This document shows, piece by piece, positions 1-49,855 of a DNA stretch of 49,855 bases. This DNA comes from an uncultured Alphaproteobacteria bacterium. Its GTDB lineage: Bacteria; Pseudomonadota; Alphaproteobacteria; CAAGCB01; CAG-977. Each line of letters opens with the position of its first letter. The first letter of the stretch is position 1. The translations under genes were made by a program, and so were the position numbers. The notes under the pieces were generated by a model. That model was not told the DNA's origin. It made no database searches and saw only the letters and a program-made list of their open reading frames with translations. The stretch spans positions 1-49,855 of the forward strand of contig CALYBD010000017.1 of assembly GCA_944393745.1 (NCBI GenBank), given 5' to 3'.

Positions 1-23
1 AAGCTTTTTCATCTCAACCTGCC

Positions 24-668
24 TTATTTATTAACGCAGCAACAACCGTCGGCGGACAACGTCATGCGTGACGGACAAGTGTTGACCGTGTTCGTCTTCG
101 TCGGTTCTTGTTCGTTCTTGACACATTCACCGTCTACATTGCTGTAACCGGAGTTACAGGTAAATGTTGAAGATCCGCTGCATATCGCATTTGCCGGACA
201 GGACAGACAGCTTCCGTTGGATAAATAACGTCCCGAATTGCAAGAAGTGCACTGAGTACTTTTAGATCCTGAACACGTCTGACACGATGGATCGCATTTT
301 TTGCAAGTTGATTCGTCATTAAAATAACCGTCTCCGCATTGTATGGTATATCCGTCACAACTCGCGCCCGCGGGACAAGGCAAACAAAAAGATCCGGAAA
401 TATAAAAATTTTGCGCGCAAGCTCTGCATTTTATATCGTTACTCTCACGACCGGTGTTATATCCGACAACACAATTTCGATCCATACAGATATAATCTCC
501 CCAATCATCTTTATAATTAATTTTAAAACCGTAGTCTTCACAGGAACATTTCCCGATTATCCATTCGTCTCGGCTACCATAAGGAATATAGCAATCGCTT
601 TTGGCGATTAAGGGAGGCAAAAGAAAGATAAGCAAGCTTATCGTAAAAGTTAAGGTTGATTTTTTCAT
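24..668 (-). CDS. Secreted cysteine-rich protein, function unknown
   Basis: The protein is 214 residues from the chosen start. It opens with two lysines and a hydrophobic run (TLTFTISLLIFLLPPLIA), a clear Sec signal peptide. The mature part holds about 26 cysteines in roughly 190 residues, mostly as CxxC and CPxGxxC-like blocks (for example CKKCDPSCQTC, LPCPAGASC, LSCPANAIC), ending in a CCC cluster near the C-terminus. This pattern resembles EGF/furin-like or GCC2/GCC3-type disulfide-rich repeats, so an exported, disulfide-bonded surface or secreted protein is likely. An ATG 33 nt upstream (701) is also in frame. I prefer 668 because AAGGA (679-683) lies 10 nt before it and the signal peptide then starts cleanly. 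A terminator-ended RNA lies directly upstream, so the gene may be controlled by attenuation or may simply follow an sRNA gene. No enzyme motif is visible. Confidence 0.8.
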   Translation of the reverse strand: MKKSTLTFTISLLIFLLPPLIAKSDCYIPYGSRDEWIIGKCSCEDYGFKINYKDDWGDYICMDRNCVVGYNTGRESNDIKCRACAQNFYISGSFCLPCPAGASCDGYTIQCGDGYFNDESTCKKCDPSCQTCSGSKSTQCTSCNSGRYLSNGSCLSCPANAICSGSSTFTCNSGYSNVDGECVKNEQEPTKTNTVNTCPSRMTLSADGCCCVNK

Positions 669-696
669 CTCTGAACAATCCTTTTTGTTTTGGTTA

Positions 697-722
697 AACA
701 AAAACCTACCTTTTCAGGTAGG
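697..722 (-). terminator. Intrinsic terminator ending the structured RNA
   Basis: On the minus strand a 7-bp stem (CCTACCT / AGGTAGG) closes a GAAA tetraloop and is followed directly by TTTTTG. There is no T-run on the plus-strand side, so it acts on minus-strand transcripts. It ends 14 nt before the Shine-Dalgarno of the cysteine-rich gene, a position also typical of a leader attenuator. Confidence 0.75.
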
Positions 723-902
723 CGGATGTTCAGAAACCGTATAGAGATTTACGGCTCGACCTATTAGGCGTAAGTAGCCGTATTCAGCCGACATCCGCCT
801 GCATAGGACAGAAATCGGCACAAACGTTTAAAGTCGCTATATGCATTGCGACTATCTCTAAAAGGGTTTCTGACGCCCTGGGTCGTTGATTTAAACGACT
901 TG
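697..902 (-). ncRNA. Unidentified ~200-nt structured RNA with a crossing (pseudoknot) helix
   Basis: This RNA fills the only gene-free stretch over 300 bases (669-1011). Read 5' to 3' on the minus strand, the pairings are: hairpin 894-899/882-887; a two-part long-range helix 865-873/730-738 (9 bp) plus 854-860/742-748 (7 bp); hairpin 848-853/832-837 stacked directly on that helix; a 9-bp helix 791-799/721-729; and hairpin 776-782/750-756. The 9-bp helix 791-799/721-729 crosses the long-range helix, which makes a pseudoknot, or else the two are alternative folds. A TATAAT box just upstream and a terminator at the end define a discrete transcript. I compared it from memory with tmRNA, 6S, SRP RNA, RNase P RNA and common riboswitches and found no diagnostic core. 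It could be a stand-alone sRNA or the leader of the downstream cysteine-rich gene. Confidence 0.6.
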
Positions 903-908
903 AAAAAA

Positions 909-914
909 ATTATA
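909..914 (-). promoter_or_regulatory. Consensus -10 box for the structured RNA
   Basis: TATAAT reads on the minus strand and places the transcript start near 902, at the base of the first hairpin of the RNA. The -35 region is poor (a TGGATT-like match at the right distance), so the promoter may be weak or activator-dependent. Confidence 0.5.
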
Positions 915-963
915 GCAAAGGAATATTTAAAAATCCAGATATTCCATTTTTAACGAACCGGCA

Positions 964-994
964 ATAAAAAACCCCCGTCGGAAAGGCGGGGGTT
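964..994 (-). terminator. Intrinsic terminator of pepA
   Basis: An 8-bp stem (AACCCCCG / CGGGGGTT) with a 9-nt loop is followed on the minus strand by TTTTTTATTG. It lies about 18 nt past the pepA stop codon. The plus strand has no T-run after the stem. Confidence 0.85.
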
Positions 995-1011
995 AAAACA
1001 AGAAAAGCTTT

Positions 1012-2526
1012 TTATTTTTCCAGATTATCTTTGATGAATTTGTTTAATAATTGAACGCCGTAGCCGGAACCGCCTTTCGGCCCCATGACGGAAGCCTTTT
1101 CCTTTAAGGCTACGCCGGCAATATCCAGATGCGCCCATTTGGTCTGCGGCATGATAAAGCGTTTTAAAAATACCGCCGCGGTAATGCTGCCGCCCGCCCG
1201 GCCTGACGTTGCCGTGTTGCGGATATCGGCGATATCGGAAACAATCTGGTCATCAAAAAAATCGTCCATCGGCATGCGCCAGACTTTTTCCCCGCTGTCG
1301 GCAGAAGCCTTTTCCAATTGTTTTGCCAGATCGTCATTATTGGAAAACAATCCGGCATATTCGGTTCCTAAAGCAACAATAATTGCTCCGGTCAGGCTGG
1401 CCAGATCAATGACAACGGGCGATTTGAATCGTTCCTGAGCATACCACAAGGCATCGCCCAGCACCAGCCGTCCTTCGGCGTCGGTATTGATGACTTCAAC
1501 CGTAATGCCGGATAAAGATTTAACAATATCACCCGGCCGCTGTGCCGTTCCCGAAGGCATGTTTTCCACCATAGCCATGACGGCTGCCGCGTTGACCTTG
1601 GCTTTACGCATGGCCAGGGTCTGCAATGTGCCCAATGCGGTTGCCGCGCCGGCCAGGTCTTCTTTCATGTCTTCCATGCCTTTGGGCGGCTTCAGACTGA
1701 TTCCGCCGGAATCAAAAGTAACCCCTTTGCCGACCAAAACAACATGCGTGTTTTTGTCCTCCGGACAGCCGCGCCATTGCACTACCACCAGGCGGGGCGG
1801 ATTGACGGATCCCTGCGCAACGCCGAGAATCATATTCAACCCTTTGGCGCGCAGTTGATTGGGATCGTATACTTCGGTCTGCAAACCGTATTTTTGTAAT
1901 TCTTCCGCCCGTTTGGCAAAGGTGATCGGCGTAATGACGTTTCCCGGTTCGTTGACCAGATCACGCGCGGTGTGAATGCCCTTTGCCACGGCAAAATACG
2001 GTTCGTATTGGTTTTGGGCGGCCTGCGCCTGTTCCGAAAGAATATAAAATTCCTTGACGGTAACGGGTTTTTTAAAAATGGTTTTGTGCTTTGTAAAACG
2101 ATAAGACGCGATCTTTGCCCCGAACCCGACAGGTGCCGGCGGCAAATCGTCAACGGCAAAAGCAACGGCCGTTTCGCCGCTGGTCAGCAAAGCATTTGCC
2201 GCATAAGCGCCGATCCGTTGCGCCGACAGGTCGTTCATATCGGCTTTTTTGCCCAATCCGATGCATAACAAACGCTTTACGGGCAGGTTTCCCAATGCTA
2301 TAAAATCATAAGTTTCCCCTAGTCGGCCGTTAAAATTATCGATTTTTAAAGCTCTGGCCAACATTCCGTTTAAAATGCCGTCAATTTTTTTGGCCGTCTT
2401 TGTAAACAACATATTTTCATATACGCCGACAATCAAAGCGGCGTCACTTGAAATTTCATTTTTTTTAAACAGAATATCCATAAAACCAACCTGTTTTTTG
2501 CTAAATTGTTCAATCGTTTTCATCAT
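1012..2526 (-). CDS. pepA: Leucyl aminopeptidase (cytosol aminopeptidase, M17)
   Basis: The enzyme removes N-terminal residues from peptides in the cytoplasm and uses two metal ions. The 504-residue length fits the family (about 500). The M17 signature NTDAEGRL is at about residues 347-354, and the metal/catalytic lysine block VGKGVTFDSGG sits mid-protein, followed by the helix-capping block MKEDLAGAA. The N-terminal third is the variable macro-like domain. Two adjacent ATG codons (2526 and 2523) are possible starts, and neither has a strong Shine-Dalgarno. The gene is monocistronic: it ends at a strong terminator and is divergent from the CorA-type gene, with 122 nt between them. In some bacteria PepA also binds DNA, but the sequence cannot show that here. 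Confidence 0.95.
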   Translation of the reverse strand: MMKTIEQFSKKQVGFMDILFKKNEISSDAALIVGVYENMLFTKTAKKIDGILNGMLARALKIDNFNGRLGETYDFIALGNLPVKRLLCIGLGKKADMNDLSAQRIGAYAANALLTSGETAVAFAVDDLPPAPVGFGAKIASYRFTKHKTIFKKPVTVKEFYILSEQAQAAQNQYEPYFAVAKGIHTARDLVNEPGNVITPITFAKRAEELQKYGLQTEVYDPNQLRAKGLNMILGVAQGSVNPPRLVVVQWRGCPEDKNTHVVLVGKGVTFDSGGISLKPPKGMEDMKEDLAGAATALGTLQTLAMRKAKVNAAAVMAMVENMPSGTAQRPGDIVKSLSGITVEVINTDAEGRLVLGDALWYAQERFKSPVVIDLASLTGAIIVALGTEYAGLFSNNDDLAKQLEKASADSGEKVWRMPMDDFFDDQIVSDIADIRNTATSGRAGGSITAAVFLKRFIMPQTKWAHLDIAGVALKEKASVMGPKGGSGYGVQLLNKFIKDNLEK

Positions 2527-2648
2527 ACACGGACTGCCGGGGAAAGCAAGGGGCTGTTATAAATATTTATTGGCGGACAGATTAAAATCGGTGTACTTTT
2601 GCGCGATTTTTGATACAAAGAAACAAAAAGTAAAGACGGAGGAAAATC

Positions 2649-3659
2649 ATGTCCGATGCAAAAGAGCTTTCGTCCGAAAACGATACCTGGCTGTTGTATG
2701 CTTTGCTGCTGGACGGCAAGGGCGGCGCCAGGCGTTTAAGCATTGAAGAAGCGGAAAACTGGACTTCGGATCAGGGCGTACTGTGGCTGCATTTGAATTT
2801 GCCGGCACCGGGAACAAAAGAGTTTCTGGAAAATAAAAGCGGCATTAATCCTTTGGCGCTGGAAAGTCTGACCGAAGAAGAAGAAGATCGCCCCCGTTGT
2901 GTGGCTTTCGGGGACAAGCTGATGCTGTTTTTGCGCGCGATCAACCTGAACCCCGGCGAAGATCCCGACGATATGATTCCTTTGCGCATCTGGTGCGAAA
3001 CAAACCGCATGATTACACTGCGCGAAACGCCCATGAATTTTCTGACGGCCGTGGAACGCGAATTTAACTCCGGCATCGGGGCAAAAGATGTCGGTGAATT
3101 GTTGGACGAATTGTGCTCGTTTATGCTGGATAAAATCGTTGCCGTCGTTTCGGACGTCGAAGTCGTCATTGACCGGGTGGAAGACCAGATTATTGACGAA
3201 GTCGAAGACGAAGAAGGGGACTTTATGCCGCAGTTGTCCGAAGCGCGGCGTAATTTGACGGAAATGCGGCGCTATCTGTATCCGCAGCGTGACGCCATGG
3301 ACGTTCTGCCTCGCCAGATTATGCCGTGGCTGAGCGCCGAAAACCGTTATCAGCTGCGTGAAAACGCCAACCGCATGCTGCGCATTATTGAAGACATCGA
3401 TTCCTTGCGTGAACGCGCCATGATTAATATGGACGAACTGTCCAACCGCGTGCGCGAACAAACGCAGGAAAATATGTATATGCTGTCTTTGTTGGCGGCC
3501 ATTTTTGTTCCTTTGACGTTTATTACGGGATTGTTCGGTATGAATGTCGGCGGAATTCCTTTGGCTACCAGCGAATACGGTTTTCTGATCGCGACGTTGT
3601 TTTTGTTGGGATTGGGGGTCTTTCTGGCTTTTTTGTTAAAACGGCTGAAGTGGTATTAA
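2649..3659 (+). CDS. CorA-family divalent metal transporter, ZntB-like
   Basis: The protein has 336 residues. It has a long charged cytoplasmic N-terminal domain, a long amphipathic helix, and two C-terminal membrane helices (about residues 275-295 and 308-330). The family signature GMN is at residues 297-299, between the two helices, within FGMNVGGIP. GMN followed by VGGIP is the form I associate with the ZntB branch (zinc) rather than magnesium CorA, but the substrate is not proven by this. GGAGG lies just before the ATG. The stop codon abuts the ATG of the next gene (TAAATG), so translation of the downstream Sua5 gene is probably coupled. Family members work as pentamers in the inner membrane. 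Confidence 0.9.
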   Translation: MSDAKELSSENDTWLLYALLLDGKGGARRLSIEEAENWTSDQGVLWLHLNLPAPGTKEFLENKSGINPLALESLTEEEEDRPRCVAFGDKLMLFLRAINLNPGEDPDDMIPLRIWCETNRMITLRETPMNFLTAVEREFNSGIGAKDVGELLDELCSFMLDKIVAVVSDVEVVIDRVEDQIIDEVEDEEGDFMPQLSEARRNLTEMRRYLYPQRDAMDVLPRQIMPWLSAENRYQLRENANRMLRIIEDIDSLRERAMINMDELSNRVREQTQENMYMLSLLAAIFVPLTFITGLFGMNVGGIPLATSEYGFLIATLFLLGLGVFLAFLLKRLKWY

Positions 3660-4601
3660 ATGAGTATCGAATCTGTAAATTCGCAAAGCATTGCCTTGGC
3701 GGCGCAGTTGCTGGATAAAGGGCAGTTGGTGGCTTTTCCGACTGAAACGGTTTACGGTTTGGGGGCGGATGCGGGCAATGATCTGGCCGTTGCGTCCGTT
3801 TTTGAAACTAAAGGCCGACCGCAGTTTAATCCTTTGATTGCCCATATCGCGGATCTGTCGTGGGCTGAACGCTTTGCCGTTCTGACAAACAGCGCGCGTG
3901 TACTGGCTGAAAAGTTCTGGCCGGGGCCTTTGACAATGGTGATGAAAAGAACATCAAATTGTCCGATTTCTCATCTGGTCAGTGCCGGGTTAGACACAAT
4001 CGGCGTGCGTTTTCCCGCGCACCCGGCGGCGCGTCAGATGATTGCGGCGTTCGGCCGTCCCGTCGCGGCGCCCAGCGCAAATATATCGGGAACCGTCAGT
4101 CCGACAACGGCTGAACATGTCGCGCAGGGACTGGGAGACCGCGTGCCGCTGATTTTAGACGGCGGCGCCTGTGCGGTCGGGGTGGAATCGACAATTCTGG
4201 ACGTGTCCGAAGACGACCCCGCCTTGTTGCGCGCCGGCGGTGTGGGCGTAGAAGAAATCGAAGCCGTGCTGGGTCGTTCGCTGCGCCGTCCCGAAATCAA
4301 TCCGAACGCGCCGCGCTCGCCGGGGCAGATGCTGTCGCATTATGCGCCGCGCTTGCCGGTTCGCCTGAACGCCGATCATGCCGAAAAAGGAGAAGCTTTC
4401 TTAGCCTTCGGAAAGGCGGAAAACGCCACCTTGAATCTCAGCCCGTCGGGCGACGTGAAAGAAGCCGCCGCGCATCTGTTTGCTTATATGCGTTTGCTGG
4501 ACGATCCGCGCTATACGGGAATAGCCGTTATGCCCATACCGACAAACGGGCTGGGGCTGGCCATTAACGACAGATTAAAAAGAGCGGCTTATCCGCACTA
4601 A
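3660..4601 (+). CDS. tsaC: Threonylcarbamoyl-AMP synthase (Sua5/YrdC type)
   Basis: The enzyme makes threonylcarbamoyl-AMP from threonine, bicarbonate and ATP, the first step of t6A37 modification of ANN-decoding tRNAs. The first about 200 residues are the YrdC fold, with FPTETVYGLGADA near the start, KGRPQFNPL, and SANISGTVSPTTAEHV. The remaining roughly 100 residues (from about SPGQMLSHYAP) are the Sua5 C-terminal domain. The 313-residue length therefore fits the long Sua5 form, not the short TsaC form. The ATG directly follows the stop of the transporter gene and has no Shine-Dalgarno of its own, which suggests translational coupling. Confidence 0.93.
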   Translation: MSIESVNSQSIALAAQLLDKGQLVAFPTETVYGLGADAGNDLAVASVFETKGRPQFNPLIAHIADLSWAERFAVLTNSARVLAEKFWPGPLTMVMKRTSNCPISHLVSAGLDTIGVRFPAHPAARQMIAAFGRPVAAPSANISGTVSPTTAEHVAQGLGDRVPLILDGGACAVGVESTILDVSEDDPALLRAGGVGVEEIEAVLGRSLRRPEINPNAPRSPGQMLSHYAPRLPVRLNADHAEKGEAFLAFGKAENATLNLSPSGDVKEAAAHLFAYMRLLDDPRYTGIAVMPIPTNGLGLAINDRLKRAAYPH

Positions 4602-4605
4602 TTCT

Positions 4606-4635
4606 TTGACGTAATCAAAGGTTTAATGCTAACTT
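4606..4635 (+). promoter_or_regulatory. Candidate sigma-70 promoter for the MsbA-like gene
   Basis: TTGACG (4606-4611) and TAACTT (4630-4635) are 18 nt apart and lie about 28 nt before the ATG at 4663. A small hairpin, CTTTGA/TCAAAG (4604-4620), overlaps the -35 box but has no T-run, so I do not call it a terminator. Confidence 0.4.
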
Positions 4636-4662
4636 AACCCGATTGCTGAAAATGGGGATAAA

Positions 4663-6447
4663 ATGGCATTTATAAAAAAGAAAAAAGATCTGCCTGCTTT
4701 GACTAAAGAAAGCATGTTGATGTACAAGCGCGTATGGAACACATACGTCGCTTCCAAATGGCGGTGGTTGATTCTGGCGGTTATCTTAATGCTGGTTGCC
4801 GCCAGTTTTGACGCTTTGCTGGTGCGTCAGCTTAAACCGATTTTTGATGAAGTTTTTATTGATAAAAACCGCGCTTCTCTGGGCACAATCGGCATGACTA
4901 TTCTGGTTTTGTATTTTCTAAAGGGTGTGTTCAGTTATTCCCAGTCCGTCGTGATGACAAAGCTGTCAATCCGCGTTATCGCCGATATGCAGCGCGATAT
5001 TTTTAAACGCCTGATCCGTATGGACAACGCCTTTTTTCAGGAACATTCCACCGGTGAGATCATTACGCGCTTTACTTCCGACGTTGCAATGGTCAAAGAC
5101 GCCGTCCTGAACAGTTTGACAACTTTTGTCAAAGATACGGCTTCCGTCGTGTTTTTGGTTGTTTTAATGTTTTTTCAGTCGTTTGAAATGGCCTGTGTTG
5201 TCTTTTTTGTTTTTCCGATCGGTATTTATCCTGTTGTTTTGTGCGGACGCAAAATGCGCAAAAAAACAAAGCGTAATCAGGAAGCAAACGAGGGATTCTT
5301 CAATCTGCTGACCCAAAGTTTCAAGGGCATTAAAATCGTTAAGTCTTATTGCACGGAAAATAAGGAATTTGAAGAACTGGATCATACGATCATTAAAATG
5401 AACAAGCTGTCTTTTTCCATGGCGTGCCTGCACGCGCTGCAAAGCCCGCTGATGGAGTTTTTCGGCGGAATCGCCATGGCGGCAACGCTGGGATACGGTG
5501 GTTATCAGATTATGCAGGGCAATATGAGCCCCGGTAATTTTATGGTTTTTCTGCTGGCAATCGTGGCGGCCTATAAACCGATGAAAAACGTTGCCAGCCT
5601 GCATATGCGTATGCAGATGGGCGTGGCCAGCATGCAGCGTCTGTTTTCCATGCTGGACGTCGAACCGTTGATCAAAGACGTGCCGGACGCCAAAGAACTG
5701 CTTGTTTCAAAAGGAAAGATTGAATTTAAAGAGATTACTTTTTCCTATGACGGCGAACGCGACGTTTTGCAAAATGTGTCTTTGACGGTTGAACCGGGAC
5801 AGACGGTAGCGCTGGTCGGACATTCGGGGTCGGGCAAATCAACGCTGATTAATCTGTTGCCGAGGTTTTATGATCCCGATAAAGGTCAGATTTTAATTGA
5901 CGGACAGGATATTACGCAGGTAACGCTGGAAAGTTTGCGTAAACATACGGCCTATGTATCGCAGGAAGTCATTTTATTTAACGATACGATAAAAAACAAT
6001 ATCCGTTACGGTTCGCCCGGCGCAACGGACGAACAAGTCATTGAAGCCGCCAGAGCTGCCGCGGCGGATCCCTTTATCCGGCAAATGGAAAACGGATACG
6101 ACACCCTTTTGGGCGAACAGGGATCAGGCTTGTCCGGCGGCCAACGCCAGATGATTTCGATCGCGCGGGCCATGCTGAAAAACGCGCCGATCCTTTTGTT
6201 GGACGAAGCGACTTCGGCTTTGGATTCCCGTTCCGAAAAAATCGTTCAGGATTCTTTGGAAGTACTGATGCAAGGCAGAACGTCAATCGTTATCGCGCAT
6301 CGGTTGTCAACAATCGTTAACGCCGACAAAATTTATGTTTTTAACGAAGGCAAAATCGTTGACTGCGGCACGCATCAGGAATTGCTGGAACGTGACGGTA
6401 TATACGCTCAGCTGTATAAGATTCAGTTTATGAAAAAAGACGGATAA
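4663..6447 (+). CDS. ABC exporter, MsbA-like (lipid A/multidrug type half-transporter)
   Basis: The protein has 594 residues with the half-transporter layout. An N-terminal six-helix membrane domain covers about residues 30-330, and a nucleotide-binding domain follows. The latter has Walker A GHSGSGKST (386-394), signature LSGGQ (490-494), Walker B ILLLDEATSALD, and the H-loop IVIAHRLST. It would act as a homodimer in the inner membrane. The length and overall sequence resemble MsbA, which flips lipid A-core, but related drug exporters look the same at this level. I see no neighbouring lipid A genes such as lpxK. It appears to have its own promoter just upstream and a terminator hairpin that overlaps its stop codon. 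Confidence 0.88.
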   Translation: MAFIKKKKDLPALTKESMLMYKRVWNTYVASKWRWLILAVILMLVAASFDALLVRQLKPIFDEVFIDKNRASLGTIGMTILVLYFLKGVFSYSQSVVMTKLSIRVIADMQRDIFKRLIRMDNAFFQEHSTGEIITRFTSDVAMVKDAVLNSLTTFVKDTASVVFLVVLMFFQSFEMACVVFFVFPIGIYPVVLCGRKMRKKTKRNQEANEGFFNLLTQSFKGIKIVKSYCTENKEFEELDHTIIKMNKLSFSMACLHALQSPLMEFFGGIAMAATLGYGGYQIMQGNMSPGNFMVFLLAIVAAYKPMKNVASLHMRMQMGVASMQRLFSMLDVEPLIKDVPDAKELLVSKGKIEFKEITFSYDGERDVLQNVSLTVEPGQTVALVGHSGSGKSTLINLLPRFYDPDKGQILIDGQDITQVTLESLRKHTAYVSQEVILFNDTIKNNIRYGSPGATDEQVIEAARAAAADPFIRQMENGYDTLLGEQGSGLSGGQRQMISIARAMLKNAPILLLDEATSALDSRSEKIVQDSLEVLMQGRTSIVIAHRLSTIVNADKIYVFNEGKIVDCGTHQELLERDGIYAQLYKIQFMKKDG

Positions 6448-6466
6448 CCTTTTTTGCGTCTTTTTT
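6433..6466 (+). terminator. Terminator hairpin overlapping the stop codon of the ABC exporter
   Basis: AAAAAAGACG (6433-6442) pairs with CGTCTTTTTT (6457-6466), and the descending arm doubles as the U-tract. The TAA stop lies in the loop region, so the hairpin starts inside the last codons of the gene. Confidence 0.5.
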
Positions 6467-6545
6467 GGCCGATCGGGCAGGTACGCAGACGGGCTTTCTT
6501 TTCCCTATAATAATTTCCGGAATTATTTAAAAGGGAGAAGAAAGT

Positions 6546-6890
6546 ATGAAAAAATTTATTCTGGGCGCTTTGGCCGCCCTGGGCGGGGTCGGATTGTACG
6601 CCCTGCACAAAGAAGGAAAATTTCCGGCCTTAAGAATAAAAGGAACGGTGGATTCCGTTAATCATGAAACAAATACGTTTCAAATCAGATCCTGTCTGGA
6701 TAAAAATATCCTGATGGATCTGAGCGTTTCTCCGCTGACCAAATTTATGTGGTTGTCACAGGGGGAAAATGCGATGAATGCCGCAACGTTTGAAGATGTC
6801 ATTGCCGGCCGGCGCGTTCATGTTTCCTTTATTAAAAACAAGGAAAGCGGACGCATTTTAGCCGAACGTGTTGTGATTGAAAACGTTTGA
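6546..6890 (+). CDS. Small membrane-anchored protein with an OB-like domain, function unknown
   Basis: The protein has 114 residues. The N-terminus (KKFILGALAALGGVGLYAL) is a single membrane anchor or uncleaved signal. The rest alternates short beta-like segments (RIKGTVDSVNHETNTFQIR, RRVHVSFIK, ILAERVVIENV), a pattern resembling small OB-fold periplasmic domains of the DUF5666 type. That resemblance is weak. GGGAG lies about 8 nt before the ATG, and a TATAAT (6506-6511) sits 35 nt upstream, so it is probably transcribed by itself. The gene converges on the nucleotidyltransferase gene, with a long inverted repeat between them. Confidence 0.65.
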   Translation: MKKFILGALAALGGVGLYALHKEGKFPALRIKGTVDSVNHETNTFQIRSCLDKNILMDLSVSPLTKFMWLSQGENAMNAATFEDVIAGRRVHVSFIKNKESGRILAERVVIENV

Positions 6891-6900
6891 TAAATGCGTC

Positions 6901-6973
6901 GACAGCAGAATCAGACCCGAAAACAGAAAAGTTCCGTTCCTGTTTGTCTGATCTTTTGGCTGATTCTGCTGTC
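6901..6973. repeat. Long nested inverted repeat between convergent genes
   Basis: A perfect 14-bp arm (6901-6914) pairs with 6960-6973. Inside it, TCAGAC/GTCTGA (6911-6916/6946-6951) and AAACAG/CTGTTT offer a second nested stem that competes with the inner end of the outer one. There is no proper T-run on either side. It could act as a bidirectional terminator for the two convergent genes or be an intergenic repeat element, and a genome-wide search would separate these. Confidence 0.55.
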
Positions 6974-6980
6974 AATGATT

Positions 6981-7646
6981 CTATACAGCCCCGCGCTGAT
7001 TTAAAAATTCCCGCCATTGTTCCGGCGTATTTAAATTGAATCCGACATTAATGTCTGTTTCTTCGACAGCCAAGCAGGCACTGTCAGGCAAAGTCAAACG
7101 CAATTTGTCCATACGGCCGGTTTCGGGATTAATCGTCGTAATCGTCTGCGCAAATGATCCGGACAACATGACGGGGTGGCCGTCTTTGCCGTTTCTGACG
7201 GGGAAAACCATATCGGCGTTTTGATCGTTTAATATATTTGCCAGCCGGTGCCAAACTGCCGGCCGGGGCGCCGGTCTGTCCAAAGCCAGAAAGGCAAAAG
7301 ACGAAAAATTCTGCCGCAGCAAAAAAGACAGTCCCGTCTGAATTGTTGAAAAAGGGCCGAATTGCGGTAAAGGATTTAAAAGTGTTGTTATATCCAATCC
7401 GTCCGTGCGGATCGTTTGGTCGACTTTTAAAAATGATAAGGCATTCAAATAATCGTCAGCTTTGAATCCCAAAACAACGACCGCCGTTTTACCGCCTGCC
7501 CGGCGATAACAATCCAATTGATGTTTCAGCCACGGTTTGCCGAAAAAGTTTAAAAGCCCTTTCGGTGTTTTCATGCGTTCGGATTTGCCGCCGGCCGGAA
7601 CGACCAAAGGCGGTAAATCAACCGACCAGTTTTGAGATATCGTCAC
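6981..7646 (-). CDS. MobA-like NTP transferase
   Basis: The protein has 221 residues. The N-terminal nucleotide-binding loop is PAGGKSERMKTPKGLL, the form used by MobA/MocA and related sugar-phosphate nucleotidyltransferases (consensus LAGGxSxRMGxxK). The metal-binding aspartate is probably in LALDRPAP at about residue 120. Its partner is unknown: molybdopterin, a sugar phosphate or another phosphorylated acceptor are all possible, and no molybdenum cofactor genes are nearby. Its start lies inside the end of the PLP-enzyme gene (29-nt overlap), so the two are probably co-translated and may act in one pathway. The first glycine-rich loop residue differs from the usual L-A-G-G context (VPAGG), which suggests a divergent subfamily. 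Confidence 0.75.
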   Translation of the reverse strand: MTISQNWSVDLPPLVVPAGGKSERMKTPKGLLNFFGKPWLKHQLDCYRRAGGKTAVVVLGFKADDYLNALSFLKVDQTIRTDGLDITTLLNPLPQFGPFSTIQTGLSFLLRQNFSSFAFLALDRPAPRPAVWHRLANILNDQNADMVFPVRNGKDGHPVMLSGSFAQTITTINPETGRMDKLRLTLPDSACLAVEETDINVGFNLNTPEQWREFLNQRGAV

Positions 7647-9171
7647 CGCTGTTTAACGTAAAGACTCTGTTTTGAACGATCGGCAGATCGCTTTTGCGTT
7701 CACCGACGCCGGTAAACAGAATGCCGCAGCGTTCTCCCTGCTGGACAAGTTTGTTTTTAATCAACTGGCGCAGACCGGCCAATCCGGCACTGCCGGTGGC
7801 GGATAAATCAACGCCCGTATGTTCGCGCGCCAATTCATGTGCTTTTATCAGTTCGTCTTCGTCTGCAATTAACGGCAGTCCGCCGGAAATAATCATGTTG
7901 CGCACGACTTCCAATCCGTCATAAGTCGTATCGTCCAGAATGCCTTCCGCAACACTTTCGGGAACATTGGCCGTCCAGGCTTTGAAATACTCATTGCGGT
8001 TTTGACCGACTTTGACAAAGACGGCTTCCAGATCTTCCTGAATTTTCGGGTACATTTCCGCGATCAGGCCGGCCGTCATTTTGATCTGTCCCAGGTTGTT
8101 TTCCAACAAAGCTTTGGCGTCAAAATTGCCTTCCAGCAACATGGCCAGTTCGGGCGGCAACGTAACAACACCGTCACGTCCCAATTCCCGCAGAATCAGG
8201 AAATAACTTTGCGCCAAAGGATAGCAGCTGGCTGTCTGACAAGTATAGAACCGCGGCAGCTTGCGGATAATATCCAAACGTTTAAACAAAGCATTCGCCG
8301 AAGAAACCGCATTGGCCAGACCGCCGCCGCCAACCTGAACAACCTGTACGTCCAAAGGCGCGTCAATCAAATATTGATTGAATAAAAATTCATATTCCAG
8401 CGTTTCGGCGCCTTCTACCGCGGACCAGATATCATGGCCGTAGGACGTAAACGGCACCCAGCCGAATTTTTTCAAAGCTTCCTGATAACGCAGATTGCAC
8501 GGATCGCCTTCGCCGACGGAACCGTCCCGGCTGACCTTGACAACATTTGTTCCCAAATTCGTCAGGATCGAAACGACCGTTTCGCTGACATGATCGGGAA
8601 CAAAAGCATACAACTGATAACCGGCGGCCCCGGCAATCGCGGCGGCCCCCATGGCGGCATTGCCGCATGAAAAGATCGCCAGCGTCTTTTTTTCTTCGGG
8701 TTCGTCCGAAATTTCACGCAGCGTTTCCAAATGCATGATCGCACTGGCCAAATGGCGGGATTTATGCGATCCCATTAACTGCAGTGTTTCGTTTTTAACG
8801 AATAAAGATCCTTTGGGCAGATCAATTGCCTGCGCCAGATCATCGGCCTGAATTTCAGGGGTTCGGATAAATCCGCGCCCGGTCATTCTTTCGCATGCAT
8901 TGGACAGCGCCAAAACACGTTCCACCCACCAGGTTGCCTTGCCGTGGGCGTTTGCCAACTGATAGCTGGCCATAAATTCACGAAAAACGCTGAATGACAG
9001 TTTATTGTCGTTCCAGCGTTTTGTCAGCGTTGTCGGAAACACGCGCGCCAATTCCGCGGTATTTTCCCGTTTAACCAGCGGGTGAACACCGTTTTCGGTA
9101 CTTTCGGGGCAAAACAAAGAGTTCGTTTCCAAAGGGTATTCCTTGTCGCAGACCGGGCAGTACAATTTCAT
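7618..9171 (-). CDS. Threonine-synthase-like PLP-dependent enzyme
   Basis: The protein has 517 residues. It starts with a short zinc-ribbon-like segment (CPVCDKEYPL, then a third Cys at about 21). Next is a fold-type II PLP domain with the cofactor lysine probably in GSHKSRHLA, and a phosphate-binding loop VGGGGLANAV. GNAAMGAAAIAGAAGY matches the asparagine-containing loop that contacts PLP, and TGSAGLAGL is near the end. The family includes threonine synthase and cysteate synthase. The substrate cannot be fixed by eye, and no threonine pathway genes (thrB, hom) are nearby. AAGGAA precedes the ATG. The MobA-like gene overlaps its 3' end by 29 nt. I keep the name generic for these reasons. Confidence 0.82.
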   Translation of the reverse strand: MKLYCPVCDKEYPLETNSLFCPESTENGVHPLVKRENTAELARVFPTTLTKRWNDNKLSFSVFREFMASYQLANAHGKATWWVERVLALSNACERMTGRGFIRTPEIQADDLAQAIDLPKGSLFVKNETLQLMGSHKSRHLASAIMHLETLREISDEPEEKKTLAIFSCGNAAMGAAAIAGAAGYQLYAFVPDHVSETVVSILTNLGTNVVKVSRDGSVGEGDPCNLRYQEALKKFGWVPFTSYGHDIWSAVEGAETLEYEFLFNQYLIDAPLDVQVVQVGGGGLANAVSSANALFKRLDIIRKLPRFYTCQTASCYPLAQSYFLILRELGRDGVVTLPPELAMLLEGNFDAKALLENNLGQIKMTAGLIAEMYPKIQEDLEAVFVKVGQNRNEYFKAWTANVPESVAEGILDDTTYDGLEVVRNMIISGGLPLIADEDELIKAHELAREHTGVDLSATGSAGLAGLRQLIKNKLVQQGERCGILFTGVGERKSDLPIVQNRVFTLNSGDDISKLVG

Positions 9172-9260
9172 TTTATCGAAATTCCTTCTTTTATGATCTT
9201 TTTACGTTTTCACACTATACTGTTTTTTTGCAGAATATAAAGTCTTTTTTTGACATAAAA

Positions 9261-9290
9261 AAAGGACGGCTTTGTTTTTCCGTCCTTTTT
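9261..9290 (-). terminator. Bidirectional-looking terminator after flbT
   Basis: A 9-bp stem AAAGGACGG / CCGTCCTTT (9261-9269/9280-9288) has T-runs on both strands. It lies about 18 nt beyond the flbT stop on the minus strand and separates the flagellin-flbT unit from the PLP-enzyme gene. Confidence 0.85.
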
Positions 9291-9307
9291 ATATGAATGG
9301 TGTTCGG

Positions 9308-9700
9308 TTATTTCCCTTTGGCTCTGGCGAGCAATTCGGCTTCTTTTTCAATGATTGTCATCATATGTTTTAAGGCCGCATAATAATCTCCGCCCAGAAT
9401 GTCTTTGTTCAGTTCGTCTATGGCCGGCGCAAAGCTGGGGGCGGCCTGAACAATTTCATTGATGCGCGAAAAGTATTCCGGATGCAGGACTTTGGGATCT
9501 TTGGCCAGATACATTTCCTGCAGAACATAATAAACTTTTTTGCACGGTGTATCTGCCTCTTTTTCCGTCAGAACATATTTTTCGCGTAAGATGGGGACAT
9601 TTCCTTCAATAAACAATTTGACGCGTTCTTTGTCGTTCGTGATCAGCGCATTGCCGACAATTAAACGTTCGCCGGGCTTTAATTCTATTTTTAACGGCAT
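9308..9700 (-). CDS. flbT: Flagellar biosynthesis repressor FlbT
   Basis: The protein has 130 residues, the usual FlbT length. The N-terminus (PLKIELKPGERLIVGNALI) and the stretch PCKKVYYVLQEMYL are typical of the family. In alphaproteobacteria such as Caulobacter, FlbT binds the 5' leader of flagellin mRNA and promotes its decay when no hook is assembled. The gene starts 12 nt downstream of the flagellin stop and has an AAGGAA Shine-Dalgarno, so both are on one transcript. FlaF, its usual antagonist and neighbour, is not in the window. Confidence 0.92.
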   Translation of the reverse strand: MPLKIELKPGERLIVGNALITNDKERVKLFIEGNVPILREKYVLTEKEADTPCKKVYYVLQEMYLAKDPKVLHPEYFSRINEIVQAAPSFAPAIDELNKDILGGDYYAALKHMMTIIEKEAELLARAKGK

Positions 9701-9712
9701 GAGTGTTCCTTT

Positions 9713-11146
9713 TTAAAATAGCGATAAAACACTTGAATCGGCTTCCAGTGTAATACTGATTACCTGATTTACCAATTGTTTTTGTGTTTCAATTGCCAGA
9801 AGCTCTGCGGAAACGGAGTTTAAATCGGCGCCCGTCAGCGTTTCTGCCCCTAAAAGACAGGTGTTTGACATGGCTTCCAAATACGTTTCGCGCGACTGCA
9901 CCATGTAAGAAGCGCGTTCAAATTTGCCTGCCGCCTGCTGAACCAGATGAAAAGCGGATTCGATGGCATCAAAAGCCGCCTGAATGTCTTCTTCGTTCTT
10001 CCAATCGTCCAAAGCCGGCAATAATCCCAAAGATTCCGTATCCAATTTAACACCGATGACCGTACGGAAACTGGATGCCTTTTCATCAAAAACGGCGCGG
10101 ATTGTATCGCCTTCCAGCAGATTAAGCCCGTTGAAAGAAGCATCGGCGACAATGTTGTCGATTTGTTTTAAAAGCTCGTTATACTGATCGGCATAAGTCT
10201 TTGTCGTGTTCGTTCCGCCGTCATCGTAACCGTTGATGCCGAACGAAGCCGCCGTTTCTCCGGTCAAATCGGCAATTACCAGATTGTCCCCATAAATGGA
10301 GGAAACCTGAAAGTATCCTTCGGAATTAACCATGGCTGAAATGCCGTCTATTCTTGAAAAAGCCTGTGCCAAATCGTAAACGGTCCAATCGTCTTCCACG
10401 GTGATTTTATACGTTTCGCTTAAATCAAAGCCGAACACTTCGGCCAAATCGCCGTCCAGCATGATCCCGCTGCGATCCGTTGTCGTTAACGTCAGTTTTT
10501 GATCTTTGATTTCAAAAGAAAAATTCTCGATATCGTACTGTTGCGAAATCTGCCCGAAAAAATCGGATATTTTCATGTCTTCGTCAAAGACTTCCAGCGT
10601 AATCCAGTCGTTATCGCCGATCTTGATTTTAAATTCTTCGCCCTTGACAATGTCCAGATCCGCCAAAGTCATCTCGTCGTTCATTAAAATATCCGATTCC
10701 ATTTTGTCGGCATCTCCCGTGCGCAACAAAATTTCGTCGCCGGGTTCGACATAAGGCAGATCCGAAAGCTTTTCCTGCGTTGTCGTCGTAAAGTTTTTTC
10801 CCGTCAGCGTCGATAAATAAGACTGTTCGTCCAAAGCCGAATTGGCTGCCGCCTTTGCATGGGACAACAATTCCGTGATGGCGTCAATGGACTGGCTGGT
10901 CGTATCCAGCGTCGATACGATGTTTGACAGGCCGTCCAAAACGCTCTGCAGTCCTTCGGCGCGTTCCGTCAGGCGCATATCCTTGAAATACAATGTGGAA
11001 TTGTCATAAGACGTGTTAACGATCTTTCCCGTCGTTAAAGCAACGCTGTTTTTATCATGCATTGACGTCAGCGCTTTGGATTGCGATAACGAATTTAAAA
11101 TAGACGATGTTGTTGGAATCGAAAGGTTATAGGGCATTGTTTTCAT
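9713..11146 (-). CDS. Flagellin (filament subunit)
   Basis: The protein has 477 residues from the chosen ATG. The N-terminal about 130 residues are a flagellin D0/D1 helical region (LSQSKALTSMHDKNSVALTTG, SALDEQ). The C-terminal about 90 residues are the matching helical region ending in SITLEADSSVLSLF. The middle holds beta-rich modules resembling Flagellin_IN motifs (DNDWITLEVFDEDMKISDFF; WTVYDLAQAFSRIDGISAMV; ETAASFGING). The final residues depart from the usual LLR/Q ending. Three in-frame ATGs lie close together. The one at 11146 has AAGGAG 7 nt upstream, whereas 11152 has it only 1 nt away, so I prefer 11146. The flbT gene follows 12 nt downstream. Confidence 0.88.
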   Translation of the reverse strand: MKTMPYNLSIPTTSSILNSLSQSKALTSMHDKNSVALTTGKIVNTSYDNSTLYFKDMRLTERAEGLQSVLDGLSNIVSTLDTTSQSIDAITELLSHAKAAANSALDEQSYLSTLTGKNFTTTTQEKLSDLPYVEPGDEILLRTGDADKMESDILMNDEMTLADLDIVKGEEFKIKIGDNDWITLEVFDEDMKISDFFGQISQQYDIENFSFEIKDQKLTLTTTDRSGIMLDGDLAEVFGFDLSETYKITVEDDWTVYDLAQAFSRIDGISAMVNSEGYFQVSSIYGDNLVIADLTGETAASFGINGYDDGGTNTTKTYADQYNELLKQIDNIVADASFNGLNLLEGDTIRAVFDEKASSFRTVIGVKLDTESLGLLPALDDWKNEEDIQAAFDAIESAFHLVQQAAGKFERASYMVQSRETYLEAMSNTCLLGAETLTGADLNSVSAELLAIETQKQLVNQVISITLEADSSVLSLF

Positions 11147-11153
11147 TATCATT

Positions 11154-11159
11154 CTCCTT
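11154..11159 (-). promoter_or_regulatory. Shine-Dalgarno that decides the flagellin start
   Basis: AAGGAG on the minus strand is 7 nt from the ATG at 11146 but only 1 nt from the ATG at 11152, which favours the inner start. Confidence 0.7.
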
Positions 11160-11252
11160 CCCGTCGGATAAAAACGACAACACCATTTTGTTCAGAATAA
11201 CATAAAAAACTTTTTCGTAAAACAGAAAAAATATAATTTTTTCAATATATTA

Positions 11253-11271
11253 GTAGGCAAATTTTGCCTAC
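11253..11271. terminator. Perfect palindrome after the transglutaminase gene
   Basis: GTAGGCAAA, one T, then TTTGCCTAC make a 19-nt perfect palindrome just past the transglutaminase stop. On the minus strand it is followed by TAATATATTG rather than a true T-run, so it is at best a weak terminator and could instead be a binding site for a dimeric regulator upstream of flagellin. The rest of the 11153-11276 gap is AT-rich, without a promoter I can call. Confidence 0.4.
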
Positions 11272-11276
11272 CGGCG

Positions 11277-12182
11277 CTAAGGGGTTGTTTTTATTGGCTC
11301 AACGCTGACGTCTACAAAAACCGAATGTCTGCCGCCGCCGGTCATAATACCCTTGACGGGGCTCATGTCATCAAAATCGCGTCCCCATCCGATGGTCAGA
11401 TGTTCGCCGCGCAGGTATGTATTGTTTGTCGGATCCAAGTCGACCCAGCCGAAATCCGGAACGTATACGGAAAACCACGCGTGCGAAGCGTCTCCGCCGA
11501 TCATTCCCGTTTGACCGTTTTGTTCGGATCCGTCCGCACGATAGGTGCGGATATAGCCGCTGACGTAACGGGCGGCCAGGCCAAAGCTGCGCAAACAGGC
11601 AATGCCGACATGGGCAAAATCCTGGCATACGCCGCGTTTCATTGCCAACGTTTCGTTGATCGGCGTTGCAATGCTGGTCGCCGAAGCATCATATGTGAAA
11701 TCTTTGTATATCCGGCGCATAATTTCTTCGGCTGTTTCCAAAACGGGGCGCCCGGGAATAAAAGAAGGGGCGGCATACGATTTTATTTCGGCCGTTAACG
11801 GGACAAAACAGGACGGGGCGGCCATTTCAGCGGCGGCCAACAGTTCGGACGTGTTCGGGAATGAAAGCAACGAGGCGGTTTTCTCCCATGACGGTGTTCG
11901 GGTCGGATCGGGGTAAACGGGCGGTATGACTTCGGCGCAAAAATCGGAAATAACCGTCATTTCGTCATGAGGCGTTTGCAGGATTAAAAAAGTTGTCGAG
12001 TTGCCGAACGCATCTGTTCCTTCGGTCTGAAAAGACGGTTCCGGCGTTACGGTTGTTTTTTGTGATAAAATGTGCTGATACGGGGTTTCCCTCGGTTTTA
12101 AACGTGCCAGATGATGCGACAGCGTGACGGGAACGCTGTAGCCGTAAACGGTTTTATGACGAACGCGGTAAGTGACGGTCAT
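11277..12182 (-). CDS. Transglutaminase-like cysteine protease-fold protein
   Basis: The protein has 301 residues. A beta-rich bacterial transglutaminase N-terminal domain occupies about the first 100 residues (VTYRVRHKTVYGYSVPVTLSHH). The transglutaminase core follows, with the catalytic triad visible: Cys in MKRGVCQDFAHV, His in GGDASHAWFSVYVP and Asp in WVDLDPTNN. Family members cleave or transfer peptide amide bonds. The ATG overlaps the stop of the upstream ATP-grasp/alpha-E gene by 4 nt, so the two are translationally coupled. That neighbourhood is known for predicted peptide-ligase/peptidase systems that attach and remove short peptides, but the substrate here is unknown. Confidence 0.88.
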   Translation of the reverse strand: MTVTYRVRHKTVYGYSVPVTLSHHLARLKPRETPYQHILSQKTTVTPEPSFQTEGTDAFGNSTTFLILQTPHDEMTVISDFCAEVIPPVYPDPTRTPSWEKTASLLSFPNTSELLAAAEMAAPSCFVPLTAEIKSYAAPSFIPGRPVLETAEEIMRRIYKDFTYDASATSIATPINETLAMKRGVCQDFAHVGIACLRSFGLAARYVSGYIRTYRADGSEQNGQTGMIGGDASHAWFSVYVPDFGWVDLDPTNNTYLRGEHLTIGWGRDFDDMSPVKGIMTGGGRHSVFVDVSVEPIKTTP

Positions 12183-14629
12183 TTTATTTTTCCTTTGCTG
12201 TAAGCCGGTCCTTGCCGCGTTGAATCCGTATGTACGAAACAGGACAAAGTCAGCGTGTCCGAAAAATCCTGTAATTTTAAACGCAGTTCATTTAACAACT
12301 TGCCGAACGCCGGATTAACGGAAACGGTTTCGTTTAAAGTTTGTGTCGGTCCGGCCGGATTCATCACGTCAATTTTTTTTACGGCATCAATCATTTCTTC
12401 CAACAGGGACAATTCTTTTGAAAACAGGCCCGGCAAATGACTTTCTTTTTGCAAAACGGAAATATTCTGGCGCAGTTTTAAAATCTGATAGATCAAAGCC
12501 CGCGGATTTCCCGCGTCACAGACCAGCAAATCAAACACCAAAGGAACACTCGGCAGCGCCATATAACGCACGCGGTACGTCATGCGACTGTCAGAGGTTT
12601 CCAACAACGTTTCCAACGATGCGTTAAAGCCGTTGGCGGCACAAAAATCAATACCGGACAGCAGGCTTAAAATCTGCATTCCTCTTTCCAGTCTGCGGCC
12701 GATTTCCAAAAACCGCCAGCTGTGGTCGCGGGTCATGTCTTCGCGGATTAGCCCGCTGAGAGCATTCTGGCGCAGGATTATTTCGTTCAGTCTGTTCAGC
12801 AATGTCCGCCCGGAAGCATTCTGTTCGGGCAAAAGCGGCAACAGCCGCGTGAATAATTCCCAGGTGTCCATGGATAAACGGTCATGCAGCAGATCCGCCA
12901 TTTCCTTTAGCCGGGAAAATAAAAAGTACAGGCCGAAACCGTATTCGGGCGCGGCAATGATTTTTTTGATTTCTTTTAAGGCCTCTTTTTGATTTTCGGG
13001 ATCCTGGTAGTTTTTTAAAGGCAGATGTCCCGCCAAAGCCAGAATACTCATCAAAGTGGCGGCATCGTCCGGTTCTGGAATTTCGGGGCCTTCCGTCGTG
13101 CGTTCAATGACGACCCGCAGCAGCCGAGCCAGTTGTTCGCTGCGTTCCAGGTTTCGTCCCAACCAAAACATATTATCGGCAATGCGTGATGTTAATTCAA
13201 AAGTCGTACGGACAGGTTTTGTTTCCGAGATCGTTTTTATCCGGTCAGCCGCGTTGTCTTTCAGCCGGGAATCCGCCGTTTTAACCCAAATATCGTGCAA
13301 ACGGAGAGTTTGTGTTCGTGTAAAGGCCAGCCCGCCTTTTAATATCCGGTAGGATCCGTTTTCATAAATCAGATGAAACCGCAGCCGTGTGCGTGCCGGA
13401 ATTAGTCGGTTTTCCTGCAAGACGGGCGTTAGAGAAGCATTGATGTTTTCCAGTGCCGTAAAATTCTGCGGGCAATTTTCAATTTCGTCTTTTGTCGGGA
13501 AAACTCTGTGACCGGTTGCATCGTATATTTTTAATTCGCTTAAGTGATTCAGAACATATTGTTTTTCTTTTTGCCGACCGCACCACCGGGCGGCAACGTC
13601 GAACAGCAGCAGTTCATCATTGTTAAAGTAACGATTTATTTCATGAATGAAAGCTTTCAGAGCCGGTATTTCGGCCAGTCCCGATCCCAGCGGGTTGATC
13701 AAAGCCACATTTCCTTTGCGTACGACCTGCGTCAGGCCGGCAACGCCGAACAGGGAAGATCCCTTTAATTCCAAAGGATCGCATAACACGTCATCAATTC
13801 GGCGTAAAATAACGTCCACGGGCTTCAGTCCGTCGATGTTTTTCAGATAGACGCGTTCGCCGCGAACGGTTAAATCAGCCGGATCCACGGCACTGATCCC
13901 CAGACTGCGGGCAAAAAAAGCCTCTTCAACAGACAGCTTTTTTTTAAGGGCGCCGCTTAAAAGAACGATCAAAGGTATCTTTGTTTTATCCTGCAACGGG
14001 GCGCAGGCAAATAAATGGCGCCGCATGGCTTCAAAGAAATCGAATATACGGGCGGGCGCCGCTTTTGTGTACAGTTCGGGCATGACCCGTGATAAAATCA
14101 GCCGGTTTTTAATGGCCAGACCGACACCTTCCGGCGTCTGCGTTTTATCGGCGACAACCCGAAACCGCCCGTCCGGAGCCCGTTCCAAATCAGCGGCATA
14201 TTCCTGCAAAAAAACGCCGCCGGCCGGTCGAACGTTTTTCAAAGCGGGCAAATATTCCGGATTGGAAAAAATGATTTGCGGGGCAATGATTCCGTGCGTG
14301 ATCAGTTCCTGTCGGCCGTACAAATCGCTTAAAATTTGATTAAACAAACAGGCGCGCTGAATCAGTCCGGCCGATATGGTTTTAAAATCTTCATCGGATA
14401 AAATAAAAGGGACAACGCCGAATTCGTTTGTCTGTCCGTTGTCGGTCGGTATCTCCGCACTTGTCAGCCGGGCAATCTGTTCCGCGCAGGCGGAAAGTTT
14501 GTCTTCTCCGTTTTGGCGGACGGAATTGAAAAAATCCCGCCAGTGCGGACGGATATTTCCGTCGGGATCAACCATTTCATTATATCCGCCGGTTTCGCAG
14601 TGTGTCGGGTAATTGACTGAAAAAGGCAT
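12179..14629 (-). CDS. Circularly permuted ATP-grasp / alpha-E fusion protein
   Basis: The protein has 816 residues. The N-terminal about 480 residues resemble the circularly permuted ATP-grasp type 2 domain (formerly DUF404/DUF407), with blocks such as HWRDFFNSV, GGVFLQEYAADLERAPDG, NRLILSRVMPELY and SSLFGVAGL. The C-terminal about 300 residues, from RIADNMFWLGRNLERSEQLARL, are the all-helical alpha-E domain (DUF403). In many bacteria these are two separate genes, but here they are fused. ATP-grasp proteins of this group are predicted to form peptide or amide bonds using ATP. The coupled transglutaminase gene (4-nt overlap) supports a shared peptide-modifying role. I see neither the Anbu proteasome-like peptidase that often accompanies the set nor any other partner in the window. 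Confidence 0.87.
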   Translation of the reverse strand: MPFSVNYPTHCETGGYNEMVDPDGNIRPHWRDFFNSVRQNGEDKLSACAEQIARLTSAEIPTDNGQTNEFGVVPFILSDEDFKTISAGLIQRACLFNQILSDLYGRQELITHGIIAPQIIFSNPEYLPALKNVRPAGGVFLQEYAADLERAPDGRFRVVADKTQTPEGVGLAIKNRLILSRVMPELYTKAAPARIFDFFEAMRRHLFACAPLQDKTKIPLIVLLSGALKKKLSVEEAFFARSLGISAVDPADLTVRGERVYLKNIDGLKPVDVILRRIDDVLCDPLELKGSSLFGVAGLTQVVRKGNVALINPLGSGLAEIPALKAFIHEINRYFNNDELLLFDVAARWCGRQKEKQYVLNHLSELKIYDATGHRVFPTKDEIENCPQNFTALENINASLTPVLQENRLIPARTRLRFHLIYENGSYRILKGGLAFTRTQTLRLHDIWVKTADSRLKDNAADRIKTISETKPVRTTFELTSRIADNMFWLGRNLERSEQLARLLRVVIERTTEGPEIPEPDDAATLMSILALAGHLPLKNYQDPENQKEALKEIKKIIAAPEYGFGLYFLFSRLKEMADLLHDRLSMDTWELFTRLLPLLPEQNASGRTLLNRLNEIILRQNALSGLIREDMTRDHSWRFLEIGRRLERGMQILSLLSGIDFCAANGFNASLETLLETSDSRMTYRVRYMALPSVPLVFDLLVCDAGNPRALIYQILKLRQNISVLQKESHLPGLFSKELSLLEEMIDAVKKIDVMNPAGPTQTLNETVSVNPAFGKLLNELRLKLQDFSDTLTLSCFVHTDSTRQGPAYSKGKIK

Positions 14630-14694
14630 TCTTTGGCGTCCTGTTGTTTTTTATCTGTTTTTAAGACAAAAAAAATAAAAGGACGTTAAAATTA

Positions 14695-15495
14695 ATGCCG
14701 TTTCGAATTTTTTATGAAAGAAATAAAATGATTAAGCAAAAGATACAGACTTTTTTTTCCGTTTTTATCGCTTTTGGTTTAAACGCCTCGTTCGCAGTAA
14801 CCTTTTTAAAAGAAGAAAAAGTCGGTTTTATCGTTTTGGCCGCCGGTCTGATCGCCGGCATTATCTGTTTGTTTGTTTCCCGGATTCGTAAAACCGTTTC
14901 GGAAACGGCTTTGAAAATTCAGCCGCTGGCCGCCGTTGTTTTTGCCGCTTCGTTTATCTTGTCTTTTCAACCCGGACAGATGATGCCCGCACAACTGTTC
15001 GCGGTGTTAGTCTTGACTGTCGTATGCCTTTGTCAGGGAGGAAAAGGCCGAAAAATTTTTAAAAATAATATGTCTTTTGTTCTGACTGTCTGCGGTGCCG
15101 GAGCGTTCGGCGGCGCGGTTGCTTTTTTGCCGTATTCTTTGTTGATTTATCCGGGATTTGTTCTGGCCGCTTTATGTTGTCGTCCCGCGCAACCGGGCAG
15201 AACGGCACAGGAAATCTGGAATGATATCGCTTTTCCGGTGTTTATGCTGATCTGTTCTTTTCTGGTTTTTATTTCAGCCAGTCACATGGACGGATTTTCT
15301 GTTTCGCTGGCCGAATCGGCCGTTATGGTTATGGCGGGGGCACTGCCGGTTTCTTCGCGCGGATCCGGGGTGCGTCTGATGCTGATGACGGCTGTTGTCG
15401 TTGTGTTCGGCTGTTATGTTTTTTCCGCCCGCAATACGGATTCCGTCTTTAGCCAGAAAAACCGGATTCAACCCGTGGCACAACGAATCGTCTGA
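14695..15495 (+). CDS. Multi-pass membrane protein, function unknown
   Basis: The protein has 266 residues, with about eight hydrophobic segments separated by short basic loops (for example VGFIVLAAGLIAGIICLFV, SFVLTVCGAGAFGGAVAFL, AVMVMAGALPV). I do not recognise a family signature. The ATG at 14695 has AAGGA about 11 nt upstream. A second in-frame ATG at 14728 (MIKQKIQTFF) would also give a reasonable N-terminus and cannot be excluded. The gene is divergent from the ATP-grasp gene (65-nt gap) and convergent with the nuclease gene, with only 8 nt between the stops. It is probably an inner-membrane protein. Confidence 0.65.
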   Translation: MPFRIFYERNKMIKQKIQTFFSVFIAFGLNASFAVTFLKEEKVGFIVLAAGLIAGIICLFVSRIRKTVSETALKIQPLAAVVFAASFILSFQPGQMMPAQLFAVLVLTVVCLCQGGKGRKIFKNNMSFVLTVCGAGAFGGAVAFLPYSLLIYPGFVLAALCCRPAQPGRTAQEIWNDIAFPVFMLICSFLVFISASHMDGFSVSLAESAVMVMAGALPVSSRGSGVRLMLMTAVVVVFGCYVFSARNTDSVFSQKNRIQPVAQRIV

Positions 15496-15503
15496 AGCTT
15501 TTT

Positions 15504-15995
15504 TTAATCTGTTTTCCGGAAAAAAGAAGGGTCTTCAAATCCTTCGCAATCCCAAAATCCGCGTCGGTTGCTGATGGCTTCGGATTCCGGCAATAAAAAA
15601 CGATTCGAATATTTTGCCATGGCCAGTCCGTGCTTGATCATCAGTTCGTTCAGGTTGATTTTTTCGTGATTTTTCCAAATGAAACATTCGGCCAACAGCC
15701 GTCCGTAAAGATCGCGTCCGCTTGTTTCGCAAAAAACCGTTTCGGATCCGATGAGACGGTGCAATTCTTTTCTGGCTGCCAGACCGCATCGGACGGTTTT
15801 GCCTTTGCACAGGCAGTTTTGTTTAAGTTCCGGGGCGTCAATCCCGTTCATGCGAACGGTCTGTCGGCCTATTTTCAAAGTATCGCCGTCTACAACGGTT
15901 TGATATCCTTTTAATGCGGTCCCGCCGTAAAGTCCGAACGCCAAAAGAATAACATATTTAATCAGAACGGTTAATCTGTGTTTTAATCTGGTCAT
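15504..15995 (-). CDS. Thermonuclease-like (SNase-fold) protein with N-terminal membrane anchor
   Basis: The protein has 163 residues. A hydrophobic N-terminal helix (about 10-25) suggests an anchor or signal peptide, so the domain acts outside the cytoplasm. The SNase/TNase core then shows the order VVDGDTLKI, VRMNGIDAPE (catalytic Arg and Glu) and RDLYGRLLAECF (second catalytic Arg). It has several extra cysteines (CLCKGKTVRC), fitting a periplasmic, disulfide-bonded form. Related proteins cleave DNA or RNA to nucleotides with Ca2+. It is divergent from the alpha-2-macroglobulin gene with a 60-nt gap. Confidence 0.85.
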   Translation of the reverse strand: MTRLKHRLTVLIKYVILLAFGLYGGTALKGYQTVVDGDTLKIGRQTVRMNGIDAPELKQNCLCKGKTVRCGLAARKELHRLIGSETVFCETSGRDLYGRLLAECFIWKNHEKINLNELMIKHGLAMAKYSNRFLLPESEAISNRRGFWDCEGFEDPSFFRKTD

Positions 15996-16055
15996 TTACA
16001 GGGATTTTGATTAACATACAAACTTTACGGGGATCAGAACACGGGGAGCCTTTGT

Positions 16056-19000
16056 ATGTCAAAAAGAATTTTATTTTTTTTATTTTTTCTTTGTTTTTCA
16101 TTTCAGGCGTCCGGCGGCGATTCGTCTTTGTTCGTTCGGCGCATGGTTCCCGAAGGAAAGGGAATAAGACAAACGGATAAGATTGTTTTTGAATTTAACC
16201 GTCCCGTTGTCGCTTTGGGGGAAATGGAACGCGGCGCGGATCAGATCCCGATTGAAATAAAGCCGGCTTTGAACTGTCGGTGGCGTTGGCTGAATCAGAC
16301 GTCTTTGGCCTGTATTCTGGGGGAAAAAGACCGTTTGGCCGCCGCGGAATTGTATAAAATCAGGGTAAAGCCGGAATTTCGGGCTTTATCCGGGGAAGAA
16401 ATGGAAAAAGGACAGTCGTTTGTTTTGGAAACGGTGCGCCCCGAGATTAATTTTGCCCGTACCCGATTTGTGGATTTTATTACGCCCGAACGTCCCCGGT
16501 GGCGCGTGGTTTTTGAAACGGACACACAAATGAAATCCGTTCGTTCGAATATGTTTTTTAAAACAACACAACAAAAAATCAAAGCTGACGTCGCTCCGAT
16601 TGAATGCCGGGAATGGGAAACGAACTGTCAGGCGCAATATTATGTGTTTCCGATCAAAGATTTAGGGACGGACGAACCGTATCAGCTGGTTTATGAACCG
16701 GGGTTTAAGGCTTTGGACGGCGGTGATCTGAAATCCGAAAAGCAAGGAGTCGCCGGCAAAGGAAAAACGCTGCCTGTTTTTCAAGTCAAAGAGCTGCGCT
16801 GTCAGGATAAGGATTTTTCGATAAAATCATACAGTGCCGAAGAAACGCGCCTGAACATTCCGGAATGTCAGTTTGATTTTCCCGTCAGTATTGTTCTGTC
16901 CGATAAAACGGTATTGGAAAACGTTTCCGATTTTGTAAAGGGGCAGCCGGCCGTTTCCGTCAACGAACGGCCTGCGGTATCGAACGTTATTTCGGTCTTT
17001 GCTCCGAAAGCCGGAGAACTATATACGTTAAACGTATCGGATTCTTTAAAAGATGTTTGGGGATCGGCACTTGAAAAGCCTGAAACGTTCTATTTTCGCA
17101 CAAGCGACCGTCGCGCGGAATTAAATCTGCCGTATTCTTCCGTCGTTTTGGAAGACAATGAAAAAACGCAGGCTGTCGGATATGCGACGAACTTAAATCA
17201 GGCGGAAGTTTCTTTCACGGGATTTACCGCCCGCAAAAAGGTCAAAGGAGTTCACCGTATCCCCGAAATTCTTCCTTCGATCAGAAATGTGTCTTATCCG
17301 TTTGATTACGGTGTGCGCGCCATGCTGGGCGGTATGTCCGGTTTTATCGCCGGGAATTTTAAGACTGTTCCCGCACTGTCGGGCAGTTATTTCTTTACGG
17401 CTTCGGTTTCGCCGTGGCAGGTCGTTGCCAAAATCGGCTGGGATTCTTCTTTGGTCTGGGTCGTCGATTTTAAAACGGGAAAGCCGGTTTCTTCGGCAAA
17501 AGTCGAACTGTATGCCGGACCTTTGTCGGCTCCGCAGAAAAAAAATGTCTTGGCTGAAGATAAAACGGACAAGACCGGGCGCGCCGAATTGCCCGGATAT
17601 CAAAAGCTGGATCCGAAAGCGGCGTATTTAAACCAGTGGGACGTCAATAAGGATTCTTTGTTCGTTCAGGTGTCCAAAGGCAAAGAAACAGCCGTTCTGC
17701 CGTTAAAAAATTCTTTTTCCCTGTCTGCCGGCGCGTTAAGCGACTGGGATATTTCCGGCGTTTATTTCCCCGCGCCGTATTTGTATCTGCGCGCGTTCGG
17801 TTTTACACCGCAGGGAATTTACCGTCCGGGGGATACGGTTGATTTTAAAATCTATGTCCGCAAAACTGGTGGTAAAAAATCGGAAAAAGCGCCAAAAAAC
17901 GGTTATGAACTGACAATTTCCGATTCCATGGGACAGACGGTGTTTGAACAAAAAGGATTGTCTTTGTCACCGTTCGGCGCCTTAAACGGCAACTTTACTT
18001 TATCGCCGCAGGCCGTTTCCGGGTGGTATGACGTGACGCTGAAACACGGGGACGCCGGTTTATATCCGATGCGTTTCCTGGTTTCCGATTTTTCCGCTTC
18101 GGCGTTTAAGTCTTCGACCGAAGTCAACGGCAGTATTTTTAAAGCCGATGGCAAAGTACGGTTTGATTCGCAGGCTTCTTTGTTTTCCGGCGGGGCGTAT
18201 GCCGGCGCTAAAATGCGTCAGAGCGCCGTTTTGTCTTTTGCGCCGTTTACCGTGAGAACAGACGGGGAAGCATTTGGTTTCAATGCCGATTTAACGGATA
18301 AGGATTACGCGCCCGAAACACTGTTTGATCAGGACGGTCTGGCCGATGAAAAAGGAATGCTGCAAAAAACGTTCGTTTTGCCGAAATCAACCAAGCCGTA
18401 CGGCAAAATCAGATTTGAAACAAAAGTGTTTGATGATTCGGGGCGCGCGGTTTCTTCGTTTGCTTCGGCGGATTATTTTTCAACCGATCGTCTGGTCGGT
18501 TTGCGTCGCGCCAGTGATGATTTTACGGCGGGAAAATCGGCCGGCGTCGAATATGTCGTTGTCGATACGGAACGCAATCCGGTTGCGGGCATTCCGGTTA
18601 AAATTACTTTTTTCAGAACTGTTAATAAACTTGTGCGTGAAAAATCGGCAGGCAACGCTTACCTGATGAAATATGTATCGCAGGAAGAAAAAGTCGGCGA
18701 ATGCATGGGCATGAGTGCCGTAAAAACGCAAAAATGTTCCTTTACGCCGGATCAAAGCGGTATGTATAAAGCCGTCGCGTCGATTAACGGGCATACCTCC
18801 CGACTGAATTTTTATGTTAACGGTGCGGATTATGTGCCCTGGGCGTCGGCGGAAAACCGTTTGAAAATCGTTCCCGATAAGAAAAACTATAAAATCGGCG
18901 ATAAAATTGTTTTAACGGTTGAAAATCCCGTCCCCGGCGCTTTGGCGCTGGTAACGGTTGAACGTTACGGCGTTTTGGATTCTTTTGTGCAGCCGTTTGA

Positions 19001-21563
19001 TCGGTCGGTTGAAAAGATCGAAATTCCGGTCGAAGACGATTTCTTCCCCGGCATATATGTTTCCGTCGCGGCTTTTTCTCCGCGCGTGGACAAACCGGCC
19101 GACGGCGAAGTCGATTTGGGCAAACCGGCGCAGTGGACGGGATATGTGAAAATTCCCGTTTTGGACGAATCGCGTCAGATCGAGGTTAAAGTTACGCCGC
19201 AAAAGCAAGATTATCGGCCCGGTCAGACGATGACCGCGCAGATTTCGGCCGTATTGCCCGGAAAAGAAAAACAGCCGGTTGAAGCCGCGGTGATCGTTGT
19301 GGACGAAGCCGTTTTGTCCTTGCTGCCCAAAGGAGCCGAAAGCTTTGATCCGTACCGGGGATTAAACCGGTTGGGAGATCTGGACGTGCGCACGTACAGT
19401 CTGATCGAACAGCTGATCGGACGCCAGAAAATCGAAAAGAAAGGCGCCAATCAGGGCGGTGACGGCGGATCGGATTTCGCGATGCGCGACGTGTTTAAGT
19501 TTGTCGCCTATTTCAACCCGTCATTACTGCTGGATAAAAACGGCCGTGCAACGTTTGACATGAAACTGCCCGACAATCTGACCGGGTGGCGGATTATTGT
19601 CCTGGCCGTGACGCCCGAAGAATTTGCGGGCATGGGACAGGCGCGCGTCAATGTAACCCAGCCGCTGGAAATTCGGGCGCTGCTGCCTAATCAGCTGCGT
19701 ACCGGCGATACGTTTTCTCCCGGCGCGTCCGTTCTGAACAGGACGGCACAACAGGCGGCCGTTTCGGTATCGCTTAAGGTTTCCGGCGCGCTGGATAAAG
19801 CGGTGTCGGCGCAAAAACAGATTGTATTAAAACCCTTTGAACGGCAAAGCGTGTTTTTTGATGATGTAAAAGCGCGGTTAAACCCGTCGGATCCGGCCGG
19901 TGAGATCGTTTTGACGTTTACGGCCGATGACGGGACAAATCGGGACGGATTGAAACAAACGCTGTCCGTTTTGAATTTAACGACGTTTGAAACGGCGGCT
20001 TTATACGGCAGCGCCGCGGGGACGGACGTTTCCCTTCCTTTGGATATACCGGCAGGCGTGAAAGCTTACGGCGGCAGTCTGTCGGTTTCCGCCGCTCCCG
20101 GTTTCCTGACCGGATTAAAACCGGCGGTGGAGGCCATGCGCGATTATCCGCACCCGTGCTGGGAACAAAAAATCAGCCGGGCCGTTGCGGCAGCCGTTTA
20201 TGCGGCGGAAAAAAAGGCGGTCTGGCCGGACGATCTGTGGCCCGACGCCGCCGATTTCGTCCGCCTGACATTAAAGCAGGCGCCGTCCTATCAGGCGCAG
20301 AACGGAGGCATGGCTTACTTTATTGCTGAAAACAGATTTGTCAGCCCGTATTTGTCCGCTTATACGGCCTACGTTTTTGATTATCTGGAACGGGCCGGCT
20401 ATGAAATTCCGCGTCAGACACAGGAAAAGCTGGCAGATTATCTGCTGGGGCTGTTTAAGCGTACGGATCAGGCAATAGAGCCCGCAACATTGTTGACGAC
20501 ACGTCTGCTGTCTGCGGCTTTTCTGAAACAAAAAGGATTGATCGGCGACGCCGATATTGCCGTATTCGACCGTTTTGTTCCGTTGATGAGCGCGTTTGAT
20601 AAGGCTTTGTATTTACGGCTGGTTCCGGATCATCAGGTTGTTTTCAACGATTTGATGAATGAGTCTTATCAAACGTCCGGCAGCCTGATTTTTAAAGAGG
20701 CCGGAAACAAAAATTATGATCTGCTGTCTTCGCCGGCCAAAACGACGTGCATGGCGCTGGCGGCCGTTTCCGAAACCGATCCGGACAAAGCCGAAGCGTT
20801 AATGCGCGGGGCGTATACGCTGCGCCGCGGGGACGGTACATGGGTAAATACGCAGGCCAATGCTTTTTGCATGATGGGACTGCAAACGTATGCCGGCATG
20901 CAGTCGGGACCGGTCGATCTGAATATCCGCGCGATGTTTGAACAAAAGGAAATTTTGTCCGCGTCGTTTACGGAAAAATCAGATCCTGCCGCAGCGGCGG
21001 CGGTTCGGCTGGGCGAAGATCAGGCCGGGCGGAAAACCGCGGTTGATTTTAAAGCGTCGGGGCAGGGACGGTATTATTATTCGGCGGCCTTGTCTTATCC
21101 GTCGGACGTCGCGCAGTCCGTCAATGCCGGATTGGCCGTCGAACGCCGATTCTTTGTTCGGCGCGGCGACGCTTTCGTTCCCGTTGACGCCTCTGTCGTT
21201 TTAAAACGCGGCGAACCGGTGAAAGTCGAATTGACGGTCATTAATCCTGTCGCGCAGTACTTTGTCGCGCTGCGTGATCCGGTGGCGGGGGCTTTTGAAC
21301 CGGTCAATTCTCTTCTGGCGACGGCGTCGGCGGCGGATTTGGGCGAAGTTTCGTCGGACGGTGCTTTCGGGTTCAAGGATACTGGCCATGCTTTTGTCGG
21401 TTTCTATGCGGAATATCTGCCGGCGGGAACGCATCGGGTTTCTTATGCGGCGCAAGTTGTCGCCGACGGTGTGTTTGCCGCTTTTCCCGCAAAAGCCGAA
21501 GCGATGTATACGCCGGACGTATTCGGATTGACGGCGGCGAATGTGGTCAAAGTTGCGCCGTAA
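16056..21563 (+). CDS. Bacterial alpha-2-macroglobulin (periplasmic protease trap)
   Basis: The protein has 1835 residues and opens with a hydrophobic signal peptide (RILFFLFFLCFSFQASG). It continues with many beta-rich macroglobulin domains, a bait-like region, and the thioester motif CWEQ with the cysteine at residue 1368. The segment DNLTGWRIIVLAVTPEEFAGMGQA is typical of the family. Bacterial A2Ms trap host or foreign proteases and are commonly paired with PBP1C for repair of damaged envelope. That pairing holds here: pbpC starts 23 nt before this gene ends. E. coli YfhM is a lipoprotein, but I see no lipobox cysteine after this signal peptide, so this copy may be soluble in the periplasm or anchored differently. 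The gene is divergent from the nuclease gene. Confidence 0.93.
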   Translation: MSKRILFFLFFLCFSFQASGGDSSLFVRRMVPEGKGIRQTDKIVFEFNRPVVALGEMERGADQIPIEIKPALNCRWRWLNQTSLACILGEKDRLAAAELYKIRVKPEFRALSGEEMEKGQSFVLETVRPEINFARTRFVDFITPERPRWRVVFETDTQMKSVRSNMFFKTTQQKIKADVAPIECREWETNCQAQYYVFPIKDLGTDEPYQLVYEPGFKALDGGDLKSEKQGVAGKGKTLPVFQVKELRCQDKDFSIKSYSAEETRLNIPECQFDFPVSIVLSDKTVLENVSDFVKGQPAVSVNERPAVSNVISVFAPKAGELYTLNVSDSLKDVWGSALEKPETFYFRTSDRRAELNLPYSSVVLEDNEKTQAVGYATNLNQAEVSFTGFTARKKVKGVHRIPEILPSIRNVSYPFDYGVRAMLGGMSGFIAGNFKTVPALSGSYFFTASVSPWQVVAKIGWDSSLVWVVDFKTGKPVSSAKVELYAGPLSAPQKKNVLAEDKTDKTGRAELPGYQKLDPKAAYLNQWDVNKDSLFVQVSKGKETAVLPLKNSFSLSAGALSDWDISGVYFPAPYLYLRAFGFTPQGIYRPGDTVDFKIYVRKTGGKKSEKAPKNGYELTISDSMGQTVFEQKGLSLSPFGALNGNFTLSPQAVSGWYDVTLKHGDAGLYPMRFLVSDFSASAFKSSTEVNGSIFKADGKVRFDSQASLFSGGAYAGAKMRQSAVLSFAPFTVRTDGEAFGFNADLTDKDYAPETLFDQDGLADEKGMLQKTFVLPKSTKPYGKIRFETKVFDDSGRAVSSFASADYFSTDRLVGLRRASDDFTAGKSAGVEYVVVDTERNPVAGIPVKITFFRTVNKLVREKSAGNAYLMKYVSQEEKVGECMGMSAVKTQKCSFTPDQSGMYKAVASINGHTSRLNFYVNGADYVPWASAENRLKIVPDKKNYKIGDKIVLTVENPVPGALALVTVERYGVLDSFVQPFDRSVEKIEIPVEDDFFPGIYVSVAAFSPRVDKPADGEVDLGKPAQWTGYVKIPVLDESRQIEVKVTPQKQDYRPGQTMTAQISAVLPGKEKQPVEAAVIVVDEAVLSLLPKGAESFDPYRGLNRLGDLDVRTYSLIEQLIGRQKIEKKGANQGGDGGSDFAMRDVFKFVAYFNPSLLLDKNGRATFDMKLPDNLTGWRIIVLAVTPEEFAGMGQARVNVTQPLEIRALLPNQLRTGDTFSPGASVLNRTAQQAAVSVSLKVSGALDKAVSAQKQIVLKPFERQSVFFDDVKARLNPSDPAGEIVLTFTADDGTNRDGLKQTLSVLNLTTFETAALYGSAAGTDVSLPLDIPAGVKAYGGSLSVSAAPGFLTGLKPAVEAMRDYPHPCWEQKISRAVAAAVYAAEKKAVWPDDLWPDAADFVRLTLKQAPSYQAQNGGMAYFIAENRFVSPYLSAYTAYVFDYLERAGYEIPRQTQEKLADYLLGLFKRTDQAIEPATLLTTRLLSAAFLKQKGLIGDADIAVFDRFVPLMSAFDKALYLRLVPDHQVVFNDLMNESYQTSGSLIFKEAGNKNYDLLSSPAKTTCMALAAVSETDPDKAEALMRGAYTLRRGDGTWVNTQANAFCMMGLQTYAGMQSGPVDLNIRAMFEQKEILSASFTEKSDPAAAAAVRLGEDQAGRKTAVDFKASGQGRYYYSAALSYPSDVAQSVNAGLAVERRFFVRRGDAFVPVDASVVLKRGEPVKVELTVINPVAQYFVALRDPVAGAFEPVNSLLATASAADLGEVSSDGAFGFKDTGHAFVGFYAEYLPAGTHRVSYAAQVVADGVFAAFPAKAEAMYTPDVFGLTAANVVKVAP

Positions 21564-23664
21564 TCTGAAAAAAATCGTGTTGGCGGCGGCCGGCGTTATG
21601 CTTGCCGCCGTCGCCGTCGTTTTTGCTTTTGCCGGCGAATTGCCCGAATCGTTTGACCGGCTGACCGCACGGGCGGACAAAATCCAGTTTCTGGATCGTT
21701 CCGGTATTCCGTTAAATACGTCGTATCTGAATTATTGGAACGTGCATGATACGTTGCGGCTGTACGATATGCCGCCTTTGCTGGTGAAGATGTTCGTCGC
21801 TGCCGAAGACAAGAATTTTTATTCTCATTCCGGGGTTGACTGGTCGGCCAGAGCGGCGGCGTTGTTTCAAAATATAAAAGCGGGAAAAATCGTTCGCGGC
21901 GCCAGTTCTTTAAGCGAACAGGTCGTTCGTATGATCATTCCCCGGCCGCGCACGGTTTTTTCAAAAATTATCGAAGGAATTGACGCCGTTCGTCTGGAAC
22001 GTCGGTTTTCAAAAAACGACATTCTGGAATTTTATTTAAATCAAGTGCCGTATGCCGCCAATCGCCGCGGAGTAAAACAGGCGGCTTTGTTTTATTTTTC
22101 AAAGACTCCCGATCGTTTAAGCGTGCGCGAAACGGCGGCTTTGGTCGTTTTGGTGCGTGCGCCGAGCTCTTTTGACCTTTATGCCGATCCGGATAAAATC
22201 AACGGATTGATTGATCGGCAGCTAAAAGCCTTTGAACAACAAGGGATTATTTCCAAAGCGGAACTGCAGGCGGCTTTAGATGAAAAAATCAGTCTGTCTT
22301 CGCCGGAATTAACTGTTGCCGCACCGCATTTTCTGGAATATGTCCGCTCGCTTGATCTGCCTGCGGGACGGGCGGTCGAAACGACTCTGGACGCTTTTTT
22401 GCAAAAGAAAGTCGCCGCTTTAACCCGTCAGCGTTTAAAGGATTTGCAGTACCGCCATGTATCAAATGCCGCCGTTTTGGTAATCGAGCGCGCGACGGGC
22501 AATATTCTGGCCTGGGTGGTGGAAAGCTCCGACAAGGATACGGCAGCCGTGAACGCGGTTTTGGCGCCGCGTCAGCCGGCTTCCGCGCAAAAGCCGCTGC
22601 TGTATGCTCTGGCGTTGACAAAGGGCATGACGGCCGCGACTGAAATCAAAGACGCGCCGTTTTCCCGCGCGGTCGGTTCGGGCGTGCATCACTTTAAAAA
22701 CTACAGCCGCACTTATTACGGCGATGTGACCGTGCGTCAGGCTTTGGGCAATTCGCTGAATATTCCGGCTTTGAAAACGATCGAGTTCGTCGGAATTAAA
22801 ACTTATTTTGATTTTTTGCGGCAGATCGGATTTTCTCATTTTGAAAAAAACGCCGATTTCTATCGCGAAGGATTGGCGCTGGGAAATGCGGAAGTGACTC
22901 TGCCGGAATTGTCCCGCGCTTATCTGATGCTGGCCAACGGCGGTATTTTAAAGCCTCTGCGCGCTTTTAAAGGGCAGGAATGTGAAACGGAAAAACGCGT
23001 GCTGCCCGAAACGGCGGCAACGCTGATCGGCAATATTCTGTCGGATCCTTTGGCCCGCCGGTTGGAATTCGGCGCGGACAGCATTTTGAATTTTCCGGTG
23101 CAGACGGCGGTAAAAACCGGAACGTCAACGGATTACCGGGACGCCTGGGCGATGGGATACAACGCCGATTTCGTCGCCGGCGTATGGCTGGGCAACCTGA
23201 CATACGAACCGATGCTGGACGTCACCGGCGCGTCCGGGCCCGCTTTGCTGCTGCGTTCGGTTTTTACGGAATTAAACAAAATTAAAAATTCCGGGCCGCT
23301 TTATTTGTCCGATCGTCTGGAGCAAAAAATCGTGGAAGGTAAGACGGAATACTTTGATCCCGATGTCGTTGAAACATCGTTTTTTGAACCGGAAACGCCC
23401 GTTATTTTATCGCCGGCCGACGGCGTTATGCTGGCCGTCGATCCGCGCGTGCCGGAACAATATCAGCGCTATCCGTTCTCCGTTTCCTTTTTGCCCGAAG
23501 GCGCGTGCGTTGTCTGGGTCGTTGATGAAAAAGCTATGCCGCCGATACGGGAAGAGACTTTTTTGTGGCGTCCGGAAAAAGGAAGTCATACAGTACGGGC
23601 GGAAATTATTTTAAACAACGGCGAAAAGGTTTCGCTTTCCGAACGCCGTTTGACGGTTCGATGA
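21541..23664 (+). CDS. pbpC: Penicillin-binding protein 1C (transglycosylase/transpeptidase)
   Basis: The protein has 707 residues. It has an N-terminal anchor (IVLAAAGVMLAAVAVVFAF), then a GT51 transglycosylase domain with AAEDKNFYSHSGVDW (catalytic Glu) and RGASSLSEQVVRM. A transpeptidase domain follows with the SxxK serine in SAQKPLLY, the SxN motif SLN, and KTGTS. The C-terminal BiPBP_C domain (ILSPADG...) is typical of PBP1C. It would polymerise and possibly cross-link peptidoglycan in the inner membrane facing the periplasm. The start lies inside the alpha-2-macroglobulin gene (23-nt overlap), so translation is coupled, the usual arrangement for this pair. RGASSLSEQ differs from the RGGSTITQQ of class A PBPs, which fits PBP1C. 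Confidence 0.94.
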   Translation: MWSKLRRNLKKIVLAAAGVMLAAVAVVFAFAGELPESFDRLTARADKIQFLDRSGIPLNTSYLNYWNVHDTLRLYDMPPLLVKMFVAAEDKNFYSHSGVDWSARAAALFQNIKAGKIVRGASSLSEQVVRMIIPRPRTVFSKIIEGIDAVRLERRFSKNDILEFYLNQVPYAANRRGVKQAALFYFSKTPDRLSVRETAALVVLVRAPSSFDLYADPDKINGLIDRQLKAFEQQGIISKAELQAALDEKISLSSPELTVAAPHFLEYVRSLDLPAGRAVETTLDAFLQKKVAALTRQRLKDLQYRHVSNAAVLVIERATGNILAWVVESSDKDTAAVNAVLAPRQPASAQKPLLYALALTKGMTAATEIKDAPFSRAVGSGVHHFKNYSRTYYGDVTVRQALGNSLNIPALKTIEFVGIKTYFDFLRQIGFSHFEKNADFYREGLALGNAEVTLPELSRAYLMLANGGILKPLRAFKGQECETEKRVLPETAATLIGNILSDPLARRLEFGADSILNFPVQTAVKTGTSTDYRDAWAMGYNADFVAGVWLGNLTYEPMLDVTGASGPALLLRSVFTELNKIKNSGPLYLSDRLEQKIVEGKTEYFDPDVVETSFFEPETPVILSPADGVMLAVDPRVPEQYQRYPFSVSFLPEGACVVWVVDEKAMPPIREETFLWRPEKGSHTVRAEIILNNGEKVSLSERRLTVR

Positions 23665-23676
23665 AAAGGAAATGAG

Positions 23677-24930
23677 ATGAAAAAACCGGAATTGCTTTTA
23701 CCTGCCGGATCGCCGGAAGCGTTACAAACGGCGTTTCTGTACGGGGCGGACGCCGTTTATGCGGGCCTGCCGTCGTTGTCTTTGCGCGCCAATCAGGGAT
23801 TTACGGTTGATACGGTGGAACAGGCAATCCGTCAGGCGCATGAAAAAAATAAGAAAATCTATCTGACGCTGAACCTGTTTTCCAAAAATGACGACGTTGA
23901 CAAACTGGCCGGCTTTGCCGATACGGTCAATCGGCTGCGGCCCGATGGGCTGATCGTGTCGGATCCGGGCGTGTTTATGTTTATGAAAGAACACGCGCCG
24001 CAGACGCCTTTGCACGTATCAACACAGGCAAACGTCGGTTCGGCGCTGACCGTTAAATTCTGGCAGTCGCTGGGGGCAAAGGTCTGCGTTTTGTCGCGCG
24101 AAACGTCTTTTGAGGAAATCTGCGAAATCAAACGGCAGGTGCCGGATATGAAAATCGAAATGTTCGTTCACGGCGCTATGTGCATGAGCTATTCCGGGCG
24201 CTGCCTTTTATCCGCGTTTATGACGGGACGCAGCGCCAATCGCGGCAAATGCGCGCATGCCTGCCGCTGGAAATATAAACTGTATCTGGAAGAAGAACAG
24301 CGTCCCGGCGAATTTCTGCCGATCGAAGAAGACTGTCGCGGCACTTATATCATGAATTCCAAGGATTTATGCCTGATGCCGAAGCTGGATTTAATTTTAA
24401 ACGCCGGTATTGATTTGTTGAAAATCGAAGGACGCAACAAAACGCCGTATTATGTCGCGCAAACGGCCAGAGCTTATCGCAAAGCAATTGACGATTGGTT
24501 TGACAATCCGGAACAATGGCGGTTCGAACCGTATCAGGCCGAACTGGACACATTGCAGAATCGCGGCTATACAACGGGATTTTTCGACGGCGTGCCGGAC
24601 GGTTCGGCGCAGAATTACGAAACGGTGCAGAGTCTGAGCGATTGGCGCAATGCCGGCATGATCGCGCAATGGACCGACAAAGGGGCGGACGTCATTATTT
24701 ATCAGAAAATCGAACAGGGCGATACGTTGTCGTTTTTGCCGCCGGCGTCTTTTGCCCCTGTCGATGTGGTTGTGTCCAAAGTCATTGACGGTTTTTCAAA
24801 AAAAGAAGCTACTGTTTTGTCACCCGGGCGGGTCGGACAAAGTATTTTTATTCCGAAATCTTTTTTCGGAAAAATCGGTTCGGCGGATCTGCCCGTCTTT
24901 AGTGTTGCACGCGCAAAGCCAAAAAGGTGA
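23677..24930 (+). CDS. trhP: U32 family tRNA hydroxylation protein TrhP (YegQ-like)
   Basis: The protein has 417 residues, the length of TrhP/YegQ rather than the longer RlhA. The core holds KPELLLPAGSPEAL at the N-terminus and the U32 signature block FVHGAMCMSYSGRCLLS followed by NRGKCAHACRWKY. Together these supply the cysteines of the iron-sulfur site. TrhP makes 5-hydroxyuridine at position 34 of certain tRNAs using prephenate-derived chemistry. Some members were originally annotated as collagenase-like peptidases, and the peptidase name persists in databases. AAGGAAATGAG precedes the ATG 12 nt after pbpC, so it is probably co-transcribed with it, although the roles are unrelated. Confidence 0.88.
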   Translation: MKKPELLLPAGSPEALQTAFLYGADAVYAGLPSLSLRANQGFTVDTVEQAIRQAHEKNKKIYLTLNLFSKNDDVDKLAGFADTVNRLRPDGLIVSDPGVFMFMKEHAPQTPLHVSTQANVGSALTVKFWQSLGAKVCVLSRETSFEEICEIKRQVPDMKIEMFVHGAMCMSYSGRCLLSAFMTGRSANRGKCAHACRWKYKLYLEEEQRPGEFLPIEEDCRGTYIMNSKDLCLMPKLDLILNAGIDLLKIEGRNKTPYYVAQTARAYRKAIDDWFDNPEQWRFEPYQAELDTLQNRGYTTGFFDGVPDGSAQNYETVQSLSDWRNAGMIAQWTDKGADVIIYQKIEQGDTLSFLPPASFAPVDVVVSKVIDGFSKKEATVLSPGRVGQSIFIPKSFFGKIGSADLPVFSVARAKPKR

Positions 24931-24940
24931 AATAAGCGTT

Positions 24941-24968
24941 TTGATTTTTCTGCGGCTTTTGGTAAAAT
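24941..24968 (+). promoter_or_regulatory. Candidate promoter upstream of the lipoprotein and TCA gene run
   Basis: TTGATT (24941-24946) and TAAAAT (24963-24968) are 16 nt apart, about 32 nt before the ATG at 25000. No terminator separates the lipoproteins from acnB that I can see, so this promoter could drive the whole run to the Fic-MerR gene. Confidence 0.45.
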
Positions 24969-24999
24969 GCACGCAGGCTGAAAAGAATGAGGGAATCTG

Positions 25000-25668
25000 A
25001 TGAATACGGCTTTTAAAATTTTTTCTTTAACACTTCTGCTGGCTTCCTGTGCGGGTGTTTCCGGGAACGGAAAACAGGCATCTTTGAAAATGTCGTTGAC
25101 AGATCGCATTCAGGCGCAAGTTGTCGAAACTCAAAGAAGCGTTACGGAATCCCTGCCTGATGAAATCGCCGGACTGAAATCCGTCGAACCGGTGGCCGAT
25201 CGCGAACAAAACCAGCGCGGGGCAGGTTTTACGCGTGCCTATACGGCAGAAGACATCGTGGCAACCGTTTTTATTTACAATAATCAAAATTTCGGTATTC
25301 CGGCGGAAATCAATCCGGATATGGAATCACTGATGGACAAACATCTGCAGGAAATTCAGGCGATGCAGGATTCCGGCTTGTATACCGATGTAAAAACGGG
25401 AACGAAAAAAACGCGTACTTTCCGTTGGCGCGGCGTTAATTATCAGGTGCTGGAGGCCGATGTTCAGTTTTCTCAGCGCGAAGAACCCAAAAAGTCGTTG
25501 CTGGTTCTCGGAATGAACAAGGACCTGATGACGTATGTGCGTATCCGTTATACGTATCCGAAATCAAAACAGGCGCAGATTAATAAAAAACACCCTGTTT
25601 TTACACGGACGGTTTTTGTCGCATTGCACAATTTTGCCGAAGCGCAGAAAACACCGGTTGCCAAATAA
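25000..25668 (+). CDS. Putative outer-membrane lipoprotein, function unknown
   Basis: The protein has 222 residues. The N-terminus is a lipoprotein signal ending in LLASC, with the lipidated cysteine at residue 17. The next residue is Ala, not Asp, which favours outer-membrane sorting. The mature part shows no family I recognise. It contains a central beta-like stretch (GVNYQVLEADVQFSQREEP) and a basic C-terminal third. GAGG lies before the ATG. It is followed 27 nt later by a second small lipoprotein gene, so the pair is probably one unit. Confidence 0.7.
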   Translation: MNTAFKIFSLTLLLASCAGVSGNGKQASLKMSLTDRIQAQVVETQRSVTESLPDEIAGLKSVEPVADREQNQRGAGFTRAYTAEDIVATVFIYNNQNFGIPAEINPDMESLMDKHLQEIQAMQDSGLYTDVKTGTKKTRTFRWRGVNYQVLEADVQFSQREEPKKSLLVLGMNKDLMTYVRIRYTYPKSKQAQINKKHPVFTRTVFVALHNFAEAQKTPVAK

Positions 25669-25695
25669 CGGTATCGGCAGCCTGAAGGAAAAAGC

Positions 25696-26121
25696 ATGAA
25701 AAAAGTCTTTTTTTTGATTTTTGCTTTGCTGGCCGGCTGCGCCATCATTGATCCGTCCGCCGAAGTCAGCCGGACGCTGAATCAGATGAATCAGGCTTAT
25801 AAGGACAAAGATATCGAACGTTTTATGTTGTTTATCAGCCCCCGTTACGAAGGAAAGCGCGATCAGTTGCGGTTGGCGGTTGAAAATGATTTTGCCGGTT
25901 TTTCCGATGTGGATTACAGGACGTCGGTTTTTCAGACGTTAATTGATCCGCAGACCGGCATTTATAAATCCTCGGTATATTTTTTCCGTTCTGCCAGATC
26001 ACCGCGTTACGGCGTGGATAATCAAAGCGGTGAAACCGTCTTGACGTTTGTCAAAGACGATAACGGACTAAAACTGATTAATATGCCTGATCCGGGATTA
26101 TACGGATTGATCGTTCCTTAA
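25696..26121 (+). CDS. Small lipoprotein with NTF2/cystatin-like appearance
   Basis: The protein has 141 residues. The signal ends in LLAGC with the lipidated cysteine at residue 15 and Ala at +2. The mature part starts with a helix (SRTLNQMNQAYKDKDIERFM) followed by several strands (SVYFFRSARSPRYG, ETVLTFVKDDNGLKLI). This helix-then-sheet order is common in small SnoaL/NTF2-like domains that detect or bind ligands, but the match is only structural by eye. AAGGAAAAAGC precedes the ATG. The acnB gene begins 22 nt after its stop, which suggests co-transcription with the TCA genes without implying a shared role. Confidence 0.7.
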   Translation: MKKVFFLIFALLAGCAIIDPSAEVSRTLNQMNQAYKDKDIERFMLFISPRYEGKRDQLRLAVENDFAGFSDVDYRTSVFQTLIDPQTGIYKSSVYFFRSARSPRYGVDNQSGETVLTFVKDDNGLKLINMPDPGLYGLIVP

Positions 26122-26143
26122 AAAAACAAAGAAGGATTACCCG

Positions 26144-28669
26144 ATGACTGCCGAAGAAATTTTACGGGACTATTTCGCGGCGTATGATTCGCCGCGTGCT
26201 TTTGACCCGAAACACCCCGAAGACGGTACTTTGTCCAGAAAACAGGACGGGTTGCCGCCTTTGCCTTTAAACGCGGAACAGGTAAAAGCCTGTATCGCTC
26301 TTTTGGAAAAAAAAGACCGTTCGGAAGAAATGCTGGATCTGCTGTTAAACCGCGTTCCGTCGGGAACAGGGGAGGCGGCAGCCGTTAAAGCCGCTTTTCT
26401 GGGCAGTGTTGCTTTGGGGAAAACGGTTGTGCCGGGACTGACGGCGAAACAGGCTGTCCTTCAACTGGGATATATGCGCGGCGGGCATAACGTCCCCGTT
26501 TTGATTTCTTTGTTGAAAAACGATATCACGGCTCCCGAAGCCGTCGGCGTGTTGTCCGAACTGGTTTTGATTCATCAGGCCGTGAATGATGTTGCCGCTT
26601 TGTACGAATCCGGCAATAAATACGCGCAGGCGTTGTTGGAAGCCTGGGCGCGCGCAGACTGGTTTGCGCACCGCAAGCCGTTGGAGGACGAAACGCGGCT
26701 GGTTGTTTTCAAAATCCCCGATGAAATAGAAGCCTCAACTGATTTTTTGTCCCATTCCAAAGGCGGTCATACGCGCACGGATATCCCTTTTCACGGGCGG
26801 CATTATTTTATGAACGCGCCTTCATTGGCGGCTTTGGACGCTTTGAAAGCGGCGAATCCGGATATTCCCGTTGCGTTGGCGGCCGATAAAATCGGGACAA
26901 GTTCTTCGCGCAAGTCAGGCATGAACAACGTTGAATGGAATATCGGCATTGAAAACGAAGATACGCGGTTTCAGCCGGATAAAAAAACGCGTGCCGTGAT
27001 TTTCGCGGGACGTGTTCTGGGGCCGATTTTTGCCAAGACGGCACAGGATATGGGATCGATTATCGTCCGGACGAATACGGATCTGCTGCATACGGGGGAT
27101 CGTGTCCGTGCCGTTTGGCGGACGGGAAAAATCCTATCCGAAACGGGGGCGGAAATCGCTTCGTTCAAACCGCTGGATCAAAGCGAACTGGATTATCTGC
27201 GCGCGGGCGGAGCGACGTTGTTCCGTATGGGAAAGATTTTAACGGCGGCCGCGTCCGAAATTCTGGGAAAAAGCTTTAAACTGCCGTATGCGGCAGAACA
27301 GCCGGATCTGACGGTGCGGCCGATGACGGCGGCACAGAAAATCATTGCCAAAGCCGCCGGCTTAAAAAGTGTCAGACCGGGACAAAGCGTCTATGCCAAG
27401 GTTGATACCGTTGCTTCGCAGGATACAACGGGCGGCATGACCGTTCAGGAACTGCAGGGGACTTTGGCCGCGATGAAATTGGCCGTGCCTTTGTTTTTAC
27501 AATCGCAATGCCATAATGCCGCGCTGGGATTTCGCACGCCGGCTGTTGTGGCAGCGAATAAAAAGCTGACGGATTTTGTCAAAGAAATCGGCGGTATCGC
27601 GTTGAATATGGGCGACGGCATTATTCATTCCTGGTTAAACGAACTGATCGTGCCGAATACGGTTGTCGTCGGCGGAGATTCGCATACGCGCACGCCGACG
27701 GCGTTAAGCTTTCCGCTGGGATCCGGCGGCATTGCCGAAGCCGCGGCGACGGGGGTAACGGAAATAACCGTCCCGGACAGCGTTCTGGTTTGCCTGAACG
27801 GAGAATTTAACGACGGCGTTACCGTGCGTGATCTGGTCAACTATATACCGTACAAAGCGCAAAAGCAGTTCGGCAAAAACATCTTTGAAGGAACGATGAT
27901 CGAGTTTAAGCGTTTTGGTCGTCCGTTTGATATGATTGACGTGTTTAAAATGACGAATGCTTCGGCGGAACGTTCCGCGGCGGCGGCTTATTTCGAACAG
28001 CCGGCCGAAACGGTTGCGGCGTATGTGCGTACGCATTCTTTGCCTGTTATTGAACAGATGATTGCCGGCGGATACGATCAGGGCGGCGTTTTGGAAAACA
28101 GACGTAAGGCGCTGCTGGATTACCTTGAAAATCCGCAGGCGTTTAAGGCGGACGAAGGGGCGGATTATGCGTATGTGCTGGATATTGACTTGGCTGAAAT
28201 CAAACAGCCGTATATTGCCTGCCCGCATACGCCGGATAATGTCCGACCTTTGTCCGAAATCGCCGGAACGCCGGCGGAATTTTGTTTTATCGGGTCGTGT
28301 ATGTCGGGTAAAAAAGATTTTGAGGCTTTTGAGCGTATCACGCGCGGCGTTGAACGTCTGAATGTTGAAACATGGCTTGCCGCGCCGACCCGAATGATCG
28401 CGCGTGATCTGGAAACGGCCGGCGTTTTAAAATCTTTGGCGGACAGGGGCGCGCGGATTGAAATTCCGGGGTGTTCTTTATGTATGGGCAATCAGGAACG
28501 GGTCAAAGGGAAAAAGAATGTCTTAACCACGTCGACGCGTAATTTTAAAGCGCGTATGGGCGATGAAGCTTCCGTTTATCTGGTTTCGGCGCAATTGGAG
28601 GCTGTCGCGGCGGTTTTGAAGCGTTTCCCGACGGTTGAAGAATATTTTAAGGCGGTAAAAAATGGTTAA
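26144..28669 (+). CDS. acnB: Aconitate hydratase B (bifunctional aconitase/2-methylisocitrate dehydratase)
   Basis: The protein has 841 residues, close to AcnB of E. coli (865) and built in the AcnB order. An N-terminal helical HEAT-like domain covers about 1-160, followed by the swivel domain and the iron-sulfur catalytic domains. The 4Fe-4S ligands are visible as Cys719 (GSCMSGKKDFE) and Cys777/Cys780 (PGCSLCMGN). Substrate-binding blocks include GDGIIHSWLNE and GGDSHTRTPTALSFPLGSGG. The enzyme isomerises citrate to isocitrate. Most alphaproteobacteria I know use AcnA, so AcnB here is worth noting. The next gene starts 8 nt before this one ends, so expression is coupled to the isocitrate dehydrogenase. 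Confidence 0.94.
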   Translation: MTAEEILRDYFAAYDSPRAFDPKHPEDGTLSRKQDGLPPLPLNAEQVKACIALLEKKDRSEEMLDLLLNRVPSGTGEAAAVKAAFLGSVALGKTVVPGLTAKQAVLQLGYMRGGHNVPVLISLLKNDITAPEAVGVLSELVLIHQAVNDVAALYESGNKYAQALLEAWARADWFAHRKPLEDETRLVVFKIPDEIEASTDFLSHSKGGHTRTDIPFHGRHYFMNAPSLAALDALKAANPDIPVALAADKIGTSSSRKSGMNNVEWNIGIENEDTRFQPDKKTRAVIFAGRVLGPIFAKTAQDMGSIIVRTNTDLLHTGDRVRAVWRTGKILSETGAEIASFKPLDQSELDYLRAGGATLFRMGKILTAAASEILGKSFKLPYAAEQPDLTVRPMTAAQKIIAKAAGLKSVRPGQSVYAKVDTVASQDTTGGMTVQELQGTLAAMKLAVPLFLQSQCHNAALGFRTPAVVAANKKLTDFVKEIGGIALNMGDGIIHSWLNELIVPNTVVVGGDSHTRTPTALSFPLGSGGIAEAAATGVTEITVPDSVLVCLNGEFNDGVTVRDLVNYIPYKAQKQFGKNIFEGTMIEFKRFGRPFDMIDVFKMTNASAERSAAAAYFEQPAETVAAYVRTHSLPVIEQMIAGGYDQGGVLENRRKALLDYLENPQAFKADEGADYAYVLDIDLAEIKQPYIACPHTPDNVRPLSEIAGTPAEFCFIGSCMSGKKDFEAFERITRGVERLNVETWLAAPTRMIARDLETAGVLKSLADRGARIEIPGCSLCMGNQERVKGKKNVLTTSTRNFKARMGDEASVYLVSAQLEAVAAVLKRFPTVEEYFKAVKNG

Positions 28670-30443
28670 AGCGTTTATTGATGTGGTTCTGCCCGAAGAA
28701 GCGGCCGGTGCGGCTTATCAGATTGTCAAAAAAGAACTGATAGATCCTTTTTCGGATTTTATCGGGGAAAAGCGTCTGCGCGAACATGACTGGAGTTTAA
28801 AAGGGCGAATTCAAACCGACGGTGAGGTCATTCGCGAAACGATTGCTTTGGCCGGCGGCGATAAAAACGCCGTTTTGGTCAAAGGGCCCGGTATTACCCC
28901 GACAAAAGAACAGACGCAGACTGTTTTGGATTCGCTGCACGATTCACGCAAGCCGGAAGACTTAAGCAAGCTGGTAACCGGTACGCCGAACGGATATATG
29001 CGCGGCCACTGGCTGGTTAAAGGGAATCTGGAACGTTATGAAAATCCGGGGCTGTCGGATTTGCTGGATTCTGCTTTGCCGGTTTATGACCGGGCGGCAA
29101 AAATCGATGTTTTGTTTTTGGAAGGCGGTCGGGAAAAAGACGGCGTTTTTTATGTTCCGGAAAACGATGCCGATGTACGGGTTGACTTTAATCGTAAAAC
29201 GGTAAGAGAAACGGAAAAATTGTCTGCAGGCTCGGCGGTTTATGCCAAAATTACCCGTCGTGCGGACGTTATCGCGTTATGCGATCGGGCGATTGAAAAA
29301 AATAATGATATTGTCTTTATGTCGAAATATACGGTGCGTCCCGAATTGGACGGCGAAAAGAAAAAAATCTATAACGACCGGCGCGAAAAACACGGATTAC
29401 AAAGATTAGAGGGCAATCAGGGCGATATTGTGGACGCGGCTTTTGCCCGTTTGCTGACGCGTCCCGTCGAACGGGAAACAACGGTTTTGGTGCCGGATCC
29501 GTCTTACGGCCCGAAAATCGCGGCCGTCTTAAACGCGGTTTATGCCTGCGGGGTTAAAAAGCCCGTCGGAGAGTTTTCCGTCTGCCGCTTTTCCGCGGGC
29601 AAAAGCGAATACGGCGGATTGAATCAGGTTGCTAAAGAAGACGGAGAATACCGCTTGTATGTCGGCGCAAAGGAATTTCGATTCCCGATCAAAGCCGGCG
29701 ATATGTTTGAAGAAATGCATTACGATTATGCCGATGCGGCGCGTTATGTGGCGCAGGTGTTTTGTCAGGCGGCGGCAAAACAGTATAAAAGGGTTGTTTT
29801 TGCTTTTGACGAATCGGATCCGTATGATGTCCCCGTGATCAAAGCCGTCAGAAACGAAGCGTTAAAATTAAAAAAAGTCGAAGGAGAAGATTTCCTGATC
29901 ATGAAACCCGATGCGGCGGCGGTAATGATGTTTACGGCGCCTTTGCCCGGCGGGACATGTTATGCTTATGACAATTTATGGGGTGACATTGTTTCGGATG
30001 CAATGGATTTGGGGGCCAGCATTGCTTCGGTCAATTCGGTGATTTTGTTGGCAGACGGACGCGTCTGGCCGGAAATGGGCGGTGCGGGGACGGCGCCGGA
30101 TTTAATGGAATTATCCAAAAAAGAAGGATTCCTGCGTTATGATCCGATTCCGATTATTGAAGGCCTGGCCATAGGGTTTGCTCAGGCCGCTTTGAAAGAA
30201 CCGGAAAATAAGTTGTTGGAACAATATGCTTCGGCTTTGCACAAAGCTTATCTGAATGTTTTAAAAAACGGCATTGCTCCGCCGGATTTGGCGCCGAAAC
30301 TGAAATCAAAACAAAAAACAGGCGTTGATACGGCTTCTTTTATTAAAGCCGTAAGGGTAGAATTGTTAACACTTTTGGGATTAAAAGAAGAAGCGGCGAT
30401 ACAAACATCGGAACTGCACCGGATATTAAGGGAAATCAGATGA
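28662..30443 (+). CDS. icd: Atypical isocitrate dehydrogenase (isocitrate/isopropylmalate dehydrogenase superfamily)
   Basis: The protein has 593 residues, between the usual dimeric (about 400-420) and monomeric (about 740) isocitrate dehydrogenases. The superfamily hallmark is clear in YDNLWGDIVSDAMDLG (consensus NxYGDIxSD). AVLVKGPGITPTKEQ resembles the KGPxTTP substrate loop, and a serine/threonine-containing loop is present in IASVNSVILLADG. I infer oxidative decarboxylation of isocitrate to 2-oxoglutarate from these motifs and from its place between aconitase and citrate synthase, with overlaps of 8 and 4 nt. The cofactor (NAD or NADP) cannot be read by eye. An extra middle segment (about residues 110-330) with no counterpart that I recognise accounts for the length. 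A homoisocitrate or related dehydrogenase role is less likely but not excluded. Confidence 0.7.
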   Translation: MVKAFIDVVLPEEAAGAAYQIVKKELIDPFSDFIGEKRLREHDWSLKGRIQTDGEVIRETIALAGGDKNAVLVKGPGITPTKEQTQTVLDSLHDSRKPEDLSKLVTGTPNGYMRGHWLVKGNLERYENPGLSDLLDSALPVYDRAAKIDVLFLEGGREKDGVFYVPENDADVRVDFNRKTVRETEKLSAGSAVYAKITRRADVIALCDRAIEKNNDIVFMSKYTVRPELDGEKKKIYNDRREKHGLQRLEGNQGDIVDAAFARLLTRPVERETTVLVPDPSYGPKIAAVLNAVYACGVKKPVGEFSVCRFSAGKSEYGGLNQVAKEDGEYRLYVGAKEFRFPIKAGDMFEEMHYDYADAARYVAQVFCQAAAKQYKRVVFAFDESDPYDVPVIKAVRNEALKLKKVEGEDFLIMKPDAAAVMMFTAPLPGGTCYAYDNLWGDIVSDAMDLGASIASVNSVILLADGRVWPEMGGAGTAPDLMELSKKEGFLRYDPIPIIEGLAIGFAQAALKEPENKLLEQYASALHKAYLNVLKNGIAPPDLAPKLKSKQKTGVDTASFIKAVRVELLTLLGLKEEAAIQTSELHRILREIR

Positions 30444-31735
30444 GAACAAAAACGGTAAAACTGGAATACGACGGCAAAGAACTGGAACTGCCTGTTTTAT
30501 ACTCGACGACGGGAGAAGGGTGCATAGATATTTCCGAATTGCGCTCTCAAACAGGATTGACGACTTTGGATCCGGGGTTTGGCAATACGGCTTCGTGCGT
30601 CAGTAAGATTACTTATGTCAACGGAGAACAGGGAATCCTGCGTTACCGCGGTATTCCGATTGAAACGGTGGCCGAAAAGATGACGTTTGTCGAAACGGCA
30701 TGGCTGCTGATTTACGGGCGTCTGCCGACTATGGCAGAAATGAAGGCATTCAGTACGCGTCTGACAAACAACGAATTGCTGCACGAAGGATTGCTTCACC
30801 ATTTTGATGCTTTTCCGCCCAACGGACAGCCGATGTCGATTTTATCGGCCGTCGTTAATTCGTTGATTTGCTATTCTCCGGAAATTATGGATACGACGGA
30901 CGAAGAAGCCATGCGCAACGCGGTTGCGGCGATTATTTCAAAAGTCCGTACAATCGCGGCGTTTTCTTATCGCAAAGCCATGGGGTTGCCGTTTGTTTAT
31001 CCCGATCCGGCACGCAGTTACTGTGAAAATTTTCTGCACATGATGTTTTCCATTCCGCATAAGCCTCATCAACCGACACCGGAAGCGGTCAAAGCGCTGA
31101 ATCTGTTTTTAATGCTGCATGCGGATCACGAACAAAATTGTTCGACGTCAACGGTTCGGATTGTCGGATCGGCGGAAACGAATTTGTTTTCTTCGGTAGC
31201 TTCCGGGATTTGCGCGTTGTGGGGAAAACTGCACGGCGGGGCGAACGTTGCCGTGTTTGAAATGCTTTTGCGTTTGGCAAAAGGCGACGAAGATATTAAT
31301 TCTTTTATCGAAAGGGTCAGGAAAAAACAGGCGCGGCTGATGGGGTTCGGACACAGAGTGTATAAAACGTTTGATCCGCGGGCAAAAATTTTGAAAAAAG
31401 CCGTGTTTGATCTGTTGGAAACCGAACGGATCAATGATCCGTTGATAAATATCGCTTTGAAACTGGAAGAAACGGCTTTGAATGACGATTATTTCAGGGA
31501 ACGTCATTTGTATCCGAACGTTGATTTTTATTCGGGCATGATTTTGCGCGCGCTGCGGATTCCGCTGAATATGTATACGGTCATGTTCGCGATCGGGCGC
31601 GTGCCGGGCTGGATTGCGCATTGGCGTGAAGGCAATGAAGGAACGCGCCGACTGGCCCGTCCGCGTCAGTTGTATCAGGGCCCCGTTGAAACGCCTTTTA
31701 TTCCTCTTGATTTGCGTCACGGCGAAGAAAATTAA
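30440..31735 (+). CDS. gltA: Citrate synthase
   Basis: The protein has 431 residues, the normal length for type II (hexameric) citrate synthase. The catalytic blocks are present: HADHEQNCSTSTVRIVGSA, LHGGANVAV and FGHRVYKTFDPRA with the active histidine. RMISDISTGE-like N-terminal features are replaced by ISELRSQTGLTTLDPGFG. It condenses oxaloacetate and acetyl-CoA to citrate. The ATG overlaps the TGA of the isocitrate dehydrogenase gene by 4 nt (ATGA), completing a coupled acnB-icd-gltA unit. The Fic-MerR gene starts 10 nt after its stop. Type II enzymes are often inhibited by NADH, but whether this one is cannot be told from the sequence by eye. Confidence 0.95.
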   Translation: MRTKTVKLEYDGKELELPVLYSTTGEGCIDISELRSQTGLTTLDPGFGNTASCVSKITYVNGEQGILRYRGIPIETVAEKMTFVETAWLLIYGRLPTMAEMKAFSTRLTNNELLHEGLLHHFDAFPPNGQPMSILSAVVNSLICYSPEIMDTTDEEAMRNAVAAIISKVRTIAAFSYRKAMGLPFVYPDPARSYCENFLHMMFSIPHKPHQPTPEAVKALNLFLMLHADHEQNCSTSTVRIVGSAETNLFSSVASGICALWGKLHGGANVAVFEMLLRLAKGDEDINSFIERVRKKQARLMGFGHRVYKTFDPRAKILKKAVFDLLETERINDPLINIALKLEETALNDDYFRERHLYPNVDFYSGMILRALRIPLNMYTVMFAIGRVPGWIAHWREGNEGTRRLARPRQLYQGPVETPFIPLDLRHGEEN

Positions 31736-31745
31736 GGAGACCTGC

Positions 31746-32729
31746 ATGATTTACGAAAATCTGATCGCCAAAAAAAACGAACTGGATAAGCTGCCGGCTT
31801 TGTCCGCGGAAAAGCAGGACGATTTAAGAAAGACAATTGAACTGGAAATTGCTTATGTCAGTTGCTTTTTTGACGGATCAACCCTGACGCGCAAGGAAAC
31901 GGAACGGATTTTATATGAAGATAAAACGGTTGAAAATCATTCTTTGACCGAACATATTCAGGCGTTAAACGCCGCCAAAGTGTTTGAAATGATTTCCGAA
32001 GTGGCTGCAAAAGTTAATCATCAGGTTGATGACGGCGATGTAAAAAACATACACCGGATTGTCGTACGCAATCTGGACGATAAAAACGGCGGCATATACC
32101 GCGGATTTAAACAGAACTTTCCTGTCGGAACGCATGAAATGCCCGATTCCGTACGCGTTCAGCGTATGATGGACGATTTCGGTATGTGGCTGTTTGCCGC
32201 GCGTACTTTGCACCCTGCGGCGCTGGCGGCCGAAGCGCATCTGCGGCTGATGTCCATTCAGCCGTTCGCAACGGGAAATGCCTGTACGGCACGGTTTTTG
32301 ATGAATCTGATTTTAATGCGTCATGATTATCCGCCGGTCGTTTTTGCCCGGCGCGAAAAAAAAGAATACTGGGATACTTTGGAAAAGGCCGTTTTTAAAA
32401 ACGACCGCGCCGGATATGATAAGCTGATCAGCCGGGCCGTCAATCGCGGGCTGGAGATATATATTCAGGCTTCCCGCCATCATGTGGCTGAAGATCTGGA
32501 CCGAGATCCTTATTTTCTGCGCATCGGACAGCTGGCCAAAGAAACCGGCGAACGTGTTTCCACGCTGCGTTATTGGACAACTTTGGGATTGTTGGAAACC
32601 GCCGGCAAGACTTCGGCGGATTACACGCTGTATTCTTCGGAAATCCTGCCGAGGATTAAACGTTTGAAAGAATTAAAAGAACAGCGCTTTACGTTAGAGG
32701 AAATACGCCTTAAACTGCACGAAGAATAA
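31746..32729 (+). CDS. Fic-fold protein with destroyed active site fused to a MerR-type DNA-binding domain
   Basis: The protein has 327 residues from ATG 31746, which has AAGGAG 6 nt before it. An upstream in-frame ATG inside gltA is not used, in my view. Residues about 30-240 follow the Fic fold closely: an inhibitory-helix-like SCFFDGSTLT (39-48; consensus SxxIEGNxLT), KNIHRIVVRNLDD, GGIYRGFK, and the core loop at 172-183. The family core is HPFxDGNGRxxR, and here it reads QPFATGNACTAR, so the catalytic His is Gln and the anion-hole GR is AC. AMP transfer is therefore very unlikely. Residues about 256-327 form a MerR-like winged helix (IGQLAKETGERVSTLRYWTTLGLL). I infer a ligand- or protein-sensing regulator, possibly of the acnB-icd-gltA unit it follows. 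This regulatory target is a guess from position. Confidence 0.8.
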   Translation: MIYENLIAKKNELDKLPALSAEKQDDLRKTIELEIAYVSCFFDGSTLTRKETERILYEDKTVENHSLTEHIQALNAAKVFEMISEVAAKVNHQVDDGDVKNIHRIVVRNLDDKNGGIYRGFKQNFPVGTHEMPDSVRVQRMMDDFGMWLFAARTLHPAALAAEAHLRLMSIQPFATGNACTARFLMNLILMRHDYPPVVFARREKKEYWDTLEKAVFKNDRAGYDKLISRAVNRGLEIYIQASRHHVAEDLDRDPYFLRIGQLAKETGERVSTLRYWTTLGLLETAGKTSADYTLYSSEILPRIKRLKELKEQRFTLEEIRLKLHEE

Positions 32730-32825
32730 GCACAGCCGACACTTTATTTTTTGCGTGTAAAAAGAAGTGAAATACAGCAAAAAGTAAGCTTTTTAAACGG
32801 ATCTGGCCGAATGTCTGAATGTTTT

Positions 32826-32854
32826 TTGACGGCCGCCGTATGCTACAGTAACAT
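32826..32854 (+). promoter_or_regulatory. Candidate promoter for the 118-residue hypothetical gene
   Basis: TTGACG (32826-32831) and TAACAT (32849-32854) are 17 nt apart, about 30 nt before the ATG at 32885. It lies in the 155-nt gap after the Fic-MerR gene, and no terminator is clear in that gap. Confidence 0.45.
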
Positions 32855-32884
32855 CGGTTTAAACAGCGGGATAAGGAGAAACGT

Positions 32885-33241
32885 ATGGCTGTTGATGAAC
32901 GGATTGTTGCAAAAAAAATGGCAAAATCCCTCGCTTTTTTATGTTTAAATGAACATTTTAAACGTCCTTTGCACAACGGGTCTGTTCCTGTTTCGAAAAC
33001 AGGTGACTATACGGATATTTTTATTACGGACGCCGAAGGACATCGCCTGGCGTGGAACCGAACATGCCGCGTTTCTTTTTATGAACGGGAAATGATGCTG
33101 GAAGACGTTGCGGACGGTATTTATGATTTTTTATTAAATATCGAAACGACTTCGTACACCCGCCGGCTGGAAAAAGCTTATCAGACTTTTGTGCATTGGA
33201 AAGAATCGGGCGGACGGAAAAAGTCAAAAAAGAAAATATAA
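32885..33241 (+). CDS. Small basic protein, function unknown
   Basis: The protein has 118 residues and starts at an ATG with AAGGAG 6 nt upstream. The C-terminus is very basic (GRKKSKKKI), the N-terminal half is mixed helix and strand, and there is no signal peptide or membrane segment. A tail like that could bind nucleic acid, but no motif supports it. It has its own candidate promoter and is followed after 73 nt by hisZ. I do not recognise a family. Confidence 0.6.
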   Translation: MAVDERIVAKKMAKSLAFLCLNEHFKRPLHNGSVPVSKTGDYTDIFITDAEGHRLAWNRTCRVSFYEREMMLEDVADGIYDFLLNIETTSYTRRLEKAYQTFVHWKESGGRKKSKKKI

Positions 33242-33314
33242 TTTTTTTGTTTCTTTTAAAACGGATTCAATGTAAAACAAAAGGTATGTTTTTACCAACG
33301 GATTTGATTTTAAA

Positions 33315-34478
33315 ATGAAAGAATCTGCCAGTTGCGGGCTGTTGCCTGTTGGAATGACGGATGTTTTGCCTCCTTTTGTCGATGCACAGGCCGCCGCTGT
33401 CGAAAAAGCAGCGGCCGTTTTTCAAAGCTGCGGTTATCAGCGTGTGGCGCCGCCGTTGTTGGAATTTGAAGAAACGTTGTTATCCGAAAAATATCGTGAT
33501 CTGTCAACGCAGACATTTCGCTTGACCGATGCCGTATCCGGTCGGATTATGGGGTTGCGCGCCGATATGACGCCGCAGATCAGTCGGATCGCCGTAACGC
33601 GGCTGCAAAACGAACCGCGTCCTTTGCGCCTGGCGTATGCTGGTCAGGTCGTGCGTATGTTTCCGACTCAGCTGGATCCCGCGCGACAGATCCTGCAGGT
33701 CGGGGCGGAACTGATCGGTCCGGACTGTGCCAAAGCCGATGCCGAAATTATTCTGTTGGCGGCCGAAACACTGGAAAAGCTGGGCGTCCCTTCGTTTGTC
33801 TTCGATTTGAATCTGCCGACTTTGTTTCCGGCGTTGTGCGCGGCGTACGGCATTGATAAGGACGATCGGGAAAAAATGTCGGTGTGTCTGAATCAAAAAG
33901 ATTTTGCCGCTGCTTTGGCCGTTTTGGAATCGACGAACGGCAAAGCGCGCGCCGCAAAGTCTGTCTTTGTTTCTTTGTTTCAGGCTTTCGGGGATTGTGA
34001 CCGCGTGCTGGAAATTCTGCAGCCTCTGCCTTTGCCCGAAGAAGCCGCGGCGGAACGCGCCCGGCTGGCGGAAGTGGCCGCTTTGCTGAAAACAGAAAAA
34101 CAAAATCTTTCTTTGACGGCCGATGTTTTGGAAAACAGAGGATTTGAGTATCATTGCGGTATCGGCTTTTCGATCTTTTCCAAACAAAGCGGGCACGAAC
34201 TGGGACGCGGAGGACGCTATATCGCCGGCATGGACGGCGCTTTATCCGAACCGGCCGTCGGCGTGACGTTGCTGATGGCTGATATACTGGCCCTTTCGGA
34301 AAACAAGGAAACAAAGCCGCGCGTTTATGTGCCGGTTGAGGTGTCTTTTTCTCAGGCGGCGGATTTGCGCGCCAAAGGATATATTACCGTCTGCGGGGTC
34401 AGACCCGGCGGACGCGAAGAAGCACGGCGGCTGCAATGCAGCTGTATTTATACGGGCGGTAAAGTGCAGCCGCTTTAG
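33315..34478 (+). CDS. hisZ: ATP phosphoribosyltransferase regulatory subunit HisZ
   Basis: The protein has 387 residues with the histidyl-tRNA-synthetase-like class II fold. It carries [14 protein letters not shown] at the N-terminus, motif 2-like [17 protein letters not shown], and [11 protein letters not shown]. The C-terminal block [15 protein letters not shown], near [10 protein letters not shown], matches HisS-like motif 3. It lacks the C-terminal anticodon domain of a true HisRS, which is why HisZ is preferred. HisZ forms a complex with short-form HisG, the first enzyme of histidine synthesis. No hisG lies in this window, so its partner is encoded elsewhere. The purA gene follows 25 nt later, a gene order I know from several alphaproteobacteria. 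The ATG has only a weak Shine-Dalgarno, but the conserved GLLP block near the N-terminus argues for this start. Confidence 0.9.
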
Positions 34479-34503
34479 CTTAATTTTTTCAGGGAGCAGA
34501 AAT

Positions 34504-35793
34504 ATGACCAATATCGTAATCATCGGTGCTCAGTGGGGCGATGAAGGTAAAGGAAAAATTGTCGATTTGATGAGTGAAAAAGCCGATGTTGTTGTTCGTT
34601 TTCAGGGGGGAAACAATGCCGGCCATACGCTGGTGGTTAACGGCGTGACGTATAAACTGTCTTTGCTGCCGTCCGGGATCGTTCGCAAAAAACTGTCGGT
34701 AATCGGCAACGGCGTTGTTGTTGATCCGTGGGCGCTGCGTGACGAAATTGATCGTGTCGGTGCATTGGGAACGGCGGTGACGCCCGATGTTTTGAAAATT
34801 TCGGATCAGGCAACGTTGATCCTGCCGTTGCACCGCGAATTGGATCAGATGAGCGAAGCTGCCGCCGGAAAAGGAAAAATCGGTACGACGGGACGCGGGA
34901 TCGGCCCGGCGTATCAGGATAAGGTTGCTCGCCGCGCAATTCGTGTCGGGGATCTGGCGGAAAAGGAATCCTTGCCGCAAAAAGTGGATGCGCTGCTGTC
35001 GTTTCATAATGCGTTGCGCAAAGGGTGGGGACAGCCGGAAGTCGATAAGGCCGATCTGATGCAAAAGCTTGACGAAATAGCCGGATTTATTCTGCCGTTT
35101 GCCGTGCCGGCGTGGAAAATTTTGTCCGAACAGATTAAAAACGGCAAACAGCTGTTGTTTGAAGGGGCTCAGGCAACGATGTTGGACAATGATTTCGGGA
35201 CATATCCGTTTGTGACGTCTTCGAATACGATTGCCGGTCAGGCGGCTGTCGGATCGGGTGTCGGCATGAAAGACATTGACAAAGTGATCGGCGTTGTCAA
35301 GGCCTATACCACGCGTGTCGGGTCGGGGCCGTTTCCGACGGAACTGTTTGACGCAGACGGTGACCGTATCCGCGAAGTCGGCCGCGAATTCGGAACGGTG
35401 ACGGGGCGTCCGCGCCGTTGCGGCTGGTTTGATGCGGTGCTGGTGCGTCAGGCGATTATCGTCAACGGCGTGCAGAATCTGGCGGTGATGAAGTTGGATA
35501 TTCTGGATCAGTTTGATGAAATCAAGGTTTGCGTCGGATATGAATACAACGGGCAAAAGCTGGATTATTATCCGATGCAGATGAACGCGCAGGCGGCGGT
35601 AAAACCGATTTATGAAACGCTGCCGGGATGGAAATCATCGACTTACGGTATTCGTGAATACGACAAACTGCCGGAAAATGCGAAAAAGTATATCATCAGA
35701 CTGGAAGAGTTGCTGGGCGTAAAAATCGGTATGATTTCAACCAGTCCGGAACGCGAAGATACGGTTATTCGTTTTGATCCGTATGAAAAATAA
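34504..35793 (+). CDS. purA: Adenylosuccinate synthetase
   Basis: The protein has 429 residues. The N-terminus [18 protein letters not shown] carries the GTP-binding GDEGKGK loop and fixes the start at 34504, with GGGAG about 8 nt upstream. An in-frame ATG 177 nt earlier lies inside hisZ and is rejected. Further family blocks are [56 protein letters not shown] and [15 protein letters not shown]. It converts IMP, aspartate and GTP into adenylosuccinate in AMP synthesis, in the cytoplasm. A terminator hairpin lies between its stop and the next gene, so the hisZ-purA transcript probably ends there. Confidence 0.97.
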
Positions 35794-35830
35794 TAAAAAA
35801 CTTTTTATTTAATATAAATCATGTAAAATA

Positions 35831-35866
35831 GGGGGATAAGCAGAAAGCTTTTCTCCCTTGTTTTTT
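35831..35866 (+). terminator. Intrinsic terminator after purA
   Basis: The arms 35831-35841 and 35847-35857 pair over 11 positions, with one mismatch and one G-U pair, around an AGAAA loop, and are followed by TTGTTTTTT. A TAAAAT (35824-35829) lies just upstream, so part of this could also belong to the leader of the next gene. Confidence 0.65.
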
Positions 35867-35880
35867 GTGACCAGAAGGAA

Positions 35881-37938
35881 ATGATGACCGAAACGAATAC
35901 AACAAAAACACAGGTTCACTCTTCTGCGCTCGGGTCTTTTTTGTCGCGCAAAGGGGTTTATACGATTGTCAAGGGTAAATTCAGGGTTTATCCCGATCTG
36001 CCTCTGCCTTTGCTGGATATGCCGAATGCCAAAGCTTATCAGGCAGAGGAAATTTCTTCGCCGGATCATAAAATTTTTGCTTTGGTTTGCAATCCGGAAC
36101 TGCCGGTCAGAAAGGATCATATCAAGGCGCGCAGCGGCCTGAAAATGGAAGGTATATTGCCTTTGGTGGACGCCGGAGTGGCTTTGTGGCAACCGATCGG
36201 GCGCAAAACAATGGTACTGTTGTATGAAAAGCCCTTGGGCGGCCGGGTCGTTCATTCAAAAACATACGATAAAATTCTGCCCGAAGAAGAAGCAGAAAAA
36301 ATCACCCGCTGGATCAGACCGTTGCTGATGGGGATCAACAATTTATCTTTGCGCGGATTGACACACAGGGAAATCCGGCCGGATAATTTGTTTTATTTGG
36401 ACGCGGAAAAAACAAAAGTCGTCTGGGGGGATTGCATTTCTTCGCCGCCGGGGTTTGACCAGCCGCCGACATTTGAAACGATTGAATCTTCGATGTGTTC
36501 TCCGGCGGGGCGGGGAAACGGATTGACGGCGGACGATTTGTATGCTTTCGGCGCGACCCTGATTTGTCTGGGATTGGGGTATAATCCGGTCGAAAGTCTG
36601 TCTGCCGACGAATTGCTGGAATTGAAAATTTATAAAGGGTCATATGCAACTTTGATCGGCGAAGAACGCGTGTCTTTGGGATTGATCGAGTTACTGCGCG
36701 GGCTGCTGGCTGATAATATATCCCAGCGCTGGGATATTTCTTCAACGCAGTTGTGGGCGGACGGGCGGCGCCTGACACCGGTGCAGGCAAAGGCGATTAA
36801 GGCTTCTCAACGGCCGTTTTTGTTTAATAATGTTGAATATTTTTCTTATCGGACATTAGCATATGCTTTTTCCAAAAACTGGGAAATGGCTGCGGAAGCC
36901 ATTCGTTCGGAAAAACTGCAGACTTGGCTGATTCGCGGATTTGACGATAAAGAAGTTGCTGCCGCAATAGCAAAATCAATTGATATGGCTTTGGTTCGTT
37001 TTTCAACCAAAGAAAAACAAGATGATTTTTATGTCGCCAGGACATGTATGCTGTTGGATCCGTCTGCTCCGTTGCGGGTACGTGAATGCGCGTTTATGCC
37101 TGATGCTTTGGGACAAATGCTGGCTACTTATGCCGCTGATGAAAGAATGATTAAAACGCTGATCGGGTTGATTGCAACGGGATATCTGGAAAGCTGGTAT
37201 GAATTCCATCGTGACAGAGTGGCGGAACAACAGGTAAAAAGTCTGCAGATTATTTTGCAAAAACCCGAATTGGGCATGGGAATTGAACGGCTGATGTATG
37301 ATTTAAATGAAGGATTGCCGTGTCAAAGCCCCTTGATTATCAGGGATTACGTTGATGATATCAAAGATTTAATGCCCGCTTTGGAAGAGGTGGCAAAAAA
37401 AACGGATCCGAAATCGGAACCGATGGATCGGCATCTGGCGGCGTTTATTGCGGTCAAATTCGGCACGAAATTATCTGATCAGATTGCTTTGCTGAATTCG
37501 CCGAAAGAAAACGTTTCGGTTCAGGGCATGCTGAATATTTTTGCGACCTTGCAGCAGACGTTCGGTCCGGAAAAGCTCTATGCTTTTTGCAGCTGGATCG
37601 GTGCTTTGCTGTTGCCGATTATCAACAGTTACCATAGTTTGGAAAAACGGCAGCATCTGGAAAAAAATCTGCCGAAGTTTATTCGCAAAGGGTCTTTGCC
37701 GGATATCCTGAGCTTTTTGGATAATAAACAGGAACGCTTGCTGGATATGAATTATTTTGAACAGGCAAAAAAAGAATACGCAAAATTATCCGAAGAAATT
37801 GATTTTCTGGACGGTAATCGTGAACGGCGCGAAAAAGAAGGGCTGCTGCTGGGCAATCAGATTGCTGCCATTATTTCTTTCGGAATAGCGGTGCTGACAA
37901 TGTTCTTTTTGCTGATTACTCAGTTTTTGCGGGGGTAA
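35881..37938 (+). CDS. Membrane-anchored protein with a degenerate protein-kinase-like domain
   Basis: The protein has 685 residues. The first about 260 residues resemble a Ser/Thr kinase fold. The catalytic loop reads HREIRPDN at 162-169, where HRD has become HRE and Asn169 is kept. Asp184 sits 20 residues later in GDC, in place of DFG. The later block DDLYAFGATL matches the kinase F-helix. The N-lobe segment KIFALVCN lacks the usual VAVK lysine. The middle is helical, about 600-655 is likely coiled coil, and a single membrane helix is at about 660-683, leaving a very short tail. With the lysine and the catalytic Asp replaced it is probably a pseudokinase or an ATP-binding scaffold, not an active kinase. 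ATG 35884 is an alternative start with better Shine-Dalgarno spacing. The next membrane-protein gene starts 3 nt after its stop. Confidence 0.7.
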   Translation: MMTETNTTKTQVHSSALGSFLSRKGVYTIVKGKFRVYPDLPLPLLDMPNAKAYQAEEISSPDHKIFALVCNPELPVRKDHIKARSGLKMEGILPLVDAGVALWQPIGRKTMVLLYEKPLGGRVVHSKTYDKILPEEEAEKITRWIRPLLMGINNLSLRGLTHREIRPDNLFYLDAEKTKVVWGDCISSPPGFDQPPTFETIESSMCSPAGRGNGLTADDLYAFGATLICLGLGYNPVESLSADELLELKIYKGSYATLIGEERVSLGLIELLRGLLADNISQRWDISSTQLWADGRRLTPVQAKAIKASQRPFLFNNVEYFSYRTLAYAFSKNWEMAAEAIRSEKLQTWLIRGFDDKEVAAAIAKSIDMALVRFSTKEKQDDFYVARTCMLLDPSAPLRVRECAFMPDALGQMLATYAADERMIKTLIGLIATGYLESWYEFHRDRVAEQQVKSLQIILQKPELGMGIERLMYDLNEGLPCQSPLIIRDYVDDIKDLMPALEEVAKKTDPKSEPMDRHLAAFIAVKFGTKLSDQIALLNSPKENVSVQGMLNIFATLQQTFGPEKLYAFCSWIGALLLPIINSYHSLEKRQHLEKNLPKFIRKGSLPDILSFLDNKQERLLDMNYFEQAKKEYAKLSEEIDFLDGNRERREKEGLLLGNQIAAIISFGIAVLTMFFLLITQFLRG

Positions 37939-37941
37939 TTC

Positions 37942-38544
37942 ATGAAGGGAAAAGAAACAAAAAGAAAAAAAATCAGTTCAATCCTGACAACGGGATTGTC
38001 TTTTTTGATCTTGTGCCCGATGCTGTTTTTAATGCTTCCGACAGTGGTGTTTTTATTTCTCAGTATGTTGCCGACATTTATCGCGTTGATTGTTGATACC
38101 AGTTCAAAAGTAAAATTTAAATATAAATGGCTGTGTGTCGGCGGGTTGAATTTTGCCGGCGCTTTGCCGTTTTTGTTTAAATTGTGGTTCGGCAGCAATA
38201 CACCGGACGGCGCATTGAATTTATTTTTGGGCAATGTTGCTTTTATTGTTATTTATCTGGCAGCGGCTGTCGGTTGGGTTTTTTATCGCTGCATTCCTCC
38301 CGTTGTTCTGAGCTTTCTGGAAATGAACGACCAGCGCCGCGTGGCACATTTGCGCGAACTGCAGGTTAAATTGGTTGCCAAATGGGGTGAAGAAATTATT
38401 GAAACGGATATTAAAACGGCTTTTTTGAACAGGAAAAATTTAACGTCTTTAACTCCGCCGCCGGCAACTGCTGCCGGTGCTGCTGCTATGCCTTCTCCCG
38501 TTGCTGCCGCACCGACCGAAGAAGCTAAAACATCTGCGAACTGA
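37942..38544 (+). CDS. Small multi-pass membrane protein, partner of the pseudokinase-like gene
   Basis: The protein has 200 residues. About four hydrophobic helices lie in residues 10-125 (FLILCPMLFLMLPTVVFLFL, FVGGLNFAGALPFLFKLW-like, NVAFIVIYLAAAVGWVF). They are followed by a charged cytoplasmic-looking segment (QRRVAHLRELQVKLVAKWGEE) and a low-complexity Ala/Pro tail. I recognise no characterised family. The ATG lies 3 nt after the stop of the pseudokinase-like gene, so the two are co-translated and probably form a membrane complex. The 3' end overlaps the convergent TrkH gene by 20 nt. Confidence 0.65.
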   Translation: MKGKETKRKKISSILTTGLSFLILCPMLFLMLPTVVFLFLSMLPTFIALIVDTSSKVKFKYKWLCVGGLNFAGALPFLFKLWFGSNTPDGALNLFLGNVAFIVIYLAAAVGWVFYRCIPPVVLSFLEMNDQRRVAHLRELQVKLVAKWGEEIIETDIKTAFLNRKNLTSLTPPPATAAGAAAMPSPVAAAPTEEAKTSAN

Positions 38545-40000
38545 CGGTTTTCTTTTCCTTGCGCCAGGCCAAAGGCAGCAATAACACAAAGACTGTCATA
38601 TATTCCAGTCGTCCCAAAATCATATTGCCGGATAAGATCCATTTGGCGCTGTCGGGCAGGTTGGCAAAACTGCCTTGAGATCCGATTAAAGGACCAAAAG
38701 CAATGCCCGTGTTGCCCAGGCTGGACAGCGAAGCGCTGCTGGCCGTGATAAAGTCCAGCCCGATCAGCGATAACAACAAAGAAGAGATCAAAAAAGACAA
38801 TAAAAAAATCACCATAAAAACAAAAACACCGGAAGAAATTTCTTCGGTTAACGGTTTGCCGTTATATTTTGCAATAAAAATGCCGTGGGGCAGAATTTTA
38901 CGGCGTAAATACTGCATGGACGCCAAATACATAATATTAAATCTGAATATTTTTATGCCGCCGGAGGTTGATCCGCTGCACGCGCCGATCGGCAGCAACA
39001 GCGTAAAAAACATAATGGCGAAATTGCCCCAAGATTCAATGTCGCTGTTTACAAATCCGGAAGAAGTCACGATCGAAATAAAATTAAAAGCCGCCAGCCG
39101 CAGGCTGTCAAATAAAGGAATTTTGCACCGTGAAATCAGGTAGACGGATAAAATCAGAACGCTGAATATAAAAAAACAGGTGTAAGTTTTAATCTGCATA
39201 TCATGGCGCAGATGGTTCCAATTTTTTTTAAACAGGAAATAGCTGGCCAGCAAGGGCATTCCGCTGATAAACATAAACAGGATCAGAATCCATTGGGAAA
39301 AGGCGGATAATTCCATGGCGGAAGAATTTCGGGGCGCAAAACCGCCGGTGGGAATGGTTGCCATGCTGAATGTCAAAGATTCGAATAAATTTAATTCCGA
39401 ACAATATAATAATATGGCACACAATACGGTTAACAGAGTATAGACAATCATAATGGTTGCGATCACCTGTGATGTTTTCGGCATTGATTTATCCGATTTG
39501 TCCGAAGATTCTGTTGCATATAACTGCATTCCGCCAATTCTTAACAAAGGCAGAATCCCCAGGGCAATAACGATAATTCCTACACCGCCGAACCATTGCA
39601 ACATGGCTCTCCACAACAGGATTCCCCTAGGGTGGACGGACAGATCCTGAATGACCGTTGCACCCATGGTTGTCAATCCGGACATGGCTTCGAAAAAAGA
39701 ATCCGTATAAGTCAGTGAATTCGGGGTAAAGAAAAACGGCAAAGCTGAAAAAGAACACACCAGCAACCAAACCAAAGATGTTGTCAAATACATTTCCCGG
39801 ACAGTCAGCTTTTCGTATTTATCATAAAAAGTGGCCACGAACAGGGCGCCGAAAAAAAAGGTAATCCCTGCCGCCTGCCAGAAAGATTTTGCAGAATTAA
39901 TATTTCCGTCGGAAAAATCCAACAGTCCCGGAATGATCATTGTTGTTCCGAAAACAATCAGGATACATCCGGAAATAAAAAAGGTAATGCCGGTTCTCAT
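38525..40000 (-). CDS. trkH: TrkH-family potassium uptake protein
   Basis: The protein has 491 residues from the chosen ATG. It has about ten membrane helices and the repeated pore/selectivity glycine regions of TrkH/KtrB proteins (for example SGLTTMGATV, MATIPTGGFAPR, SIVTSSGFVNSD, SSLGNTGIAFGP). It forms the membrane channel for K+ uptake and normally needs a cytoplasmic TrkA-type gating ring, which is not in the window. An ATG 42 nt upstream (40042) would add 14 residues and overlap pepP by 31 nt. I prefer 40000, because the protein then begins right before the first helix and sits 11 nt after the pepP stop. Neither start has a good Shine-Dalgarno. Confidence 0.9.
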   Translation of the reverse strand: MRTGITFFISGCILIVFGTTMIIPGLLDFSDGNINSAKSFWQAAGITFFFGALFVATFYDKYEKLTVREMYLTTSLVWLLVCSFSALPFFFTPNSLTYTDSFFEAMSGLTTMGATVIQDLSVHPRGILLWRAMLQWFGGVGIIVIALGILPLLRIGGMQLYATESSDKSDKSMPKTSQVIATIMIVYTLLTVLCAILLYCSELNLFESLTFSMATIPTGGFAPRNSSAMELSAFSQWILILFMFISGMPLLASYFLFKKNWNHLRHDMQIKTYTCFFIFSVLILSVYLISRCKIPLFDSLRLAAFNFISIVTSSGFVNSDIESWGNFAIMFFTLLLPIGACSGSTSGGIKIFRFNIMYLASMQYLRRKILPHGIFIAKYNGKPLTEEISSGVFVFMVIFLLSFLISSLLLSLIGLDFITASSASLSSLGNTGIAFGPLIGSQGSFANLPDSAKWILSGNMILGRLEYMTVFVLLLPLAWRKEKKTVSSQMF

Positions 40001-40011
40001 AAAAAAACAAC

Positions 40012-41787
40012 CTATAACGGAGCGCAGGCTTCTGCCAGCCATTTGGCTGTCTGCGGATCAACCAGCGGCGATATAATCCGGCGGATCCGGGCATGATAGC
40101 CGTCCAGCCATGCTTTTTCACGCGGCGTTAATTGCGCTTTGTCAATCAGTCGTCTGTCAAACGGCGCCAGGCTGAGCGTCGATAATCCCAGTATTTTCAT
40201 TTCGGATCCCTCTGTCGGCGGTAAAGGTTCCACCATGACAACATTTTCCAGACGAATACCGAAAGCCCCCGGTTTATAATATCCGGGTTCGTTGGAAATC
40301 AGCATTCCCGGCATCAGGGCAATTCGGCTGGATCCGCGGGCAATTCTTTGCGGGCCTTCGTGCACGCTTAAATAACTGCCGATGCCGTGTCCGGTTCCGT
40401 GGGCAAAATCCACGCCGTCGCGCCATAAAAACTGGCGCGCCAGAATATCCAACTGCGATCCTGTCGTTCCTTCCGGAAAGGCAATGGTCGCAATGGCAAT
40501 ATGCCCCTTTAATACTTGCGTGTAGCGTTTCTTTTCCAAAGCGGAAACGTTGCCGACGGCGATTGTCCGCGTAATATCCGTTGTTCCGTCCAGATACTGC
40601 GCGCCGGTATCAATCAAAAACAAAGAATCTTTTTTTATCGGCGCATTGTTTTTTTCGCTTGTGTGATAATGAATATAGGCCGCATTTTGACCGCAGGCTG
40701 CAATCGTGGCAAAGCTTTCGCCGCGATACAGCGGATTATCGTCACGAAATTCGGCAATTTTGCGCACGGCGTCTATTTCTGTCAGACGGCCTTTGGGGGC
40801 TTCTTCGTCAAACCAACGCAGAAAACGGCACATGGCAATGCCGTCTTTGATATGGGCGTTGACGGCTCCGTCGCGTTCGGTAATATTTTTACAGGCCTTG
40901 CGGATCAGGCACGGGTCTTCTTTGGCATGAACGGTCGCACCGGCAGCGGACAGGCGTTCATAAATCCATGCGGGCGCCAAAGCCATGTCCAGCTGTACGC
41001 GCGCTTTTTGTATGCCGAGCGCGTCCAATATCGCGGCCAACAGATCGGGCGACTTGATTTCAACCAAAGGGCTGAGCTGTGAACGCAGAAGATCTGTTAT
41101 CTTGGCAGGATCAACAAACCAGTCAACGGTTCCGTTTTTATATAAAACCGCAAAGGACTGAACAATGGGGATATAAGGAATATCCCGGCCGCGGACATTC
41201 AATAGCCAGGCAACGGATTCCGGCGATGAAAAAACCAAAGCATCGTCCTGATCAATGCCGAGATCTGCCGTAATCTCGGCGATTTTTGTCGTGCTGTCCA
41301 TTCCGGTATAAATTTCGGGCAAAAAAACGGCCCGTTCCGTATCGGATATCGGTTTGTCCGTCCATAGCGTATCTATCGGATTATAAGGTAAAGGAACAAT
41401 CTTTGCGCCGTTTTTGGCACAGGCCGCCGCCATTTTTTTGATTTCGTTCGGCGTGTGCAGCCAGGAATCATATCCGATGCGTGCGCCGGCGGGCAAAGCG
41501 GCAAACAGCCAATCTCCCGCGCGGGCGTCGGGCGTTTGAATGACCGTGATTTGTGTCGCATCCGTTTCTTTTTGTGCCTGCAGGATATATCGGCCGTCAA
41601 CAAATAAAAAAGCCCGATCCAACAGAATAACGGCTTCTCCGGCCGATCCGGAAAATCCGGTCAGCCATTCCAGACGTCTGGCCGACGGAGCAACGTATTC
41701 CCCCTGATATTCGTCGGCGTTCGGAACCAACAGTCCGAAAAAACCGTTTTTCAGCATCCATTCTCTTAACGCGGTCAGTTTGTTCAT
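40012..41787 (-). CDS. pepP: Xaa-Pro aminopeptidase (M24B)
   Basis: The protein has 591 residues from ATG 41787. It follows the long M24B layout: two creatinase-like N-terminal domains, then the pita-bread metallopeptidase domain with metal ligands in LFLIDTGAQYLDGTTDITRT, the HGTGHGIGSYLSVHEGP block and SNEPGYYKPGAFGIRLEN. It removes an N-terminal residue preceding proline. Upstream in-frame ATG 41829 is rejected because AAGGA lies 8 nt before 41787. The gene is 14 nt downstream of prmA, so both are on one minus-strand transcript with uvrD upstream and trkH downstream. Confidence 0.92.
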   Translation of the reverse strand: MNKLTALREWMLKNGFFGLLVPNADEYQGEYVAPSARRLEWLTGFSGSAGEAVILLDRAFLFVDGRYILQAQKETDATQITVIQTPDARAGDWLFAALPAGARIGYDSWLHTPNEIKKMAAACAKNGAKIVPLPYNPIDTLWTDKPISDTERAVFLPEIYTGMDSTTKIAEITADLGIDQDDALVFSSPESVAWLLNVRGRDIPYIPIVQSFAVLYKNGTVDWFVDPAKITDLLRSQLSPLVEIKSPDLLAAILDALGIQKARVQLDMALAPAWIYERLSAAGATVHAKEDPCLIRKACKNITERDGAVNAHIKDGIAMCRFLRWFDEEAPKGRLTEIDAVRKIAEFRDDNPLYRGESFATIAACGQNAAYIHYHTSEKNNAPIKKDSLFLIDTGAQYLDGTTDITRTIAVGNVSALEKKRYTQVLKGHIAIATIAFPEGTTGSQLDILARQFLWRDGVDFAHGTGHGIGSYLSVHEGPQRIARGSSRIALMPGMLISNEPGYYKPGAFGIRLENVVMVEPLPPTEGSEMKILGLSTLSLAPFDRRLIDKAQLTPREKAWLDGYHARIRRIISPLVDPQTAKWLAEACAPL

Positions 41788-41795
41788 CGTTTTTT

Positions 41796-41800
41796 TCCTT
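41796..41800 (-). promoter_or_regulatory. Shine-Dalgarno that decides the pepP start
   Basis: AAGGA on the minus strand, 8 nt before ATG 41787. Confidence 0.7.
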
Positions 41801-41801
41801 T

Positions 41802-42692
41802 TTATCGGCCAACAACCACAGTGCTCCACCCTTCCAGGCGGTAGCGTTTTTTCAGCTGCAGCCCGACACGGCGGTGGGCGTCCAAAACCCAGGCTTCCTG
41901 CCGGCAGAGCATTCCGGATAAAACCGCCAGCCCGTCGGGTGCCAAAACCGCAGCCAGGTCTTTGGCCATCAGAGTCAGCGGGCGAGCCAGTATGTTTGAA
42001 AAAACAAGGTCATACGGCGCCTTGGACCGGATAATTATCGGTTTGTATCCGTTGCCGGCACGTGCCGTGATATAACGCGACAGCCGGTTGATTTTGGCGT
42101 TTTCTTTTGTAACGCGGACAGATTCCGGATCAATATCCGCCGCTAAAACGTTTGTTCTGAACGTCAACGCGGCAGCCAGCCCCAAAATGCCCGAACCGCA
42201 GCCCATATCCAGAATATTTTTCGGCCGTTTGAAACGGGATATTTCTTCCATGGCCATTAAGCAGCCTTTGGTCGTAAAATGTTCGCCGGATCCGAAAGCG
42301 GTAGCCGCGTCGATTTTTAAGGACAATTTTGTTTTCGGCGGCGGATCCTGAATGTGTGAACCGTAAATATAGTACCGTCCGACGGAAACGGGAGCAAAGC
42401 TGATCAGGTTTTCTTTCAGCCAGTCTCTTTGTGCCAGTTCGTTCAGACTGTACGCCGGCAAAGAAATGCCGGCTGCCGCGGCTGCCAAAGACAATGATGC
42501 GTTTAACAAAGATTCGTCCGGTCTGTCCTGGAAAATGGCGTCCAGCTGCCATTTACCTTTATTCGGTCCGGTTTCGATTTCCGAAGCCAGTAACGCCGTG
42601 TTGTCCCCGTCCAGCGCGCGTTCAAAAAAAGGAACGGCGTCAGGGGATAAAATAAAAGAAACTTGCCAATTACTTGCGGGTTGTGTGTCCAT
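41802..42692 (-). CDS. prmA: Ribosomal protein L11 methyltransferase
   Basis: The protein has 296 residues, the normal length. The SAM-binding motif I is ILDMGCGSGILGLAAAL, preceded by AFGSGEHFTTKGCLMAME, the block typical of PrmA (FGTGxHxTT). Post-motif regions DLVFSNILARPL and GLAVLSGM fit motifs IV and V. The enzyme trimethylates lysines and the N-terminus of ribosomal protein L11 in the cytoplasm. Its start overlaps the stop of uvrD by a single base (TAATG), so the two are translationally coupled. Confidence 0.92.
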   Translation of the reverse strand: MDTQPASNWQVSFILSPDAVPFFERALDGDNTALLASEIETGPNKGKWQLDAIFQDRPDESLLNASLSLAAAAAGISLPAYSLNELAQRDWLKENLISFAPVSVGRYYIYGSHIQDPPPKTKLSLKIDAATAFGSGEHFTTKGCLMAMEEISRFKRPKNILDMGCGSGILGLAAALTFRTNVLAADIDPESVRVTKENAKINRLSRYITARAGNGYKPIIIRSKAPYDLVFSNILARPLTLMAKDLAAVLAPDGLAVLSGMLCRQEAWVLDAHRRVGLQLKKRYRLEGWSTVVVGR

Positions 42693-44869
42693 TATGCGAT
42701 TTCCAAATAATCTGCCTTGATGTTTTTCGTACTGCCGTCTTCAAACAAAACCTGTGTGTTGTCACGGTCTGCCGCAACGACTTTTCCGTATCCGTACCGG
42801 CTATGATAAACCTCTGTTCCGATTTGAAAAACAGGTTTTTGCATATTGCCGAAATAAGACCCCTTTTTTTCTTTTCTGTAAAAGAATCCCTGCGTGCCGT
42901 TCCAATCGTTATAAGCATGGTCACTATAACCGCCGCCAACGGAAACGTTCGTCATTTCAATGTGTTCCGCGGGGATTTCATCAATAAAACGGGACGGCAG
43001 ATTGTTTTGCCATTGATTAAATATTCGGCGCGATCCCGCAAAGCTAATATAAACGCGTTTTTTTGCCCGCGTTATACCGACATAAGCCAGACGACGTTCT
43101 TCTTCGGTATTTCCTTCGTCCGTTGATTTTTTGTTTGGGAAAATTTCTTCTTCCCACCCGGGCAGAAAAACAACGTCAAATTCCAATCCTTTGGCCGCGT
43201 GCAGCGTCATAACGGAAACATAATCACCCGTTGCGGCATCGGCATCGTTGTCCATGATCAGACTGATATATTCCAGATAGTCTTCAAAAGTGTCGTATTT
43301 TCCTTTGAATTCGCCGATCAGTTCACGCAGGTTTTCAATGCGTCCTTCGGCTTCCGGCGTTTTTTCCGTACGGCGCATTTCCATATAGCCGCTGTCTTCC
43401 AACATTTGACGCAGCATTTCGTCCGGCGATGTATTCTTGTTTTTTTCCTGCCAAGAATCATACAGGGCAAAAAAATGTTCTAATCCTGTCTTGGCCGTTC
43501 CTTTTATGGCTTTTTCCTGAATTAACAGCTTTGCGGCCTCGTACATGGAAATGCGGTTTTCTTTTGCTTTTTGGTGAATAGTCTGCAAGGCCGTATCACC
43601 GATGCCGCGGCGCGGTTTGTTGGCAATACGCATAAAAGCCATGTCGTTTTTGGGCTGCACCAGCAAACGAATATAAGCCGTCGCATCGCGGATTTCTTCG
43701 CGTTCATAAAAGCGCATGCCGCCGATGACTTTATAAGAAATACCGTGTTGCAACAAAGCATCTTCAATCGCGCGCATCTGAAAACTGGCGCGAACCAGAA
43801 CGGCCATATCGGATAGTTTCGTGCTGTGTCTTTGTTCTCGTTCGATTTGTTCACAGATTTTTCGCGCTTCGTCTTCGCCGTTCCAAACGCCGGAAATATT
43901 AATTTTTTCCCCGGTCAGATTTTCGCGTCCCGGGGCAGGGTGCAGCGTTTTTCCCAATCTGTTTTTATTGTGGGAAATCAATCCGGAAGCACCGGCCAAA
44001 ATATGAGCCGTGGAACGGTAATTGCTTTCCAGCCGGATCAGGGTTGCGTCCGGAAAGTCTTCTTCAAAACGCAGGATATTACCGATTTCGGCGCCGCGCC
44101 AGGAATAAATCGACTGATCATCGTCGCCGACGCAACAGATATTGTTATGCCCGCAGGCCAGCATGCGCAGCCACAAATATTGAATGACGTTCGTATCCTG
44201 ATATTCGTCCACCAGAATATACTTAAACTGTTTGCGAAAAGCGTTTAAAATTTCGGGATAACGGTTGAACAATTCCAGACAATACAACAGCAAGTCACCG
44301 AAATCCGCGGCATTCATTGCCTGCAGCCGATCCTGATATGCTTCGTACAGCCTTTTCAGCAGCGGACCGACGGGAAGAGGGGACTGTTCTGCTTTTTCCG
44401 GTGTTAATCCCTGGTCTTTCAGCCGCTGGATTTGATTTAAGATCATTTGCGGCGGATTTTCTTTTAAATCAATATGTTGATCCAGCATAACCTGTTTTAA
44501 CAATCGTTCTTGATCGGCGCTGTCCAATATGCCGAATCCTGCTGACAATCCGACTTTTTCAGGGTGGTTGCGTAAAATACGCAGTCCGATACTGTGAAAA
44601 GTGCCCAACCACAAAGCCCGGCTGTCTTCTCCGATAATCGCGTTCAGGCGTTCCTGCATTTCGGCGGCCGCCTTGTTCGTAAATGTCACGGCCAGGCATT
44701 GAAACGGCAAAGCTTTGTGTTCCCGAATGATATAAGCCAATCTGGCCGTCAGGACGGTTGTTTTTCCCGTTCCCGCACCGGAAAGCACCAAAACAGGGCC
44801 TTCCGTTGTTTGAACGGCCTGTTTTTGTTCGGGGTTCAGCCGGCTAAAAATAAAATCAGAATCAGTCAT
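42692..44869 (-). CDS. uvrD: DNA helicase UvrD/PcrA
   Basis: The protein has 725 residues, a typical UvrD/PcrA length. The SF1A motifs are in order: Walker A SGAGTGKTTVL near residue 30, motif Ia AVTFTNKAA, Walker B ILVDEYQDTN, motif III QSIYSWRGAE, motif IV ESNYRST, motif V MTLHAAKGLEFDVVFLPG and motif VI YVGITRAKK. The final about 45 residues (VYHSRYGYGKVVAAD) are the Tudor-like UvrD C-terminal domain that contacts RNA polymerase in PcrA. It unwinds DNA 3' to 5' in repair and in removal of blocked complexes. The prmA gene overlaps its stop by 1 nt. Confidence 0.94.
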   Translation of the reverse strand: MTDSDFIFSRLNPEQKQAVQTTEGPVLVLSGAGTGKTTVLTARLAYIIREHKALPFQCLAVTFTNKAAAEMQERLNAIIGEDSRALWLGTFHSIGLRILRNHPEKVGLSAGFGILDSADQERLLKQVMLDQHIDLKENPPQMILNQIQRLKDQGLTPEKAEQSPLPVGPLLKRLYEAYQDRLQAMNAADFGDLLLYCLELFNRYPEILNAFRKQFKYILVDEYQDTNVIQYLWLRMLACGHNNICCVGDDDQSIYSWRGAEIGNILRFEEDFPDATLIRLESNYRSTAHILAGASGLISHNKNRLGKTLHPAPGRENLTGEKINISGVWNGEDEARKICEQIEREQRHSTKLSDMAVLVRASFQMRAIEDALLQHGISYKVIGGMRFYEREEIRDATAYIRLLVQPKNDMAFMRIANKPRRGIGDTALQTIHQKAKENRISMYEAAKLLIQEKAIKGTAKTGLEHFFALYDSWQEKNKNTSPDEMLRQMLEDSGYMEMRRTEKTPEAEGRIENLRELIGEFKGKYDTFEDYLEYISLIMDNDADAATGDYVSVMTLHAAKGLEFDVVFLPGWEEEIFPNKKSTDEGNTEEERRLAYVGITRAKKRVYISFAGSRRIFNQWQNNLPSRFIDEIPAEHIEMTNVSVGGGYSDHAYNDWNGTQGFFYRKEKKGSYFGNMQKPVFQIGTEVYHSRYGYGKVVAADRDNTQVLFEDGSTKNIKADYLEIA

Positions 44870-44939
44870 GTTTTTGCTTTCGTTTCTTTCTTTTTTGTAC
44901 CCTGAAAAAGGTTAAAAATTCAAGGACGAAAACATGGGT

Positions 44940-47171
44940 TTACAGTTGTTTTCGAATCGTCAGGACGTTTTGTGCGTTTTGGTAAGTATAAGTAACGGAA
45001 TCCATCATTTTTTTGACCATGAACAGTCCCATTTTACCCGGTTCCCGTTGCATCAGGGGCAGGGTAATGTCAGGATCGGGACGGTCCAAAGGATTAAACG
45101 GAATACCCGAATCGGTAAAGGTGATGCTGATAAAAACGGGATCTCCGCCAATGGCGCAGGAAATGTCGACAAAACCGCCTTCTGTTCGGTCGGGATAGGC
45201 ATACTTTGCAATATTGCTGAAAATTTCTTCAACGGCAATCAGCACGTCATACGTATGTGCCGAGGAATGGTTTTGCAACATGGATTCAACAAAAGTCATG
45301 GCTTCGTCAATTTTATCCATTCTGGCCGGAAGATAGAGCCGATTTTTTAAATAACGCAAGGCAAGCATTGTGAAATCATCGGATTGTTCGCAACCTTTTT
45401 CATATTCCTCAACGGCCGATTTGATTTTGAAAATAGTGTCCTGAACGGAATCGGCAGGATTTTCGTTAATTAATTTTTCCAGCCGTTCCTGTGAAAATAA
45501 AGTTTGATTGCGGTCTTCGGCTTCCGTAATGCCGTCGGTGTACAAAAATAAAGTGTCATTGTAGTTTAACTGAATTTCATGCTGCTGATAATCATGATCA
45601 ATAGCGCCCAGAACAAATTCCGGATCAACTTCAAGTTGTTGAAATTTCCCGTTGTGTCGACAGATATAAGGCGGCATATGTCCCGCGTTGACATAAACCA
45701 GTTTTCCGGTGTCAATGTTTAAAATGCCCATAAAGGCTGTGACGAACATATTGATTTTATTATCTTCTTTTAATTGGCGATTAATACGGTTAAATATTTC
45801 GGCAGGAGAATATCCCATATTGGTTAAATTTTTCAGCAAAGCTCTGGTTGTCATGACGAACAAAGCAGCCGGAATTCCTTTTTCCGAAACATCGGCAATT
45901 GTGAAAGCCAATCGGGACGGGTCGCCGTCCAACATGAAAAAGTCATAAAAATCGCCGCTGACTTCTTTTGCCGGACGGGAAAGGGCAAACAAATCTATTT
46001 TGTTTTGATCCGGAAAAGCCGGAAAAACAGCCGGCTGTTGAGAAGTTTGTATCTTATAGGCCAGTTGCAATTCATGGTTTATTCGCTGCAAAGATTCCTG
46101 ATGCGCCTGCTGCAATCCGTCAACCATTGAATTAATGCTGTCGGACAACGAAATAAATTCATCGTTCGTTGTGACGCGGACTTTTTCGTTTAAATCTCCG
46201 TTTGTGATTTTTTTCAAAGAATCGTTTATTTTCTTTATCCCCGAAATCACCATTCGGTCCAGAACAACGGCCATTAGCACGTATACGACCAGAAATAAAA
46301 TCAACAAAAAAGTGATATTAAACAACAGGACTTTATTTCTGTTTCTGTACAGATCTTTTTCGAAATAAATCCCTAAAAACATATAGTTTTTATAAGGTTC
46401 GAAATAAAAGAACACTTTTTTCCCGTGTATTTGCGCATGATAGGTACCGCTTTTTTTGTTCCAGATTCGGTGGAATTCATCATCTTTGTACATTTTACGC
46501 AAAACGCCGGAATCGTGCAGATCCTGTTTTGTCAACGCCAGATTGCCGTCACTGATCAGCTTGCCGTTGCGGGCAATCATCATTGAACCGCGGCCGTAAT
46601 TATCCAGTTTTAAGTTTGCGGAAAGATGTTCAATGGACAGATCTTCCATAAAATCCTGATACTTATTGCAGGAAAAAGAAACGCGGATTAATCGGTTGTC
46701 CGATCCCCAGGGGGCATAAGCACTAAGCTTTTGACTGTCTTTGTTTTCACAGGGGGCTTCTGTCAGAAAAACAGTTTCGCCGGCGCTTTTTTTCTTTTGA
46801 TCCGACGGTATTTTTATATCGGGAATCGGTTTGGGCGAATCCGGAAAAAAGATCTGTATTTCTTCTAAATCATTATTGCTTTTCCAGGTATTTAAGAATG
46901 TCTCGTCTTTGGCTAATTCGGGATTACTTTTCAGGTTTAAGGCCAGGTTTGCGGCTTTTTCTTTTAAGATTTCCTTGATTTTTTTTGATAAAGACAGAAC
47001 GCTTTTTTCATGCGCTTCTATTTGGTAGCGCAGATAGTTTATCCTGGTTTTTATGGTTAAAACGGCTGTTCTTTCCGCCAGTTTTGTCTGGGCAACGTAT
47101 GTCAATGCGGACGTTGCGCAAAATGAAATCAGAAAGAATAATAACAACCATTTTTGAAGTTTTTTCTTCAT
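44940..47171 (-). CDS. Membrane receptor combining PP2C phosphatase and anti-sigma-type kinase domains
   Basis: The protein has 743 residues. A signal-anchor helix (about 9-27) and a second helix (about 283-306) flank a periplasmic sensor domain. A HAMP domain follows (about 305-355, ITNGDLNEKVRVTTNDEF). The SpoIIE/RsbU PP2C domain covers about 380-605, with RPAKEVSGDFYDFF, IADVSEKGIPAALF, VYVNAGHMPPY and CEQSDDFTMLALRY. The last 130 residues are a GHKL ATPase of the RsbW type: IAVEEIFSNIAKYAYP (N-box), FTDSGIPFNPL (G1) and GKMGLFMVKKMMD (G2). One chain thus holds the phosphatase that reactivates, and the kinase that inactivates, a STAS antagonist. The STAS gene overlaps its start by 4 nt. 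The sigma factor or other target is not in the window. Confidence 0.88.
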   Translation of the reverse strand: MKKKLQKWLLLFFLISFCATSALTYVAQTKLAERTAVLTIKTRINYLRYQIEAHEKSVLSLSKKIKEILKEKAANLALNLKSNPELAKDETFLNTWKSNNDLEEIQIFFPDSPKPIPDIKIPSDQKKKSAGETVFLTEAPCENKDSQKLSAYAPWGSDNRLIRVSFSCNKYQDFMEDLSIEHLSANLKLDNYGRGSMMIARNGKLISDGNLALTKQDLHDSGVLRKMYKDDEFHRIWNKKSGTYHAQIHGKKVFFYFEPYKNYMFLGIYFEKDLYRNRNKVLLFNITFLLILFLVVYVLMAVVLDRMVISGIKKINDSLKKITNGDLNEKVRVTTNDEFISLSDSINSMVDGLQQAHQESLQRINHELQLAYKIQTSQQPAVFPAFPDQNKIDLFALSRPAKEVSGDFYDFFMLDGDPSRLAFTIADVSEKGIPAALFVMTTRALLKNLTNMGYSPAEIFNRINRQLKEDNKINMFVTAFMGILNIDTGKLVYVNAGHMPPYICRHNGKFQQLEVDPEFVLGAIDHDYQQHEIQLNYNDTLFLYTDGITEAEDRNQTLFSQERLEKLINENPADSVQDTIFKIKSAVEEYEKGCEQSDDFTMLALRYLKNRLYLPARMDKIDEAMTFVESMLQNHSSAHTYDVLIAVEEIFSNIAKYAYPDRTEGGFVDISCAIGGDPVFISITFTDSGIPFNPLDRPDPDITLPLMQREPGKMGLFMVKKMMDSVTYTYQNAQNVLTIRKQL

Positions 47172-47473
47172 TCTTTTTCTATTGTCAGGAACGAGGCAAA
47201 TCCGGTAATCGTCAAAACATTCATGACAGAGTAATTCACATTCTTTATCACCATTTTCCCTTCTGCCTGTGAAACGGCTTTTTGCGCGTTCAACAGCGCC
47301 ATTAATCCGGAAGACGCCAAAAATTCGACATTACGGAAATCCAATACGATGTTTTTTGTTTCTTTTAAAGAAGTTTGGATTTCTTTTTGCAGCAAAGATG
47401 CTGTCGGCGTATAAAGTTTGCCCGATAATTCAAGGATAAGGACGCCATTTTCAACTCGTCTGATGATATTCAT
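47168..47473 (-). CDS. STAS-domain anti-sigma factor antagonist
   Basis: The protein has 101 residues, a single STAS domain. The conserved segment LDFRNVEFLASSGLMALLNA carries the serine pair in which one serine is phosphorylated in RsbV/SpoIIAA-type proteins. The stop overlaps the start of the receptor phosphatase/kinase by 4 nt. Together they form a minimal partner switch: the kinase part would phosphorylate this protein and the PP2C part would dephosphorylate it. A candidate promoter lies just upstream on the minus strand. The regulated output, a sigma factor or an anti-sigma kinase, is not encoded here. Confidence 0.9.
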   Translation of the reverse strand: MNIIRRVENGVLILELSGKLYTPTASLLQKEIQTSLKETKNIVLDFRNVEFLASSGLMALLNAQKAVSQAEGKMVIKNVNYSVMNVLTITGFASFLTIEKE

Positions 47474-47504
47474 CTTTCTTTCCCTTTGTTTTTGAACACT
47501 TTTA

Positions 47505-47533
47505 AAGTTAATGCGCTTTTGTTTTTATTTCAA
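47505..47533 (-). promoter_or_regulatory. Candidate promoter for the partner-switch operon
   Basis: On the minus strand TTGAAA (47528-47533) and TAACTT (47505-47510) are 17 nt apart, about 31 nt before the STAS start codon. The -10 box resembles the variant seen at 4630-4635. Confidence 0.4.
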
Positions 47534-47566
47534 CACTTGATCTATATGATTAAATAAAAAGATATA

Positions 47567-47603
47567 AAAAACGGCAGTGTCTTTTGTCAGAACTGCCGTT
47601 TTT
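47567..47603 (-). terminator. Bidirectional terminator between the STAS operon and the repeat-protein gene
   Basis: A 12-bp stem, AAAACGGCAGT arm (47567-47578) with ACTGCCGTTTT arm (47592-47603), has T-runs on both sides. On the minus strand it ends the repeat-protein gene, 20 nt past its stop. Confidence 0.85.
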
Positions 47604-47622
47604 TTTTATGTGTAAAAACAGA

Positions 47623-49855
47623 TCAGCGAGTTAATCCTTTGATAAAACCGATAACCTTTCCGACATTGACGCTCCGTCCGTTTTTACCGCGGATATTTAT
47701 ACCGCTGCGGTCAATCGAAACGGTCGTGTTTGTTTGAACACCGTCACCGGTACTGATATCAATACCGTTTCTGTCCCGTGAAATAGAAACATTTCGACCG
47801 CTTTTATTGTCGGTAATGACTGTTTCTACTGATCCTTGATGCGTATTATAATTAAAATCTGTTACGGTAACTCCTTCTTTTTCCGGATCCGCCATACGAC
47901 TGATTCTTCCCTGCAGTCCGACTTGTCCGTCCCGTCCGACATTTGCCTGATGATAAGAATCGCCGTCGCGATGCGTTATGGTCGTGTTGGAACGGTTCGT
48001 GTTTAAAAGAGTTTCCGATCCGTTTTCATGATGCAACGTCCCGCTTGCCGTCTGATCCCGAAAATTAAAATTGGTATTGGTTACTTCCGTATCACCGATC
48101 TGCGTTTCAAAAGCATGTCCTTTGACATTAAAGCCTTGCGAATCATGAGTGAACTTAATGTTCTTGCTGCCTGTTTTGTTATACAGGCCGACCTGTTCAC
48201 CGGAACTGTTACGGCTGATATCCATATTGTTGCCCGTCTGATTGTCGGTCAGAACGACACCGCCAGATCTTTGCGCCGTATCATAATGGATTTGCGTCGC
48301 CGTGATCCCTTCTTTCGTCGGATCCGCCATACGACTGATTCTTCCCTGCAGTCCGACTTGTCCGTCCCGTCCGACATTTGCCTGATGATAAGAATCGCCG
48401 TCGCGATGCGTTATGGTCGTGTTGGAACGGTTCGTGTTTAAAAGAGTTTCCGATCCGTTTTCATGATGCAACGTCCCGCTTGCCGTCTGATCCCGAAAAT
48501 TAAAATTGGTATTGGTTACTTCCGTATCACCGATCTGCGTTTCAAAAGCATGTCCTTTGACATTAAAGCCTTGCGAATCATGAGTGAACTTAATGTTCTT
48601 GCTGCCTGTCTTGTCATACAGACCGACATGTTCGCCGGAACTGTTATGGCTGATATCCATACTGTTGCCCGTCTGATTGTCGGTCAGAACGACACCGCCG
48701 GATCTTTGCGCCGTATCATAATGGATTTGCGTCGCCGTGATCCCTTCTTTCGTCGGATCAATTTCCTGACGGATATTGCCTCTCATGTCCAGCGATCCGT
48801 CCCGTCCGACATTGATCTGATGATAAGAATCGCCGTCACGATGCGTTATGGTTGTGTTGGAACGGTTCGTGTTTAAAAGGGTGTCCGATCCGTTTTCATG
48901 ATGCAACGTCCCGCTTGCCGTCTGATCTCGCAAATTAAAGTTGGAAACAGCAGCTGTCGGCTGATCCTTTAAAGGTGCATTAACGGGAGTCGGGGCAGCA
49001 GAATCCAAACTGTTGTTTTGCTGCAAATATTCTGCGGCCGAAGCCTGCATTTCGCTGTTCGAAATAACGTTCAACTGTGCCGGATTATCCGTAATATCGC
49101 CTAAATCCAAACGTTCCATACCCAGACGATGCATCATGGACAGAGATTCAAACTGTTGTTCCAGTTCAGGTGTCGGATTGGCCGCGTATTGCGCCTTGAT
49201 CGCTTCGGCAATCTTGATTTTATGAAAAGCGTGCTGAGCATCAAGTGCGGGATAAGGCGTTCCGTTCATACGTGCCTGATTTAACAGCTCGTTGTATGTT
49301 GCCGCATCTTGTTCCGTCAAAGAATCAACGGAAAAACCCTGAGCCGAGATGCTTAAACGTCCGTCGGAAAATTGATAACTGATCCGTTGTGTCCCGTCAC
49401 CGAACAAAAGTGTGTTGTTGCCGTCTGCGGATTGGATCAGCATATTTCTGTCACCGAATGTTGAATATTCGTTTCCGCCGACTAAATCTGCCGCAGCCTG
49501 ATCAATGCCGGAATTAGCCGGTTCAACAGCCGGAGCGGCTTGTTCAACGCTCGGAGCAACCGGTTCGACAGCCGGAGCTGCTTGTTCAACGCTCGGAGCA
49601 GCCGGTTCAACAGCAGGGGCAGCTTGTTCAACGCTCGGAGCAGCCGGTTCGACAGCAGGGGCTGCTTGTTCAACGCTCGGAGCAGCCGGTTCAACAGCAG
49701 GGGCAGCTTGTTCAACGCTCGGAGCAGCCGATTCAACAGCAGGGGCTGCTTGTTCGACAGCCGGAGCGGCTTGTTCGACGCTCGGAGCAGCCGGTTCAAC
49801 AGCCGGAGGAGCTTGTTCAACGCTCGGAGCAGCCGGTTCAACAGCCGGAGCTGCT
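47623..49855 (-). CDS. Large repeat protein, cut by the right edge of the window
   Basis: The reading frame is open from the right edge (first whole codon at 49854) to the stop at 47623, so the true start lies outside. ATG 49443 is internal: the same frame runs upstream as AAPAVEPAAPSVEQ repeats. The visible 744 residues consist of that 14-residue Pro/Ala/Glu region, a short linker, a helical segment (about SLTEQDAATYNELL through HRLGMERLDLG), a second linker, then three copies of a 145-residue repeat rich in Asn, Thr, Gly and Asp. The third copy diverges after MADPEKEG and ends in DGVQTNTTVSIDRSGINIRG. Within each repeat a short unit DxxGxxV-x-G recurs, which suggests a beta-helix or fibre. 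There are no cysteines, so it is probably a structural, exported or surface protein, but a secretion signal would be in the missing part. Confidence 0.7.
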   Translation of the reverse strand, partial: AAPAVEPAAPSVEQAPPAVEPAAPSVEQAAPAVEQAAPAVESAAPSVEQAAPAVEPAAPSVEQAAPAVEPAAPSVEQAAPAVEPAAPSVEQAAPAVEPVAPSVEQAAPAVEPANSGIDQAAADLVGGNEYSTFGDRNMLIQSADGNNTLLFGDGTQRISYQFSDGRLSISAQGFSVDSLTEQDAATYNELLNQARMNGTPYPALDAQHAFHKIKIAEAIKAQYAANPTPELEQQFESLSMMHRLGMERLDLGDITDNPAQLNVISNSEMQASAAEYLQQNNSLDSAAPTPVNAPLKDQPTAAVSNFNLRDQTASGTLHHENGSDTLLNTNRSNTTITHRDGDSYHQINVGRDGSLDMRGNIRQEIDPTKEGITATQIHYDTAQRSGGVVLTDNQTGNSMDISHNSSGEHVGLYDKTGSKNIKFTHDSQGFNVKGHAFETQIGDTEVTNTNFNFRDQTASGTLHHENGSETLLNTNRSNTTITHRDGDSYHQANVGRDGQVGLQGRISRMADPTKEGITATQIHYDTAQRSGGVVLTDNQTGNNMDISRNSSGEQVGLYNKTGSKNIKFTHDSQGFNVKGHAFETQIGDTEVTNTNFNFRDQTASGTLHHENGSETLLNTNRSNTTITHRDGDSYHQANVGRDGQVGLQGRISRMADPEKEGVTVTDFNYNTHQGSVETVITDNKSGRNVSISRDRNGIDISTGDGVQTNTTVSIDRSGINIRGKNGRSVNVGKVIGFIKGLTR
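47885..48319 (-). repeat. 435-bp tandem repeat, copy at the 3' side of the gene
   Basis: This copy matches the next one (offset exactly 435 bp, 145 codons) with only scattered substitutions, including many synonymous positions. The repeat begins at GGATCCGCC. Confidence 0.9.
48320..48754 (-). repeat. 435-bp tandem repeat, middle copy
   Basis: This copy is nearly identical to the neighbouring copy. Differences include the SSGEHVGLYD versus SSGEQVGLYN codons. Confidence 0.9.
48755..48950 (-). repeat. Partial, diverged third repeat unit
   Basis: The first about 40 bp differ (a FNIRQE-like block replaces RISRMA). After that it matches the other copies up to about 48940, where the repeat array ends. 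Confidence 0.7.
49516..49855 (-). repeat. 42-bp repeat coding for AAPAVEPAAPSVEQ
   Basis: About eight 42-bp units, some missing one 7-residue half, run to the window edge. The half-units alternate PAVEP and PSVEQ. The array probably continues outside. Confidence 0.9.

Follow-up and report, generated by a model that had tools for sequence, protein, structure and literature searches.

What is the structured RNA encoded just before a secreted-protein gene in an uncultured gut alphaproteobacterium, and what does it do to that gene? The window analysed here is a stretch of 49,855 nucleotides of contig CALYBD010000017.1. On its minus strand a helix-bearing region runs from a TATAAT box (914-909) to a terminator (723-704). 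The initial annotation described this region as an unidentified, pseudoknotted RNA. We consider it probable that gut Alphaproteobacteria use this RNA as an antisense-RNA switch of the c4/Xcc1 type, placed before genes whose products are secreted or sit in the outer membrane.

One RNA with two mutually exclusive folds

The view of the region as a discrete RNA, running from promoter to terminator and unmatched in Rfam at threshold, is supported. No Rfam family reaches its gathering score across the 50-kb window, a significant match being one of two outcomes that the initial annotation had named as counting against its reading, and ARAGORN finds neither a tRNA nor a tmRNA. The fold energy of -80 kcal/mol, compared with -50.5 for shuffles (z -6.6), and the compensated changes among copies uphold the earlier argument that the complementarity is too good for chance. 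Both ends were correctly recognized: the TATAAT box lies at 909-914, and the GAAA-loop terminator, previously given as 705-722, spans 723-704. A generic promoter scan of the window did not call the -10 box at 914-909; a GCTATAAT-like box is found at equal spacing in most same-genus copies. The elements of the transcript and of its precursor fold are as follows.

909..914, minus strand: -10 box TATAAT, read directly, with a possible -35 box CTGGAT at 938-933
882..899, minus strand: 5' hairpin GUCGUU/AACGAC, from the fold; the stem letters vary among copies and the pairing is kept
865..873, minus strand: a1-like strand (A) UCAGAAACC, which pairs with a' GGUUUCUGA at 738-730; all cells (100%) paired among the 34 copies
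854..860, minus strand: b1-like strand UAGAGAU, which pairs with b' AUCUCUA at 748-742 (own-locus pairing test)
832..853, minus strand: leader hairpin AGUCGC 853-848 / GCGACU 837-832; 95% of cells paired
787..819, minus strand: precursor hairpin GCCGAU/GUCGGC (819-814/792-787); 97.5% of cells paired, three pairs with double changes
704..723, minus strand: intrinsic terminator GCCUACC-UGAAAA-GGUAGGU followed by UUUUGUUU, from a terminator search; the stem varies among copies and the pairing is kept

In the precursor fold (state 1) the long-range helix 873-865/738-730, its extension 860-854/748-742 and the stacked hairpin 853-848/837-832 all sit where they had been proposed, and the long-range helix covaries, with double changes at two pairs of a1:a' in the 34 copies. 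They are joined by helix 819-814/792-787 and by GGCU/AGCC at 779-776/756-753. Over the same copies 93.4% of the cells of state 1 are paired, double-change cells number 101 compared with 29 in shuffles, and covariation is 0.266 compared with 0.104. A further proposed hairpin (UACGGCU 782-776 / AGCCGUA 756-750) is present, with conservation that is only partial. The precursor hairpin would hold the 5' strand of the processed RNA described below. The leader hairpin occupies the site of the leader terminator of P1 and Xcc1-type loci; here it is without a clear U-run.

The second fold (state 2) is that of a shorter, predicted product.

704..799, minus strand: predicted processed c4-like RNA of about 96 nt, with a putative 5' end at the GG of the closing-stem foot
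791..799, minus strand: closing stem, 5' strand GGCGGAUGU; 97.8% of cells paired, with double changes
721..729, minus strand: closing stem, 3' strand ACAUCCGCC; supported by the covariation of the closing stem
756..791, minus strand: inner stem UCGGC 791-787 / GUCGA 760-756; 100% of cells paired, two pairs with double changes
737..754, minus strand: hairpin CCGU...ACGG (754-751/740-737) displaying the antisense loop b' (748-742); supported by covariation and own-locus pairing

The 9-bp helix reported to cross the first one is also in place, and it forms the closing stem (799-791/729-721) of this predicted RNA. Together, the closing stem, the inner stem and the b' hairpin have 98.8% of their cells paired in the 34 copies, with 20 double-change cells compared with 5 in shuffles and a covariation of 0.180 compared with 0.107. 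In the energy model the 704..799 RNA folds on its own into a c4-like structure. Its extent is the same as that of the mapped 88-nt sRNA-Xcc1 and the 77-nt c4, and the AAUA...AAUA internal loop of its inner stem is common to sRNA-Xcc1. By analogy the RNase P cut would fall at the base of the closing stem on its 5' side, near 799, and the GG at 799-798 agrees with the GG start given for such RNAs (PMC5320573). States 1 and 2 use common strands and are therefore mutually exclusive, which the initial annotation had considered for the crossing helices. Its other description, a static stand-alone pseudoknot, is not supported; exclusive states fit better, and the segments are arranged and spaced as in phage P1 c4.

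Copies, antisense pairing and downstream genes

A DNA search places the element at 24 sites in this genome, and it also occurs in most of the genus and family members examined. Model R1, a covariance model built on the 34 copies, finds 15 strong copies in this genome, plus fragments; of 385 Alphaproteobacteria sampled with it, 19 contain matches. Scanning the GTDB species genomes for the pattern gave 71 stretches, nearly all in records labelled as alphaproteobacterial or proteobacterial MAGs and many from gut or rumen; one comes from a record labelled Gastranaerophilales. The long-range-helix pattern has no match in IMG/VR, nor does a plasmid BLAST with a bridging homologue as the query return one. 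The layout of promoter, RNA, terminator and Shine–Dalgarno (SD) sequence is conserved over multiple copies, and nearly all copies have the terminator.

Some copies are broken. Four of them (L207-L210; contigs C57:12856-12931, C18:1-76, C5:2-77 and C24:38923-38996 of genome G000) all break off at one shared position, GGCGGAT of the closing stem. There an identical sequence takes over and continues to the contig end; it is probably a multi-copy insertion element targeting the RNA gene. In three others (L013, L033 and L034) the RNA match stops just past GGTTTCTGA, inside the a' strand, and gives way to a different, mutually similar sequence. A phage-type integrase gene lies near L033 and L034, therefore the RNA gene may serve as an attachment site.

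The initial annotation overlooked that a' is also complementary to AGGAUUGUUCAGAGAUG (682-666), the region around the ribosome-binding site of the gene that follows.

724..738, minus strand: a' antisense or switching strand GGUUUCUGAACAUCC, complementary to a1 and to the SD region
666..682, minus strand: a2-like target, with AGGA SD 682-679, UGUUCAGA 677-670 and AUG 668-666, complementary to a' 734-724
24..668, minus strand: gene predicted to be controlled, the ORF after a2; its 214-aa product is a cysteine-rich secreted protein that has a signal peptide

The pairing energy of a' is -21.6 kcal/mol with a1 (b' included), compared with -18.1 kcal/mol with the SD region. Near-perfect complements of a' and target occur in other gut copies (GGAUGUUCUGAAAUG in L117, GGUGUUCAGAACAUG in L106), and variants of a' come with matching variants of the target: UUUGUAACAUCC with GGAUUUUACAAA, UUUUCGAACAUCC with GGAAUGUUCGAAAA and UUUCUGAGAUCC with GGAAUCUCGGAAA. 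Both pairings, a':a1 and a':a2, covary between loci. The score of a' is 11.01 against its own SD region, 10.19 against those of other loci and 6.2 against shuffled targets (0/2000 permutations), a signal that is in part conservation and not covariation, because a' is identical at many loci.

The b' loops, on the other hand, are hypervariable, with 72 distinct loops among 83 copies. Against its own b1 strand b' scores 10.42, compared with 5.21 for permuted loci (0/1000 permutations). All 14 of the copies tested in this genome have a distinct b1:b' pair, with the strongest pairing always between own partners; cross-pairing among them scores 4.68, equal to shuffled sequence (4.76). Paired arms that change without compensation, the second outcome named as counting against the initial reading, are decisively absent, given this covariation and own-locus pairing. 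We see no excess pairing of b' with a b2 site in cis at the gut copies (7.22 with the downstream sequence, 7.32 when permuted, 756/1000), which appear to have lost b2.

The genes behind the gut copies are mostly of one class. In 71 of 81 gut loci the downstream gene encodes a secreted protein or a lipoprotein, or 88% compared with a background of 23%, where a signal-type N-terminus is called by a crude hydrophobicity rule and the background is the long ORFs of the same loci. An outer-membrane barrel is among them, as are some cysteine-rich proteins with a weak likeness to Giardia VSP. A phage antirepressor is not what these 81 loci control, with their 71 signal-peptide or lipoprotein genes. 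The window gene (24-668) and those at L002, L003, L004, L006, L009, L020 and L029 form one secreted cysteine-rich family in which leader and signal peptide hardly vary. The bodies of these proteins differ, some being weakly similar to Giardia variant surface proteins, and several of the copies are at contig ends. By eye, the gene after one gut copy (L119) resembles an EcoRI-type DNA methyltransferase.

Relationship to sRNA-Xcc1, c4 and IsrK

The best sub-threshold Rfam match of the window RNA is sRNA-Xcc1 (RF02221), at 30.4 bits compared with a gathering score of 53 bits; the best gut copy scores 40.7. Such sub-threshold matches fall at exactly the corresponding position in 12 of 20 gut loci, and in bridging alphaproteobacterial homologues the scores rise to between 38 and 52 bits. 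One bridging sequence, L091, is matched by both models (43.2 bits for R1, 51.7 bits for RF02221). The genes at these bridging homologues include Cro/C1-type regulators and a DNA methylase (N6/N4, L094). The mature-RNA fold of RF02221, consisting of a closing stem, an inner stem with the AAUA loop, the b' hairpin and a', is present in the window RNA. The two also share a CCG(b')CGG hairpin and a placement between upstream a1/b1 strands and a downstream SD target.

We find RF02221 in 58 of 398 sampled Pseudomonadota genomes. Its loci follow a plan of an upstream strand, the RNA and then a start-site sequence that repeats the upstream strand, e.g. upstream CCGAAAACCCCAUACGUAAG, RNA CUUACGUCGGUUUUCGG and downstream CCGAAAGGAGACGUAAG then AUG at L204. 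Over 29 RF02221 loci the complementarity is 18.4 compared with 12.3 upstream and 11.66 compared with 9.57 downstream (0/2000 permutations each). The genes that follow include Bro-N, KilA-N, P22 antirepressor (P22_AR), Rha and SymE. The loci L176-L205, from other Pseudomonadota, bear unannotated a1/b1 sites upstream and a2/b2 sites downstream. As these sites stand before antirepressors or symE, sRNA-Xcc1 (RF02221) looks like one half, the processed one, of a c4-type switch that serves those genes and whose a1/b1 and a2/b2 sites were overlooked; if so, the targets of sRNA-Xcc1 could be read from each locus. Rfam groups C4 with c4-a1b1 in one clan (CL00128) and assigns RF02221 to none. The portions of the Xcc1 literature covered by our limited search treat sRNA-Xcc1 as a trans-acting sRNA and do not mention a link to c4 (PMC12444791, PMC12189769, PMC2996969); we claim no priority for this link.

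Phages employ switches of this kind to keep their antirepressor genes silent. In phage P1, c4 is processed by RNase P, blocks a ribosome site and acts as an antisense RNA on target mRNAs (PMC5320573). The P1 genome record annotates the order a1, b1, c4 RNA, a2, b2, icd and ant. Like the c4 of P1 and P7 (RF01695, RF03163), our RNA has the order promoter, a1, b1, an RNA with a'/b' arms and a2 at the next SD sequence. The a1/b1 strands complementary to a'/b' and the a2 site at the SD of the next gene are both present, and the spacing of the segments, the closing stem and the b' hairpin are similar to those of P1 c4. The gut copies differ in being without b2 and without a downstream antirepressor, and in having a strong terminator between the RNA and the gene. 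The RF01695 C4 model has no match among 20 gut loci at E-values up to 0.5, and R1 fails to find P1 c4 and finds Xcc1-type loci weakly. No single score thus carries the link to c4, which we base on the shared architecture, on complementarity that is specific to each locus and on the scores of the bridging sequences.

Two further systems are similar in part. IsrK of the Gifsy-1 prophage (RF01394) also has a leader that terminates or reads into the mRNA and a ribosome-binding site hidden by leader-complementary pairing, and experiments show that this leader/read-through pair controls translation (PMC4825925). IsrK differs in that it activates the translation of anrP and stops at a terminator of its own, which lies before orf45 (PMC4825925), and its Rfam model does not match the window RNA. 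The C4-like Group 1 sRNAs of Acinetobacter baumannii, whose targets were not identified there, are likewise found in many copies per genome and are apparently processed from longer transcripts (PMC5320573). The part reported to vary among them is the a' loop, whereas in the window family it is b', with a' almost constant. Judged by sequence, the window RNA appears to be of the c4/Xcc1 type. It would differ from Xcc1 loci, which hold b2 besides a2 and precede Bro-N, KilA-N, P22_AR, Rha or SymE, in the envelope genes that it precedes, in its lost b2 and in its private b1:b' pairs.

A proposed switch and its alternatives

The anatomy of the switch is well supported, and the RNA is predicted to set whether each downstream gene is translated. 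We infer its processing, its prevailing state and direction, its action in cis or in trans, and its trigger or signal. A single promoter would produce a leader RNA that usually ends at the terminator (723-704), and read-through would produce the mRNA. With the 5' leader attached, a1 (873-865) and b1 (860-854) would hold a' (738-724) and b' (748-742), leaving the ribosome site accessible (ON). Once the 3' half folds alone, or is cut near 799 (by RNase P, in analogy with P1 c4), a' and b' would be displayed. The displayed a' would then block translation (OFF) by pairing, either in cis or on the mRNAs of other copies, with the SD/AUG region (682-670). State 1 is the most favourable fold in the leader-attached energy model, where local structure leaves the SD sequence only about 37% unpaired. 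With the leader removed at 799, the minimum-energy fold shifts from a1:a' to an SD-sequestering a':a2 pairing (734-724 with the ribosome site). These models suggest that leader-attached RNA is translatable and that processed or refolded RNA silences in cis. Sister genes may perhaps be silenced in trans, because a' is common to the copies.

How far the RNA acts in trans is the subject of one alternative, which we think rather unlikely. Here the terminated RNA would itself be the product of a purely trans-acting sRNA family, whose common a' represses a2-bearing surface-protein mRNAs as a regulon, and the cis layout would be a trace of duplication. The terminator in nearly all copies, the a' strands and SD targets common among copies, the Hfq encoded in the genome and the antisense action of c4 on target mRNAs in P1 (PMC5320573) are all consistent with this, and the largely conserved a' makes cis and trans action inseparable by sequence. 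However, a1:a' and b1:b' self-pairing is kept locus by locus and a':a2 pairing at the own locus exceeds that with other loci, which points to a cis role. A mobile repeat, MITE-like or a phage remnant, whose structure stems from its spread and has no present function, would account for the many copies, often near contig ends, and for those broken by insertions. We regard this as highly improbable, since diverged copies keep their covariation, promoter, terminator and SD pairing, and 88% of the downstream genes are of the signal type compared with a background of 23%.

A metabolite-binding riboswitch, acting through the terminator and SD sequestration and present in multiple copies as c-di-GMP riboswitches are, could also control envelope genes. 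The many copies per genome, the envelope genes downstream in 71 of 81 loci, the highly conserved unpaired AAUA and GAGCCGU segments and the three GGDEF proteins encoded in the genome would fit such a riboswitch. Yet the AAUA...AAUA core is also found in sRNA-Xcc1, which precedes phage antirepressors and symE, the anatomy and its order agree with c4, and locus-private b1:b' pairs are ill-suited to a common aptamer; we find a riboswitch very doubtful. A c-di-GMP riboswitch in particular, raised by the copy number and the GGDEF genes, was dropped given the c4 anatomy. The initial suggestion of a "sensor leader or a free sRNA" therefore holds for a leader and/or sRNA of a secreted-protein gene, but not for a ligand sensor.

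An antisense switch of the c4/Xcc1 type at these loci would carry a phage-lysogeny switch (c4/IsrK type) over to the chromosomes of uncultured gut bacteria, where its many copies, with their private locks, would control secreted and outer-membrane proteins. A bolder proposal, which we offer tentatively and would lean against, is that gut Alphaproteobacteria have recruited an antisense RNA of phage immunity as an address system that spans the genome and serves their surface proteins. In such a system a' and its ribosome-site target would be common and the b1:b' lock private, so that silencing is common and release is per locus. If true, this address system could allow the members of a surface-protein repertoire, among them cysteine-rich proteins that resemble variant surface proteins, to be expressed selectively or to the exclusion of one another.
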